A DNA stretch of 55,231 nt from Alphaproteobacteria bacterium. GTDB taxonomy: Bacteria > Pseudomonadota > Alphaproteobacteria > TMED109. Below, one piece after another: positions 1-55,231 of this stretch. The stretch is from the NCBI GenBank assembly GCA_022825235.1, contig JAJDYI010000033.1, forward strand, positions 1-55,231. Direction: 5' to 3'. The position numbers were made by a program, and so were the translations under genes. The notes under the pieces are model-generated. The model was given only the letters and a program-made list of their open reading frames with translations, searched no databases and had not been told where the DNA came from. How positions within the stretch are numbered: position 1 is the stretch's first letter; every line of letters begins with the position of its first letter.

Positions 1-114
1 TGCCACTGGCCGCCACCACCAAAACCTGCCAACCTCCCGACGGCGGACCGCCCACACCGGCGGCCTGAACGTCACCTCGGCCCACCGGAGAACACGAGCA
101 CACCCAGACGCTTG

Positions 115-213
115 TTACACCACGTGCGGGGACACGATCCGCAAGTTCAGACCCTTGCGGAGCTTCGCGGGGATCGTGACCTGAAACTTCGGTTTCACGG
201 TGACCAGCGGCAC
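115..213 (-). pseudogene. AbrB/MazE-type antitoxin, truncated
   Basis: A 32-residue reading frame starts at a GTG with a GAGGA ribosome site five bases upstream. It contains the hallmark of SpoVT/AbrB swapped-hairpin antitoxins, VKPKFQVTIPAKLRKGLNL, in which a K-x-Q-V-T-I-P strand is followed by a short helix. The usual GD turn and second strand after LNL are replaced by a short tail and a stop. I read this as the N-terminal third of a VapB/MazE-like antitoxin left after a deletion. No toxin frame is visible beside it. It could also be a very short expressed peptide. Confidence 0.5.
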
Positions 214-509
214 TGCGGTCCTCACTTGGCTGAAAGTCGGAAATTCCGCAATTGGTAACACAGGGCTCTGCGGCCGCCCAACTTGCAGCGATCGCAGATG
301 ACCACGCTGTCAAGCAACGCTGAAAGGTGCCGTGTCACTCTCGGCCTGCTCCCAGCACATCGGGTTCTGCCTGATCGCGCAGGTTTCCGCTTCGCTTCAA
401 GTTTCCTAGAAAGGTTCTGCAGTCAGCCGAAGTGCAGCTGTGCTCAGCGGTACACGGACCTCACCGGGTCCATCGGCATTTGCGCAGTGGGCACGTCGCG
501 CATGCCGAA

Positions 510-590
510 CGCACCAGGCATGATCTCAGGCGGCTAGGAATTTCAGTAGTTGCTAGGATTCTCGGTCACTCGTCCATCTTGGAGCATTCG
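510..590 (+). pseudogene. tyrosine recombinase C-terminal scrap
   Basis: In the frame running into the next gene, the translation reads HDLRRLGISVVARILGHSS. This resembles the HxLR box and the conserved VARxLGHSS segment of tyrosine integrases, with about ten residues missing between them and no catalytic tyrosine after. It is too short to be functional. It suggests that an integrase-carrying element once ended here, which fits the AbrB fragment just upstream. The match rests on motif recognition only. Confidence 0.35.
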
Positions 591-593
591 CCG

Positions 594-1919
594 TTGCGCC
601 TAATTCGACTGCTGAAGAAGGACCTGGCGGTGGAGGCATCGACCTGGGTCGACAATCGCTTGATCACGGTCGAACAAGCGAGGGCCATCTGCCGGCTCTA
701 CGGCATCGATTACGACGCAATCCGAAGCCATTCCTCGGCATACCGAATCCTGGTGGTTCTGGGATTCCTGTTCGTCGGACTGTCACTGATTACGCTGATC
801 GGCGCGAACTGGGACGCGATTCCCCGTGCGGCCCGAATGACGGGCCTTCTGGTCCTGACTGCTGGTACCCACGGCTGGGCCCTGCATTTGCATCGTTCTG
901 ACAAATCCCGAGCTGCCGCAGGGCTCTTTTTCCTCGGGAATCTGTTCTACGGCGCTTCGATCATCCTGATCGCCCAGTTTTATCATCTTGGCGAACACAT
1001 CCCGGACGGTGTGTTCGTGTGGGCGCTGGGGAGCCTTCCGTTCGCGGTGCTGCTGTGCAATCCGTGGCTCACGGTACTCAGCGGTGTGCTCGCCTTGGTG
1101 TGGTTCTTCCTGGAGATCGCAACGGGGTTCCTGTCGGCGACGTTGTCCGTCATGGCGTTTCCGGTGTTTCTCATTGCCGAGCTTTATGTGCTGGCGAGAG
1201 GCCGCGCGAACATCCTCCTGTTCCTGATGTTCCTGGCGAGCCTCGTTCTGTGGTTCGAAACCGTGCTGGCCATGATTTGGACCGATGGCCGGAATCCACT
1301 CGAATACTCATCGGAACACGCCTTTGTCGTCTTTGCACTGTTCATTCTGGCCTACGCCGTCGGCCACTGGCTGCACAGGAAGGAGAGTGCAAAAGCGCGG
1401 GATCTTGGCGCGGTGCTGTCACTGTGGACCCTGCGCTTCGCCCTGCTCGCGCTGCTGGTTCTGAGCTTCGAAAGTCCTTGGGAGCGGCTTCTCGCAGCCG
1501 ACTGGGACCATCAGGTATCGATGTGGGCCGTTGCGGCCGCCATTGCAGCGGCTGCGCTATGGATCGGATCGAAGGCCAGGAATTTCCGGTTGCTTCTTGG
1601 CATCACCGTCGTGTGCGGCGCCACCATGATTGCGGTGATCGCCACGGGGGCGGCTACCGCAGCGGTCTACTTCCAGGTGATCACGAATGTGGCGCTCGTC
1701 GCGGCCGGCATTGGACTGATATTCCTCGGCACCTCCGGCGGAATCTCGCACTACTACTTTCTCGGTGTCGCGACCATTCTGCTAACCGCGTTCATGCGTT
1801 ACGCCGACCTGATCGGAGACTACGTGGATAGCGCGGTCCTCTTCATCGGGCTGGCAGGCGTGCTGCTGGGGGCGGCACGGTACTGGAAGTACCGGTCCAG
1901 GGACGGAACTGCCTCATGA
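594..1919 (+). CDS. DUF2157 multi-pass membrane protein
   Basis: About 441 residues with a short cytoplasmic N-terminal segment (LLKKDLAVEASTWVDNRLIT) followed by many hydrophobic helices. The first is the family-typical stretch ending GANWDAIPRAAR, which identifies the DUF2157 family. I chose the TTG at 594 because a GGAG lies nine bases upstream; longer forms would include the integrase-like scrap. The stop overlaps the start of the next gene (ATGA), and DUF2157 and GDYXXLXY proteins commonly occur as a pair. The role is unknown; both are inner-membrane proteins inferred to act together. Confidence 0.85.
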   Translation: MRLIRLLKKDLAVEASTWVDNRLITVEQARAICRLYGIDYDAIRSHSSAYRILVVLGFLFVGLSLITLIGANWDAIPRAARMTGLLVLTAGTHGWALHLHRSDKSRAAAGLFFLGNLFYGASIILIAQFYHLGEHIPDGVFVWALGSLPFAVLLCNPWLTVLSGVLALVWFFLEIATGFLSATLSVMAFPVFLIAELYVLARGRANILLFLMFLASLVLWFETVLAMIWTDGRNPLEYSSEHAFVVFALFILAYAVGHWLHRKESAKARDLGAVLSLWTLRFALLALLVLSFESPWERLLAADWDHQVSMWAVAAAIAAAALWIGSKARNFRLLLGITVVCGATMIAVIATGAATAAVYFQVITNVALVAAGIGLIFLGTSGGISHYYFLGVATILLTAFMRYADLIGDYVDSAVLFIGLAGVLLGAARYWKYRSRDGTAS

Positions 1920-2419
1920 CGCGAACGCGAATCACCCTTCCGCTTTGTGTCGCCATCGCGTTTCAGGTTCTGGTGCTGGTCGGCATGGTGGCGAAAGCGG
2001 CACTCCCCCTCTGGACCGGGACGGAGATCCGGGTCGCGACCGTACCGGTGGATCCGCGTTCAATGTTCCGGGGGAACTACGCTCGCCTGGACTACGACTT
2101 CGGAAGGCTGCCTGCAGACGCGTTCATCGACGTGCAGCGGCTGCGGGCAGGTGAGGTGGTGTACGTCAGCCTCGCACGGGGCGAAACGGGCGAGTACGAG
2201 TTTGCAGCTGCGTCGCTGGAAAAGCCGGCTGAGGGTATTTTTCTGCGCGGGCGGGTCACCAATGTCGGCGACTTGATTCGGATCAGGTACGGGATCGAGG
2301 CGTTCTTTGCGCCAAAGGAACTGGCCTTGAAACTGGAAGGCGACCTCCGCGACGGAGGCACTGCTGTGTTGATGGTGAGCAGCAACGGACGAGCCGCGCT
2401 CAAGGACGTTCTTCCATAG
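1916..2419 (+). CDS. GDYXXLXY domain protein
   Basis: A 167-residue protein with one N-terminal membrane helix (LCVAIAFQVLVLVGMVAKAALPL) and an exported domain. The family signature appears as GNYARLDYDF after VPVDPRSMFR, with Asn replacing the Asp of the name motif. Its ATG overlaps the stop of the DUF2157 gene, so the two are translationally coupled. The function of the family is not established. The pairing suggests the domain sits in the periplasm against the membrane partner. Confidence 0.88.
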   Translation: MTRTRITLPLCVAIAFQVLVLVGMVAKAALPLWTGTEIRVATVPVDPRSMFRGNYARLDYDFGRLPADAFIDVQRLRAGEVVYVSLARGETGEYEFAAASLEKPAEGIFLRGRVTNVGDLIRIRYGIEAFFAPKELALKLEGDLRDGGTAVLMVSSNGRAALKDVLP

Positions 2420-2661
2420 ACACCTCCATTCCACGAACCTGCTTACCTCAGTGGGTTTTCAGCCCGTACGAACAATGCACGTGAGATCGGGCAAGTTCAT
2501 ACAGGGGGATGCGCGGTCAAATTGAGACGGGCGCGAGGCGTGGGAACCCCGATTCGCGGACCGTTGCGTAACGGAGGAGACACCCGCACCCAGAACGCTG
2601 GAGCAAGCTTCGCGGCGGTCTTTCCGGACGGCCTTTCGGGCAGCAGGGCGCTTCGGCAGCG

Positions 2662-4200
2662 CTAACCGTCCAGGTTCTCGCGCGCCAGCTTGCGCAGTGT
2701 CGCAAAGAGCTCGGGGTCGTTGATGACGCGGGGAACCTTGTTCTGCCCGCCGAGCTTCCCGCGATCCTTCATCCACGCGGCGAACCCCCCCGGAGCGAGG
2801 ACCGCAACGCGGGGCGGCTCCAGGCCCCAGCCGTCAGCGCGGTGCGCCGCGTAGTCCTCGTTCAGGCGGAGGAGCACCGAGTCGACGCTCGCCGCGAATC
2901 TCTCGATTAGCGCAGCGCCTACGTCGCGATCGGCAAACTCGACGATAAAGAGGTGCCCCCCGCGTTGGCCGCTCCGTTCCGAGAACATGCTGCCGACCGC
3001 GAAGTCGTTCACCGTCGCTCCGATGGCCGCCGCCGCTTCCGAGACCGCAGTTTCCAGCTCGGTGCCGATCACGTGTTCGCCGAACGCTGAGAGCGTGTAG
3101 CTGGTCCGGCCCGTCACCAGAACGCGCGGCGGGTCACGACTGACGAACGTCACGGTATCGCCCACGAGATAGCGCCAGAGGCCCGCCGCCGTCGATACGA
3201 CCAGGGCATAGTTCACGCCGGTCTCGACATCACCGATCCAGCGGCAATCCTGCTCGCTGGCGTCCAGATCGCTCACCGGGACGAATTCGTAGAAGATCTC
3301 GTTGTCCAGGAGGAGGCGGAGCCCGGCGCCGTCCACGCCGTCAGCTACCCCGAAGAAGCCCTCGCTCGCCGGGTAGACCTCGCGGGTTTCCGCGCTGGAG
3401 CCCTCGAGGAGCGCCCTGAACCGGTCTCGATAGGGCGCCCAGGCCACACCGCCGTGCACGAGCAATTCGAGGTCCGGGTAGACGGCAGCGATCCGCCCCT
3501 CCGCAGCGCCTGCAATTTCGAGAAGCCGGTCGAAGTAGATGAGGAGCCAGCTCGGCGTTCCGCCGACCGCGCGGATGTCCCCCTGCAAGGAGCGGCGGGC
3601 AAGACGCTCGACCTTCACCTCCCAGTCGGCGATGCCCTCCAGGCGGCGCGGCGGAAAGTACCGCAGGCCCGCCCAGGCTGGCCGCACCGCTGCCGCGATG
3701 CCGCTGAGGTCGCCGCTGTACACGCCGCGCGCGTGACGCGTCAGGCCCGTCGATCCTCCCAGCATGAAGCACCGCCCGGCCAGCACTCGGCTGTCCGGGC
3801 GGTTGGCCACGTGATGGACGAGCAGGTCGGCCACTGCACGGGTGTTGGAGCGGTTGATTTCACGACTGACCGGGATGAACTTCGTGGATCCGCGGGTCGT
3901 TCCTGACGACAGGGCGAAGTACGGGATGGTCCCGCGCCACGTGCAGTTCACGAGTCGGGGAAACGGATCGCGCCAATAGGTGTCCCAGAACGCCTCGTAG
4001 GACCGGACGGGGACCCGCTCGCGAAAGTCCGCCAGCGACTGGATCGCTTCGAATTCATGTTGGTCGGCGAATTGGGTACCGCGCGCACGGCGAACAAGCG
4101 ACAGCAGGACGCGCTGCTGGGTCTCTTCCGGTTTCATCCGCTTGAGTTGGCGCAGGCGCCGGTTGGCGTACGCCCGGAGCACCCAGGTCGCGTCGTACAC
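2662..4200 (-). CDS. GH3 auxin-responsive promoter family protein
   Basis: 512 residues matching the GH3 family of ANL-type adenylating enzymes. The N-terminal part has the typical QFADQHEFEAIQSLADFRERVPVRSYE segment (shown here only as a landmark at residues about 42-70), then the phosphate-binding loop FALSSGTTRGSTKFIPVS and the later acyl-adenylate region with YLVGDTVTFVS. Plant GH3 enzymes conjugate amino acids to carboxylic hormones; bacterial members are of unknown substrate. It lies 32 bases downstream of the penicillin acylase-like gene on the same strand, so the two are probably cotranscribed and may handle amide bonds in related molecules (inference). Confidence 0.85.
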   Translation of the reverse strand: MYDATWVLRAYANRRLRQLKRMKPEETQQRVLLSLVRRARGTQFADQHEFEAIQSLADFRERVPVRSYEAFWDTYWRDPFPRLVNCTWRGTIPYFALSSGTTRGSTKFIPVSREINRSNTRAVADLLVHHVANRPDSRVLAGRCFMLGGSTGLTRHARGVYSGDLSGIAAAVRPAWAGLRYFPPRRLEGIADWEVKVERLARRSLQGDIRAVGGTPSWLLIYFDRLLEIAGAAEGRIAAVYPDLELLVHGGVAWAPYRDRFRALLEGSSAETREVYPASEGFFGVADGVDGAGLRLLLDNEIFYEFVPVSDLDASEQDCRWIGDVETGVNYALVVSTAAGLWRYLVGDTVTFVSRDPPRVLVTGRTSYTLSAFGEHVIGTELETAVSEAAAAIGATVNDFAVGSMFSERSGQRGGHLFIVEFADRDVGAALIERFAASVDSVLLRLNEDYAAHRADGWGLEPPRVAVLAPGGFAAWMKDRGKLGGQNKVPRVINDPELFATLRKLARENLDG

Positions 4201-4232
4201 GGATCAGGTCGCGGCGCCGCGCCCCTGGCTCC

Positions 4233-6527
4233 TCAATTTTCGAGCACCAGCCTGTGCGGAAAGCGTTTGCGGACCGCCTCGAGCGACAGCGGGATCTGGA
4301 CGTAGTCGCCGTCTCGCCAGAGCGGCCACTGGTCGAGCATCGTGGAACTGCGGAGCCATCCGTCCTGGCCCCCGAGCAGCACGAAGTAGTTCGCGTCGGG
4401 ATCGGTGAGATCCGAGACGTGGCGGGCATTCGCACCGTAACGCACCTGGTGGCGTTCGGACGAGGCATCGTGCGCCGTCTTCATGAGGGTATCCGAGCTT
4501 CCGCCGACTCCGTGCTCGGCAAAGCGGTAGCGTTGTCCGATGATCGGCGCGGAAGCGAGCGGATGCGCCAGCTGCAGACGGTGCATGTCAGCCCAGCGCG
4601 CATACGCATGGATGCCGGAAGCAGCGGTCTCCAGACCGGCAGCGAGAGCGCCACGCACGACCTCCGGCTTCGCCGCCGTCACGTCCTCGGGCAGCAGCGC
4701 GGTCATCCTGCCGACCGCAGCGAGCGCCTGCCCCTCCTCCTCGCCAAACGCCAGCGGATAGAACGCACGCACGAATCCGTCCCGGAACTGCTCGAAACTG
4801 ACGGCACCCACCGAATCCGGCCGATAATGCCCGTCCCAGTCGCGCATTCTCCGGACCGCCTCGGCCGCGTCACCGGTCGCGGCTTCCGCCAGGCCGGCAG
4901 CGTCAAGCCGGGCCACGAACAGGTCCCGGAGTGCCACCGCCGACGCCATGTGCACGTCCTGTTGCAGCGCCATGATCGTTTCCAGGTCGACCGGTGTTTC
5001 CGATTCGACCACCTGGGCCATGCGCCGGACGCGATCGTCGGACGAGAAGAAGAAGCCCACCGGCATGCCCGCCGCCGACGGACGGTTGTTTGCCGATGCC
5101 AGGTAACCGGAATCGGGGTTGAAGCTGAACGGGAGGTCCCCGACGGACTGGATGGTGCTCCAGTCGGAACCGGGCGCCGTGCGGTCGAGGATGACGTCGT
5201 CCGGGGCGGTGGTGCGGAGCGGCAGCTGGACCGCCATGACTTGGCCGATGTTGCCGCTGTCGTCCGCGTACAACATGTTCTGGCCGGGCACCGCAAAGCC
5301 TTCGAAGGCTTCCCGAAACGCGGCAAAACCATCGGCTCGGCTCACCGCGAGCATTGAGCCGATCTCATCGCTCGCGCGGTGGCCGGTCCATCGAAGCGCC
5401 GCCGGCGGGAGTTTGTGCTCGGCAAGGAACGGAACGTCGGAAATGATCGGGCCAAGCGGTGATTCCCGCACGGTGACCTCCTCGTCGAACCACCATCGCA
5501 CCGCGATCCGCTCATGGCGTTCGGAGATCTCCGATGCCGGCAGGCCGCTGACGTCGTAGAGATCGCTCGAGGCCGCCCGCATGTTGGTCCCGCCCCAGGC
5601 AATGTGCGGATTGCGTCCGATGGCGAAGATCGGAAGACCGGGCCCCATCAGCCCCACCACGTGATACGACGGTGACTTGACCCCGGCGATCAGCCACACG
5701 TTGGGCACGAGGATCCCGAGGTGCGGGTCGTTCGCGATGATGCTGCCGCCCGTGGACGTTCGCGCGGGCGCCAGAGCGAGGCTGTTGCTGCCCGACCGTC
5801 CGAGGCCGCCCAGCAATTCGTGCAGTCCCGCGGTCTTCGGATCCCCGTCGAAGCTGGGGAGCGAGGCGCTGCCGTGCCGCACCAACCGTGCCCACTGCTC
5901 CGGCCAGTCCGGACGGGAGCGCAGCGGGAGCAGGCTGGCCCACGCCAGCCAATTGACGTCCGTGCCGGCCAGTCGACCGATCGTCAGCACATCGGCAATG
6001 GTCCACGGCTCCCGCGACAGTCCGAGGACCCGAAACTCATGCGGCAGTTCCTTGGTCGTGGCCAGATAGTGATTGACGCCGTCGACAAACCTCTGGGCCC
6101 AGCGCCGGGCGCGATCGTCCATTCCGCGCTCGATTTCCGCAGCAGCGCGGGAGAAGGAGAGAATCCGCAGGCCGCGGTCGACATCGAGCCCCATGGGACC
6201 GACCATTTCGGACAGGCGTCCGTGGGCCAGCATCCGCACCAGCCCCATCTGGCCAAGTCGAAGATGGGCATGCACGAGGCCCAGCGCGAAGGCCGCGTCA
6301 TCGTCGCTGTCCGCTTCGATGAACGGAATCTGGTGTTCATTCCAGTAGACGTTGACGCGGTGCTCCAGCGGCAGGGAGTGCGTCGGGAACACCGCCAGCC
6401 GATCGGCCAGGCTGGTCGGCTTCGGCAAGGGGGCCAGCGCCGAGCAGCCAGCCATGAAGCCGCCGGCCGCCGCGAGGCCGGCCCACCGGGCCGCGCGAAC
6501 AGCCATGCTGGCGTGGCCGGGTTTCAC
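4233..6527 (-). CDS. penicillin acylase family lipoprotein
   Basis: 764 residues of the Ntn-hydrolase penicillin/acyl-homoserine-lactone acylase family. A lipobox (FMAGC, Cys28) follows a hydrophobic signal, so the product is likely a periplasmic lipoprotein. The expected self-cleavage point is at RSG-SNSLALAP, with Ser247 becoming the N-terminal nucleophile of the beta chain, and the downstream IIANDPHLG segment is conserved in the family. The substrate cannot be read from sequence: beta-lactams, acyl-homoserine lactones and N-acyl amino acids are all possible. It lies upstream of the GH3-like gene and diverges from the dioxygenase gene at 6668. Confidence 0.9.
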   Translation of the reverse strand: MKPGHASMAVRAARWAGLAAAGGFMAGCSALAPLPKPTSLADRLAVFPTHSLPLEHRVNVYWNEHQIPFIEADSDDDAAFALGLVHAHLRLGQMGLVRMLAHGRLSEMVGPMGLDVDRGLRILSFSRAAAEIERGMDDRARRWAQRFVDGVNHYLATTKELPHEFRVLGLSREPWTIADVLTIGRLAGTDVNWLAWASLLPLRSRPDWPEQWARLVRHGSASLPSFDGDPKTAGLHELLGGLGRSGSNSLALAPARTSTGGSIIANDPHLGILVPNVWLIAGVKSPSYHVVGLMGPGLPIFAIGRNPHIAWGGTNMRAASSDLYDVSGLPASEISERHERIAVRWWFDEEVTVRESPLGPIISDVPFLAEHKLPPAALRWTGHRASDEIGSMLAVSRADGFAAFREAFEGFAVPGQNMLYADDSGNIGQVMAVQLPLRTTAPDDVILDRTAPGSDWSTIQSVGDLPFSFNPDSGYLASANNRPSAAGMPVGFFFSSDDRVRRMAQVVESETPVDLETIMALQQDVHMASAVALRDLFVARLDAAGLAEAATGDAAEAVRRMRDWDGHYRPDSVGAVSFEQFRDGFVRAFYPLAFGEEEGQALAAVGRMTALLPEDVTAAKPEVVRGALAAGLETAASGIHAYARWADMHRLQLAHPLASAPIIGQRYRFAEHGVGGSSDTLMKTAHDASSERHQVRYGANARHVSDLTDPDANYFVLLGGQDGWLRSSTMLDQWPLWRDGDYVQIPLSLEAVRKRFPHRLVLEN

Positions 6528-6667
6528 AGACCTGTTTCCATCTCAGCCCGTCCTCGGCAGTCAGCGGATATGCCCGGCACGGCTTGGCCCCGGGAATGCA
6601 CCCGTGTACATGATGGTTGATGGCGGGAAGCCGCAGGCCGGCGTCGAAGAGTTTCTAATCCGAACGC

Positions 6668-7573
6668 ATGCACGATTGTATCGCACAGGGCGAGCCGGTT
6701 CCCGGCTCGATGTTCGGCGAGCTCGTCGACTCGAGCGCGATCTTTCCCGATTCCAGCGCGCTGGGCCGCCGGTTGCGGGACGACGGCTACCTGTTTCTTC
6801 GCGGTCTCCACGACGTCGATGCCGTCCTTGCCGCCAGGGAAGAGGTGTTCAAGCGACTGGAAGCCGTCGGCGAGGTCGAAAGTCCTGCCGCGGACGGGAT
6901 CTTCACGGGCTCCAGCCACCGCCGCGAACGCGAGCCCGATCTGGGCGCCTTCTGGCAATCCGTGTCGGAGGGCCCGCGCCTCCGCACGGTGACCCACGGC
7001 CCCAGAATCCGCGAGATCATCGGCGCCGTGTTCGGCGAGCCCGTCGTGGCGCACGACTATGCGTATATCCGGCCCGCCCCCGTGGGGCGTTCGACCGGGC
7101 CGCACTGCGACTATCCGTTCTTCGCACGGGCCACCGAGCGCGTGGTGACCGTCTGGACCGCGCTCGGGCCGGTGCCGTTGAGCGACGGCCCGGTCGCCGT
7201 CATCGAGGGTTCGCACCGTTTCCACGACCTGGTCGACGCGACCCGGGGATTTGACGTGGCGCAGCAGACGGACCGCCACGCCACGCGGCCTGAAAATCAC
7301 GTGGCCTTCGCGCGATCGCGGGGCGCGCGCCTCCTGAGCGCCGATTTCGACCCGGGCGACATGCTCGTCTTCGGCATGTTCACGTGGCACGGCTCGCTCG
7401 ACAACCATTCGCCGATCGGACGGATGCGACTCTCGAGTGATATCCGCTTCCAGCCTGCCGGCGAACCCAGGGATCCGCGCTATTTCGGCGCCGACCCCGG
7501 CGGCACCACCGGTGCCGGCTACGGAGAACTCAACGGGGCCAAACCGCTGACGGAACCCTGGCACATCCGCTGA
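6668..7573 (+). CDS. phytanoyl-CoA dioxygenase (PhyH) family protein
   Basis: 301 residues with the Fe(II)/2-oxoglutarate facial triad visible as His146-x-Asp148 (GPHCDYPFF) and distal His241 (FTWHGSLDNHSP), plus Arg254 likely binding 2-oxoglutarate. Length is normal for the family. Members hydroxylate acyl-CoAs or diverse small molecules; the substrate here is unknown. The 140-base region shared with the divergent penicillin acylase gene must hold both promoters. No dedicated partner is adjacent. Confidence 0.88.
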   Translation: MHDCIAQGEPVPGSMFGELVDSSAIFPDSSALGRRLRDDGYLFLRGLHDVDAVLAAREEVFKRLEAVGEVESPAADGIFTGSSHRREREPDLGAFWQSVSEGPRLRTVTHGPRIREIIGAVFGEPVVAHDYAYIRPAPVGRSTGPHCDYPFFARATERVVTVWTALGPVPLSDGPVAVIEGSHRFHDLVDATRGFDVAQQTDRHATRPENHVAFARSRGARLLSADFDPGDMLVFGMFTWHGSLDNHSPIGRMRLSSDIRFQPAGEPRDPRYFGADPGGTTGAGYGELNGAKPLTEPWHIR

Positions 7574-7689
7574 ACCGGCCTCCGGCAACTGCGGATGGAC
7601 GATCACCGAGCGGCGGCCGCGGCGACGGTCCGGGACTTCGAGGAAGTTCGCGGCGCGGCGGCGCATCGACCGGCACCAGTCCCCGGCCG

Positions 7690-8040
7690 TCAACCTTCGT
7701 CTGGGGCGCCAGAGCCTTCGTCCGAGGCATCGTCTTCATCGCACGCGCTGACCGTCAAGTCTCCGTTGCAGTTCGTCAGTATGCTCACCGCATTCAGAGG
7801 CACCCAGTCGCTGTGGTAGACGAGAGTGCCATCATCCCGCGGGCAGCTCACCGTGACCTTGCACTTCTGCGGCTGGGAAGGGTCCCACACAATGGTGAGG
7901 CCGGTGGTGCAAGACCATTTGGCCGGACTGAAGTCCCATTCGATGTAGCACTGCTCCGTGCTGTTTGCAGAAGCAGCATGCGGCATGGTCGCCAACAGCC
8001 ACCCGGCGGCGGCGAACGCCAGTGGTCCCAGGATCCGCAT
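7690..8040 (-). CDS. small secreted cysteine-containing protein
   Basis: 116 residues with a clear Sec signal peptide (hydrophobic LAFAAAGWLLA, cleavage probably after HAASA). The mature part holds several cysteines (QCYIEWD, SCTTG, KCKVTVSC, TNCNGD, SACDED) that could form disulfides, and an acidic tail. I do not recognise a family. It is a stand-alone gene between convergent and tandem neighbours. The signal peptide and cysteine pattern make it likely real despite no known homologue. Confidence 0.65.
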   Translation of the reverse strand: MRILGPLAFAAAGWLLATMPHAASANSTEQCYIEWDFSPAKWSCTTGLTIVWDPSQPQKCKVTVSCPRDDGTLVYHSDWVPLNAVSILTNCNGDLTVSACDEDDASDEGSGAPDEG

Positions 8041-8218
8041 TTGACGTTTGTTCTCGTAAAGCCGTTACCAGAGTTCCGACGACAAGCATGCTACCATCAT
8101 CACCCGACGCTGCGCCGGTCTTGCTCCGGCGCCCCGGTCCTTGCACGGCCTAGCGGCGGGAAATGACAGGCTGTCGCGTGTTCCGGCATGCAGCTCGGCG
8201 TTCGGCCGGCGCGCGCAA

Positions 8219-8995
8219 TCATCCCCACGGTCCCGGCCGCCAGGGAGACCGTGCATCCTTGGAGGGGCGGCGGATCCGGATATCGATGGGGCGCTTGCGG
8301 GCCTCTGCGCTTCTCGGGCCGCCGTCGGCGAACCAGGGCACATCGCGGCGCTTGAACGCGCCGATCAGCACCATGCCCGCGATGAACCCGCCCACGTGGG
8401 CAACGAACGCGACGCCCGGGGAACCAGGCGGCGTCAGCGCGGCCTGCAGGGCCTGCCCCCCGAACCAGACACCGAGCAACACCCAGGCCCGCAGGCGGAT
8501 GATCGTCACAAAGATGCCAAGAAACACCAGCGTGGACACGCGTGCACGTGGGTACAGCAGCAGGTACGCACCCAGCACTCCGGACACCGCTCCGCTGGCT
8601 CCGATCATCGGGATCTCCGAGAGCGGCGCGCTCGCGACCTGGGCGAGTGCCGCCCCGACCCCGCACAGGAGGTAGAAGACCAGGAACTTCACATGGCCCG
8701 AGGAGTCCTCGATGTTGTTCCCGAAGATCCACAGGAACAGCATGTTGCCGCCGAGATGCATCCAGCCACCGTGCAGGAACATCGACGTGAACACGGTGAC
8801 CAGAGGATCGGCGGCCCCGGGGATGTACGGACCGGCACCCAGCAGGCTCGCCGGGATCAGCCCGAAATACCAGACGATCTCGTCCTGATGGGGCTGCGAA
8901 ACCTGCCAGAGAAAGGCGAGGACACAGACCGCGATGAGCCCGACCGTGACGTAGGGCCGGTGCCGTGTGGGGTTGTCATCCCGAAGCGGGAACAT
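8219..8995 (-). CDS. rhomboid family intramembrane serine protease
   Basis: 258 residues with six or more membrane helices. The catalytic dyad is visible: Ser134 in GASGAVSG and His200 in AHVGGFIAG. The HGGWMHLGGNMLFLWIFG region carries the conserved His and Asn of the oxyanion site. Rhomboids cleave membrane-anchored substrates within the bilayer. The start overlaps the end of the acyl-CoA synthetase gene by 20 bases, indicating one transcript, although no functional link is obvious. The C-terminal 45 residues are basic and cytoplasmic. Confidence 0.92.
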   Translation of the reverse strand: MFPLRDDNPTRHRPYVTVGLIAVCVLAFLWQVSQPHQDEIVWYFGLIPASLLGAGPYIPGAADPLVTVFTSMFLHGGWMHLGGNMLFLWIFGNNIEDSSGHVKFLVFYLLCGVGAALAQVASAPLSEIPMIGASGAVSGVLGAYLLLYPRARVSTLVFLGIFVTIIRLRAWVLLGVWFGGQALQAALTPPGSPGVAFVAHVGGFIAGMVLIGAFKRRDVPWFADGGPRSAEARKRPIDIRIRRPSKDARSPWRPGPWG

Positions 8996-11120
8996 CGGGA
9001 TTCAGAATCGCCAGGACGTCGCCGGCCACGACGCCGTCGCCCTCGGCCGCCACGAAGAGCGGGTTCACCTCAATTTCCGCGATCTGCGGGAATGCATCAG
9101 TCAGCGCCGACAGGGCAGACAGGGCCGTCGCTGCCGCCTGCACGTCGCTTGGCGTGCTGGACCGGGCGCCGTTGAGGAGCGGGAAGATCCGCAACGAGCG
9201 AATCATTGCCTCGGCCTGCTCGACGGTGACCGGGGCCGGCATCAGTGCGACGTCGTCCAGCACCTCGGCGGCCGTCCCGCCCGCCCCGACCAGGGCCACG
9301 GGGCCAAATGCCGGATCGCGGCGAACCCCGAGGAGCAGCTCCCTCGCTTCGGGCACCATACGATGCACCGCCACCCCCTCGATGGCGGCGTCCGGCCGGT
9401 GCGTCCGGACCGCGGCCAGGATGCGATCGTGCGCCTCACGGATTCGGTCCGCCCCCTCCAGCCCGAGAGCCACAGCCCCGACTTCGGTCTTGTGCGGGAG
9501 ATCGGCACTTTCCACCTTGAGGACTGCCGGACCCCCGACCGTTTCCGCGATGCGCACCGCGGCGTCCGAATCCTCCGCGAGGGCGATCCGGCCGACCGGA
9601 ACGTCGAGGGCGGCGACCAGTTGCATGCCCTCACCTTCCGACAGCGTTGTCCGGCCCGCGTGGCCGGAAACGAGGCCGTTCAGTTCTGCCCTAATGGTCG
9701 TTGACAGTTGCGGCGCCGCGCCCGTGGCCGCCGGGCGGCGGAACAGCGAACGGAGCGCCCGGATTGCCCGCTCCGGGGTTCCGAACACAGGCACGCCGCC
9801 GTGGGACAGGCAGTCCGTGAATTCGGCGTTGGTGTGCGGGCAGGCGAAGACGAACGGCTTCGACGAACTGCCTGCAGCCGCCAGGATGGCTTCCGCGAAC
9901 TCCAGCGTCTTCGGTCGATACAAGCCGAAGATGGCCAGGATGCCCTCGACGTTCGGGTCGGCCAGCAGCGCCTCGAGGTACCGCGGCAGGACATGCGGCG
10001 CCTCCAGGTGCTGGAGCGCCAGATCCACCGGGTTCACGGGATGGATGAACGGCGGCAAGTGCTCGCGCAGCGCCGACTGCGTCGCCTCGGTGAAGTCGGC
10101 CAGGGCAAGGCCGGATTCCCTGACCTTGTCCGCGACCAGCACGCCAAGGCCGCCCGAGTTGCCGAAGACGGCGATCCGCGGGGGGCCGTCGCTGGCCGGA
10201 GCGACGGCCGGCATATGGACAGCGGCCTCGATCAGGTCGAAGAACTCTTCGAGGCCCTCCGCCTCGATCACGCCGTTCGCCGCAAAGATCGACTGGTACA
10301 CCCGGTAGTCGCCCGTGAGCGAACCCGTGTGGGACCGTGCCGCCCGCGCCGACTCCTCCGATCTTCCGACCTTCAGGATGACCACCCGCTTGCCCGCCGC
10401 TCGGGCCATGGCCAGGGCGTGGCTCAATTTCCGCCCGTCACGCGCACCTTCCATGTAGGAGGCGATCACCTTGATGGCCGGATCCCGGGCATAGTGCGCG
10501 ATGACGTCGGCGATCTTGATGCCCGCTTCGTTCCCCACGCTGACCAGCGTGCCCACACCGAGGCGGCGCTCAACCTGCTCGACAATGGCGAGGCTGACGA
10601 ACATGCCGGACTGGCTCACGAAGCCCACCGGCCCCGGCGGGAGTTCGCCGATCTGGAGCGACGATGCGAAGCTCGCCATCAGTCCGGTGTGGCGATTGAC
10701 CACGCCGATGCAGTTGGGCCCGCACAGGACGATTCCGTGGGCTTCGGCGATCTCGATCAGTTCCTGCTCGAGGCGGGCGCCAGCCTCGCCCACCTCGCGA
10801 AATCCGGCGGTGAACATCACGACGGCAGGGACCCCGCGGCGGCCGCAGTCGCGGAGCGCCTCCGCGGCCAGCGAATCCCGCACGGTGATGACCGCAAGTT
10901 CCGGCGTTTCCGGTAGATCGGCCAGCGACGCGTAGCACGGCCGGCCGTCGATCTCGGAGCGGCGCGGGTTGACCGCGTACATCGGCCCCTGGAAGCCACC
11001 CGCGATCGAGAACGGGATCGGCCGGCCACCCGCCCGGTGCTGTTCCGGAACCGCCCCGATCACAGCCACGGACCGGGGGGTCAGCATCGGCGCAAGGTCC
11101 GGAAACTCGTACGTGGGCAT
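8976..11120 (-). CDS. ADP-forming acetate/acyl-CoA synthetase family protein
   Basis: 714 residues in the order CoA-binding Rossmann domain (SVAVIGAVPEQ near residue 18), succinyl-CoA-ligase-like domains (GFVSQSGMFVS and FGNSGGLGVLVAD) and a C-terminal ATP-grasp domain (from about residue 490, including PAVLKVESADLPHKTEVG). This is the single-chain NDP-forming acyl-CoA synthetase layout, which interconverts acyl-CoA plus ADP and phosphate with acid plus ATP. Protein lysine acetyltransferases share these domains, but no GNAT domain is present here. It is upstream of and overlaps the rhomboid gene. Confidence 0.9.
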   Translation of the reverse strand: MPTYEFPDLAPMLTPRSVAVIGAVPEQHRAGGRPIPFSIAGGFQGPMYAVNPRRSEIDGRPCYASLADLPETPELAVITVRDSLAAEALRDCGRRGVPAVVMFTAGFREVGEAGARLEQELIEIAEAHGIVLCGPNCIGVVNRHTGLMASFASSLQIGELPPGPVGFVSQSGMFVSLAIVEQVERRLGVGTLVSVGNEAGIKIADVIAHYARDPAIKVIASYMEGARDGRKLSHALAMARAAGKRVVILKVGRSEESARAARSHTGSLTGDYRVYQSIFAANGVIEAEGLEEFFDLIEAAVHMPAVAPASDGPPRIAVFGNSGGLGVLVADKVRESGLALADFTEATQSALREHLPPFIHPVNPVDLALQHLEAPHVLPRYLEALLADPNVEGILAIFGLYRPKTLEFAEAILAAAGSSSKPFVFACPHTNAEFTDCLSHGGVPVFGTPERAIRALRSLFRRPAATGAAPQLSTTIRAELNGLVSGHAGRTTLSEGEGMQLVAALDVPVGRIALAEDSDAAVRIAETVGGPAVLKVESADLPHKTEVGAVALGLEGADRIREAHDRILAAVRTHRPDAAIEGVAVHRMVPEARELLLGVRRDPAFGPVALVGAGGTAAEVLDDVALMPAPVTVEQAEAMIRSLRIFPLLNGARSSTPSDVQAAATALSALSALTDAFPQIAEIEVNPLFVAAEGDGVVAGDVLAILNPDVPASG

Positions 11121-11180
11121 ATCAGTCGTGTCCCGATGGCATGGCGGTGCCGATCCCCTGCGACCAGCGGTCTCGACGGC

Positions 11181-13418
11181 TCACGGTGTCGGGTGCAGGT
11201 CGGATGCCGGCCGGCTGCGACACGCGGCTACCAGCAAGCTTCTCAGGCTCGAACACCGCTGCACGTCCTCGTCGTTGTCGATGGCGCGCTCCAGCGCGCG
11301 GCGCTGCCCCACCAGCACGACCAGGTTCTTGGCGCGGGTGACGGCGGTGTACAGCAGGTTCCGGCGCAGCATGATTCGGTGCTGGAACGTCATGGGAACC
11401 ACCACCACCGGATATTCCGACCCCTGCGACTTGTGGATCGTCACGGCGTAGGCGTGCCGCAGCTGACCGAGCTCGCTGAGACCGTAACTGACCCGCTGCC
11501 CGCTCATCTGCACCCAGGCCAGGCGTTCCTCCGGGTCGTAGGCCAGGACCGTACCGATATCGCCGTTGTAGACCTCCTTCTCGTAGTTGTTCTCCACCTG
11601 CATCACCCGGTCACCGACCGCGTACCGCATCTCGCCACGGCCGGGCAGTCGCTCCCCCTGTCCGTTCAGGCGATTTCGCAGCGTCTCGTTGAGGTATTCC
11701 GTGCCCAGCACGGTCCTCCGCATCGGCGTCAGTACCTGGATCTCGTCCGGTCGCCGCCCGTACCGCGCGGGAATCCGCTCCGCCACCATCCGCACGATCA
11801 GGTCGGAAGCCCGCTCGGCTTCGTCACAATCCACGAACAGGAAATCGCCGCCGGCGGCCGGCGATCCGAATTCCAGGGGCCGACCATGGTTGACGTGGTG
11901 CGCGTTCGTCACGATCTGGCTGCCCTCGGCCTGCCGGTGCACCTGACGCAACGTCTCCACGGGAACGATCTCCGCGCGGATGATGTCGCCCAGCACGTGG
12001 CCCGGCCCGACGGAGGGCAACTGATCCACGTCGCCGACCAGGAGGAGGCGCGCGGTGTCCGGAATGGCCTGCAGTAGCGCCGCCATGATCGGGACGTCCA
12101 CCATCGACACCTCGTCGACGACGACCAGGTCGGTCTCCAGCCGGTGATCGCGATTGCGCCGGAAGCGGCCCTCGTTCGGGTCGAATTCCAGCAGCCGGTG
12201 GATGGTCTTCGCCGCCAGTCCCGAGGTCTCCGACAGCCGTCGCGCCGCGCGACCCGTCGGCGCACACAGGTGCGCCCGCAGGCTCTTGGCCCGGAGAATG
12301 CGAAGGACCGAGTTGAGGATCGTGGTCTTGCCGACCCCCGGTCCGCCGGTCACGACGGCCACCTTCTCGGTGAGCGCGGTCGCCACCGCGCGCTCCTGGT
12401 CAGGCGCCAACCGCAATCCCGTCTGCCGCTGGACCCAATCCAGCGCCTGCGGCACGTCGATCGGGGTCTCCTTCAGGGGGCGCCGCTGCAGCGCGGCCAG
12501 AGCGCTGGCAATCGTGCACTCCTGCTGATGGATGCGGTCCGTGAACACGCAGGGGACGCCCTCGACGCCGACGCGCACCAGCATCCCCTCGGTGATCTCC
12601 GCTTCCAGCGCGGACCGGATCGCCGGCTCGTGCGGACCCAGCGTCTTGACCGCCTCCTCAATGAACACGGCTTCCGGCAGCCCGCAGTGACCGTCCCGAT
12701 CCCGCGCCGTGGCCAGCACGAAATAAAGGCCGGCCTGGAGGCGCATCGGCGCGTCGCCGGTAATGCCCAGGGTGCGCGCGATGTTGTCGGCGATCGCGAA
12801 CCCGATTCCCCGGATATCGGCGATCAGGCGGTACGGGTTGGCCTCGACGATGCGCGCCGCATCCTCCCCGTACTTCCGGAATACGGCCGCCGCGCGGGCC
12901 GAGCCGAGACCATGGTCCTCGAGCCAGATCATGACCTCGCGGGTGCGCTTCTCCCCGGTCCACGCGGCCTCGATCCCGTCCAGCGTCTCCTGCCCGATGC
13001 CGGGGACCTCGAGCAGGCGCTCGGGTTCGTGGTCGATCACGTGCAGGACGTCGTCACCGAACCGCGCGGAGATACGCTCCGCCAGTTTCGGCCCGATGCC
13101 CTTCAGGCGGGATGCCAGGTAGCGCGCGGTGCCCTTGCGCGACACCGGCAACTGGACCGAGACCCGCTGGGCCCGGAGCTGCCAGCCCCACTGCGGGCTG
13201 TTCTCCCATTGCCCTTCGACGGTCACGTGCTCCCCGACCGCCACCCGGTCCACCACGCCGAGGACCGGCACCGGGTCGCGCCAGCCGGCGACGTCCACCC
13301 GGAAGATGGTGAAACCGGTGTCGTCGTTGCGAAACGTGATCCGGGCCACGTGCCCTTCGATGGTTTCCACGTTGGGGAGCTCGGCCTGCACCGGCTCCCG
13401 CACCTCCGCGGGACTCAT
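11181..13418 (-). CDS. recD2: RecD2-type ATP-dependent DNA helicase
   Basis: 745 residues. The N-terminal OB-like region is followed by helix-hairpin-helix segments (KGIGPKLAERI, PGIGQETLDGI, RGIGFAIADNIAR) typical of RecD2 rather than RecBCD RecD. The helicase core has Walker A GGPGVGKT at 358-365 and Walker B VVDEVSMVD near 432, and ends with the UvrD-like motif AVTIHKSQGSEYP. RecD2 is a 5'-3' helicase acting in repair and replication without RecBC. It lies 60 bases downstream of the synthetase start with xseB further upstream, so a shared repair transcript is possible. Confidence 0.93.
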   Translation of the reverse strand: MSPAEVREPVQAELPNVETIEGHVARITFRNDDTGFTIFRVDVAGWRDPVPVLGVVDRVAVGEHVTVEGQWENSPQWGWQLRAQRVSVQLPVSRKGTARYLASRLKGIGPKLAERISARFGDDVLHVIDHEPERLLEVPGIGQETLDGIEAAWTGEKRTREVMIWLEDHGLGSARAAAVFRKYGEDAARIVEANPYRLIADIRGIGFAIADNIARTLGITGDAPMRLQAGLYFVLATARDRDGHCGLPEAVFIEEAVKTLGPHEPAIRSALEAEITEGMLVRVGVEGVPCVFTDRIHQQECTIASALAALQRRPLKETPIDVPQALDWVQRQTGLRLAPDQERAVATALTEKVAVVTGGPGVGKTTILNSVLRILRAKSLRAHLCAPTGRAARRLSETSGLAAKTIHRLLEFDPNEGRFRRNRDHRLETDLVVVDEVSMVDVPIMAALLQAIPDTARLLLVGDVDQLPSVGPGHVLGDIIRAEIVPVETLRQVHRQAEGSQIVTNAHHVNHGRPLEFGSPAAGGDFLFVDCDEAERASDLIVRMVAERIPARYGRRPDEIQVLTPMRRTVLGTEYLNETLRNRLNGQGERLPGRGEMRYAVGDRVMQVENNYEKEVYNGDIGTVLAYDPEERLAWVQMSGQRVSYGLSELGQLRHAYAVTIHKSQGSEYPVVVVPMTFQHRIMLRRNLLYTAVTRAKNLVVLVGQRRALERAIDNDEDVQRCSSLRSLLVAACRSRPASDLHPTP

Positions 13419-13508
13419 GCCTGACCGCCGCGTGTCAACACCCCTGGATCACCGCGATGCGGGCGTCATATTCGATCAGCCGCGCCGTGAACCGAGCCAG
13501 CCCCCCAC

Positions 13509-13766
13509 TCAAAACGGCGGGGAGTCGGAATCATCGCCTGACGGGGAAACGGTCTCGACGCCTCCGTCCTTGACGCGGATCTTGCTGATCCGTTCCTGCG
13601 CCTCGTTCAACTTCCGCTCGCAGTGGTCGCGGAGCTGGACGCCCCGCTCGTATGCCTTGATCGCCTGCTCGAGGTCCACGTCGTCGCGGTCGATTTCCTC
13701 GACGATCGCCTCGAGCTTTTCGAGGGCTTGCTCGAACGACAGAGCCTGCAGGTCCGGGTCTTCCAT
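13509..13766 (-). CDS. xseB: exodeoxyribonuclease VII small subunit
   Basis: 85 residues with the full XseB signature: SFEQALEKLEAIVEEID followed by DLEQAIKAYERGVQL and a coiled C-terminal helix. XseB binds the large subunit XseA to form exonuclease VII, which degrades single-stranded DNA. The partner xseA is not in the window. The acidic tail after ISKIRVKDGG is poorly conserved, as usual for the family. It sits between recD2 and bacterioferritin on the same strand. Confidence 0.92.
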   Translation of the reverse strand: MEDPDLQALSFEQALEKLEAIVEEIDRDDVDLEQAIKAYERGVQLRDHCERKLNEAQERISKIRVKDGGVETVSPSGDDSDSPPF

Positions 13767-13781
13767 GGAGCCGCTCCCCGA

Positions 13782-14246
13782 TCAGATCTGCGACTGCAGC
13801 CAGTTCTCGCGGCCGACCGCCTTGACGAGTCCGAGCTGGGTTTCCAGCCAGTCCACGTGCTCTTCCTCGGAATCCAGGATGCTGCGAAGGAGGTTCCGGG
13901 ACACGAAATCCTGGACCGACTCCGCATGGTCGATGCTGTCCCGGAGCACCGGGATGGCGTCCCGCTCAAGGGCCAGGTCACATTCCAGGCACTCGACCGG
14001 GTCCTCGCCGATCCGCACCTTGTGGAGGTCCTGCACGTTCGGCAGACCCTCGAGGAACAGGATGCGCTCCATCAGTTCGTCGGCATGCTTCATCTCGTCG
14101 ATCGATTCCGCGTGCTCCTTGTCGGCCAGCGACCCGTAGCCCCAGTCGCGGAACATGCGCGAGTGCAGAAAGTACTGATTGATGGCCGTCAACTCGTTCG
14201 TCAGCACCGAGTTGAGATTCCGAATGACGGTCTTGTCGCCCTGCAT
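13782..14246 (-). CDS. bfr: bacterioferritin
   Basis: 154 residues aligning without gaps to E. coli Bfr over the N-terminal half. Ferroxidase ligands Glu18, Glu51 and His54 and the haem-ligand Met52 (IDEMKHAD) are all present, and the later DSEEEHVDWLETQL supplies the second-half ligands. The protein forms a 24-subunit iron-storage cage with haem at two-fold interfaces. Iron release normally needs the Bfd ferredoxin, which is encoded about 1 kb away at 15180-15395. It is just upstream of xseB on the same strand. Confidence 0.96.
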   Translation of the reverse strand: MQGDKTVIRNLNSVLTNELTAINQYFLHSRMFRDWGYGSLADKEHAESIDEMKHADELMERILFLEGLPNVQDLHKVRIGEDPVECLECDLALERDAIPVLRDSIDHAESVQDFVSRNLLRSILDSEEEHVDWLETQLGLVKAVGRENWLQSQI

Positions 14247-14414
14247 GATTCCTCCGTGCGATGCCGCGCGCGAACCCGCGCCGCACCACGGTTGCCGCCT
14301 CGTCCGCGCCCGGACATCCGCCTTGTCGGCCGCATCGTAGCACGCCGGGGCTGGCTATAGTCTGCGCACGGCTCGGGCCGCCCGGCCGCTCAGCAGCGTG
14401 GGAGCGAACACCTC

Positions 14415-15167
14415 ATGGACCAGAAGATCGTACTCGTCACCGGGGCCGGATCCGGCATTGGCCGCAGCGTCGCGCTGGCATTCCTCAAGCACGGGCACTC
14501 GGTCGTCCTTGCCGGACGCCGCCGCGACCGGCTCGACGAGACCGTGAGCCATGCGGGTCCGGATGGCGCGCGGGCGCTGCCGGTTGCCACGGACGTCGGC
14601 AACCCCCAGGCCGTGGATCAGCTGTTCGCCGCTGCGGCGGAGCGCTTCGGCCGGCTCGACGTACTCTTCAACAACGCCGGGGCCGGAGCGCCGCCGGTGC
14701 CCATCGAGGAGCTCACCTGGGAGCAGTGGAAGACCGTCGTCGACGTGAACCTGCACGGTGTCTTCCTGTGCACGCGCGCGGCGGTCGGCATGATGAAGAA
14801 GCAGTCCCCGCAGGGGGGCAGGATCATCAACAACGGTTCGATTTCCGCCTATGTCCCGCGGCCGAATTCGATTCCCTACACCGCAACGAAACATGCGGTT
14901 ACCGGGCTCACTCGATCCACTTCGCTGGACGGCAGGGCCTTCAACATCGCGTGCGGCCAGCTCGACATCGGCAATGCGGCCACCGACATGACGGCGGGCA
15001 TGGCCAAGGGCGTCATGCAGCCTGACGGCGAGAAGAAAGTCGAGCCCCGTTTCGACGTCCAGCACGTGGCCGACGCCGTCCTCTACATGGCAAACCTGCC
15101 GCTCGACACCAACGTGCAGTTCATGACCGTCATGGCGACCACGATGCCCTACATCGCCCGTGGCTGA
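14415..15167 (+). CDS. SDR family oxidoreductase
   Basis: 250 residues of the classical short-chain dehydrogenase fold. The cofactor loop is TGAGSGIG, followed by NNAG at about residue 89. The catalytic Ser and Tyr-x-x-x-Lys are visible in NNGSISAYV and [10 protein letters not shown]. Arg residues after the first strand (AGRRRDR) suggest NADP(H). The substrate is unknown. The gene sits alone on the plus strand between bfr and bfd, which are both on the minus strand, so it interrupts an iron-storage pair. Confidence 0.9.
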
Positions 15168-15179
15168 CGTAGCGGCTGC

Positions 15180-15395
15180 CTAGCTGCGCGGGTCCCTCTC
15201 GAACACAGCGGCTTCCCCGGACTGCAAACCCAGCGGAGCTGGCGCGGAGAGAACTTCGACGATCGTGTCCCGGCACCGGCCGCACTGCGGTCGACACCCC
15301 ATGTGCCGGTACACGCCCCCCGGCGTGGACACGCCGGCTCCCGCCGCGCTACGGACGTCCGAGCAGCGAATGGAATTGCACAGGCAAACGTACAA
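15180..15395 (-). CDS. bfd: bacterioferritin-associated ferredoxin (Bfd-like)
   Basis: About 71 residues from a TTG start. The [2Fe-2S] BFD fold ligands are visible as CLC near the N-terminus and CRPQCGRC after helix one (Cys-x-Cys and Cys-x2-Cys type). Bfd reduces ferric iron in bacterioferritin for release. I prefer the TTG at 15395 because GGAG lies seven bases upstream, the homology begins exactly there (LYVCLCNSI), and a Fur-like site lies in what would be the coding region of any longer form. The C-terminal 17 residues are an extra tail. Confidence 0.85.
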   Translation of the reverse strand: MYVCLCNSIRCSDVRSAAGAGVSTPGGVYRHMGCRPQCGRCRDTIVEVLSAPAPLGLQSGEAAVFERDPRS

Positions 15396-15433
15396 TTGCG
15401 GTCTCCGGGCCTCGGCGACGACGTTAATCGGGT

Positions 15434-15448
15434 TGCGAATGATTGTCA
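15434..15448. promoter_or_regulatory. Fur-box-like operator upstream of bfd
   Basis: TGCGAATGATTGTCA matches the 7-1-7 Fur consensus TGATAATNATTATCA at 11 of 14 palindrome positions. It lies about 40 bases upstream of the proposed bfd start, a normal position for a repressor site. Bfd is under Fur control in several proteobacteria, so iron-dependent repression is expected. Binding is not shown by sequence alone. Confidence 0.6.
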
Positions 15449-15872
15449 ACCGCAGCCCGGCGGCCCCTACGACAGCGCGAACTCCCGCGAGCCGGCCCGT
15501 CGAACTGCAAGCGATCTCCGTGCAGAAACGGCCGCCCTCTTTGCCGCGCATGAAGATCGGGTGAGGCCGGGAAGGCGGCGCGGCGGAGCGCATTACGGCC
15601 GGTTCCGGCGGGCCGGGAACGCCGTCTGAAGTCGCCGATTGGGACACGGTTACCGCAGGAGACGTCCATCATCGGTCAACCGCTGGCCACGTCTCCCGTG
15701 GCTGAATTCGGGGTGCCGACCAAGCCGTACATCGCCATTACTGCGCGGATTCGCATAGCCTTGACCCGGCCGTCAGGCGGCATCCTCAGTACCACCGAAC
15801 GCCACCGTTTCGTTCACGTGTTCAGGCGCTACCATCGCGCCTCCTCGTTGCGCCACATCCGAAGTGCTTGCC

Positions 15873-16724
15873 ATGTCCAATTCGCCGGCCCGCCGCCCCA
15901 CCACGACCGATATCCGCGCCGCCAAGGACGCCCCGGAACCGCTCGCCTGCCTCACCTGCTACACCGCCCAGATGGCGCGGGCGATCGACGAGCACGTGGA
16001 CCTGATCCTGGTCGGCGACAGTCTCGGCATGACCATCTACGGGTACGACACGACGCTGCCAGTCACCCTCGACATGATGGTGGCGCACGGCCAGGCCGTG
16101 GTCCGGTCAACACAATCGACCTTCGTGGTCGTGGATCTTCCCTTCGGTAGCTACGAGGCCAGCGAGGAGCAGGCCTTTCGCAGCTCCTCGCGCATTCTCG
16201 CCGAGACCGGCGCCCAGGCCGTGAAGCTCGAAGGCGGCGTCGAGGTTGCGCAAACGGTCCGGTTCCTGGTGGACCGTGGTATTCCCGTCATGGCGCACGT
16301 CGGGCTCATGCCGCAGCGGATTCAGGCCCTTGGCGGGTTTCGCGCCCAGGGACGGACGCCGGAGACCGCGCTCGCCGTCATCCGGGACGCCGAAGCCGTG
16401 GCTGCCGCCGGCGCATTCGCGGTCGTCGTCGAGGCGGTCCCCGTCGACACCGGCAAGCGGGTGACCGAAGCCGTCCCGATTCCCACGATTGGGATCGGCG
16501 CCGGACCTCACTGCGACGGGCAGATCCTGGTGATCCACGATGCGCTCGGACTGTTCCCGGCATTCACTCCCCGGTTCGTGAAGCGCTACGCCGAACTGGG
16601 TGCCGCGATGTCGGACGCGGCCGCCCAGTACGCCTCGGAGGTCCGTTCGGGGGCGTTCCCTGCGCCGGAACACACGTTCAAGGCCGTCGGGGGCACCGCC
16701 AATCCCGCCCCTCGGGAACCGTAA
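15873..16724 (+). CDS. panB: 3-methyl-2-oxobutanoate hydroxymethyltransferase
   Basis: 283 residues of canonical PanB, the first step of pantothenate synthesis (ketoisovalerate plus methylene-THF to ketopantoate). The metal-binding motif VGDSLGM, the KLEGG loop, AHVGLMPQ, catalytic Glu in VVEAVPVD and [12 protein letters not shown] are all present. The ATG at 15873 is preferred over the GTG nine bases earlier. No panC follows; a leader and a heat-shock gene come next. A second, divergent PanB-like protein is at 25040. Confidence 0.95.
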
Positions 16725-16839
16725 TCCTGTCGGCGCAGCCAGAAGCGTTCCCACGGCCAACGGTGCCTGGACGGCCGGGTACGAACGTCTCCGCCTGGTC
16801 GCAACCACACTGGCGACGCCGCCCCACCGATGCTCCGTG

Positions 16840-17064
16840 CTTATTTATATAGTATCTGTAATCATCTGATTAAGAGACCCATATAGCAATTCATTTTTTC
16901 TTTCCTTGGATTGCGAAGATCGGCCGGTCCGGCTTCCTCGCTGAGACCCATCCTTGGGACCACCTTGCGGTTTCGAACGCCAGTCACCACCTGATTCGCA
17001 GCCGAGGCGCTTCGGGCTTCGGCGGGATGGGGGCCGCCCATTGGCCCCATCGAAGGAGAACAAG
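16840..17064 (+). promoter_or_regulatory. promoter and structured leader of the Hsp20 gene
   Basis: The interval between panB and hsp20 holds an AT-rich patch at about 16840-16912, unlike the surrounding sequence, that probably contains the promoter. A roughly 150-base leader follows. A hairpin at 17026-17051 (GATGGGGGCC pairing with GGCCCCATC, loop of seven) ends two bases before the AAGGAG ribosome site. It does not itself pair with the ribosome site, so a ROSE-type thermometer is not demonstrated. No clear sigma-32 pair was found. Confidence 0.4.
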
Positions 17065-17496
17065 ATGAACGCTTTTGACTTAGGACCCCTGCTTCGGACC
17101 GGCATCGGCTTCGAGCGGATCAACCGCGTGCTCGGGAGCATGGCTGAAGACGTGCGGGATGTTCCCACGTATCCCCCGTACAACATCGAAAAGACCGCGC
17201 GGGACCAGTACCGGGTGACCATGGCTGTTGCCGGGTTCGCTGAGGAGGACCTGGAAATCGGCGTGAAGGAACACACGCTGACGGTTCGCGGCAAGAAGGA
17301 CCCCGAGAGCGCCCAGCCCGAGTACCTCTACCGCGGGATCGCGACCCGGGAGTTCGAGCGCCGGTTCCGCCTCGACGAGTACGTCCGGGTGACGGGAGCC
17401 CACCTCAAGGACGGGCTGCTGCACGTCAACCTCGTGCGCGAAATCCCGGAGGAGAAGAAGCCGCAGCGGATCGCCATCACGAATTCCGCCGGCTGA
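17065..17496 (+). CDS. Hsp20/IbpA-type small heat-shock protein
   Basis: 143 residues starting MNAFDLGPLLRTGIGFERI, the IbpA-type N-terminus, followed by an alpha-crystallin domain (about residues 35-125) with VAGFAEEDLEIGV and the ending LLHVNLVREIPEE. Small heat-shock proteins bind unfolding proteins and hold them for refolding. The start has a strong AAGGAG seven bases upstream. The C-terminal Ile-x-Ile type anchor is represented by RIAI. It stands alone and is probably heat-inducible. Confidence 0.93.
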   Translation: MNAFDLGPLLRTGIGFERINRVLGSMAEDVRDVPTYPPYNIEKTARDQYRVTMAVAGFAEEDLEIGVKEHTLTVRGKKDPESAQPEYLYRGIATREFERRFRLDEYVRVTGAHLKDGLLHVNLVREIPEEKKPQRIAITNSAG

Positions 17497-17513
17497 GGCC
17501 GCAAGGCTGTGGA

Positions 17514-17585
17514 GCGGGCCGGTGACGCCGGCCCGCCCCCGATTCGGCGATCACCAACGCGGGGGCCGACCACAATCGCCCCCGC
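17514..17585. terminator. two GC-rich hairpins between convergent genes
   Basis: A nine-pair stem at 17514-17536 (GCGGGCCGG with CCGGCCCGC) and an eight-pair stem at 17559-17585 (GCGGGGGC with GCCCCCGC) lie between the convergent hsp20 and DUF1330 genes. Neither is followed by a T-run, so they are terminator-like structures rather than textbook intrinsic terminators. Confidence 0.5.
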
Positions 17586-17631
17586 CCTCCTCCTCCCAGG
17601 CTGCCGATCTGATGGCGCCGTCGCGACGGAC

Positions 17632-17919
17632 TCAGACGCCATCCACGACAAACAGGTCGCCAACGGACGCCGACGTACGGAGCTGACGGAGGGGCGCGTA
17701 TTCCGGGGAGTTGTACCAGCCCAGGGCGGCCTCACGGTCCGCAAACTCGAGGCAAACGGTTCGGCGGTCCGGCATCGAACCTTCCAGCACCTCGCTGGCG
17801 CCGCCGCGCACCAGATACCGCCCGCCGTGGCGCTGCACGGTCGCGGGCACCTTCGCCACGTACTCCTTGTAGGCTTCCGGATTCGTGATTTCGATCCGAC
17901 CGATGATGTAGGCAGCCAT
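17632..17919 (-). CDS. DUF1330 domain-containing protein
   Basis: 95 residues of the dimeric ferredoxin-like DUF1330 family, starting MAAYIIGRIEITNPEAYKEY and containing GGRYLVRGG and the conserved TVCLEFADREAALGWYNSPEY core (landmarks only). The ATG at 17919 is preceded by AAAGGAC, and the family begins exactly there; the longer frame has no similarity. The biochemical role of DUF1330 is not known. It is convergent with hsp20. Confidence 0.9.
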   Translation of the reverse strand: MAAYIIGRIEITNPEAYKEYVAKVPATVQRHGGRYLVRGGASEVLEGSMPDRRTVCLEFADREAALGWYNSPEYAPLRQLRTSASVGDLFVVDGV

Positions 17920-18434
17920 GGACTGTCCTTTCTGGCGGGCTGGCGCCGGCCTGTCCCGATTCGAGTGGATGTGCAAGGTCTCAGCCGCGCAGCCTGACGG
18001 CTGGTAACGAACGGCCCGCCAACGATCACGGATGAACGTCGGCGTCGACCCTTGCGTCGTACCCCCGTTCGCGGGGCACCCCATCAATACCGAATCCGCG
18101 GGTTCCTGCAAAACCGGGCCTGTCGAGTACTGCCGGCTCGGAGGTGATCGGCGCCGAACAAAGGATCATGAGCGCCGTGCACGGCGCGAACGGCGCGTCG
18201 GCCCCGACCGGTCCAACGAAGGACCGGCCGCGAGATGCCCGGCGAGCGCCCGGGCGCTGCTCGTCGGGCGTCACCAGCGCGAGCGCGGGCAGCACCGCGG
18301 GCTGACGACACGCGTGACGACATGTATGTAATGCGCCGTGCAGCCGCTCCCCCAGCCGGTCAGTCCGCGCGCTTGAACTCGGGGGCACGGGTGGTTGCGT
18401 CGCGTTGCGTGCAGAAAGCTATCCCCTGACATCC
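17920..18434. other. 515-base intergenic stretch
   Basis: This region separates the divergent DUF1330 and carbonic anhydrase genes. All open frames in it are GC-driven and show no recognisable motifs. It must carry both promoters, but I could not pick out convincing boxes, and I see no RNA gene or repeat. Confidence 0.5.
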
Positions 18435-19073
18435 ATGTCCGACTTCCCCCATTCGCTGCTGGACGGCTACCGACGGTTCAAGGCGAACCGTCATGCCCGC
18501 GAACATGCGCTCTACCGGTCACTGGCCGAGCATGGCCAGAAGCCGGAAGTCATGATGATCGCCTGCAGCGATTCTCGATCGGCTCCCGAGACCATCTTTG
18601 ACGCCGCGCCTGGCGGGATCTTCGTGGTCCGCAATGTCGCCAACCTGGTGCCGCCCTGGAACCCGGACGGTGCGTACCACGGCACCTCGTCCGCCCTCGA
18701 ATACGCCGTGCAGAGCCTGCAGGTCAGGCACGTAGTCGTCCTCGGCCACGGAGAGTGCGGCGGAATTCGGGCGGCGCTGCAGCCATCGGCAACGCCGCTG
18801 TCACCCGATGACTTCGTTGGCAGGTGGACGAGCCTGCTCCGGCCCGCCGTCGAAGAAGTCGCGACCGGCAGGCAGCTTGACGGCACGGAGCGGCAAACCG
18901 CCGTCGAACGCGCGGCAGTACGGCATTCGGTCGCGAATCTGCGAACGTTCCCGTTCATCGCGGACCTTGAGGACAGCCGCCGGCTCGACCTGCACGGCGC
19001 CTGGTTCGACATCGCCGAGGGCGAACTCTGGACCCTGAACGAGGCCACCGGAGAGTTTGCCATGGCTACCTAG
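18435..19073 (+). CDS. beta-class carbonic anhydrase
   Basis: 212 residues. Zinc ligands Cys44, His105 and Cys108 are visible in ACSDSR and GHGECGG, with the Asp46-Arg48 dyad that gates the active site, so the enzyme should interconvert CO2 and bicarbonate. The ATG at 18435 gives the standard N-terminus (SDFPHSLLDGYRRF); the longer frame adds nothing conserved. The family length is normal. It is followed by a CitE-like gene about 130 bases later, with no clear operon. Confidence 0.95.
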   Translation: MSDFPHSLLDGYRRFKANRHAREHALYRSLAEHGQKPEVMMIACSDSRSAPETIFDAAPGGIFVVRNVANLVPPWNPDGAYHGTSSALEYAVQSLQVRHVVVLGHGECGGIRAALQPSATPLSPDDFVGRWTSLLRPAVEEVATGRQLDGTERQTAVERAAVRHSVANLRTFPFIADLEDSRRLDLHGAWFDIAEGELWTLNEATGEFAMAT

Positions 19074-19204
19074 CGAAGCCGGCTCCCGCCCTCCTGACAT
19101 GCCCGACAGGATGTTGACACTGCCCGTGGAACGACCCCGTCGACCCGTCACCCGAGCCGATCGAGCCGCCCCGGCGATCGGTGCCCCAGCGGAAGATCCC
19201 AGAC

Positions 19205-20077
19205 ATGCCTGAACGCCCCGTTTGCCCCCGCCGGTCCTTCATCTTCACGCCCGGACTGCGGCCGGAGATGTTCCCGAAGGCGCTGGCGAGCGGGGCCGAC
19301 ATCGTTTGTGTCGAGCTGGAGGACGGCATCGCGCCCAAGGACAAGCCAATCGCACGGACCAGCGCGATCAAGCTCTTCGAGACTCCCCAGACCGACGACG
19401 GAATCGAACGAATCGTGCGCATCAACTCGCTCCGCGAGGCGTTCGGCATCGCCGACATCCAGGCAGTCCTGGCCACCGACACGCCCCCGCCCGCGCTGAT
19501 GCTGCCCAAGGTGCAAACGCCGGACGAGGTGGTCACGCTCGACAACCTCCTGAGCGAGCGCGGCCACGACACCCGCCTCCACGTGATCATCGAAACCAAT
19601 GCCGGTCTGGAGGCCGCCTACGACATCGCGCACTGCAGCTCGCGGATCGATGCGCTGTTCTTCGGGGGCGTCGACATGGCAGCCGAGCTCCGCTGCCGGA
19701 ACGAGTGGGAGCCGTTGCTGTACGCCCGCTCCCGCGTCGTGCATGCCGCTGCGAGCGCCGGCCTGGATGCGATCGACGTGCCGTACCTCGATCTCCAGGA
19801 TCCGGACGGCATGAAGCGCGCCGCAGTACTGGCGCGGGACCTGGGGTTCTCCGGGAAAGGAGCGGTACACCCGAGGCAGATCGCGCCCCTCAACGAAGTC
19901 TTCACGCCGTCGGCCGACCAGATTGCCCGGGCGCGCCGCATCATCGCCGAGTTCCAGACCGCCGACACGGGGCTGGTGGTGATCGACGGCAAGCTGATCG
20001 AGAAACCGGTTCTCCGCGAGATGCACCGAATCGTCGCCATCGCCGACCGGATCCACGGTCAGGAACCGAAGCCGTGA
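19205..20077 (+). CDS. HpcH/HpaI aldolase/citrate lyase family protein (CitE-like)
   Basis: 290 residues of a TIM-barrel CoA-ester lyase. It opens RSFIFTPGLRPEMFPKAL, the usual CitE-like start, and has the metal-binding VELEDGIAPKDK and the later HPRQIAPLNEVFTPS. Related enzymes cleave citryl-CoA, malyl-CoA, citramalyl-CoA or similar thioesters. The lack of CitD/CitF neighbours argues against true citrate lyase, and a stand-alone malyl- or citramalyl-CoA lyase or thioesterase is more likely. The ATG at 19205 has GGAAG upstream. Confidence 0.88.
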   Translation: MPERPVCPRRSFIFTPGLRPEMFPKALASGADIVCVELEDGIAPKDKPIARTSAIKLFETPQTDDGIERIVRINSLREAFGIADIQAVLATDTPPPALMLPKVQTPDEVVTLDNLLSERGHDTRLHVIIETNAGLEAAYDIAHCSSRIDALFFGGVDMAAELRCRNEWEPLLYARSRVVHAAASAGLDAIDVPYLDLQDPDGMKRAAVLARDLGFSGKGAVHPRQIAPLNEVFTPSADQIARARRIIAEFQTADTGLVVIDGKLIEKPVLREMHRIVAIADRIHGQEPKP

Positions 20078-20386
20078 CCATCGAACCGGCCGGCCACTTA
20101 GCCCCAGGCTGAGCCAGCGACGAAGCGCGGGCAAGTACCCGCCAACCAGTCAAACCAGCCCCACGTGACGGGCCATCGCGGCTCAGCGATCCTCCGATCC
20201 TCGAACGCCAGATTGCACAGATGTAGCCAGGCGCTGATCCGCAGATGTCCTGCTGCCGTGCTCCTCGCCGCTGCTCCTTCCCCAGGGATGCCGACGGTCC
20301 CGGCCCTCGCAACCTTCTGCACGTATCTGTTGATTACTATCTATCTATGATCTATATGAGACATTATCGTCTTATATGCGTCTGAC
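20078..20386. promoter_or_regulatory. promoter region with possible TetR operator
   Basis: Most of this gap holds nothing recognisable, but its last 65 bases are AT-rich and probably contain the promoter of the TetR operon. An imperfect palindrome at 20357-20374 (TGAGAC, six-base spacer, GTCTTA) sits 13 bases before the regulator start, where an autoregulatory operator would be expected. Confidence 0.4.
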
Positions 20387-20992
20387 ATGGATCACCTTCA
20401 CGCGATGCAATCAACCCACCAGCAGCCCAAACCTCAACCCCGGCGGCTTCCAAGCCGAGCCGCAATCCTGGATGCCGCAATGACGGCCCTTGCCGACAAC
20501 CCGGAGGCCTCCTTGTCGGCGATTGCCGACGCCGCAGGTGTAAGCCGAGCGACACTCCACCGGTACTTTCCTGCCCGACAGGCCCTCATCGACACCATCA
20601 GCCTGCACGCGATCCAGGAAACCGACGCAGCCGTCAACGCGATCAACTGGGAAGGAATGACCGGTCAAGAGTACCTGCTTGCGGTCTTCGAGGCCGTGAT
20701 TCCGCTGGGCGATCGCTATCACGTGCTCAGCCGGGTACCGCTAGATGCTGCCAGCGACGCGGTCAGGGAGGCCTACGCACGCCAGCTGCGCGGCGTCGAC
20801 ACCATGGTGCAGTGGATGGCGCGCGAGGGCCTGGTGGCGTCCAGGGTGCCGACCGCATGGGCGGCGCTCGTCATCGATTCACTGATCTACGCAGCCTGGA
20901 CGGCGGTGCGCGATGGAGCCGTGGCGCCACGGGAGGCGGCGGCGCTTGCCTGCCGAACGTACCTGCACGGGTTGTCGGAGAACGCGCAATGA
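20387..20992 (+). CDS. TetR/AcrR family transcriptional regulator
   Basis: 201 residues (or 195 from the ATG at 20405). The DNA-binding head is clear: SRAAILDAAMTALAD, then LSAIADAAGVSRATLHRYFPAR, which is the TetR helix-turn-helix. The C-terminal ligand domain is variable. It overlaps the next gene by four bases (ATGA), forming an operon with a small membrane protein and a Rieske oxygenase that it probably controls together with itself. The inducer is likely a substrate of the oxygenase (inference). Confidence 0.92.
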   Translation: MDHLHAMQSTHQQPKPQPRRLPSRAAILDAAMTALADNPEASLSAIADAAGVSRATLHRYFPARQALIDTISLHAIQETDAAVNAINWEGMTGQEYLLAVFEAVIPLGDRYHVLSRVPLDAASDAVREAYARQLRGVDTMVQWMAREGLVASRVPTAWAALVIDSLIYAAWTAVRDGAVAPREAAALACRTYLHGLSENAQ

Positions 20993-21276
20993 CATTCACA
21001 AGCGTTCGCCGCCGGCTGTTCGGAATACTCGGATCGAAGCCGCTGACCGTGGTGGTGCTGCTGGCGTTGGCCGGCGCCACCTTCCTCGAATGGTATTGGC
21101 CGTGGGGGCTTCTCTTCCTCTACTGGGTGATCGAGAGTCTCCGCACGCGCGAAGCCTTCCTGATCGAACGGGTCACGCGGATACGCAATCCGATTCTCTA
21201 CTGGGCGATCACCGGCATGTGGGGCGGGTTCGGGCTCTGGACCCTGTTTGCCGACCTGGCCTGGCGGTTTGCCTGA
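20989..21276 (+). CDS. small membrane protein in TetR-Rieske operon
   Basis: 95 residues with two or three hydrophobic segments (TVVVLLALAGATFLEWYW and WGLLFLYWVIESL near the middle, then ILYWAITGMWGGFGLWTLF). I do not recognise the family. The ATG lies inside the TetR stop (ATGA) and its own stop is one base before the oxygenase start, so it is tightly embedded in the operon. A role in membrane delivery of the oxygenase substrate or its regulation is conjecture. Confidence 0.7.
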   Translation: MTFTSVRRRLFGILGSKPLTVVVLLALAGATFLEWYWPWGLLFLYWVIESLRTREAFLIERVTRIRNPILYWAITGMWGGFGLWTLFADLAWRFA

Positions 21277-21277
21277 G

Positions 21278-22585
21278 ATGGCCCCGGGAGCAGCCGGCCA
21301 GGACCATGCCGGGCGATCGATGGAACCATCGTCCGGCACGAGCGGTTGGGCCGGGCACCCGATGCCGCCCAAACCGGCCCAGCAGTTGCCCCGCGAGGCG
21401 TATGTAAGCCCCGAGTGGTTCGAGCGAGAGCGCCGCCTCCTGTTCGGGCGGGCCTGGGTCTGCGCAGGCGCCGCGCGCGAACTCGAGGCTGCCGGAAACT
21501 TCACGACCGTCTTGGCCGGAGACCACCCGCTGATGGTCGTCCGCGGCGAGGACGGCGTGCTGCGTGCCTTCCACAACCTGTGCCGGCACCGGGGCACCGA
21601 GCTCCTGGAGGGGTCCGGGCGGGTCGAGCGGTCGCGCATCGTCTGCCCGTACCATCGCTGGACCTACGACCTGGACGGCACGCTCCGCGCCGTGCCGCTC
21701 CGCGCGCAGTGCTTCGCAGACCTGGATACCGGGAACCATCCCCTCCTGCCCGCCGCCGTGGCGGAACTCGGCGGGCTGGTGTTCGTGCATCCGGACCCGG
21801 GGGCCGATTTTGCCGGCTGGCGGGACAGCGTCGAGGGGGTGGTCTGGCCGCACCGGTTCGATCGCATGAGCGCGGGGCCGGAAGTCACGTACGAGATTCG
21901 CTGCAACTGGAAGGTGTTCATCGAAAACGCCATCGACGGCTACCACCTGGCCTACCTGCACCGCCGCACGCTCGGCGGCCCGCGTGCCGACCGCAACGTC
22001 TGGGACGTGCATGGACGTCATCTGGTCTGGTACTCGACCGAGACCGGGCGCAAGACCTGCCTGCCGGAGGCGATCGCGCGCAGCGCGGCCGGATCGAGTG
22101 CACGGCCCATCGAGGGGGCCGAGTCGGGCGAGTACGGCGGCGTGTTCTTCCTGTTTCCGAGCACAGTCGTGACCACGTCACCGGGGGAGCTCAGCGTCTC
22201 CAGGCTGCAGGGGACGGCCGCCGACACATGCCGGCTGTCCGTGCGCGTCTGGCAGCGCAAACGGGCGGGCTGGGAGCGATGGCTGGGCGAGCAGGACAGC
22301 GAAGAGGACATCAAGGACATGCCGGGCTACGACGCCGCAAGCGGCGTATTCCGCCTGGCGCATCTCCCGGGCCACCCACTGGAAACCGGCGACTTTCACT
22401 GGGAAGACGTTTGGGTATGCGAGAAGCTGCAGCGTTCGCTGCGCTCGCCCAACCATCGAGTCGGGCGCCTCGCCGCCGGGCCGGGCGCTGAAGCACCCCT
22501 CGAAGTCTTCCAGCGCAACGTGCTGGACTTTCTGACCCCGGACCAGAGCCAAATGCCGGCAGCGGCGGACGCCAGACCTCCCTAG
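21278..22585 (+). CDS. Rieske aromatic ring-hydroxylating dioxygenase, alpha subunit-like
   Basis: 435 residues. The Rieske cluster ligands appear as CRHRG and CPYHRW (Cys-x-His, Cys-x2-His). The mononuclear iron site follows in ENAIDGYHLAYLHRRT, where the Asp-x2-His-x4-His pattern is intact. Such enzymes hydroxylate aromatic or quaternary-amine substrates using a separate reductase, which is not encoded here. It is the last gene of the TetR operon. Its stop overlaps the remnant of a dehydrogenase on the other strand. Confidence 0.92.
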   Translation: MAPGAAGQDHAGRSMEPSSGTSGWAGHPMPPKPAQQLPREAYVSPEWFERERRLLFGRAWVCAGAARELEAAGNFTTVLAGDHPLMVVRGEDGVLRAFHNLCRHRGTELLEGSGRVERSRIVCPYHRWTYDLDGTLRAVPLRAQCFADLDTGNHPLLPAAVAELGGLVFVHPDPGADFAGWRDSVEGVVWPHRFDRMSAGPEVTYEIRCNWKVFIENAIDGYHLAYLHRRTLGGPRADRNVWDVHGRHLVWYSTETGRKTCLPEAIARSAAGSSARPIEGAESGEYGGVFFLFPSTVVTTSPGELSVSRLQGTAADTCRLSVRVWQRKRAGWERWLGEQDSEEDIKDMPGYDAASGVFRLAHLPGHPLETGDFHWEDVWVCEKLQRSLRSPNHRVGRLAAGPGAEAPLEVFQRNVLDFLTPDQSQMPAAADARPP

Positions 22586-22659
22586 TCGACGATTGGCCCG
22601 CGCGCGGTATTGACGAGGATCGCGGTCGGCCTCATCAGCGCCAGCGGGTCCTCGTTGAC
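22582..22659 (-). pseudogene. D-2-hydroxyacid dehydrogenase scrap
   Basis: The frame reads LALMRPTAILVNTARGPIVD before a stop. This is the highly conserved NAD-domain segment of D-isomer-specific 2-hydroxyacid dehydrogenases. Only about 26 residues remain, with neither the rest of the Rossmann fold nor the catalytic domain nearby. It is fused in frame to the out-of-frame tail of the HigA gene, showing a deletion junction. Confidence 0.75.
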
Positions 22660-22673
22660 GTGGAGCTGAGCGA

Positions 22674-22962
22674 TCACGCTGCCTCGAAACGCTCCACCGC
22701 GAGCTGCCCGGCCCGGTCGCGGGCCTGCCAGAGGTCCCAAGCCATCTGCATCCCCCGGCCAGGTTTCAGGCGTCGAGCCGAAGGCTTTCGACAGCCTGAT
22801 CGCCATCTCGACCGAAACCCCCGTGCGCTCGTTCACGAGTTCGGAAAGCGCCTGGCGCGTGACGCCCAGCCCTTCGGCCGACCGCACCACGCTGAGGTCA
22901 AGGGGTTCAAGGCATTGCCGCCTCACGATACCGCCCGGATGCGGCGGGTTATGCATCCCCAT
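22674..22962 (-). pseudogene. higA: HigA-type antitoxin with frameshift
   Basis: The first part reads MGMHNPPHPGGIVRRQCLEP and includes the helix-turn-helix LGVTRQALSELVNER and KAFGSTPETW, which identify the HigA/XRE addiction antitoxin. After TPETWPG the conserved continuation (MQMAWDLWQARDRAGQLAV) is found one base out of register. The shift is at a run of five C (22752-22756), so one extra base explains it. The repaired product would be about 95 residues, the normal length. A homopolymer assembly error is possible. Eleven bases separate it from the higB remnant. Confidence 0.85.
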
Positions 22963-22973
22963 GCCTGGTCTCC

Positions 22974-23066
22974 TCAGTGATAGTCCTCATAGTCCACATC
23001 GACGGCCGCACCGTCCTCGAACCGGACAGTCACACGCCGATTTCCCGAGACCAAAACGCATAATGC
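22974..23066 (-). pseudogene. higB: HigB-type toxin, C-terminal remnant
   Basis: Upstream of higA, the frame ends SGNRRVTVRFEDGAAVDVDYEDYH-stop, the characteristic C-terminus of RelE/HigB-type plasmid-killer toxins. Gene order (toxin before antitoxin, GGAG-preceded antitoxin start 11 bases later) is that of higBA. No N-terminal toxin sequence is found upstream, so only the last 25-30 residues survive. Confidence 0.75.
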
Positions 23067-23308
23067 CCCTTCATCCGCGGTTGTGTCCCTCGGCGTGGTG
23101 TAGCAGGGGCAAGCCCACCGTTCCGCCACCTCCGCGTGACTCCGGAAGTTCAGGCCAGCCGCCTGCGCGGTTCACCTTGCCGCACCCGCTTCGATTGGCC
23201 TAGGGCGAGGAATGCAACCGGTATGATCCGCGGGCGCGGCGCCGCTCCGGCAGCCCGGCGCCCATTCTCCACCGACCGAGACCACCGCGATCCCCGGAAG
23301 TCCTCTGC

Positions 23309-24196
23309 ATGACCCGCATCAACATCCAGTTCACGCTGTTCTCAGCCTTCTACTCACCGCTCATCGCAACGATGGCCGGCGGTTTCCTTCGCGAGGAAGG
23401 GCTTGATCCGGAATGGTCGGTCGCCACTCCGGGAGTGAGCGCGATCTCGGCCCTCGAGGACGGCTCCGCCCATGTGGTGCAGTCGGCCCTCAGCCAGGGC
23501 TTCGGCCCGCTCGAACGCGGCGAGGCGCCGACCGTCACCCACTTCGCCCAGGTCAACGAGATGGACGGCTTCTTCCTCACCGCGCGCGAGCCGGACCCCG
23601 AGTTCTCGTGGCGGAAGCTCGAGGGGGCCGACGCGGTCCTGTTCGGCGGCGGCCAGCCGCTCGCGATGTTCAAGTACGCATGCCACCGGGCCGGCATCGA
23701 CTATTCCCGCATCAACGCGATCCACCCCGGCGGTGCCGCTGCCGTCGACGCTGCGTTCCGGGAAGGCCAGGGGACGTACGTGCAGCAGCAGGGCCCCTTC
23801 CCCCAGCAGCTCGAGGCAGATGGCGTCGGACATGTGGTCGCCCAGGTCGGGCCCGTCATCGGGCCGTGCGGCTTCTCGAGCCTCGCGGCCTTGCCGGCAT
23901 GGCTGGAGACGGACATGGCGGCGGCGTTCATCCGCGCCTACCGCAAGACGCGCAGCTACATCCATTCCGCGCCCGCCGAGGAGATTGCCGCCGCGGAAAA
24001 GCCCTATTTCCCGGCCATCGACGAAACGGTGCTCGCACGGTGCATCCGCACCTATCAGGCGCTCGGCTGCTGGACCCCGCACATCGAGATCACCCGCGCG
24101 GCTTACGAAGCGACCCTCGACATCTTCGCCTACAACGGACTGATCACCACGCGCCATCCCTACGACGCCATCTGCACGCTCCCGCCGGCGGCATAG
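23309..24196 (+). CDS. THI5/NMT1-like ABC substrate-binding family protein
   Basis: 295 residues of the SsuA/THI5 periplasmic-binding-protein fold. It begins INIQFTLFSAFYSPLIATMAGGFLREEGL, a typical NMT1-like opening (landmark at residues 4-33), and contains FGGGQPLAMFKYACHRAGID. There is no signal peptide, and no permease or ATPase gene adjoins it. It may therefore be a cytoplasmic binding protein or enzyme, or a solute-binding protein whose export signal is missing. Upstream I see no TPP riboswitch. Confidence 0.8.
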   Translation: MTRINIQFTLFSAFYSPLIATMAGGFLREEGLDPEWSVATPGVSAISALEDGSAHVVQSALSQGFGPLERGEAPTVTHFAQVNEMDGFFLTAREPDPEFSWRKLEGADAVLFGGGQPLAMFKYACHRAGIDYSRINAIHPGGAAAVDAAFREGQGTYVQQQGPFPQQLEADGVGHVVAQVGPVIGPCGFSSLAALPAWLETDMAAAFIRAYRKTRSYIHSAPAEEIAAAEKPYFPAIDETVLARCIRTYQALGCWTPHIEITRAAYEATLDIFAYNGLITTRHPYDAICTLPPAA

Positions 24197-24255
24197 ACGG
24201 GTCCCTGGCTGGAGGAACCCGGGCCGGCTCACGTTCGGATGCAGGAGCTGGCGCG

Positions 24256-24741
24256 CTACGGGCCGGGTGCGGCTCGAGCGGAATCCGCGAACAGGACCAC
24301 GACACCGCCGGCGACCAGCGCCGCGCCCAGCAGCCTGGTCCAGGTGAACGGCTCGCGGAACAGCAGCCAGGACACGATTACGGTCAGGACGATCGCGCCG
24401 CTCACGATGACCGGTATCGCGACGTTCGCCGCCATCGGCTCACCGCCGCCCACGCCCCGAAACAGGTAGAAGTAGCCGACTTCCGCCGCCCCAATGCAGA
24501 GGCCCGCTGCCACCGCCCAGACGACGGCGGCCCGGGAGACCGCGAGCACGTGGCCGCCCTGGAGCGCGAGCCCCGCGGCGAATGCGACCGACACCGCCAG
24601 CGCTGCCGCCTGGAGGGACATCGTGGCGAGAATCGGCGTGGTCGCGGCGGCGGGAACGTATCCGCTCGAGACCTTGACGAGCAGGTTGTACCCCGCGTAG
24701 AGCGCGGTGACGCCCAGCAGGATTACCAGGGACAAGTACAT
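24256..24741 (-). CDS. EamA/DMT-family small membrane transporter
   Basis: 161 residues with five hydrophobic helices, equivalent to one EamA repeat rather than the usual two. The C-terminal repeat signature FREPFTWTRLLGAALVAGGVVVL is present (positions about 128-150). Half-size members of the drug/metabolite transporter superfamily work as dimers. The start has a GAGG upstream. The exported compound is unknown. It is convergent with the THI5-like gene and divergent from the PanB-like gene. Confidence 0.85.
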   Translation of the reverse strand: MYLSLVILLGVTALYAGYNLLVKVSSGYVPAAATTPILATMSLQAAALAVSVAFAAGLALQGGHVLAVSRAAVVWAVAAGLCIGAAEVGYFYLFRGVGGGEPMAANVAIPVIVSGAIVLTVIVSWLLFREPFTWTRLLGAALVAGGVVVLFADSARAAPGP

Positions 24742-25039
24742 CGCGATCGGTCCTCCCGTGCGGTGAAGGTTGCCACCACGTTGAACAGTGTCGTACGAAT
24801 TGATTGTAATACCTTGAAGAGACGGATGTTATCCGAACGCTATCTTCGACCCTCCGGACTGATGGAATGGCGGCGTCAGCGGTGCAGTCCGGATTGCGGA
24901 GCCAGGCCCACCTACCCATTCGAAGGCAGCGACATTGGAGGACGCTGGGTCGGACGATGCCCTTCCTGCAGGTTGCGGGTGAAGGGGATGTGGCAACTTG
25001 GTACTGTCCGCGCCACACGACTCACAAGGGAGTGAAGCC

Positions 25040-25945
25040 ATGGCAAGCCACGCGACCGGGGACGGAGGCATTCCGCCAAGAGATGCGGCAGAGCGCGGAC
25101 TGACGCGGATCATGACCCTGGGCGGCGCGTACGGAACACGCAACTACACCGTCAAGGACCTCCGCGACCAGAAGGGAAAGCGTGTGCTCGTGGAGACGCT
25201 CCCGTTCTCCCCGGAGGAAGCGGCAGCCGCCGAGCAGGCCGGGATCGACACCATGAAGGTCCGTTTCGACCCGCGGCAACCCGATCTTGCGGCGGCGATC
25301 CGGCGGGCTGCCCCCAACACGTTCATGGCTTTCTCGGTCCCCCTGGTGGCGGCTGCCAGCGAGACGGAGGCGGTGCGCCTCGGCTACGAGGCGATGGCGA
25401 TCGGGGCCGATGCGATCATGTGCCAATGGAGTCCCGGCTTCGTGGCCGCGGCAGCCGATGCCGGCATCCCGATCCAGGGGCACGCCGGCCTGGTCCCGCG
25501 GAAGAGCACCTGGACGGGAGGGCTCCGCGCGGTCGGCAAGACCCTCGACGAAGCGGTGTGGGTCTACCAGGAGATCAAGGCCCTCGAGAAGGCCGGCGCC
25601 TACGCGGTCGAGGTCGAGGTCATTCCCGCCGAACTCCTCGTCGAGATCAGCAAGCGCACCACCCTGCTTACGTCGTCAATCGGCGCGGGGAGCGGCGGTG
25701 ACATCCAGTTCCTGTTCGCAGAAGACGTCCTCGGCAACAATCCCCCGCCCTACCCGCGGCACTCGAAGCAGTACCGCCGCCTCTACAAGATGAAGGAGGA
25801 GATGCAGGCGGAGCGGGTGGCCGGATTCCAGGAATTCGTCGCAGACGTCAGGGCGGGCCAGTTCCCCGGCCCGGAGCACATCATCAGCGCCCCGGACGGT
25901 CTCGTCGGTGCGTTCGTGCAATCGGTGGAGAAGAGCAAGGACTAG
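25040..25945 (+). CDS. divergent PanB-like protein
   Basis: 301 residues with a PanB-type barrel. Conserved pieces remain in order: ITR-like LTRIMTL start, GHAGLVPRKS, the acidic EVEVIPAELL in place of the catalytic Glu loop, SSIGAGSGGD and the terminal FPGPEHII. However, the N-terminal metal motif VGDSLGM of true PanB is absent and the segment around TMKVRFDPRQP is different. The genuine panB is at 15873, so this copy probably acts on another 2-oxo acid or condensation. GGGAGTGAAG precedes the ATG. Confidence 0.8.
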   Translation: MASHATGDGGIPPRDAAERGLTRIMTLGGAYGTRNYTVKDLRDQKGKRVLVETLPFSPEEAAAAEQAGIDTMKVRFDPRQPDLAAAIRRAAPNTFMAFSVPLVAAASETEAVRLGYEAMAIGADAIMCQWSPGFVAAAADAGIPIQGHAGLVPRKSTWTGGLRAVGKTLDEAVWVYQEIKALEKAGAYAVEVEVIPAELLVEISKRTTLLTSSIGAGSGGDIQFLFAEDVLGNNPPPYPRHSKQYRRLYKMKEEMQAERVAGFQEFVADVRAGQFPGPEHIISAPDGLVGAFVQSVEKSKD

Positions 25946-26103
25946 CCGGCTGCGTCCCGGGACTGCTCGGGCCCCGAGCCTCCCTGGACGTTCAAGGCTC
26001 GCGCAGGAGCGCTTTCCGCCCGACGGATAGCGCCGAACGTCCCGCCCGGGCCGCAGCCCCTTTGACGGGAGCGTCGGATTGTGTTTCAGTCTGTACAGGA
26101 CGC

Positions 26104-26184
26104 GCTCATCCAGAGCGGTGGAGGGACAGGCCCTTCGAAGCCGCGGCAACCGCCTTGAGCGGTGCCAATGCCTGATCGATGAGT
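26104..26184 (+). ncRNA. SAM-I (S-box) riboswitch aptamer
   Basis: The core matches the SAM-I consensus almost throughout. P1 is CTCATC (26105-26110) with GATGAG (26178-26183). Between them are AGAGCGGTGGAGGGACAGGC with the kink-turn GGAGGGA, then GAAGCCGCGGCAACC and GGTGCCAATGCC at the junctions. SAM-I aptamers bind S-adenosylmethionine and normally turn off sulfur/methionine genes when it is abundant. The downstream genes are an OsmC-like protein and a flavoprotein, which is unusual. Regulation of the pair by SAM is inferred from position and strand. Confidence 0.95.
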
Positions 26185-26204
26185 CAGCCGAAAGCGGCAC
26201 TCCG

Positions 26205-26238
26205 CTTCTCGGCGCTCGCTGAGCGCGTGGGAGAGAAG
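26205..26238 (+). terminator. hairpin downstream of the SAM-I aptamer
   Basis: CTTCTC and GAGAAG flank an inner GCGCTC/GAGCGC stem with a three-base loop. It lies about 20 bases after the aptamer and is the likely expression platform. It lacks a T-run, so control could be through Rho or an unseen alternative fold. A separate eight-pair hairpin (GGAAGACC/GGTCTTCC) lies at 26357-26375 in the same leader. Confidence 0.5.
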
Positions 26239-26445
26239 AGGAGCGCTGCGAGATGAAGAGTCCCCGCGACTTGTTAATCGTCCCATCCGGGACCGCGTTC
26301 CGCTTCACCTGTACCTAGGCTACCGCTGATAGCCGATGCCATCGGGTATGGCGCCCGGAAGACCCGCGGTCTTCCAGGCGTCCGGTACCGCCAGCGAGAG
26401 CGACGGCGTCGCCGCCCGGCCACCCCGCGCATGAGGATAAATTCA

Positions 26446-27009
26446 ATGTCCGATACCAGCACCAGCCCCGGCCTCAACGGCGTCAATGTCGAGCACCTGC
26501 TCGGCGCCCGAAGTGCTCTCGGCGAAACGCCGGAAGCCGGCCATTTCAAGTGGCGCGTCACCAACCAGTGGCTCCACGGCACCCACAGCGCCTCGTCGGT
26601 CGAGGGCTATTTCGGCCTCGGCGGCGAGCACGACCACACGTCGACCTTCAAGTTCGAGTCCGACCACCCGCTCGTATTCGCGGCCGAGGACAACGCCGCG
26701 ACGCCGGTGGAGATCGTCCTGGTCGGGCTCGCGAGCTGCCTCACCGCCGGCGTGGCCGCGGTCGCACAGGTGCGCGAGATCCAGCTCCGCTCCGTCAAGG
26801 CGACGGTCGAGGGCGACATGGACATCGCCGGCATCCTGGGTGCCGACCCGGATGTGCGCAACGGCTTCAACAATGTCCGGGTTGCGTACGACATCGATGC
26901 CGACGCGACCGACGACGAGATCAAGGCGCTCGTCGCCCAATCGCAGAAGCGCTCGGCGGTCTTCGACATCCTGACCAACCCGACCAACGTCACGGTCGAG
27001 GTGAACTGA
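26446..27009 (+). CDS. OsmC family protein
   Basis: 187 residues of the OsmC/Ohr fold: FKWRVTNQW strand, then the central helix PVEIVLVGLASCLTAGVAAVA with the conserved peroxidatic-type Cys in ASCL, and the C-terminal RSAVFDILTNPTNVTVEV. OsmC proteins reduce organic peroxides or bind small reactive molecules. It is the first gene after the SAM-I riboswitch, and the flavoprotein gene starts eight bases after its stop. AGGA precedes the ATG. A role in sulfur-compound metabolism is suggested by the riboswitch rather than by the protein. Confidence 0.92.
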   Translation: MSDTSTSPGLNGVNVEHLLGARSALGETPEAGHFKWRVTNQWLHGTHSASSVEGYFGLGGEHDHTSTFKFESDHPLVFAAEDNAATPVEIVLVGLASCLTAGVAAVAQVREIQLRSVKATVEGDMDIAGILGADPDVRNGFNNVRVAYDIDADATDDEIKALVAQSQKRSAVFDILTNPTNVTVEVN

Positions 27010-27017
27010 CCTGCACC

Positions 27018-28262
27018 ATGCAGACAACCACCGTCGTGGTCGGGGCCGGCCATGCCGGCCTCGCCACGAGTCACTGCCTCGCTGCACGTGAGATCGACCA
27101 TGTGGTGATCGAGCGTGGCGAGGTGGCGCACAGCTGGCGGACGGAGCGATGGCAGTCGCTTCGCCTGCTGACGCCCAATTGGCAGACCCGGGTGCCCGGC
27201 CTCGCCTACGACGGTGACGATCCCGACGGCTTCATGGCCATGGCCGAGGTCGTGGCGTTCATCGAGCGCTACGCCCGGCTGGTCGCCACGCCGCTCGAGA
27301 CCGCCACGACGGTCGAATCATTGACGCGGAACGGTGAAGGTTACGAAGTCGCCACCGACCGGGGGGTCTGGCGGTGTGCGACCGTGATCATCGCCTCCGG
27401 CGCCTGCAACGTGCCCAGGCTCCCGGCGGCCGCGGCGGCGCAGCCCCCTACCGTCGAGTCCGTCACACCGATGGACTACGTGCGTCCCGAAACCCTCCCC
27501 GACGGCGGCGTGCTGGTGGTTGGTGCGTCGGCATCCGGCGTGCAGATCGCAGACGAGGTCCATCGCTCCGGCCGCCCGGTGACTCTCGCGGTGGCTGAGC
27601 ACGTGCGGCTGCCGCGCACCTATCGGGGCAAGGACATCCTGTGGTGGATGGACCGTATAGGGCTCCACGACGAGCGCTATGACGAAATCGACGACATCGT
27701 GCGCGCCCGCCGCCTCCCCTCCCCTCAGCTCGTCGGCACGCCGGAGCGGATCACTCTGGACCTCAACGCGCTTACGGACCGCGGCGTGCGACTGGTCGGC
27801 CCGCTCGCCGGATTTTCGGACGGCATGGCGCAGTTCGGAGGCTCACTCCGCAACATGTGCACGCTTGCCGATCTGAAACAGGGACGATTGCTCGACACGA
27901 TTGACGAGTGGGTTACCGAGACCGGTGGCGACTCGCAGTTCGAGCAACCGCAACGCTTTGCGCCGACACGGGTGGAGGAATCGCCGCCGCTGGCACTCGA
28001 TCTCGCCCGCAGCGGAATTCGAACCATCATCTGGGCGACGGGATACGAGGCCGATCACTCCTGGGTCAATCTCCCCGTCTTCGACCACAAGGGAAGGCTG
28101 CTGCACGACGGCGGTGTGGTCACGGGTTCGCCCGGGCTCTACCGGATCGGCCTGAACGTCCTGCGTCGTCGCAAGTCAAGCTTCATCCACGGAATCGAGG
28201 ATGACGCCCATGATCTCACCGACCATCTGGCGGGCTACGTCGGCGCGGGCGACGGCGGGTGA
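27018..28262 (+). CDS. FAD-dependent NAD(P)-binding oxidoreductase (flavin monooxygenase-like)
   Basis: 414 residues with two Rossmann loops: FAD-binding GAGHAG at residues 9-14 and NAD(P)-binding VGASASG at about 168-174. The CzcO/FMO-type motif ATGYEAD near residue 346 is also present. Such flavoproteins oxygenate S- or N-containing compounds or ketones. The start chosen (ATG 27018) gives the standard family N-terminus. It forms a two-gene operon with the OsmC gene under the SAM-I element, making a sulfur compound a reasonable substrate guess. Confidence 0.9.
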   Translation: MQTTTVVVGAGHAGLATSHCLAAREIDHVVIERGEVAHSWRTERWQSLRLLTPNWQTRVPGLAYDGDDPDGFMAMAEVVAFIERYARLVATPLETATTVESLTRNGEGYEVATDRGVWRCATVIIASGACNVPRLPAAAAAQPPTVESVTPMDYVRPETLPDGGVLVVGASASGVQIADEVHRSGRPVTLAVAEHVRLPRTYRGKDILWWMDRIGLHDERYDEIDDIVRARRLPSPQLVGTPERITLDLNALTDRGVRLVGPLAGFSDGMAQFGGSLRNMCTLADLKQGRLLDTIDEWVTETGGDSQFEQPQRFAPTRVEESPPLALDLARSGIRTIIWATGYEADHSWVNLPVFDHKGRLLHDGGVVTGSPGLYRIGLNVLRRRKSSFIHGIEDDAHDLTDHLAGYVGAGDGG

Positions 28263-28481
28263 CGGCTATCCACGCCCCGGCCAATGATGAGCGGAAGCCG
28301 GATCGAGAGGTGACGCGCGGCCTGAGGTGAAGTCTCGCCATGGAGGCCGACCGGTGATGATCGGGAGGCAGGAAATTCGAGGGACGTCATGTTCCGGTCG
28401 TGTTCAGCTATCGGGGAGTTTTTCTCCGGAACTGACAGAAGCGGACGAACGACACCCTTCGCCTCGGCGACGACCCAGCCA

Positions 28482-28931
28482 TCAATCGTCATAGCCCGGC
28501 AGGCGAACCCCTGCGGTCGCCGGCACACGCAGCGTCTTTCCGGCCGCGATCATCACCTTGTCCAGGCTGTAGATCGCCTCTGCCCCGCGGTTGCTCGCGA
28601 TGGCGAGGTGCAGTGCGTCCCCGGCCCTCAGTCCGGTCTCGAAATGGCTAAGCCATTCCCTGGCCAGATCGAAGTCGTCGTGGTTCGGCAATAGGACGAC
28701 AAAGGACTCCTCAATGATGGTCTCGAACTTTGAACCCGCCTCGCGTGCTGCCGCCGCTTTCGGACTGCCCATGCGGGCCTTCCGGGTAAGCAGGGAGGCG
28801 AACTCGACCCGGGTCCAGTCGTCGACTGTTGGAGCGTTCGCCGGCGGGTCCTCAAAGAAACCCGCGAACGGTTCGCTGGCCACCTCGGGCAGGACAAGGG
28901 GACCGAGGAAGCTGTTGTCGAAGTAGCGCAC
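28482..28931 (-). CDS. PIN-domain toxin (VapC-like)
   Basis: 149 residues with the PIN ribonuclease acidic set: Asp5 in MRYFDNSFL, Glu in VEFASLL, Asp in GDALHLAIA and a late Asp in YSLDKVM. VapC toxins cut RNA, often tRNA or rRNA. The gene begins 18 bases after the Phd-type antitoxin stop, so the pair is an operon in the usual antitoxin-first order. Length is at the upper end for VapC but within the family. Confidence 0.9.
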   Translation of the reverse strand: MRYFDNSFLGPLVLPEVASEPFAGFFEDPPANAPTVDDWTRVEFASLLTRKARMGSPKAAAAREAGSKFETIIEESFVVLLPNHDDFDLAREWLSHFETGLRAGDALHLAIASNRGAEAIYSLDKVMIAAGKTLRVPATAGVRLPGYDD

Positions 28932-28949
28932 TTGAGCTGGAAGGCGATC

Positions 28950-29491
<542 letters not shown>

Positions 29492-30403
29492 ATGATGAAG
29501 GACGATGGCCGAACCATTGCCGGCAACGCACCTGAGCTGCCGCGAATGAGGCCGGCGGCAATCCCGGAGATTCGCCCGCTGCCGGAGTACTTGGCTACGG
29601 GCGCGCGCAAGGCCATCTACGACGACACGAAAGCAGTCCTTCAAGTTCCATGGATGGGCGTCGTCGCCATGGCGTTCGCGCATTACCCACGGTTCTACGA
29701 AACGCTCTGGCAGGGCGTGCGGCCGCTCTGCATGTCCGAGCAGTTCGTCTCGGCATGCCGGCGCCTCCGGGCCCTCACCGAGGATGCCGTGCAGCCCCTC
29801 GCGCCGCCGGCCATCGGAACCCGGCTGAGCTCGCTCGGGTATGCCTCGCGTGAGGTCACGCAGATCGCGGAGATGATCGAGATCTTCTCGCACGGCAATT
29901 TCCCGTATGCGCTCATGGCAACCCAGGCCCGACTGCTCCTCGAAGGCCATGCCCTTTCCGGCGACGGGGGCACGACGCCGTTCACGGGGCGCCACGGACC
30001 GGAGACCGAGGTCCCGTTCGTCCTGATGGAGCCGCACCATACCGACCGGGATACCCGGACAGTCTTCGACGATGTCAAGGCGACGCTCGGGCTGCCGTTT
30101 GTCAATACGGACTACCGCGCGCTTTCGCGCTGGCCAAGCTACTTCGCCCTGGCCTGGGATGATCTGCGGGCACACCTGGCGACTCCCGGCTACGCACAGA
30201 TCGTCGACGGGATCCACCAGGCGCTCGTCGACACCGCGCTCGCGCTGCCCAATCCCGGCGGGCTGCGGCCCGAGGTGCTGCAGGCTGCAGCCGACGACGA
30301 CGCGACGGTCGAGGAGGTTCGCGAGGTCGTCCGGCTTTTCCAGTGGCTGCTGCCGGGCCTCGCCACGAATGTGGCCTTCTTCCGGGCGCAAATGGTCAGT
30401 TAG
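29492..30403 (+). CDS. DehI-type 2-haloacid dehalogenase
   Basis: 303 residues of the DehI family. The protein is an internal pseudo-duplication: IYDDTKAVLQVPWMGVVAMA in the first half mirrors VFDDVKATLGLPFVNTDYRA in the second. Asp207 (VNTD) and Asn136 (HGNF) correspond in position to the catalytic Asp and Asn of characterised DehI, which hydrolyses both enantiomers of 2-haloacids by direct water attack. No dehalogenase regulator or permease gene is adjacent. It may act on natural halogenated acids. Confidence 0.85.
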   Translation: MMKDDGRTIAGNAPELPRMRPAAIPEIRPLPEYLATGARKAIYDDTKAVLQVPWMGVVAMAFAHYPRFYETLWQGVRPLCMSEQFVSACRRLRALTEDAVQPLAPPAIGTRLSSLGYASREVTQIAEMIEIFSHGNFPYALMATQARLLLEGHALSGDGGTTPFTGRHGPETEVPFVLMEPHHTDRDTRTVFDDVKATLGLPFVNTDYRALSRWPSYFALAWDDLRAHLATPGYAQIVDGIHQALVDTALALPNPGGLRPEVLQAAADDDATVEEVREVVRLFQWLLPGLATNVAFFRAQMVS

Positions 30404-30656
30404 ACAATGAAGTATCCACGCTGGCCGCCTTCCGGCTGCGCGCTCGGTTTCAGCCCGTCGGCATCTTCCCGTAAAGCCGTCGTTCCTCCACGCCTGGCGC
30501 GGACGCGTCGCTGACAGTCGGTGCGACGCCAGCGTGCCCCGTCGACACTACGCCCGGTCCCCCTTTCTTCCAATTGCCGGGATTGAGTCCGACTCCCGTG
30601 GCCGCGAGAAGGGCGGTGCTCCCTGTAACAAACAGTGATTGGCTGCGAGCGACCGG

Positions 30657-31160
30657 TTCGACCTGATCACCGGTGGGGCCGTCGGGCTGATCGCTGCCGG
30701 CATGGTCCATGCGCGCCAGCTCGAACGCTTCGAATTGCAGAGCGTGATCTCCTTCCCGCTGCTCGACCGAAATCTCTTTGCCGGCCACGTCGACGCCGCA
30801 CCCGCCGACCCCGGTGCAGCGAGGGTCGGGCTGGTGAGGCTCAAGGGCGGTTTCACCGTGGCCTCTTCCAGGCAGCTCGTGGACGTCATCGGTGCGGACA
30901 TCAAGGGCCACGATGTGGTGATCTTCGGTTTCTCGGGCACCACCTACCTGGACGACAGCGCCGCCAAACTGATCGGCGAACTGCTGGACATCGCCAGGGA
31001 GCAGCGCACCGCATTCGTTGTCGTGGGCCTTTCGGACGCCGTGGCACAAACCCTGTTCGCATTCGGGGTGTTGCAGCGCGTACCCGAAGGGCGCCTCGTA
31101 GGATCGATGGAACAGGCAAGAGCGGTAGCACGTGGGCTCCTTGCGGAGGACAGAAGCGGA
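30657..31160 (+). pseudogene. SulP/STAS anion transporter, 3' fragment (copy 1)
   Basis: The frame begins within the last membrane helix of a SulP transporter (DLITGGAVGLIAAGMVHARQLERF) and continues through the STAS domain (VGLVRLKGGFTVASSRQL, VVIFGFSGTTYLDDSAAKL, EQRTAFVVVGLSD). The 400 or so N-terminal residues are missing. The natural end DRSG-stop has mutated, so the frame reads on to 31373. It is nearly identical to the C-terminal part of the copy at 40575. Confidence 0.85.
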
Positions 31161-31399
31161 CGATCCGTCCGTAGCGGCTCGACTGGACTCGGACGGCGTT
31201 CGGGCGCGAAGACCAGCGCATCGTCTTCGGACAATGCTGGCACGGTGGGCTCCCCTGCCGACCTGGACGTACTTGGTGCCAAACGCCGACTTCGTGGACG
31301 GAACGTCAGACTGGCGCCGGACTCCCGCGCCGGAGAGCGATCCGCCCGCATCCCCGATGCAGACAGCGCATGATGTGGTTACAACGTAGTCTTATGGCT
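30657..31399 (+). repeat. direct repeat copy 1 (SulP tail plus downstream DNA)
   Basis: This segment of about 743 bases is closely similar to 40968-41713 in the same orientation. Similarity begins at TTCGACCTGATCAC and ends at TACAACGTAGTCTTA, so it includes about 240 bases of non-coding DNA after the STAS domain. The two copies enclose 9.6 kb of accessory genes. Confidence 0.9.
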
Positions 31400-31456
31400 G
31401 GCGCCGGGTTTCGCCACAGTACTGGCCGGTGGATCAAGAAACGAAGGGCAGCCCGA

Positions 31457-31717
31457 ATGGAAATCGCATTGCGCGAAGCGAAGGCCCGCCTTTCAGAGCT
31501 GGTCGCAGCCGCCTGCAGTGGCGAGCGCGTCATCATCACCCAGCATGGCCACCCTGCGGTGGAATTGGTGCGTTGCGAACGCCGCGGCGGCATCGATTTC
31601 GACAGGCTCGATGCTGCGCGCCGCCGCCTGGGTTTGAAGGCGAATAGAGAGCGGTGGCCGCCGGAATTCGACGATCCGGCCTACAGCCGGCAGGTGCTCG
31701 GCCTAGATGGCGAGTAA
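31457..31717 (+). CDS. Phd/YefM family antitoxin
   Basis: 86 residues with the Phd N-terminus [20 protein letters not shown] and RVIITQHGHPAVELVR, and a longer C-terminal toxin-binding tail (WPPEFDDPAYSRQVLGLD). It is followed by a broken PIN toxin frame seven bases later, so this antitoxin appears to be orphaned. It lies just after repeat copy 1. Confidence 0.88.
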   Translation: MEIALREAKARLSELVAAACSGERVIITQHGHPAVELVRCERRGGIDFDRLDAARRRLGLKANRERWPPEFDDPAYSRQVLGLDGE

Positions 31718-31723
31718 CTGACC

Positions 31724-31985
31724 ATTGAAATCCTGCTTGACACGTCCACACATCCCGCGTCTACGATCTCTTGATGGCGCCGGGGAAGCACCTTGATGCC
31801 GAGCGGAGATTCCTGGGAGGTCCGGCAGTACGACTGCACGTCAGTGCCGTGTCAATCTGGGAGATGCGCCTGAAGCATGACGCGCGTCGACGATCAAGCC
31901 AAAGGCGGGATGGGCCACGTGCGACAGAGGCCCGGCGCGCGCTGACGGTCGCCACCCTGCTGGCACTGGCCGCCTGCGGCGCATG
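31724..31985 (+). pseudogene. PIN-domain toxin, frameshifted
   Basis: IEILLDTSTH just after the antitoxin matches the start of PIN toxins (LLDTH), then a stop. In another frame, LHVSAVSIWEMRLKHDARR matches the conserved VSAVSIWEIAIK helix of the same family. The two pieces together equal the first half of a VapC protein, and no C-terminal half with the late acidic residues follows. The toxin is dead, while its antitoxin is intact. Confidence 0.75.
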
Positions 31986-32022
31986 ATGGGCCCATCGACA
32001 AGCGCTCTATAGCTGCCCGTGC

Positions 32023-32454
32023 TCACCCGCCACGTCGAAGCGGATTGAACGTTTCGACGCCGTCGAAATCCTTTTGGTTGTCGGTGACAACGATGCAGTC
32101 GTTCACTTCCGCGATCGCCGCGATCATCGTATCCAGCGCGCTGCGCGGGCGGCCCTGTGCCCTGCCGTCCACCATGAGGCGCGCCCAGACGAGACCCGCC
32201 TTCTCGTCGAATGGCAGCACGCGGCCGGCAAACAGTGCCGACGGACCCTCCGGGCCTGCGAACCACGCTTCGAGTTGATCCCGCTTGCGGCCCGGAGGTT
32301 TTTCCAGCACGCCGCGCCTGATCTCGGCAACGGTGAGCGCCGAGATATACAGGGTCTCGTCCGCCTGCTCCGCCATCCAGGCGAGCAGGGACTCCGACGG
32401 CACCGCCTTGGTGACGTTGCTGATGATGTTCGTGTCCAGAAGCCAGCGGCTCAC
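32023..32454 (-). CDS. PIN-domain toxin (VapC/FitB-like)
   Basis: 143 residues with intact PIN residues: Asp7 in WLLDTNIISN, Glu in TVAEIRRGV, the Asp of SALDTMIAAIA and late Asp in VVTDNQKDFDG. This is the FitB/VapC type. It overlaps the upstream antitoxin gene by four bases, giving a tightly coupled module. Expected activity is RNA cleavage when the antitoxin is degraded. Confidence 0.93.
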   Translation of the reverse strand: MSRWLLDTNIISNVTKAVPSESLLAWMAEQADETLYISALTVAEIRRGVLEKPPGRKRDQLEAWFAGPEGPSALFAGRVLPFDEKAGLVWARLMVDGRAQGRPRSALDTMIAAIAEVNDCIVVTDNQKDFDGVETFNPLRRGG

Positions 32455-32753
32455 AGGTCAACCTTGCGGCCTGTCTCGAACGGGCGCGGCGCGACGGCGT
32501 CAGCGCCGACCAGCGGCGACCGGCGCAGCGCTTCGAGGATGCCGCCTTTCCGCGGCGCCTTATCGCCGATGCCCTGGCGGACGGTCGCCCGCAAACTCTC
32601 GGCCTCGGGGCAATCCTCCGCCAGTCGTCTGGCCAGCGAGCGGATCAGGGCCCGGTCCGCGTCACGCCCCAGCACCTCGAAGCGGGCCAGGCCGCGCTCA
32701 GCCAGGCGGCTGCGATATTTCTTCACGGCGCGTCTTTGCGATGTTTCACTCAA
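32451..32753 (-). CDS. antitoxin partner of PIN toxin
   Basis: 100 residues with RRAVKKYRSRLAERGLARFEV and a helical stretch ALIRSLARRLAED. The sequence is typical of small antitoxins found before FitB-type PIN toxins; the N-terminal part probably binds DNA. Assignment depends mainly on its four-base overlap with the toxin gene and its basic N-terminus. It is likely autoregulatory. Confidence 0.8.
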   Translation of the reverse strand: MSETSQRRAVKKYRSRLAERGLARFEVLGRDADRALIRSLARRLAEDCPEAESLRATVRQGIGDKAPRKGGILEALRRSPLVGADAVAPRPFETGRKVDL

Positions 32754-32927
32754 GGCAACTCTCCCGCATATGTCCAGTAATATACCCGACTATATGGCAT
32801 TCGGCAATATCGATCCTGGTCAGATGCGAACGCGAGCCTCCCCTGAACTTCGCCGTACTGACCTATTCCTGGTTCGCCAACCGGTGCTGTCGCCGCCAAG
32901 CGCCAGGTGCAGCAACTCTGTCGCCGC

Positions 32928-33110
32928 ATGTGCGGTCGCTTCACCCGGCGCCTGTCGTGGAGCGAACTCCGCAGGTTGACAGACCGCATCGGTTCGCCGT
33001 CAGCCTGCGGCCCCGCCACAACGTGGTTCCGAGCCAGGACGTGGTTGTCGCGCGCGCCGGGGTGGCCGGCGAGCACCGCCTCTCCGTGAGAGCCGTGGCC
33101 AGCGGATGTT
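32928..33110 (+). pseudogene. SRAP (YedK/HMCES) remnant
   Basis: MCGRFTRRLSWSELRRLTD is the unmistakable N-terminus of SRAP proteins, whose Cys2 crosslinks to abasic sites in DNA. After about 22 residues the next conserved block (RPRHNVVPSQDVVVAR) continues in a different frame. No further SRAP blocks (such as the W-G-L and H-E-R-M-P motifs) are found. This is a frameshifted and truncated copy. Confidence 0.8.
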
Positions 33111-33296
33111 CCCACCAACGGCGCTTGTTCATCCTCCGCCCGGTCGACGGTGCGGCCGTCATGTGCTCGGCGAGAACGACCGGGGGGACGGTGTCAGCGT
33201 CGGTCCTGTGGAAATGGGCCCGCCTCAGCTCCGTTGCCGGAGTGGGTACGCGACACGACCAGTCCGTCAAGTGCTGCGGGTACGCTTTCGCGCGCG

Positions 33297-33536
33297 CCCC
33301 GCCGCCACTTCCAGGGCGCGGTCGGGCGCACCGGCCACCACAATCCCTTCCAGCTCTGCCCGGCCAGCGTCTGGGCATCCGCGCAGTGGCCCCGAAGGGA
33401 TGCGAGAATGTACCTCTCGTACGCCCACGCGTGCTCCTCCTCCACGAGCGTGGCGTTGACGTCGACGGATCCCGCCCGGACCTCGGCGACCAGGCGGCCG
33501 AAGCGGTCGCGGCGCAAGGCCTTCACCTCGACGCGC
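33297..33536 (-). pseudogene. thermonuclease (SNase) C-terminal remnant
   Basis: About 80 residues match the second half of staphylococcal-nuclease-like proteins: DRFGRLVAEVRAGSVDVNATL, EEEHAWAYERY and GLWWPVRPTAPWKWRRG. The N-terminal beta-barrel with the DGDT calcium site and first catalytic Arg is missing, replaced by low-complexity sequence that includes a DHLDLCGIQCVAK element. The fragment cannot be an active nuclease. Confidence 0.75.
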
Positions 33537-33575
33537 CCGCCCGCGCCGCCGGCGGGCCGCGGTGAGGGCGCCTTC

Positions 33576-33611
33576 GCGACGCACTGGATGCCGCAGAGGT
33601 CGAGGTGGTCG
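33576..33611 (-). repeat. DHxxLCxxxCxA element, copy A
   Basis: A 36-base element that on the minus strand encodes DHLDLCGIQCVA. It aligns without gaps to copies at 33761 and 35126 (29 of 36 identical to the former). Confidence 0.6.
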
Positions 33612-33690
33612 ACGACGGCGCAGGCGACGGGCCGGAGGCGGTCGTGGTCGTGGTCGTGGTCGGCGGGCCGCGGCGTGGAGCTTCTTGGGC

Positions 33691-33906
33691 TCAGCAGGCG
33701 CCAGCGTGGCGCGGCGAGGGCCGGGGGGCGAGTGTGCCGTGCAGCGGCGCGGGGCCCTGCGCGACGCAGCGCACGCCGCAGAGCGCCAGGTGGTCGCCGG
33801 GCCCGCGCCGCTTCGGCCAGAGTCGGCGCGCCTTGAGGAGCGCCATCTTCACGGTGAAGAGGAGGTCTTCGCGGGCGACCGTGTGGTGGTCTTGGGGCTC
33901 GGTCAT
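33691..33906 (-). CDS. small uncharacterised protein with DHxxLCxxxCxA element
   Basis: 71 residues starting MTEPQDHHTVAREDLLFTVK, with a predicted helix, a basic run (KARRLWPKRR) and the DHLALCGVRCVA motif that recurs twice nearby. Two cysteines spaced by four could bind metal. I recognise no family and there is no clear ribosome site. The repeated motif is the main reason to think it is or was coding. Confidence 0.35.
   Translation of the reverse strand: MTEPQDHHTVAREDLLFTVKMALLKARRLWPKRRGPGDHLALCGVRCVAQGPAPLHGTLAPRPSPRHAGAC
33761..33796 (-). repeat. DHxxLCxxxCxA element, copy B
   Basis: The second copy of the 36-base element, lying inside the small frame at 33691-33906 and encoding DHLALCGVRCVA. 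Confidence 0.6.
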
Positions 33907-33990
33907 AGAAGCGAGGGTAGCACGGGAACATTGAGAGAACATGGTGGCGGTGTGGCGGGGAAGAGCGGGCGGGCGTGGGCGTTGTGTCCC

Positions 33991-34304
33991 CGGTAAGCGC
34001 CGGCGTCGTTCGCGGCGGCGGCGTTCGCGGCGGCAAGAGCATGCGCCAACTCGAGGAGGCAGTCCTCGAGGTCCTGGTCGAGGCCGTGGGCGGCGGCGAA
34101 TGCCCGGGCGTGATCGAGATTAGCAGATGGGCGGGGATCAGGAGCGGGCGTGGTGTCTCCCCGGTGAGCGCCAGCGTCGTTCGCTCCGGCAAGAGCATGC
34201 GCCAACTCGAGGAGGCAGTCCTCGAGGTCCTGGTCGAGGCCGAGCGCAACGGCGAATGCCCGGGCGTGGCCGAGATCAGCGGGCGGGCGGGGATCTGGAG
34301 CGGG
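33991..34304 (+). repeat. tandem duplication with 156-base period
   Basis: The block from CGGTAAGCGC (33991) to GAGCGGG (34148) is repeated at 34162-34304. The shared ATGCGCCAACTCGAGGAGGC lies at 34041 and 34197, exactly 156 bases (52 codons) apart, so the duplication is in frame. The first copy has 15 extra bases near its start. Confidence 0.9.
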
Positions 34305-34484
34305 AAAGGCGAGGCCAGCAAAGGCGAGCCCGGCAGCGTGGGGCACTCGATCGCCTGGGGGATCTTCCTGAAATTGTTTCGGGCCGGGCTCATTCGGAAA
34401 TGCCCGAAATCGCCGGGGCGGAGCGGGTACGAGCCGACGGAGTTGGCGGTCGATCGGATGCGGGACGGCGTGGAGAGCGGTTAG
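34041..34484 (+). CDS. small winged-helix-like protein with internal duplication
   Basis: 147 residues. Two copies of MRQLEEAVLEVLVEA...GECPGVxEIS occur 52 residues apart, followed by a single C-terminal part with GHSIAWGIFLKLFRAGLIRK and GYEPTELAVDRM. The pattern of helix, ISxxAGI, then a GHSI...L...G..R hairpin resembles winged-helix DNA-binding proteins. The ancestral gene probably began at the second ATG (34197), giving 95 residues. Both ATGs lack a good ribosome site. I cannot assign a family with confidence. Confidence 0.45.
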   Translation: MRQLEEAVLEVLVEAVGGGECPGVIEISRWAGIRSGRGVSPVSASVVRSGKSMRQLEEAVLEVLVEAERNGECPGVAEISGRAGIWSGKGEASKGEPGSVGHSIAWGIFLKLFRAGLIRKCPKSPGRSGYEPTELAVDRMRDGVESG

Positions 34485-34662
34485 TCCTCGCGCGCAGCCA
34501 CCTTTTCCACAAGATCGGCGAAGACAGCTCGCTCGGCCAGTACCGCGACGCGACGCTGGTCGACGCGCGGCAGAGCCGCGACATACTCTGCATGTTCGAC
34601 AACCCCTGCACTGCCACACGCTGGCGCACCAGGGGTCCGGCATGAAGACATCGGAGGTCCGC

Positions 34663-35097
34663 ATGAAGAGCGCACTGGCGGCCCTCGTGCTGCTCTGGCC
34701 CGCCTTGGCCGTCGCAGATCACGAGCTGGACGACCGCGACATCGGCAGCGGGCGGGCGCTCTACATGCAGCACTGCGCCTCCTGCCACGGCGCCGAACTC
34801 GAAGGGCAGCCCGACTGGCGCCGGCCCGGCAAGGACGGGGTCCTGCCGGCCCCGCCCCACGACGCCAGCGGCCATACCTGGCATCACGACAACCGGATGC
34901 TCTTCGACTACACGAAGCTCGGCGGCGAAGGCCTCATGGAGGCCAGAGGCGTCGCCGGCTTCAAGAGCGGCATGCCGGGCCTCGGCCATGTCATGAGCGA
35001 CGACGAGATCTGGGACGTGCTCGCCTACATCCGCTCCACCTGGCCGGAGCGCATCCGCGAGATCCAGGCCGCCAGAAACCCGGAGCACGGGCGATGA
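34663..35097 (+). CDS. periplasmic class I cytochrome c
   Basis: 144 residues with a signal peptide (LAALVLLWPALAVADH), haem-binding CASCH near residue 38 and a distal Met in KSGMPGL. A single c-type haem is expected, transferring electrons in the periplasm. I chose the second ATG because GGAGG lies five bases before it. The gene has no oxidase or dehydrogenase partner nearby, and stands isolated within a patch of broken genes, yet looks intact. Confidence 0.92.
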   Translation: MKSALAALVLLWPALAVADHELDDRDIGSGRALYMQHCASCHGAELEGQPDWRRPGKDGVLPAPPHDASGHTWHHDNRMLFDYTKLGGEGLMEARGVAGFKSGMPGLGHVMSDDEIWDVLAYIRSTWPERIREIQAARNPEHGR

Positions 35098-35125
35098 CCG
35101 GCCCCCTGCCGACGCGGCGGCGTTC

Positions 35126-35161
35126 GCGATGCAGCGCATGCTGCAGAGGTCCCGGTGATCG
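35126..35161 (-). repeat. DHxxLCxxxCxA element, copy C
   Basis: The third copy of the 36-base element, encoding DHRDLCSMRCIA on the minus strand, in the gap after the cytochrome gene. No convincing gene surrounds it. The rest of 35098-35411 shows nothing else recognisable. Confidence 0.55.
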
Positions 35162-35411
35162 ATGACCTCCGTCCTTATGAGCTCGATCCGGGCATGGCCA
35201 TGGTCGCCCGGACAGTGCTGGCCCGCACTCACGATTACTCGCGGGCGTGATCGGGCGCATATCCCCGCTGCTAGGCTGCCTGCACCCACAGGATCCACAG
35301 GGCCGTCCACTTCATGCGGTCACTTACGTCCCCAAGGCCACAAGGATCGCGGCACGTCCCTGATCCCGCAGACGGCCAGCATGGCAGCCTCCGACTGCGT
35401 GAGAACTTCCG

Positions 35412-36499
35412 ATGATCCCCGAACTCAAGCTGTGGTCCATCAACGGGGCCGGCGGCGTCGAACCCGTCTCCCAGCTCGCCCAGATGACCACAGAACTGGA
35501 ATTCGAGAACCTGCTGGTCGCCAATCCGGACATGCTCGAGCCGGGCCTGCAATTGGTCGGGCGCCAGACCCCGGTGGCCGGCGGCTGGCTGGACCTGCTG
35601 GCAGTCGACGGCGACGGACGCCTCGTGGTCTACGAACTGAAGCGCGGCCAGCTGGCGCGGGACGCCGTGACCCAGATCCTCGACTACGCGTCGGCGCGCT
35701 GGACGCCATGACCGGCACCGATCTGGCAAGGCACTTGGCCGAGCGCTCCGGAACCGCCGGGGTCGAGCCGATCGAGGACTTCGCGCAGTGGTACGCTGAT
35801 CGGTTCGGCGGCGACGACCTGTCCCGACTGTTGCCGCCGCGCATGGTCCTGATCGGATTGGGCGTGGACGCGGCGGCCGAGCGCATCGCACGGTTCGTGT
35901 CGACCGGCCCGGTGGACCTTTCGGTGATCACGTTCCACGGATTCCACCGCGACGGCGAGACCCTGCTCGCACGTCAGATCGACGTGAGCGCGGACGACCG
36001 GGAACCACGGGCGCATCGTGGCCAAGGCACTGTCGCCGAACGCCGGGCGAAGTTGCGGGCCTATCTGGAGGCAGGCGACTACGAACAGCTGTTTGATCGG
36101 GTGTGCGGGGACATACGAGCCCACCTACCCGAGAAAGGGCGGTCGGAGGCGCCAAGAAGCAAGGGGATCAGCTTCGCTCTAACTCTGCCTGACGACCCGC
36201 AGCAGCATCGAGGGGTTTTCGGCGTGCACGCCGGTTACCTGGCTTCCGGCGTCTACTGCGTCAGCATGCTGCCGAATGCGATTGAGTGGGCCGGGGATGA
36301 AGCACTGCAACGGCTGCAGGCATCGGTCCCACTCGCGAACTGGCAACACGGCGGGCAGGTGCTGTCGTTCCAGTCGGTGGCAGAATGGGAGGACAGGCGC
36401 ACAGCGGTCCTGGGCTTCTTGGATGCTGTGCGGCAGGGGCGCGACGAACTCCGGGACGGCGCGGCAGCCGCGGGCGCAGACGCGGCGGATGCCGCATGA
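35412..36499 (+). pseudogene. NucS/DUF91-like endonuclease split by a frameshift
   Basis: The first 99 codons carry the RecB-like nuclease core: FENLLVANPDMLEPGLQLVGRQ, GGWLDLLAVDGDGRLVVYELKRG, with the Asp, Glu and Lys catalytic set. The frame then ends within DYASARWTP-stop. The natural continuation (LDAMTGTDLARHLAERSGT) is two bases out of register because of an extra GC in GGCGCGCTGG (about 35694-35703). The second part (to 36499) opens with an ATG overlapping the first stop, so coupled translation as two chains is conceivable. Sequencing error is another possibility. Confidence 0.8.
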
Positions 36500-36500
36500 T

Positions 36501-36611
36501 CTGCGCCAACTTCACCAAATCGTCACGGCCGTCAGCCGCGGTGGCCTCACTCTCGATCAGGCGGCGAAGCGACTCGCGTGTGCGCATCGGCGCAGGTACG
36601 CTCTTCGACAT
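36501..36611 (-). mobile_element. IS256-family transposase N-terminal scrap
   Basis: 37 residues beginning MSKSVPAPMRTRESLRRLIE and ending GRDDLVKLAQ match the start of IS256 (Mutator-type) transposases. The catalytic DDE domain is absent. The fragment stops at the base after the NucS-like gene, so the junction marks a deletion or a partial insertion. Confidence 0.7.
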
Positions 36612-36719
36612 GGGGTGTCTCCCGGTTTGCGCCGGCGACCACCGGCGTCTGAGATGTCTTCACCTCAGCAGGCTGCACCCCTCCTAATATCCAGAAAATC
36701 CAGGACTTCACCGACTGGG

Positions 36720-37577
36720 ATGCCGCTCCTCTACCACTGGGTGGGCAGAAACTATCGCCGCGATCTGGACTGGGGTGCCGGCTACCACCTGAACCAATCC
36801 AACCCGCTCTTGCACCGGATTGATCATGGTGACAGCCTCTGGGCTTTCACGCGGACGCCTGCCGGAATCTACGTCCTCGCGGCAGAGCTTGTCGTCCGCG
36901 CGAAGACGAGAAACCCGAGCGGATATCGGTACGGCGAGTATCGGCTCTGGGGCGACCTCGAGCAGTCCCGCTACTTCCGTACTGAAGGCCAGCCCGACGT
37001 CTCCGGGTTCCTCAGGGGACTCTCCGTCAAGGCCAGCGCACCTGTGATCGGGCGATCCTTTCAGGGGCACGCGGCCGTGCGGCTGTTGACCCCGGACGAC
37101 CACCAGCTGCTCGCCGAATACGCTCGGCCACTCCTTCCAGAGCCGCGGGCCCGCCTGCTGCCGGAGGAGGAGCTGGAGGCCCGGATCCTTCTCGGGGATC
37201 CGGTCGCTGTTAGGGGTCTCATTCGGGATGAAACCCCCGGCATCGCAGCGGAGCGCCGACGCTATCTGTTTGAGCAAGCACCCCGGCGCAACCCTCAACA
37301 CGTGGAAGAACTGCGAGAGCTTTACGAGGGCGTTTGCCAGCTTTGCGGATGGAACCCGAAGTCCATCTACCAACGAGATCTCTGTGAAGCGCACCACGTG
37401 CACTGGCTAAGCCGCGGCGGTGACGACGCGCTGCACAACATGGTGCTCATCTGCCCAAACCACCACCGTGCCATACACCGCACCGATGCGCCCTTCGACT
37501 GGACGGATGAGAGCTTTGTGTTCCCGCAGAAACGGGAACCCGTGCAGGTTTCCCGTCACGAACTCCTGGCACAGTGA
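36720..37577 (+). CDS. HNH endonuclease
   Basis: 285 residues. The C-terminal HNH domain is complete: CQLCGW, then AHHVHWLSRGGDDALHNMVLICPNHH with the metal-binding cysteines and histidines. The N-terminal 200 residues include YHWVGRNYRRDL and FQGHAAVRLLTPDDHQLL, and probably recognise DNA, as in McrA- or restriction-like HNH proteins. Such solitary HNH proteins often act in restriction of foreign DNA. I chose the ATG at 36720; a longer start at 36654 is possible. Confidence 0.85.
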   Translation: MPLLYHWVGRNYRRDLDWGAGYHLNQSNPLLHRIDHGDSLWAFTRTPAGIYVLAAELVVRAKTRNPSGYRYGEYRLWGDLEQSRYFRTEGQPDVSGFLRGLSVKASAPVIGRSFQGHAAVRLLTPDDHQLLAEYARPLLPEPRARLLPEEELEARILLGDPVAVRGLIRDETPGIAAERRRYLFEQAPRRNPQHVEELRELYEGVCQLCGWNPKSIYQRDLCEAHHVHWLSRGGDDALHNMVLICPNHHRAIHRTDAPFDWTDESFVFPQKREPVQVSRHELLAQ

Positions 37578-37748
37578 TGCCCTCGAAAAGGCAACGTCCG
37601 TAGCGGCCATACTGCAGCGACGCCTCCGTAAGCGTGCTCAATCTGATGAATCAAATCGGGAAGCACTCATCCGGCGCTGACAGGACGACCAGGATGCACT
37701 CGGGATCGGCCTCAACCCGGCCGTCGCCTTGTTCGACACGAGGCGGGC

Positions 37749-37950
37749 GTGAGCACGGCAGGTAGCGGATCGGTTGGTCGCCGGCGCCGGTGCAGGAACG
37801 AGGCACAGAAGCGGCAGATCGTGGCAGAGACCCAGGAGCTCGGAGGTCTCGCTGCTGCTGGTCGCCTAACACCACAACCTCAACGCCAGTCATATTTTCA
37901 ATTGGCGGCGCCTGTTTCGACGGCAGCTCTCGATCCGTCAGGCGGATGAC
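37749..37950 (+). mobile_element. IS66-family TnpA (OrfA) remnant
   Basis: GRRRRCRNEAQKRQIVAET matches the helix-turn-helix of IS66 OrfA. The expected next part appears in another frame, with a stop, as HHNLNASHIFNWRRLFRRQL. No TnpB or TnpC follows. The rest of the 460-base gap around it (37578-38039) holds nothing I recognise. Confidence 0.7.
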
Positions 37951-38039
37951 GCCGTCGCCGCTATTTGCGATTCTCCTGCAATACGATAATACAGGCGGGC
38001 ACTGTTTTCATTCCTGCAAACAAGGAGCGTTGCGTCGCA

Positions 38040-39218
38040 ATGGCCTCCGATTCGAGCAGCCGGCCGCACGGCCGCAACGTGCAAGGTCCAGGCGGCTACA
38101 CCGCCTTCGTGCCGGCGCCGTTGGCTCCGCCGATCGCATGGGACGCAGAACTCGTCGCCGCGCTCTCCGGCGCGGACCGGGCGATCGGCCGGCTCGCGGG
38201 CGAAGGCTGGCGCTTTCCCAATCCGCATCTCTTCATCAACCCGTTCCTTCGCCGGGAAGCGGTGTTGTCAAGCCGGATCGAAGGCACCCGGACAACCCTG
38301 GAGGAGCTGCTCGCCGCCCAGGCGGGCGCGATCGCCGGGCCGGCCTCCGATGATCTCGAAGAGGTCGTCAATTACGTCAAGGCGCTGGAGTACGGACTGG
38401 ACCGGCTGGACACGCTGCCGCTGTCCTTGCGCCTCATCCGGGAGGTCCATGAACGGCTCATGCGCGGCGTGCGCGGTGACACGGCAACGCCCGGTGAGTT
38501 CCGGCGCAGCCAGAACTGGATCGGGCCGCCCGGCTGCACCTTGAGCGAAGCGCGCTACGTGCCGCCGCCCGCCGACCAGCTCATGGCGTGCCTCGACGCC
38601 CTGGAGCGGTTTCTTCATGACGACACCCTACCGCCGCTCATCCATGCCGGCCTCGCACACGCACAGTTCGAGGCCATTCACCCGTTTCTCGACGGCAACG
38701 GCCGTGTGGGCCGCCTTCTCATCACGCTCCTGCTGGTGCAGTGCGAAGTGCTGCCGTCGCCGCTGCTCTATCTGAGCGCATATTTCGAGGAGACACGCGA
38801 GGAGTACTACGCCCGTCTCCTCGCGGTGACGCGGGAAGGGACGTGGGAGAAATGGCTCATCTATTTCCTGCGCGGCGTCCGGCTCCAAGCCGACGATGCG
38901 ATCGATCGCATGGAGGAGATCGACGGCCTGTTCGAGGATTGGCGGGGAGCGCTGGCCGGCATTCAGTCCGGGCGACCGGAGGGCGTGCTGCGCCTTTTCG
39001 TAGAAAACCCCTACTGGACCGTGCGCGGAATCGCGCAGGAGTTAGATGTGGCCTATACGACGGCCCGGCGCGCCATCGACCGGCTGGAAGCCGCCGGAAT
39101 CGTCTCGCCTGTCGGAGACGCAAGACGCAACCGCGTCTATTGCGCCCGCAAAATGCTCGACATTCTGATCGCGCCCCGCGCTACCGGCCGCCCTGGCTCA
39201 AAGGACGGCGGATCCTAA
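38040..39218 (+). CDS. Fic family AMPylase with N-terminal inhibitory helix
   Basis: 392 residues. The catalytic Fic motif HPFLDGNGRVGR is intact at 214-225. The inhibitory motif S-x-x-x-E-G is visible at 77-82 (SSRIEG), before the Fic core, placing it in the class regulated by its own N-terminal helix. A winged-helix domain (VRGIAQELDVAYTTARRAIDRLE) ends the protein. Fic enzymes transfer AMP to protein targets. AAGGAG precedes the ATG, with a rather long spacing of 12 bases. Confidence 0.95.
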   Translation: MASDSSSRPHGRNVQGPGGYTAFVPAPLAPPIAWDAELVAALSGADRAIGRLAGEGWRFPNPHLFINPFLRREAVLSSRIEGTRTTLEELLAAQAGAIAGPASDDLEEVVNYVKALEYGLDRLDTLPLSLRLIREVHERLMRGVRGDTATPGEFRRSQNWIGPPGCTLSEARYVPPPADQLMACLDALERFLHDDTLPPLIHAGLAHAQFEAIHPFLDGNGRVGRLLITLLLVQCEVLPSPLLYLSAYFEETREEYYARLLAVTREGTWEKWLIYFLRGVRLQADDAIDRMEEIDGLFEDWRGALAGIQSGRPEGVLRLFVENPYWTVRGIAQELDVAYTTARRAIDRLEAAGIVSPVGDARRNRVYCARKMLDILIAPRATGRPGSKDGGS

Positions 39219-39341
39219 CCCGGATTAATCACCGCTGTTAGTTGTACATGGGGCAGTGAGGTGGTATAGGTATTGGATTCAACGCCTTACCTAAGACCGC
39301 GAGATCGCCTCTTGCAACCAGTGTGTACCCCGGCCCAGCTG

Positions 39342-39407
39342 TGTTTTGAAGGTCTTGGCCGCCGTCGGGTGGAGGGCCGGTTCGACGGGGGTCGGCTGAC
39401 GACGGAC
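39342..39407 (+). mobile_element. IS1380-family transposase N-terminal scrap
   Basis: FEGLGRRRVEGRFDGGRLTTD resembles the opening of IS1380-type transposases (FDGG followed by T-S/T-D). Only 22 residues remain; nothing after matches. It lies between the Fic and Abi genes. Confidence 0.5.
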
Positions 39408-39480
39408 TTCTCCGTGCCGACCTACCTGCGGAGACCCAGCGCCAGTTGCCCGGGCTCGCCGCATCTTCTCTGCCGGGACA

Positions 39481-40146
39481 TCAGAAACGGATTGGCGCGG
39501 ACAACGGTGCCCGGAGCACATCGGGTAAATTGCTGTGACGCTCGATCCACGCGCGGACGTCGGACGAAATCCATCCCATGGCCTCCAAGAGGTCGTCATG
39601 ATCCTTGTGTGGATCCCGGCCGACAATTGGTTCGTGATGCGCGATCCGGTTTCGAAGCCGTCTCAGGTCATTAAGTCTTTGCTGCACTTTCCTGCGAGAG
39701 TGGCCCGGAAACGCCCTGTGTAGAGCCGGACGCCACAGCGTCCTTTCATAGTCCGCCTTGCGGCCGCCATTGCCCCATCCGCCACGGCCGACGAGCCGAA
39801 CCCAGAAGCCCAGCGACATCTTTGCCACGAAGTGATCCGCGGTCGGTTCGCCCGCAGAACGACGGAGGACGCCCGCCATACTGTCATGTGCGTGACTGTC
39901 GAGGCCGGCGGCAGGGTTCGTGTACCATTGGCTGCCGTATCGTTCCTCGAGCCGGGCGTGTATCGCGTTCCGCAAGGCAACCTCAAGGGCCTGCAACGGT
40001 CCATGGAACGCGGCCCCCAGCTGGACGTTTCTCGCATAGAGCTGCAAGGCGGTCCCATGATCGCGCCCGGCGGCGTCCAGGTAAGTTTGCATCCGCTCGG
40101 GCGAGAAAGCTCTTTCAAGCGCATGAAAGGCATTGACATCCATCAT
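39481..40146 (-). CDS. Abi-family (AbiD/AbiF-like, HEPN) protein
   Basis: 221 residues of the Abi_2 type. Helical segments include GPLQALEVALRNAIHARL and the terminal HEPN-like motif LRRLRNRIAHHEPI, where R-x4-H gives the RNase-type active site. Abi_2 proteins cause abortive infection when phages attack. I chose the ATG pair at 40146/40143, since similarity begins with FHALERAFSPERM. A strongly structured inverted repeat lies 20 bases upstream. No second protein partner is present. Confidence 0.88.
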   Translation of the reverse strand: MMDVNAFHALERAFSPERMQTYLDAAGRDHGTALQLYARNVQLGAAFHGPLQALEVALRNAIHARLEERYGSQWYTNPAAGLDSHAHDSMAGVLRRSAGEPTADHFVAKMSLGFWVRLVGRGGWGNGGRKADYERTLWRPALHRAFPGHSRRKVQQRLNDLRRLRNRIAHHEPIVGRDPHKDHDDLLEAMGWISSDVRAWIERHSNLPDVLRAPLSAPIRF

Positions 40147-40166
40147 TGAACGACTTACCTTCAAGT

Positions 40167-40226
40167 CCGTAACCCCCCGGGTCCGCCTCTGCTTTATGCA
40201 CGCGCCCGGGGTTTGTCTTTGTACGG
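40167..40226 (-). ncRNA. candidate structured RNA upstream of the Abi gene
   Basis: On the minus strand the sequence folds as CCGTA, an eight-base bulge, AACCCCGGG, then an inner CGC-G-TGC stem with ATAAA loop, and pairs back as GCA-GAG-GCG, CCCGGGGGGTT and ACGG. It is far more structured than surrounding DNA. Some AbiF-type proteins are known to be paired with an adjacent RNA antitoxin. A leader structure, or a terminator in the plus direction (CCCGGGG is followed there by a loose T-rich run), are alternatives. Confidence 0.4.
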
Positions 40227-40574
40227 GTTGTGATCGGCCTCGATACACGGGCCCGTATGCATGTCAGTCAGCGCAATGTCGCTGGGAGTGTATTTGCACG
40301 ATCCTCGGCGCAGAAGACTCGATTCACCGCGTCGTCCGCGACCTCCAGCCATGCCCGCGTTTCGGCGCACAGTAGCGGCGAGGGCGTGGCGACTCCTCGG
40401 CAGTACCTCGATTCTCTCAGCCCTTTTTTCGTGGTCATGGTTCTTCACGGCTCTGACAGCACAGACGCCGGGCGAACGTAACCGACATTCTCATTGCCGT
40501 CATTTCTTCTGGCAGCTTCTCCCCATTGCGCGATCCTCGACGTGTCTTCCTTGTCGTGTGCTCCGCGACAGCTC

Positions 40575-41477
40575 AGTTCGATCGACGGCCTCCTCGCGGG
40601 CATGGCCGCGGATGCGCTCACAGGCTCGCGGCACAATCCGAACCGCGAACTGTTCGGCCAGGGTATCGGGAACGTCATCGCGGGACTGATCGGTGGCCTG
40701 CCGGGCGCAGGCGCTTCGGTCAGCACCGTGACCAACATTCGGGCAGGCGGCTCCACACGCGTGTCGGGCGCCTTGCGGGCCACGCTTGTGCTCGCGATGG
40801 TACTGGGACTGGGGCACCTGGTCGCACCCATTCCCCACGCGGTGCTGGCGGCCATCCTGATCAAGGTCGGCTGGGATCTCATCGACCGGGACCTGCTCAG
40901 CCGCGCCCGCCACCTCCGACGCGATTACCTGATCGTCATCCTGACGACCTTGGCCCTGACCGTGTTCGTCGACCTGATCACGGGCGGTGCCGTCGGACTG
41001 ATCGCCGCCGGCATGGTCCATGCGCGCCAGCTCGAACGCTTCGAATCGCAGAGCGTGATCTCCGTTCCGCTACTCGACCGAAATCTCTTTGCCGGCCACG
41101 CCGACGCCGCGTCCGCCGACCCCGGTTCAGCGAGGGTCGGGCTGGTGCGGCTCAAGGGAGGTTTCACCGTGGCGTCCTCCAGGCAGCTCGTGGATGTCAT
41201 CGGCGCGGACATCAAGGGCCACGATGTCGTGATCTTCGATTTCTCGGGCACCGCCGCCTAGCTGAACGACCGCGCCGCCAAACTGATCGGAACACTGCTG
41301 GACACCGCCAGGGAGCAGCGTACCGCATTCGTTGTCGTGGGCCTTTCGGACACCGTGGCACAAACCCGGTTCGCATTCGGTGTCTTGCAGCGCGTACCCG
41401 AAGGGCGCCTCGTAGAAACGATGGAAAAGGCGAGAGAGGTAGCCCGGGGGCTCCTTGCGGAGGACAGAAGCGGATGA
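40575..41477 (+). pseudogene. SulP/STAS anion transporter, 5'-truncated (copy 2)
   Basis: The frame enters at SIDGLLAGMAADALTGSRHN, the middle of a SulP transporter, so about 250 N-terminal residues are missing. It continues through the last helices (GGLPGAGASVSTVTNIRAGG) into the STAS domain. An in-frame TAG at 41259-41261 replaces the Tyr of copy 1 (FSGTAA-stop against FSGTTYLDD). After it the STAS reading continues to DRSG-stop at 41477. Both copies are therefore non-functional. Confidence 0.88.
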
Positions 41478-41713
41478 TCCGTCCGTAGCGGTTTGGCCGG
41501 TCTTGGACGGCATTCGGGCGCGAAAACCTTCGCATTGTCTTCGGACAAATCTGGCGCGGCGGGCTCGCCTATCGACCTGGTCGTGCCTGGCACCAAAGGC
41601 CGACTTGGTGGACGCGACGTCAGACTGGCGCCGGACACCGGTGCCGGAGAGCAGTCCTCCCGCATCCCCGACGCAGACAGAGGGTGATGTGGTTACAACG
41701 TAGTCTTACGGCT
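40968..41713 (+). repeat. direct repeat copy 2
   Basis: This is the partner of 30657-31399, in the same orientation and about 10.31 kb away. Recombination between the two would remove the intervening accessory genes. The end is again TACAACGTAGTCTTA. Confidence 0.9.
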
Positions 41714-41787
41714 CGACAGCACAGTGCATTCCGATCCAACCGCCGCATTGCCCAAACGAAATGACCCCTTCCCACCTCGCATCACAT

Positions 41788-42723
41788 CTACACAGATATC
41801 GGCAAGACGCTGTGCACGGGCCGCAGATACTTCCCCAACGTCAGCGCATCGTATCGATTGAAGAAGGTTTCGAAATGGAACTGTTGGCGATTGCCATTGT
41901 CGTCGATCAGGATGAGCTCGTCCTCTCCGAGCGGCCCCCCACCCTGCGCGCCGCAATACCCGGACACGTCCCCGAAGAGCTGCGCCTCTGAGATTTTCCC
42001 GAAATGCCTCCTGAACGCCGGCGACCGGATGAAGTGCCGGCACGGATCGCCCGGATCGAAATTCTTGCCTCTCTTGCTCGGGTGTGGGTGACCAGAAATC
42101 ATGCCCACCAGAGGCCGGTCGGCACCAAAGGATTCGACGACTCGGTACAGGGTCGTCGAAAGCGTATTGCCGAATATTTCCTTGAGCGCCTGCACCGCTT
42201 CGATCGACGGTTCGAGGGAACGCGCCTCATCGGTGAACCGCTCGCGCAGAAAGAGCAACCGTCCCGCAGCAAAATTGGCTTGCGCTTCTACTTCTTCCTG
42301 GCAGGCCGGAGTCAGGGTGAGCGAGTTGTCGCCGAGCATTATCGCTTCATGCCAAGGAAGAAGGCTGTGCCCTATTTCATGTCCCTCGCTCCAGCGATGC
42401 TTCAGTCTGGGCAACGACCTATCGAGAAGAATCCGCCTCCGATCCGGAATGTAAAGCGCCTGGAGTGAAGCCTTCCTGATCGCGTCGATGAGCAACGTCG
42501 GTCGCCTGTAGATTTGAATCCCCGCTACACGAATCCGGCTGATGGTCTCCTGCAAGATTCCGGGATCGTCCGCAGTGTAGAAGTCGAGATCGAGCTTCAG
42601 CAGCTCGCGGACGTCCTCCAGCCGAAGCGGGGGCTCGGGATGACCGAGCCCCCGCAACACGCGTTCGACGCGCTCATCAATGTCCTTCGCTGTCTTTTCG
42701 GACAGGACGCGGTTCCTAGCCAA
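41788..42723 (-). CDS. ImmA/IrrE-type metallopeptidase
   Basis: 311 residues with the zincin motif HEIGH at 115-119 (EGHEIGHSLLPWH) and further conserved EEVEAQANFAAGRLL. ImmA/IrrE proteases cleave partner repressors of the XRE type, relieving repression upon damage or phage signals. The gene is the last of a four-gene operon and starts 17 bases after the HTH gene stop. The C-terminal half (with CRHFIRSPAF) has no known domain I recognise and may sense a signal. Confidence 0.92.
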   Translation of the reverse strand: MARNRVLSEKTAKDIDERVERVLRGLGHPEPPLRLEDVRELLKLDLDFYTADDPGILQETISRIRVAGIQIYRRPTLLIDAIRKASLQALYIPDRRRILLDRSLPRLKHRWSEGHEIGHSLLPWHEAIMLGDNSLTLTPACQEEVEAQANFAAGRLLFLRERFTDEARSLEPSIEAVQALKEIFGNTLSTTLYRVVESFGADRPLVGMISGHPHPSKRGKNFDPGDPCRHFIRSPAFRRHFGKISEAQLFGDVSGYCGAQGGGPLGEDELILIDDNGNRQQFHFETFFNRYDALTLGKYLRPVHSVLPISV

Positions 42724-42740
42724 ATCCCGTCCCCTATTCG

Positions 42741-43226
42741 CTACTTCTGCTCGCTGAGCACGGCAACGAAGGCTTCCAGCGCCGCGCCCTCTTCCGGCGT
42801 CAGCTCCGCGGTCGACTCCGAACGCGCGGCAAACCGGACACCCTCATCGAACAACCTCGCATCCTTCAGCGCAGCCAGTCCCGCCACCTGCATGAGTCCG
42901 GCTTGCGGAACCTTGAAATAGTTGGCGAGTTGGTAGGCCGTTCGCAATTCCGGTCTGTGGTACGGGTCGCTCTCCGCTTCCACCAGATCGGCCATATCCA
43001 CATCCGCGTCGTCGGCAAGCTGCTCCAGACTCATGCCCCGCTGCCGTCGCATCAGATTGACGAACCGCCCGAATGCCACGTTCGGACTCTCCTCCTCGGC
43101 CACGTCCGCGGGAATGCGCTCGCCGTCGAACACCGGATCGATCGCCAGCCGACCCGCGCCGATCTCGGCGTCGCCCTCGCGCTGCGCCATGCGCAAGCAC
43201 CAGTCCTTGCTGATTTCGATCTTCAT
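42741..43226 (-). CDS. XRE-like helix-turn-helix protein, ImmA partner
   Basis: 161 residues. The middle region FGRFVNLMRRQRGMSLEQLADDADVDMADL is an XRE-type helix-turn-helix (residues about 51-80; landmark). The N-terminal 45 residues and the C-terminal helix are unassigned. It is followed by ImmA, which in known pairs cleaves this class of protein. It overlaps the GNAT gene upstream by four bases. Confidence 0.85.
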   Translation of the reverse strand: MKIEISKDWCLRMAQREGDAEIGAGRLAIDPVFDGERIPADVAEEESPNVAFGRFVNLMRRQRGMSLEQLADDADVDMADLVEAESDPYHRPELRTAYQLANYFKVPQAGLMQVAGLAALKDARLFDEGVRFAARSESTAELTPEEGAALEAFVAVLSEQK

Positions 43227-43858
43227 TTCGATCTCCCCTTCGCAATGAAGGCCTGCGCGTCCTCTGGGGTCATCTCGAAGTAGCGCAGACCCTCGTGGTC
43301 AGGATCGGCTCCTAAATCCGTCATCCCGCAGGTATTGGCATAGAAACCGTTCGCCTGCGGCAGCGAATGAAGCCCGATCCTTCCGTGAAACTCCAGCTCC
43401 TCGCTCAATGCCACAGCAGCCCTGATCAGGATGCTGCCGACACCGCGATAACGCGGAGGATCAAACAACTCGGCCCGGTTCCACGGCGCGTTCTCGACAA
43501 ATTCCACGTAGACGAGATGCTGCCCCTGCTGACCATCCAGCCGTCCCCGGTGCTTCACCGTGTCTACGATCATCATGCCCTGGGTTGCTCCATCGCAAAC
43601 GATGCTGAAACCCGGGTTGGCCAGCATCCCCTGCAGAGCCGCCACCTTCCTGCGCCAGTCCCAGTGTCGGCTCTGCGGCCAATGGGCCCGCTCAACGCCC
43701 GCCCGCCTAAGTCGCTGCATCGCCCTGAACAGCTCCGGCACCCACTCTCCTTCCCAGTCTGCCAGCTGCTCTTCGGTGATGACGTGCCAAAGCTCAGCGG
43801 CCACCGACTCGCCACTCGCCACGTCCATCAGATGAACCTCCGTGACTTCTACCGTCAT
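43223..43858 (-). CDS. GNAT-family acetyltransferase
   Basis: 211 residues. The acetyl-CoA loop is seen in RYRGVGSILIRAAVALS (R-x-x-G-x-G/S) and the C-terminal GNAT strand in HSLPQANGFYANTCGMTDLG. Preceded and overlapped by a small RHH-like gene (four bases), the arrangement is that of GNAT toxin modules in which the RHH protein is antitoxin and the enzyme acetylates aminoacyl-tRNA. The N-terminal extension of about 90 residues is unusual for that toxin group, so a non-toxin enzyme is also possible. Confidence 0.8.
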   Translation of the reverse strand: MTVEVTEVHLMDVASGESVAAELWHVITEEQLADWEGEWVPELFRAMQRLRRAGVERAHWPQSRHWDWRRKVAALQGMLANPGFSIVCDGATQGMMIVDTVKHRGRLDGQQGQHLVYVEFVENAPWNRAELFDPPRYRGVGSILIRAAVALSEELEFHGRIGLHSLPQANGFYANTCGMTDLGADPDHEGLRYFEMTPEDAQAFIAKGRSK

Positions 43859-44067
43859 AGCATCATGACCTCGACCTTTTCTTTCGTGGCCTCGTTCTCG
43901 AAGAACAGCTTGTTGCCGCTCTCCAGACGCGCCTCGATCACCTGATACATCCGCAGGGCCTGGCGCAGCAGCGCTGTCTTGCTCAGCTCCCTCTTCTCGC
44001 TCAGCGCCTCCAGGACCGCCATCTCGGCTTCCGTGAGGTTGAGCGTCATCGTTCTCTTGGCCGCCAC
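43855..44067 (-). CDS. ribbon-helix-helix-like antitoxin
   Basis: 70 residues from a GTG: VAAKRTMTLNLTEAEMAVLEAL, an RHH-type strand and helix, then KRELSKTALLRQALRMYQVI and a C-terminal tail. The GTG at 44067 is preferred as AGGAGGAAGGAG precedes it and homology starts at AAKRTMTLN. It heads the RHH-GNAT-HTH-ImmA operon and likely represses it. Confidence 0.82.
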   Translation of the reverse strand: MAAKRTMTLNLTEAEMAVLEALSEKRELSKTALLRQALRMYQVIEARLESGNKLFFENEATKEKVEVMML

Positions 44068-44388
44068 CGCTCCTTCCTCCTCGCGCACGTCTCCGAGCAA
44101 GTCAAATATAAGACCTTTTTGGCCGAGAGTCAATCAAAAAGAAAATAGTATATGGTCCTTGAATAGCTAAAAAAGAGCCATATCTTACACCTCCAGCCCA
44201 AGGCAGTTCGCCGCATGGAGGCTTCGTTCGTTGGTACGCACATCCCGATCCCGGATGGGGGACCACATGGTGAAGGCAGTTCAAAGCCACCAGCCGGAAC
44301 CCACGTATCGAACGCGCAGTCGCCGCTCGGCAACCGCCCATCAACGCCAACCCTGGCAAAACCGAACCAATCCGAAGGAGGGTTCCCA
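44068..44388. promoter_or_regulatory. divergent promoter region with inverted repeat
   Basis: This 320-base interval separates the two divergent operons (RHH-GNAT-HTH-ImmA and Ubl-E1-DUF6527). Its first half is AT-rich. ATATGG (44150-44155) and CCATAT (44178-44183) form an inverted repeat that could bind the RHH or HTH regulator. No gene is seen in it. Confidence 0.5.
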
Positions 44389-44655
44389 ATGACCCGCAAC
44401 GATCCCGAAAAGAAAATCGACATCATCGTCAACGGCACGCCCCACCCTGTCCCAGGCGTCCCAGGCGACGAGGTATCGTTCGATCAAGTCGTCGACATCG
44501 CGTATCCGGACGGCGGACGCGGCCCGCTGATCACCTACACGGTGAACTTCTACAACGGTGCCGGCCGCCCACCCGAGGGCAAGCTGATTGAGGGGCAGGA
44601 AGCCAAGGTCAAGGACGGGACCGTGTTCAATGTCACACGCACTGATCGCTCGTAG
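44389..44655 (+). CDS. ubiquitin-like (multiubiquitin-domain) protein
   Basis: 88 residues: KKIDIIVNGTPHPVPGVPGD opens a beta-grasp domain, followed by SFDQVVDIAYP, ITYTVNFYNGAG and GTVFNVTRTDRS at the end. This is the bacterial multiubiquitin-type domain, present once here. The C-terminus lacks a terminal Gly-Gly, so conjugation in the standard manner would need another mechanism. An AAGGAGG seven bases before the ATG sets the start. Its 3' end overlaps the E1-like gene by 26 bases. Confidence 0.85.
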   Translation: MTRNDPEKKIDIIVNGTPHPVPGVPGDEVSFDQVVDIAYPDGGRGPLITYTVNFYNGAGRPPEGKLIEGQEAKVKDGTVFNVTRTDRS

Positions 44656-45826
44656 CCGCGACCTGCAGCGTTTGCAAGACGAGGGCTACACGCTTCGCAT
44701 TGTCGACCAGGCCTACCTTCTGGTCGACAATGTCCCGTATGTGACTGCTCAGGGCGAGGTTCATGAAGGCACTCTGGTGATGGACCTCACCTTGAATGAC
44801 GACGTCACGGTGAAGCCGACCACCCACGTCGCCAGTTGGACCGGCGAGTTTCCCCACTGCGCCAACCGTGAGAAGCTCCTTGCGTTGCTCGCGGAAGGCG
44901 CTGGAAAGACCTCGCTCTCCGATTCGTTTCCATCGGTCTATCAGTTCTCAGCCAAACCATCTGGCGGATACGAGGACTACCACCATAAGGTATCGACCTA
45001 CGTCGAAATTCTTGGCCGTGAGGCCAGGCAACTCGACCCGAACGCGAAGGCCCAACAGTGGAAAGTCACAATCGACCACGAAGATGACGAGAACGTCTTC
45101 CACTTTGCCGATACCGCCTCAGCGCGCCAGAACACGACCGACCTCGCCCGGAAGCTTCAGCCCGAGCGGGTAGCCATCGTAGGCGCAGGCGGGACCGGTT
45201 CTTATGTCCTCGATCTTGTAGCGAAGACATGGGTTCGGGGGATCCATGTGTTTGACGACGACCCGTTTCTCCAGCACAACGCCTTCCGTTCGCCTGGCTC
45301 CTTTGCGCGAGAGGAAATCGAAGGAGGTCCGATCAAGTCGACCCTTCATGCCGGCAGGTATGCCTCCATGCGGAAGGGCATCGTCGCCCACGAGACATGC
45401 ATCGATGACACCAACGTCGTGCAGTTGGGCGACTTCGACACGGTTTTTCTCTGCATGGACGGCCATCCGATCAAGGCGAAGATCCTGGACTTCTGCCTCG
45501 CCCACAACACCCTGCTCATTGACGTCGGCATGGGATTGCATCGCATGGGTGATTCGCTCGCTGGCACCCTCCGAACGACTACCTTTCTCTCCGGTCACAA
45601 CGACCACGCTGAGCACTGCATGGACATGGCAGGTGACGATGCGGAGGGTGAATACGACCGCAATGCCCAGCTTGCGGAGCTGAATGCGCTTAACGCCGCG
45701 CTCGCCGTGATCAAGTGGAAGAAGGTTCGCGGCTTCTATAACGACCTAATTCGGGAGCTCAGCTGCGAGTACGTCATCGATGGCAACAAGCTCATGAACT
45801 CCTTCCGCCTCGACCCGCCTTCATGA
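44630..45826 (+). CDS. ThiF/E1-like adenylyltransferase with N-terminal domain
   Basis: 398 residues. The N-terminal 150 (with TTHVASWTGEFPHC and Cys77) form a separate domain often seen before ThiF in these operons (DUF6791-like). The ThiF/E1 core begins VAIVGAGGTGSYVLDLVAK, with nucleotide loop 185-191, acidic Asp209-211 (HVFDDDPF) and FRSPGS. Cys330 (AEHCMDM) is a candidate thioester cysteine. It should adenylate the Ubl encoded just upstream. It overlaps the next gene by four bases. Confidence 0.88.
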   Translation: MSHALIARSRDLQRLQDEGYTLRIVDQAYLLVDNVPYVTAQGEVHEGTLVMDLTLNDDVTVKPTTHVASWTGEFPHCANREKLLALLAEGAGKTSLSDSFPSVYQFSAKPSGGYEDYHHKVSTYVEILGREARQLDPNAKAQQWKVTIDHEDDENVFHFADTASARQNTTDLARKLQPERVAIVGAGGTGSYVLDLVAKTWVRGIHVFDDDPFLQHNAFRSPGSFAREEIEGGPIKSTLHAGRYASMRKGIVAHETCIDDTNVVQLGDFDTVFLCMDGHPIKAKILDFCLAHNTLLIDVGMGLHRMGDSLAGTLRTTTFLSGHNDHAEHCMDMAGDDAEGEYDRNAQLAELNALNAALAVIKWKKVRGFYNDLIRELSCEYVIDGNKLMNSFRLDPPS

Positions 45827-46272
45827 AACTGTGCCAGATCACGCCCGCATTCGTCGACGAGATTCCGCGCGAGCTGGAGCCGGGCAAGCTTTACGTCTGC
45901 TGCCGCTACCGTGCGGTGAAACACCTCTGTGCGTGCGGCTGCGGCGTCGCCATCAACACCCCGCTGCACCCGACCGCCTGGACGCTGATCTGCAATGGCG
46001 TATCAGTCAGCTTGTGGCCGTCGATCGGCAATTGGAGCGAGAGCTGCCAGTCTCACTACTGGATCCGCAATTGCAGGATCCAATGGGCTCCAAAGTGGTC
46101 CCCACGACGGATCAAGAAAGAGCGAGCACCTCGGCAGCTGGAACTCGAGCGCTACTTCGACACCAAGGTGACTTCCGAAACTCGCCGACCCTTTCAGTTT
46201 GAACCCTCAACCTCGTCCCCTTCGTCCGGCTGGTTCAAACGCCTTTGCGACCTGTTCCTCCGCCGCCGGTAG
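45823..46272 (+). CDS. DUF6527-like protein of the Ubl operon
   Basis: 149 residues. A likely metal site is formed by HLCACGCG (Cys36, Cys38, Cys40) and CQSHYWIRN (Cys75, His78), with VSLWPSIGNWSE between, a pattern typical of the family found after multiubiquitin and ThiF genes. The C-terminal 50 residues are basic and variable. An E2, ligase or deconjugating role is not established. It is the last gene of the operon (ATGA overlap) and converges on the UDG-like gene. Confidence 0.82.
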   Translation: MKLCQITPAFVDEIPRELEPGKLYVCCRYRAVKHLCACGCGVAINTPLHPTAWTLICNGVSVSLWPSIGNWSESCQSHYWIRNCRIQWAPKWSPRRIKKERAPRQLELERYFDTKVTSETRRPFQFEPSTSSPSSGWFKRLCDLFLRRR

Positions 46273-46429
46273 AAACCTAAATTGCCCGCGGGGAACTGCT
46301 GGCTGCCGCTCGAACATCGGTAAGGAGATGGCCGCAAGCTAGACACCCCGGCCGCCTCAGCTCACCCCGAGCGAATATCCAGCAGCTCTTGGACTTGACC
46401 CTCTTCTCTTTCTTTCCTGTTCAGATCAA

Positions 46430-47074
46430 TCAAGCGTCATCGCAATGCCCATACAATTCCCTGATCTGCCGCAAAAAAATCTTCTGGCCTCCATAACTTG
46501 GATGCCGAACCTTTACGACAAGTTGAGGACGGTACAGCCGAAATGCCGCCACAGCTGCATCGTTTCCGATCGGAATCAGCCTACGCGGACACAAGAGCCC
46601 AATGAGTTCTGACAGCAAATCTTCGCCCGCCCGCCGTTCTTTTGAATTGTGTCCCCGATTAGTAAACGGGCTTCTTGCGACATGCGGATGCAGAGGGAAC
46701 ACGTTCCACAGAAAAACCGGTTCCTCGATTTGCTCCAGCACGGACCAAACAATCTTAGCCGTTCGTTCAGAGACCGCCTCTCCTTTCGTTGGCCGCTCGA
46801 CCGTCACGTTCCATCGCGCTGCATGGGTAACCAAATTGACGTCATCGGTCAGCGCCAGCCCGGTCCGTCGTCCACCTCGATGTCCGAGGTCTCTCCCCAA
46901 CCACAGTGCATCCACTTCCTCTTCTACCGCTGCATTCAACATGGCAAGCAGCGCTCTACGTCTACGGACCGGTGCATCCTCATGGTCATATACAGAGCAC
47001 CGTTCAGAATAAGGATTGAACGCGTTCTCGAACTTCAACTCCCGCACAGCGTCGACGAATTGTTCTGGAGTCAT
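46430..47074 (-). CDS. uracil-DNA glycosylase-like protein
   Basis: 214 residues. LWLGRDLGHRGGRRTGLALTD corresponds to the uracil-recognition loop region of UDG-superfamily proteins. VFLWNVFPLHPH and the C-terminal VRHPSYGGQKIFLRQI match the active-site Asn/His segments. The substrate is unknown. It is the last gene of a four-gene operon with TIR, Nmad2-like and MazG-like proteins, three bases after the latter. Its composition is AT-richer than genes at 1-30 kb. Confidence 0.8.
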   Translation of the reverse strand: MTPEQFVDAVRELKFENAFNPYSERCSVYDHEDAPVRRRRALLAMLNAAVEEEVDALWLGRDLGHRGGRRTGLALTDDVNLVTHAARWNVTVERPTKGEAVSERTAKIVWSVLEQIEEPVFLWNVFPLHPHVARSPFTNRGHNSKERRAGEDLLSELIGLLCPRRLIPIGNDAAVAAFRLYRPQLVVKVRHPSYGGQKIFLRQIRELYGHCDDA

Positions 47075-47077
47075 ATG

Positions 47078-48241
47078 CTAGCTCCCGCCAAGGCGACGGT
47101 ACCCTATCTCTCGAGCACGCCGATTGCCGATGACCACGCCCCCGTTATTCTCTTGCAGCTGCCTGAAAACGCCATAGCCCTCTAAGATTGCAGTTTCCCA
47201 AAGTACTAGTGGACATGCCTCTACCTCGTAACCTCGAACAAATTCTTGAACACCCTTCAACAGATCGAACGACACTCGGTTTTGATCTCGGAAATACTCC
47301 ATGGCTTTAGCTCGCGAAAATACCCACGCCGTTAAGCCTTCCTCCACCACTATTGCTCTTCCTCCATCCTGATCACGATCATATGCCGGGTCACTCTTAC
47401 GCTTCTGCTTGATCAATGCTCGAAATACAGGTGACCAATGTAATATAGCCGCATGCGCCAGATGAAAAACGTCATGAAATCTGTAATCGTCATTCTCGCC
47501 AATGTTGTCCGTAAGCGGATCGCCGATGAATACACCGTTCCACTGCAAATAGCTTTGTCCATTCTTTCGCTGTGTGAATGAGATCTCGAACTCATCTGGC
47601 AAGCGTTCCTCTTCGGGAAACTGGGCATCGAATGTCGGCAGGGTCTGAAAGTCGGGCTCCAAGAAGCGACCTCGCGCCTTTTCGGCGTTTGTCCGTACAA
47701 TTTCAGCAAATGGGATTGAAGCTGTTTGAACTGCTTGCAAATACACATCTGCGAATGAGCGCAAAGCACGTTCAGTATCGTCCCCCGAGCTCGACACTGA
47801 GAGTAGCTTTGAGGTCGCGCCGCCCAATTTCACCAGGACATCATCGAGTGATGCCAGTTCGGCCGCGCCGGAAATTCTTGAAATTGGATACGCAGGGGCA
47901 TCGCCCGCCGCAATGACATGACCGTATCTTTCCCCCGTAGTCGCCTCAGCAAATATATTCTCCAGACAATATTCAAGCCGTCTACAGAGCGTCGCGAAGT
48001 ACCAAAGAGCATCGCCCAACTCCTCGACTACCGCAACTCTGTAGCCTGAGTACGCTGTTTCTTCCCGATGGAGTTTCTTTATCGTTGCCATGACACTGCC
48101 AACTTCTCCAAACAATCCAAATAGGATCGGCCGGAGATCCTTCAAAGGCAGTTGATCGGTTGGCAGGATTTCTTTCTCGTAGTCGCGTAGCAGCACCGAT
48201 TGCTGTCGAAGCGAAGAAGCCGCCATAGTAATCTGTCTCAT
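47078..48241 (-). CDS. MazG-like nucleotide pyrophosphohydrolase with extra C-terminal domain
   Basis: 387 residues. The N-terminal all-alpha NTP-pyrophosphatase domain is seen in FGLFGEVGSVMATIKK and VVEELGDALWYFATL, which hold the Glu and Asp metal ligands of MazG/dUTPase-type helices. The remaining 220 residues include a conserved-looking HDVFHLAHAAILHWSP and VEEGLTAWVFSRAK, and are unassigned. MazG proteins hydrolyse NTPs or dNTPs. The gene lies between Nmad2-like and UDG-like genes with short spacings of 23 and 3 bases. Confidence 0.82.
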   Translation of the reverse strand: MRQITMAASSLRQQSVLLRDYEKEILPTDQLPLKDLRPILFGLFGEVGSVMATIKKLHREETAYSGYRVAVVEELGDALWYFATLCRRLEYCLENIFAEATTGERYGHVIAAGDAPAYPISRISGAAELASLDDVLVKLGGATSKLLSVSSSGDDTERALRSFADVYLQAVQTASIPFAEIVRTNAEKARGRFLEPDFQTLPTFDAQFPEEERLPDEFEISFTQRKNGQSYLQWNGVFIGDPLTDNIGENDDYRFHDVFHLAHAAILHWSPVFRALIKQKRKSDPAYDRDQDGGRAIVVEEGLTAWVFSRAKAMEYFRDQNRVSFDLLKGVQEFVRGYEVEACPLVLWETAILEGYGVFRQLQENNGGVVIGNRRAREIGYRRLGGS

Positions 48242-48264
48242 GGATCTAGCAATCTATCGCGAGA

Positions 48265-48858
48265 TCAATCCAGAGGATCCCCCAAATAGCCCTGCTGATC
48301 GAGAGAACGCAACCATGTAGTGAAGTCCCGAGCAAGATCATCAGGGAAGTTGCTCTTGTGATTGCGTCCAGCGCATATGTCATGACCGCTGTAATCTCGG
48401 AAGGCTTGATCGATAGGTGGACCATTACCTCCCCAGAATGCGTACTCCGCCCCCACAAGCACCCGATCCGCTTGGGTATCGTTGCGAATGTTGTGCAGAT
48501 TGGGGGCGCCGTCTGCGTAGCTATGATGCGAATCCTGCTGCTGCCAGCGACCGCGCTCATCCCTGTAATAAATGTTATCTCCAAACGCTTGTTTCAGACT
48601 GCCACGAAGATTCGGACGCTTCATGAGAAAGCGTTCGGCGAGCCAGTATTCGTTAAACGTCATGGCTTCTGAAACACGCATCGCAAATACAAGACGTCCT
48701 TGACGACCACGCACCTTGCTTCCGGTTCCAATAATCCAGTCGCCAAGCGCGGCTGCTTTCCTTATTCTAGGCTTGCACGTTGCCAGAGTACAAATTCCAA
48801 AAAACGGATTTGGCGCAAATCCATAATCTCGCGCGACAACATAGGAAAATAACTTCAT
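48265..48858 (-). CDS. Nmad2-like (nucleotide modification associated) protein
   Basis: 197 residues. GFAPNPFFGICTLATCKPRI and LGDWIIGTGSK at the N-terminus and FGDNIYYRDERGRW in the middle match the Nmad2 family, found near DNA base-modification and phage genes. Biochemical activity is unknown; a modified-nucleotide binding or synthesis role has been proposed for such domains. It starts eight bases after the TIR gene stop, inside the operon. Confidence 0.85.
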   Translation of the reverse strand: MKLFSYVVARDYGFAPNPFFGICTLATCKPRIRKAAALGDWIIGTGSKVRGRQGRLVFAMRVSEAMTFNEYWLAERFLMKRPNLRGSLKQAFGDNIYYRDERGRWQQQDSHHSYADGAPNLHNIRNDTQADRVLVGAEYAFWGGNGPPIDQAFRDYSGHDICAGRNHKSNFPDDLARDFTTWLRSLDQQGYLGDPLD

Positions 48859-48866
48859 TCTCGGCT

Positions 48867-49343
48867 CTACGCACAGCTGTATCGCTTAATCTGGCGGGGA
48901 GTGGGAGACGAGCCGTCCGGATTCTGCCAACCATCGATGTCTCCATTGATGGCGTCAATGATGCTGTTGCCAGTCCAACCGACCACTGCGTCCGCATATT
49001 TTGCCAGGGCTTCCGGCAATTCACAGCCAGCTTCACCATGCGCCCAGACACCGACAATACGCTTGTCCGCCTTGTGAGCGTATTCAATTTCCCAATTTAC
49101 ATAGTCACTGTCTTTTGTTTCAGGAGACACGTATACTACAACTGTCGAGCACTGCTGTATTCTTGGTGCTAGAATTTCTGACTTGATATAGTTTTCTGAA
49201 TGAGCATTGTTGGGATTGTCTGAACTGATGGAATAATCCCGGATCGTCATCCCGTTAGCGTTGAGCAAACCCTTCAGTTTGCCCAAGCCCGCATCATCCT
49301 CGCTAATGTGACTCACAAATACGTTCTTGATTTGATCTGACAT
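48867..49343 (-). CDS. TIR-domain protein (MTH538/ThsB-like)
   Basis: 158 residues, nearly all one TIR domain. NVFVSHISEDDAGLGKLKGLL is the first strand and helix, and NWEIEYAHKADKRIVGVW includes the candidate catalytic Glu. VVVYVSPETKDSDYV lies between. TIR domains of this group in Thoeris-type systems use NAD to make a cyclic signal, or deplete it. This gene heads the operon with Nmad2-, MazG- and UDG-like genes. Confidence 0.88.
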   Translation of the reverse strand: MSDQIKNVFVSHISEDDAGLGKLKGLLNANGMTIRDYSISSDNPNNAHSENYIKSEILAPRIQQCSTVVVYVSPETKDSDYVNWEIEYAHKADKRIVGVWAHGEAGCELPEALAKYADAVVGWTGNSIIDAINGDIDGWQNPDGSSPTPRQIKRYSCA

Positions 49344-49875
49344 GATCGGTCTGTTCCTTGATGAGCCTCAAGCTAGCTCAAGGCAGCATATCTAGGGGAG
49401 TTCAGGAATCAATATACAATATGCAGCGCCTAGCCGTCGAGATGAATTTGGGCCTTGCCGTCTTCCGACAGTCCCAGACCTTCACCGATTGCTGCGGCAG
49501 ACCTCCTCGCCAACCACTAGGCTTTTGCCTCGCTTGGGATCCGCCGACCGCTTGCCGACATTCTGAGTCGCCAGGACCCCGACCAATGCGCTCCACCACC
49601 GGCTAGCTCTCCGGCTCTCTACCAAGAGCACCGACCACCTGCATATCGGCAAGTCGTCCGAACACTCCTCTCTTGGATAAGTTCACCCGTGCACTCGCTG
49701 ACCCTTCTTATTCCATAGGCCAACGACGGACTAAATCAATGCGGGCGAACAAGATGGTAGTGCCTGTGACCCTCTTGCGGTCACACCTGCTCCGTACAAT
49801 CGTAACCAGACTGGCGGGCTGCGGGCGTCCGGCGAACAACACCTTTGGCCCACGTTCCAACAATCTGCCTTTCAT
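49344..49875. other. 530-base gap between two TIR operons
   Basis: This stretch lies between the TIR operon promoter and the SLATT gene stop on the same strand. The short frames here carry no recognisable motifs. It should include the promoter of the TIR-Nmad2-MazG-UDG operon near 49344-49420. I see no RNA gene, repeat or CRISPR. Confidence 0.5.
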
Positions 49876-50751
49876 CTAGTTTGCATCTCGGCGTGCCACC
49901 CACTGTGTATGCTCCCGAGAAAACGCCAATTCTGCCTCGTTGACGAAATCCGAAAACTCCTCCTCCGATGCTACCGCGTCTGACCGCGCTCGAATAATCC
50001 CAATCTCGTGGGCCGTCAAGTTATAGCTTGCAATCAACTCTCCGTGCCTCTTCATTTGCAGCCAGCCCAACGCCGATGTTGCCACAACAATTAAGGGATC
50101 GAATGCCAGCAAAATATAACTCACTCCGAACTCTTCCGCATTCAAACTGACGGCAGCGGCCACGTAGACCCCGACTGTCACTGTGATCCAGAGCCGCAGT
50201 GCCTTTCTATTTTGTGCTGACTTATTCACATACCAACTACGCTGATCATCAATACGATGCGCGACATAATACGAAATTCTTTCTTCAAGAATTTGTCCAC
50301 GTGCCTTAATCATTGACTCGGTGACTTGATCCGCATGCGCATCATGCAGATTTTCGGCGATATGCTGATTCGCCCTAAGTATATCATGCAAGAGATTTCG
50401 GAATTCAGATTTTGGAATCGCAATATTTGCCGCATCTGCAAACGGATGGGCTCGCATCGTGAACCGCCAAGTTGCTGTCTTTATGGATTCAGCCAATGCT
50501 CGACACTGGTACCAATCCTGATCCTTCTTCTTGAAGACCTTGTATACAAGTAGTCCGGCCAATACCACCAAGAATATGGAAATCAATAGAGGTGAAATTC
50601 CAGTCAATGTACGAGTAGCAGCTATTCCGCTGACACAGAACAGCAGGAAGTACTCCCACTTGATGATCCGCAGAAAATGACCCTGAGCAAGATTTGATCC
50701 ATTATCTGCACTCCGATAAAGTGCTGGAAACTCGAATCCAGTGCCACTCAT
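49876..50751 (-). CDS. SLATT/DUF4231-type membrane effector
   Basis: 291 residues. Two hydrophobic helices near the N-terminus (FLLFCVSGIAATRTL and LLISIFLVVLAGLLVY) are followed by DQDWYQCRALAESIKTATWRF, the SLATT signature, and a second membrane pair at about residues 215-260. SLATT proteins are predicted pore-forming effectors in defence operons. The ATG at 50751 overlaps the upstream TIR stop by four bases. An in-frame longer start would duplicate coding with the TIR gene. Confidence 0.88.
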   Translation of the reverse strand: MSGTGFEFPALYRSADNGSNLAQGHFLRIIKWEYFLLFCVSGIAATRTLTGISPLLISIFLVVLAGLLVYKVFKKKDQDWYQCRALAESIKTATWRFTMRAHPFADAANIAIPKSEFRNLLHDILRANQHIAENLHDAHADQVTESMIKARGQILEERISYYVAHRIDDQRSWYVNKSAQNRKALRLWITVTVGVYVAAAVSLNAEEFGVSYILLAFDPLIVVATSALGWLQMKRHGELIASYNLTAHEIGIIRARSDAVASEEEFSDFVNEAELAFSREHTQWVARRDAN

Positions 50752-51152
50752 GATATTTGCCGAATCCCTGCTACGATCGAATCTGTATTCCAGTTCACCA
50801 CCAAATTTGATGCTTGTGAGACAGCTAACGGCATTCGTTGAGCGCCCCAAGGCCGCACGCCTAGAACTGGCTTTCCAATGCTTCGAGAAAAGTCCATTTC
50901 GAATTGGATCCAGTCGCTATAGGAAGTCCACATGCCCGCAATGATAATTACACAGTGAACTGGTCGAATCTGCTGTCGTAACTCTTCTTTCATCCTAGCG
51001 GCTGCCAACGGCCCGAACGCCTTCGTCGCAGGTACGGAGTAGTTTCGCCACGAAAAGTACCGTCGATTGTTGAGCAGGTTAACCATTGATGTGTAGTTGC
51101 CATCGTATGACCATGAATGACTGATGAAAAGACGTTTTGGGATCAAAACCAT
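50748..51152 (-). CDS. TIR-domain protein (ThsB/MTH538-like) paired with SLATT
   Basis: 134 residues: KRLFISHSWSYDGNYTSMVNL opens the domain, then CVIIIAGMWTSYSDWIQFEM with the candidate catalytic Glu, and IGKPVLGVRPWG. This is the small ThsB-like TIR. Unlike the other TIR gene it is followed by a membrane protein gene that overlaps it, so the pair is probably a two-gene defence system in which TIR makes the signal and SLATT acts. Confidence 0.88.
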   Translation of the reverse strand: MVLIPKRLFISHSWSYDGNYTSMVNLLNNRRYFSWRNYSVPATKAFGPLAAARMKEELRQQIRPVHCVIIIAGMWTSYSDWIQFEMDFSRSIGKPVLGVRPWGAQRMPLAVSQASNLVVNWNTDSIVAGIRQIS

Positions 51153-51536
51153 TTCCTCTCAAACCTTACCGCATCGGGAATAGGTCATGAAACACAAATG
51201 TTTAGTTGTGTCCTAGTGCAGGACCTACTTGGCGCGTACGCAAGACTTGTGCACAGCGGGCAGGCCGTGAGGCTCCAGGCGCTCGCATTTGTCGGCCCTT
51301 CCGTATTAGCCGCATTCGACCCTCTCCACGGCCGTCATCGCACCGAAACCGGTCGGTTTCAACCCCAGGCCCCCCGCTGTCGTCGCCCCTCGTGCCTTCC
51401 GACCGAAAAGGGACCGAATGAGTCTTAGAGGTAGCATAGACTCCAGCACCGCGGGATTCCTGACCAGCGCGGTTCCCAGCCGGCCGGGGTCGTCCGCACA
51501 TCGTGCAAGTCAATCCGCTCCTCTCCGCTGACCGTG
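51153..51536. other. intergenic stretch at the island edge
   Basis: The region returns to high GC after about 51,200 and contains the start of the TIR-SLATT operon's promoter. No known gene is recognisable. Confidence 0.5.
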
Positions 51537-51770
51537 TCAATGCATAGCGACCTTCCCGATTCGGAATAGATCGGGACCGAATTGCACGAACTGGTCGAAC
51601 AATGGCATCTTCCGCCACTCGCAATGGCCCGTCCGTGTGGCATCCTCGCCGCGGCATTCGACCAGTCCGAACCAGCGCAACGGTCGCAGCCGGCGCAGCA
51701 CGAATAGCACCCGTGCCACCCAGTCCGGATCGCGCAGCACCGCCTCGTCCGGCAGTAAGCTGAAACGCAT
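51537..51770 (-). CDS. uncharacterised small protein
   Basis: 77 residues: MRFSLLPDEAVLRDPDWVARVL, then RRLRPLRWFGLVECRGE and MPLFDQFVQFGPDLFRIG. The regular amphipathic composition suggests a genuine protein, but I recognise no family. It follows another hypothetical gene, broken by a frameshift, 18 bases upstream, and both follow the autotransporter gene on the same strand. Confidence 0.45.
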   Translation of the reverse strand: MRFSLLPDEAVLRDPDWVARVLFVLRRLRPLRWFGLVECRGEDATRTGHCEWRKMPLFDQFVQFGPDLFRIGKVAMH

Positions 51771-51788
51771 CGGCGTTTGGGAATCCTG

Positions 51789-52009
51789 TCACTGGTCCCC
51801 AGTCGTCGAGAGAGACCACAGCGCCAGACCGATCTGCGGCTGGGGCCAGTAGCCGCACTCGGGCTCGCCGAACAAGTCGAAGCCAACCTCCCAGAAGCAG
51901 TTCCGGAAGAAGTTCCTTTGGACGCGCTCCCGTGCGCCTCGAACTCCGCCTGATAGGCCGGGAGACGCCGGAGGACCTGCCAGAACCGCGGGCCGTCCTT
52001 CAAGCGCAT
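51789..52009 (-). pseudogene. uncharacterised protein with a frameshift
   Basis: The first frame reads MRLKDGPRFWQVLRRLPAYQ and AEFEAH, and then the plausible continuation (RVQRNFFRNCFWEVGFDLFG, PECGYWPQPQIGLALWSL) is two bases out of register near 51930. The two frames together make a sensible protein of about 73 residues, preceding the small gene at 51770. The family is unknown. Confidence 0.45.
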
Positions 52010-52078
52010 CCCCACCCCGGCGCCCACAACCGTGCCAGGCTGTACTGCTACCTCTACCTGCACAGCTCCGGGCGCACC

Positions 52079-55000
52079 TCAGAAGCGGGCCTTGACGTCG
52101 AGCCGGATCGCGTGCTCCGGTTCCGCGTCGCCGTTGGCCGCCTCGCGCCGCGTCGCATCGACTCTGAACTCGAACGACGAGCCGCCGCCGGCCGACGGGT
52201 TCAAGCGCCAGCCGACCCCGTAGTCGCGGCTGGCGTCCGAGAGGCCGAGGCCCAGCTCCGGCGTCATTGTGAGCCGGTCCCCGAGCACGCCGGTCCCGTA
52301 GCCGAACCGCGCCTCGAAGCGGCGCTGATCAAGACCGCCGGCATCGTGGCTCGCGGCGAGCCTTGTCGGCGCGCCTTCGCGGAACAGCGCGTTCACGCCG
52401 TCCGAGGCCGAGGCGCCCAGGGTCTGGGTCAGCGTCAGCGACGGGCCGCGGTCCGAGCCCGGCGTCGGGTCCCAGGCGAACGCGCCCGAAAGGCCGCGCT
52501 CACGGAACCCGTCAGCCTCGTGGGTCAGCAGGCCGCGGGCCTTGAGCTCGGCCGCGATCCCGCTCGCCGGGTCCGACCAGGCGAGCCCGGCGCCGGCCTC
52601 GAGCCCAAGTCCGGTCTCGGCGTCGCCGTCGTCATGGCGCATCCCGACCTCCAGCGTGGGCGTGAGCGTCCCGCCGCCTTCGGTCTCGATGCCGCGCCAC
52701 GTGCCTTCCAGCCCGAGGCGGAGCCGGGCCACGTCGGCGTCCGCCGCCGCGAGCTGTCCGCCGGCGCCGTCGCGCGCGGCGTCGGACGACATGCGCAGCA
52801 GCAGCCCGTCGGCCTTGACCGCGAGTTCCGGGCCGCTCCCGGCCGACGCCTCGAGCAGCACTCCGCGGGCGCCCGCCGCGGCCATTGCCATGTCCGTGTC
52901 GGTCTCGACAGCGCTGCCGCCGTCCGGTGTCAGCGTGAGCGTGCCCGCGCCGTACCCGGCGATGCCCCAGAGCGAGAGCCGCCTGTTCACGTCGTAGCGG
53001 CCGTAGGGGTAGATGCCAGTGAGCGCGGACTCGACCTCGCCGCTCCCGGTCCCGCTGTAGGTGCCGTCGCCCTGGCTGTGCGCCAGCGCGAGACCCACCG
53101 TTGCCCGATCGAGGCGGAAGTCCGCGCCGAGCAGCGCGCTCGCCACGTCGCCGTCGAGCGTGAGGCCGCCCTCGCGCCCGTCGAAGCGGGTGAGCGCGCC
53201 CGAGCCCCAGACCGTCCCGAACCCGGTCTCCGCGCTGCCGCCGGTGAACGCGAACGAGGAGCCCGTCAGCAACTCGCGCCCGGTGAGCGTCCGCGTCTCG
53301 GACCGGCAGCGGTCCTCGAGGCCGCCCGTGTCGGAGGTGAACCCGGCCCGGTTGCCGGCCGCGAGCGCGCCGATCCCGTGTTGGTCGCGGTGCGCCGCGA
53401 GCAGGGCCGCGCAGGTTGCCGGCGCCTCCCTTGAGCCGCCCGTACCGATCGACTGGCCGGCGATACTGACCGCCGAGCCGGGCTCGGGCGCCGTCTCGAA
53501 GCGCCTGCTCACCGCATCGATCACCTGGTCGGCCACCGTGCGCCCGAAGCGCCCGAGCCACGCCTGCGGCATCAGGTCGGTGTTGGCGATGGTGCCCGTG
53601 GCCTCCGCGTCGCCGAGCGCCACCCCCGGGGCGGGGTTGGAGAGCGTGAGCGTCATGGTCTCCGAGCCCTCGTCATGGTCGTCGTCGAGCACCGCGACCG
53701 AGATCGTCTTCTCGGTCTCGCCGGCCGCGAAGGTGAGCGTGCCGGAGCCCGCCGTGTAGTCCTCGCCCGCCACGGCGCTGCCGTCCGCGGTCGCCCAGTC
53801 CACCGTCACCGGACCGCCCATCTGCGGCTCAAGCGTAACCCGGAAGGCGAGCGCCGCGCCGGCGGCCTCCTGCACCGACGCGTCGGCCACCGCGAGCCGC
53901 GGCTCGGCGATGGTGAGCGTCGCGGTCAGGGTCCGGCCCTCGATCGTCACCGAGAGGGTGATCGTCTCGGCGCCCTCGGCCACGCCGTCGCCCTTGATGG
54001 TGAACTTCCGCGCACCCCGCATGAGATCGTCGCTCTTGCGGGTGATGCCCCGGAACTGGTTGCCCTGGTTGAACTCGTAGTCCGCCGGGTTCGCCGCCGT
54101 GCCGCCCACCGTCACCGGCAGCCAGTCGGGGATCGGAGCGGTCGAGCTGCCGCGCTCCAGGCGCAGGAAGGTCGAGGGATACGCCGCGTCCGCGTCCGTC
54201 TCGGCGACCGTCGTGAACGGCCGGTCCTCGCGCACGAGCCTGAGTATCCACGGCGGCTGCGGGTCCAGCGTGAGCACATAGTCCTGCGTCGTGGCGCCGT
54301 CGGGCGCCGTCACCCGAACGGTGACGACGCTCCCGTCGCTCACCGCGACCGGCCCGCTCGGGCTGCCGCTCTCGACCGCGATCCCGTTGACCGTCACCGT
54401 GGCGCCCGCCTCCGCGGCGGTCGGCGTCACCGTGATGGACGACGACGCCTCCGGCACGATCGCCTGGTAGGCGGTCGTCGAAGCGTCGAACGCGACCGTG
54501 AGCCGGCCCTCGGAGACCGCGAGCCCCGAGAGCGTCGCGTCGCTGGACAGCTCCGTGGCCGCCTGCGCCTCCAGGTCGTCGTCATCGACGCTGACGATCA
54601 CGCCGGCCACGGCGATGCTGCCATAGGCGGACTCGGGCGGAACGAGGATCCCGTGGCTGACGTAACCCTGCCCGTCCAGCTTGTCGTCGTCGTGGGCCGC
54701 GCTGACGGTGACCGTCTGCGCCTGGTTCCAGTTCTGCGGCGTGAAGGTGAGCTCCGACGGTGCTGCCGTCAGGCCCCCGCCGTGGGCGGACGGATGGATG
54801 GTCACGTCGCTGGCGGGCGCCGTGTCCAGGACCACCGTGTAGGTGGCCGTGCCGCCCTCCTCGATGCTGAGCTCGGTTTCGCTCACCGTCACTCCGGCGC
54901 TTTCGTCGTCGGTGACGACGACGGCGACGGAGGCGACGGCGATCCCGGCGTACCCGTCGGCGCCGCTCGCCGCGTGGCTGAGCGTGGCGGCCTCGTCCGC

Positions 55001-55231
55001 CGCGTCGCCGTCGTGGGCCGCGCTCACGGTCACGGTCTGCGCCGTCTGCCAGTTGCCGGCGGTGAAGGTGAGGCTCGCCGGTTGCGTCGTCACGTCGGCG
55101 TTGTTGCTGCTCACCGCGATCGTGACGTCGCCCGCGGGCCGACCGTCGAGCACCACCGTGTAGCTGGCCTCGCCGCCTTCCGCGACCGGCACCGGGTCGG
55201 CGGCGGCGACCGTGACGCCGGCCGTCTGGTT
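52079..55231 (-). CDS. Calx-beta/autotransporter surface protein, partial
   Basis: The gene enters from beyond the right end, so its N-terminus is missing; at least 1,050 residues are visible. Two similar repeats with EEGGTATYTVVLDTAPASDV and LTFTPQNWNQAQTVTVSAAHDDD begin the visible part. A cadherin-like sandwich (SGLAVSEGRLTVAFDASTTA) and a Calx-beta domain (DGSAVAGEDYTAGSGTLTFA, TISVAVLDDDHDEGSETMTL) follow. The last 300 residues form a beta-barrel that ends in Phe (RLDVKARF). It should be anchored in the outer membrane and expose its repeats. Confidence 0.9.
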   Translation of the reverse strand, partial: NQTAGVTVAAADPVPVAEGGEASYTVVLDGRPAGDVTIAVSSNNADVTTQPASLTFTAGNWQTAQTVTVSAAHDGDAADEAATLSHAASGADGYAGIAVASVAVVVTDDESAGVTVSETELSIEEGGTATYTVVLDTAPASDVTIHPSAHGGGLTAAPSELTFTPQNWNQAQTVTVSAAHDDDKLDGQGYVSHGILVPPESAYGSIAVAGVIVSVDDDDLEAQAATELSSDATLSGLAVSEGRLTVAFDASTTAYQAIVPEASSSITVTPTAAEAGATVTVNGIAVESGSPSGPVAVSDGSVVTVRVTAPDGATTQDYVLTLDPQPPWILRLVREDRPFTTVAETDADAAYPSTFLRLERGSSTAPIPDWLPVTVGGTAANPADYEFNQGNQFRGITRKSDDLMRGARKFTIKGDGVAEGAETITLSVTIEGRTLTATLTIAEPRLAVADASVQEAAGAALAFRVTLEPQMGGPVTVDWATADGSAVAGEDYTAGSGTLTFAAGETEKTISVAVLDDDHDEGSETMTLTLSNPAPGVALGDAEATGTIANTDLMPQAWLGRFGRTVADQVIDAVSRRFETAPEPGSAVSIAGQSIGTGGSREAPATCAALLAAHRDQHGIGALAAGNRAGFTSDTGGLEDRCRSETRTLTGRELLTGSSFAFTGGSAETGFGTVWGSGALTRFDGREGGLTLDGDVASALLGADFRLDRATVGLALAHSQGDGTYSGTGSGEVESALTGIYPYGRYDVNRRLSLWGIAGYGAGTLTLTPDGGSAVETDTDMAMAAAGARGVLLEASAGSGPELAVKADGLLLRMSSDAARDGAGGQLAAADADVARLRLGLEGTWRGIETEGGGTLTPTLEVGMRHDDGDAETGLGLEAGAGLAWSDPASGIAAELKARGLLTHEADGFRERGLSGAFAWDPTPGSDRGPSLTLTQTLGASASDGVNALFREGAPTRLAASHDAGGLDQRRFEARFGYGTGVLGDRLTMTPELGLGLSDASRDYGVGWRLNPSAGGGSSFEFRVDATRREAANGDAEPEHAIRLDVKARF

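Follow-up and report, generated by a model that had tools for sequence, protein, structure and literature searches.

A mobile TIR-Nmad2-MazG-UDG operon in an alphaproteobacterium: a likely antiphage system with a possible modified-pyrimidine trigger

The stretch of DNA analyzed here (hereafter, the window) comprises 55,231 nucleotides of contig JAJDYI010000033.1 from an alphaproteobacterium of the TMED109 lineage, the genome of which is represented by a 3.85 Mb assembly of 87 contigs (GCA_022825235.1). Positions 46430-49343, on the minus strand, are occupied by a four-gene operon encoding, in this order, a TIR domain protein, an Nmad2 family protein, a MazG-like protein and a protein of the UDG superfamily; the coordinates of the open reading frames bear out the initial annotation of four same-strand genes separated by 8, 23 and 3 bases. 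Just upstream of the operon lies a TIR+SLATT pair that consists of a second ThsB-like TIR protein (50748..51152, minus strand, 134 aa; Pfam ThsB_TIR, 3.4e-14) and a membrane protein matching SLATT_3 (3.7e-34) and SLATT_1 (8.9e-32), a candidate effector (49876..50850, minus strand). Judging from the sequence, the true start of the SLATT reading frame is probably an in-frame ATG near 50751 that overlaps the stop codon of the second TIR gene. A Pfam scan of the neighbors at 44.2-51.2 kb and of selected genes at 38-44 kb detected SLATT and ubiquitin-like genes near the operon and none for SIR2, SLOG or Macro. The G+C content at 46-52 kb is 0.52-0.54, compared with 0.59-0.69 (near 0.66) across most of the other window sequence, which points to an acquired island as the location of the operon.

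The TIR protein (48867..49343, minus strand, 158 aa) matches Pfam ThsB_TIR (4e-21) and, over its full length, the PADLOC ThsB model PDLC00418 (1.4e-64), as expected from its original assignment as ThsB-like. Comparison of the single sequence with solved structures gave no useful match, and the profile of the family retrieved the ThsB structures 6lhy and 9b7d at 7e-5. Phe9 and Glu85, the candidate catalytic pair, are 98% and 97% conserved, respectively, and their spacing resembles that of F6 and E81 of staphylococcal ThsB2, mutation of which disrupts immunity (PMC12578639). A further signature of the TIR proteins that are partnered with Nmad2 is a near-invariant cysteine at the C-terminus (Cys157 in the window): among 85 such partners, 84 contain a cysteine within the last five residues (the terminal residue itself in 53); the same holds for 5 of the 50 other TIR proteins in these loci, one of them a partner overlooked in gene calling, and for 5% of other proteins.

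The Nmad2 protein (48265..48858, minus strand, 197 aa), too, proved to be what it had been taken for, with a Pfam Nmad2 match of 3e-65. When its sequence was compared with those of solved structures, only chance similarities were obtained. An AlphaFold2 model built from an alignment of 77 sequences was of high confidence (pLDDT 93.5, pTM 0.89). The top of the Foldseek list for this model against the PDB is dominated by ASCH, EVE and YTH domains (best E-value 0.026), and the list includes THYN1, the McrB N-terminal domain and VcaM4I; VIA-align places YTH domains first (YTHDC1: Z 8.3, rmsd 3.8, 132 residues). These matches are distant, with Z scores (about 8) close to the values of 7-8 that are attainable for unrelated folds. 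Although the individual scores are modest, the list is coherent, and on the strength of the model, the protein is likely to adopt a PUA-like (ASCH/EVE/YTH) fold and becomes a candidate reader of modified bases. In restriction enzymes, domains of the PUA superfamily sense modifications (PMC7897488), and binding of hypermodified T or U has been suggested for such domains (PMC7641849). Two cysteines of Nmad2, Cys23 and Cys28, are conserved, so that a site formed jointly with the C-terminal cysteine of the TIR protein is possible.

The third protein (47078..48241, minus strand, 387 aa) combines an N-terminal region predicted to be an all-alpha NTP-pyrophosphatase (residues about 12-195) with a C-terminal domain (200-382) that the initial annotation had left unassigned; the latter is in fact a named family, MazG_C (PF18722, 3.5e-79), and the MazG-like nature of the former was upheld, with a sub-threshold Pfam match (0.017). 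A profile of the MazG protein matches DCTPP1 at 4.5e-5, and in the structural model (pLDDT 87), residues 12-195 match dimeric dUTPases, with Z scores of 11.1 for the Campylobacter jejuni enzyme and 10.6 for a phage enzyme; the modeled N-terminal part thus resembles the dimeric dUTPases within the all-alpha NTP-PPase fold. The conserved acidic residues are E46, E73, E74 and D77, and three of the four metal ligands (E46, E74 and D77) are retained; in the ExxE...ExxD signature, the second glutamate of the first motif is replaced by S49, which makes the activity of the enzyme uncertain. Of 63 aligned sequences, 53 have Ser or Gly at this position. MazG_C itself contains many invariant polar residues, including H256, D257, H260, R274 and R295, and is probably an enzymatic domain. 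The search with the model of the entire MazG protein gave no match for the fold of this domain, and a possible kinship with the helical domain of the 5-hmdU kinase was dismissed given the lack of profile similarity (probability 0.1%). The last gene (46430..47074, minus strand, 214 aa) encodes a protein that, consistent with its description as UDG-like, matches Pfam UDG above the family cut-off (3.4e-6); the single sequence gave no useful match to solved structures. The motif-A-like GRDLG (with D62) and the motif B HPS, within RHPSYGG (with H191), are retained across 30 relatives; two relatives read GEAPG, as in family 4. Two further UDG-superfamily genes are present on other contigs of the same genome, so the operon gene is not the sole, housekeeping copy.

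Searches for Nmad2 relatives gave 18 plasmid records, 6 genomes out of a phylum sample of 398, 10 loci in viral contigs and no fewer than 517 coding stretches in genome contigs, of which the best 80 were retained; these 80 loci are the most similar to the window and accordingly are a biased and partly related set. A first survey of genomes yielded short loci only. In the plasmid, phylum-sample and genome-contig loci, simple gene calling identifies a TIR gene as the next gene upstream of Nmad2 in 85 of the 98 cases; a search of reading frames recovered six more upstream TIR genes hidden under longer overlapping ORFs, and three cases end at a contig edge. Thus, of the 95 loci with upstream sequence, 91 have a TIR gene adjoining Nmad2 on its 5' side, the four true exceptions being three loci from a distant Nmad2 clade and locus L078. 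The exact order TIR-Nmad2-MazG-UDG recurs in 18 other loci, from Pseudomonadota, Chloroflexota, Nitrospirota, Binatota, Acidobacteriota and Omnitrophota, as well as in two IMG/VR contigs (L110 and L113), so that the four genes indeed co-occur outside the window, as the initial annotation had anticipated for a genuine system. Given these two counts, the gene order is not a matter of chance; the operon is real, mobile and widely conserved. The Nmad2 tree intermingles phyla, as expected of mobile genes. Among the viral contigs, a search with the Nmad2 single sequence gave no match, and the alignment search retrieved the ten IMG/VR loci, several of which contain the operon. Nmad2 was not found in GenBank phages; a search of phages for UDG relatives likewise gave none, and for the MazG protein only the pyrophosphatase part, not MazG_C, was detected. 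A DNA search of Escherichia coli genomes with two probes found no relatives.

The recurrence of the four-gene set, originally viewed as a unit, turned out to be part of a broader pattern in which TIR-Nmad2 is the core and MazG-UDG is one of several interchangeable modules. Flanking sequence of 4 kb or more on each side is available for 64 loci, and 58 of these carry one or more genes for MazG, UDG, 5-hmdU DNA kinase (HMUDK_hel), a thymidylate synthase (TS)-like or a dCTP-deaminase-like protein, the most common sets being kinase with MazG (18 loci), MazG with UDG (15) and kinase with TS (10). MazG is present in most of the loci with UDG. The UDG (30 loci) and the 5-hmdU kinase (44 loci) never occur together in 93 loci (Fisher test, 1.4e-11, with kinship ignored). 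On the best Nmad2 tree, the UDG or kinase label switches at least 12 times, of which the well-supported branches force only a few, and an independent-pairs test of the exclusion has low power. Exchange is apparent even among the nearest relatives of the window, where L023 has UDG, and L022 has MazG, the kinase and a deaminase-like gene.

The neighborhoods of the relatives are also rich in effector-like genes. A second TIR protein is encoded within 6 kb in 49 of the 64 loci and a SLOG cluster 2 (SLOG2) protein in 32, often as a two-gene or fused TIR-SLOG combination; other neighbors encode two-TM-like, SLOG cluster 3, patatin-like or unknown proteins. The TIR+SLATT pair of the window recurs beside TIR-Nmad2 at one other locus (L061), and the second TIR is probably a partner of the SLATT protein in sensing or signaling. 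The SLOG domain is part of ThsA, an effector activated by cyclic ADP-ribose (PMC11204291), which makes a Thoeris-like relay plausible. The ThsB-like TIR with its F/E pair, and the second TIR-SLOG, SLATT or TM neighbors reminiscent of sensor-effector pairs, are points of similarity with Thoeris; the differences are that no ThsA gene of the SIR2-SLOG or Macro type was found among the scanned neighbors and that here the TIR protein has a constant Nmad2 partner along with base-processing enzymes.

The initial annotation knew of no described system with this set of genes, a statement that does not hold as worded. DefensePredictor (PMC13092281, April 2026) lists predicted systems with MazG, MazG-C, NMAD and UDG (Fig. 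6F); the paper describes the highlighted nucleotide-related domains as not yet validated and cites a nucleotide-centric bioinformatic survey and prediction of 2015. These domains are named there as uncharacterized predicted defense domains, and, matched by domain names, the predicted systems and the operon probably represent the same operon family; in view of this prediction, the operon cannot count as the first such system. Neither a mechanism nor a fold is discussed for these systems in the text of the paper, and the same goes for the exchange of modules and for coupling to a TIR protein. The validated E. coli systems of Fig. 3C add 5-hydroxymethyluracil kinase and thymidylate synthase, among others, to the domains with a defensive role, and the legend also names NMAD; as far as domain names go, these resemble the sister loci in which 5-hmdU kinase and TS-like genes accompany TIR-Nmad2, and differ from the window, which has MazG and UDG instead. 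What appears to be new here are the mechanistic leads from models and sequence motifs, namely, the putative PUA-like fold of Nmad2, the dUTPase-like MazG, and the TIR F9/E85 pair with the C-terminal cysteine. At the level of the superfamily, the UDG protein is comparable to Brig1 and Brig3, which protect against T-even phages: in each case, a UDG-superfamily enzyme in a defense setting acts, or is predicted to act, on non-canonical bases, but the Brig enzymes function without TIR or MazG. The modification-dependent restriction systems of the PUA superfamily, such as the EVE-HNH protein VcaM4I and McrB with its N-terminal domain, similarly join a (here predicted) PUA-like reader to a defense effector, which is a fused nuclease in those systems and a TIR protein in trans in the operon.

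Taken as a whole, the operon is likely to function in antiphage defense. As a tentative model, which we regard as somewhat short of an even prospect in its full form, it would be a mobile, Thoeris-like TIR system triggered by a modified pyrimidine. Nmad2, through its predicted fold, would bind such a pyrimidine in phage DNA or in the phage nucleotide pool. The ligand would most likely be of the deoxyuridine type; the exchangeable enzymes have deoxyuridine-type pyrimidines in common, which makes U, 5-hydroxymethyl-U or a derivative a likelier trigger than a purine. The dUTPase/DCTPP1-like pyrophosphohydrolase MazG would act on the matching dNTP, and UDG would excise the base from DNA, with the possible result of limiting the use of the nucleotide, exposing it to Nmad2 or preventing self-triggering; in the sister loci, where the 5-hmdU kinase occurs in place of UDG, the kinase might have the corresponding role. 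Ligand-bound Nmad2 would then switch on the TIR protein, which, by its kinship with ThsB and its F9/E85 pair, may consume NAD+ or produce an ADP-ribose signal, and the signal or the loss of NAD would lead to arrest or death of the cell, possibly via TIR+SLATT in the window and TIR-SLOG elsewhere. The setting on mobile elements or in defense islands and the link to nucleotide or base chemistry agree with the original proposal; that nucleotide sensing triggers the TIR protein is something we infer. A narrower version, in which the PUA-like Nmad2 reads deoxyuridine-type marks, the swappable enzymes convert phage modifications to a readable form, and the TIR protein relays the signal to SLOG or SLATT proteins, strikes us as rather doubtful. 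The TS and deaminase modules would produce modified deoxyuridine, which fits poorly with a model of pure purging.

The trigger could instead be a phage protein, such as the capsid protein sensed by ThsB1/ThsB2 of Thoeris (PMC12578639), with Nmad2 as a structural adaptor and MazG-UDG as a separate housecleaning or glycosylase defense that travels along. Defense islands gather unrelated systems, and in the 19 four-gene sets (the 18 loci and the window), distances correlate more tightly within modules (MazG-UDG, r 0.83; TIR-Nmad2, 0.67) than between them (0.44-0.62), suggestive of two units traveling together; MazG-UDG is divergently oriented or displaced in L013, L014, L019 and L037, and 6 of the 64 loci lack any base-processing gene, so these enzymes are not obligatory. 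We nevertheless consider this explanation unlikely: the remaining 58 loci draw on a few functionally linked modules, a more coherent set than random island neighbors, the enzyme modules substitute for each other rather than accumulate, and the modeled fold of Nmad2 is reader-like.

The enzymes might, conversely, produce poison nucleotides or mark DNA with deoxyuridine-type bases in infected cells, with TIR-Nmad2 standing guard, recognizing the mark and killing the cell. The sister modules with TS-like, dCTP-deaminase-like and 5-hmdU kinase genes are of the kinds that phages employ for hypermodified DNA, the kinase family is found in 493 phage records, and TS and 5-hmdU kinase domains are, according to PMC13092281, among those of validated defense systems. 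The window, however, contains no synthesis gene, and its dUTPase-like and glycosylase module would remove such bases rather than build them, making this scenario quite improbable. Least credible, and to our mind very improbable, is a host operon for DNA hypermodification or repair in which the TIR protein is regulatory rather than immune. Each of the enzymes does handle nucleotides or bases, and the Pfam family names derive from nucleotide modification, but the distribution is patchy, crosses phyla and extends to plasmids and prophages; a search for MazG_C in 27 further genomes from this taxonomic family found none; the ThsB-like TIR is constant and accompanied by second TIR-effector pairs; and the genome has its other UDG-superfamily genes. 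Neither of the refuting outcomes named at the outset for the gene set itself, a lack of co-occurrence or a housekeeping role, was borne out.

Hypermodification of thymine and cytosine is a means by which phages escape restriction. If the modified-pyrimidine model holds, the reading of such marks by a TIR pathway would show how cells respond to this escape, TIR sensing would gain a non-protein trigger, and the recurrence of phage DNA-hypermodification enzymes in bacterial defense islands would be explained. The interchange of UDG and 5-hmdU kinase predicts a substrate common to both. At some of the loci, type I restriction genes are interleaved with those described here.

A C-terminal cysteine is nearly invariant among the TIR proteins partnered with Nmad2 in the related loci (84 of 85); the TIR of the window, encoded at 48867-49343, carries it as well. 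In a few other TIR proteins, which adjoin membrane-type partners (loci L030, L061, L080 and L083), the terminal residue is also cysteine.

The consecutive genes for Multiubiquitin (a ubiquitin-like protein), an E1-like DUF6791-ThiF protein and DUF6527 (44215-46272, + strand) comprise a bacterial ubiquitin-like conjugation operon, which is probably a further defence system on the island. The region at 37965-44133 contains toxin-antitoxin-like neighbours, namely, genes for a Fic protein (37965-39218, +), a HEPN/Abi_2-like protein (39481-40248, -), an M78 protease with an HTH regulator (41788-43226, -), and an RHH antitoxin-like gene with an unassigned partner (43223-44133, -).

In four related loci (L065, L067, L082 and L059), the Type I restriction genes hsdM, hsdS and hsdR are interspersed among the TIR-Nmad2 system genes, forming a single run with TIR-SLOG, TIR, Nmad2, MazG and 5-hmdU kinase. 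Locus L012 (2-2542, 2621-3790) encodes an additional, divergent TIR-Nmad2 pair next to a large patatin-like phospholipase.

A distant Nmad2 clade lacking TIR (L107, 5111-8912; L106, 5998-7511) represents a separate, uncharacterised Nmad2 system. In L107, Nmad2 is paired with Nmad3 and accompanied by AbiE-like genes; in L106, the partner looks similar to Nmad3.
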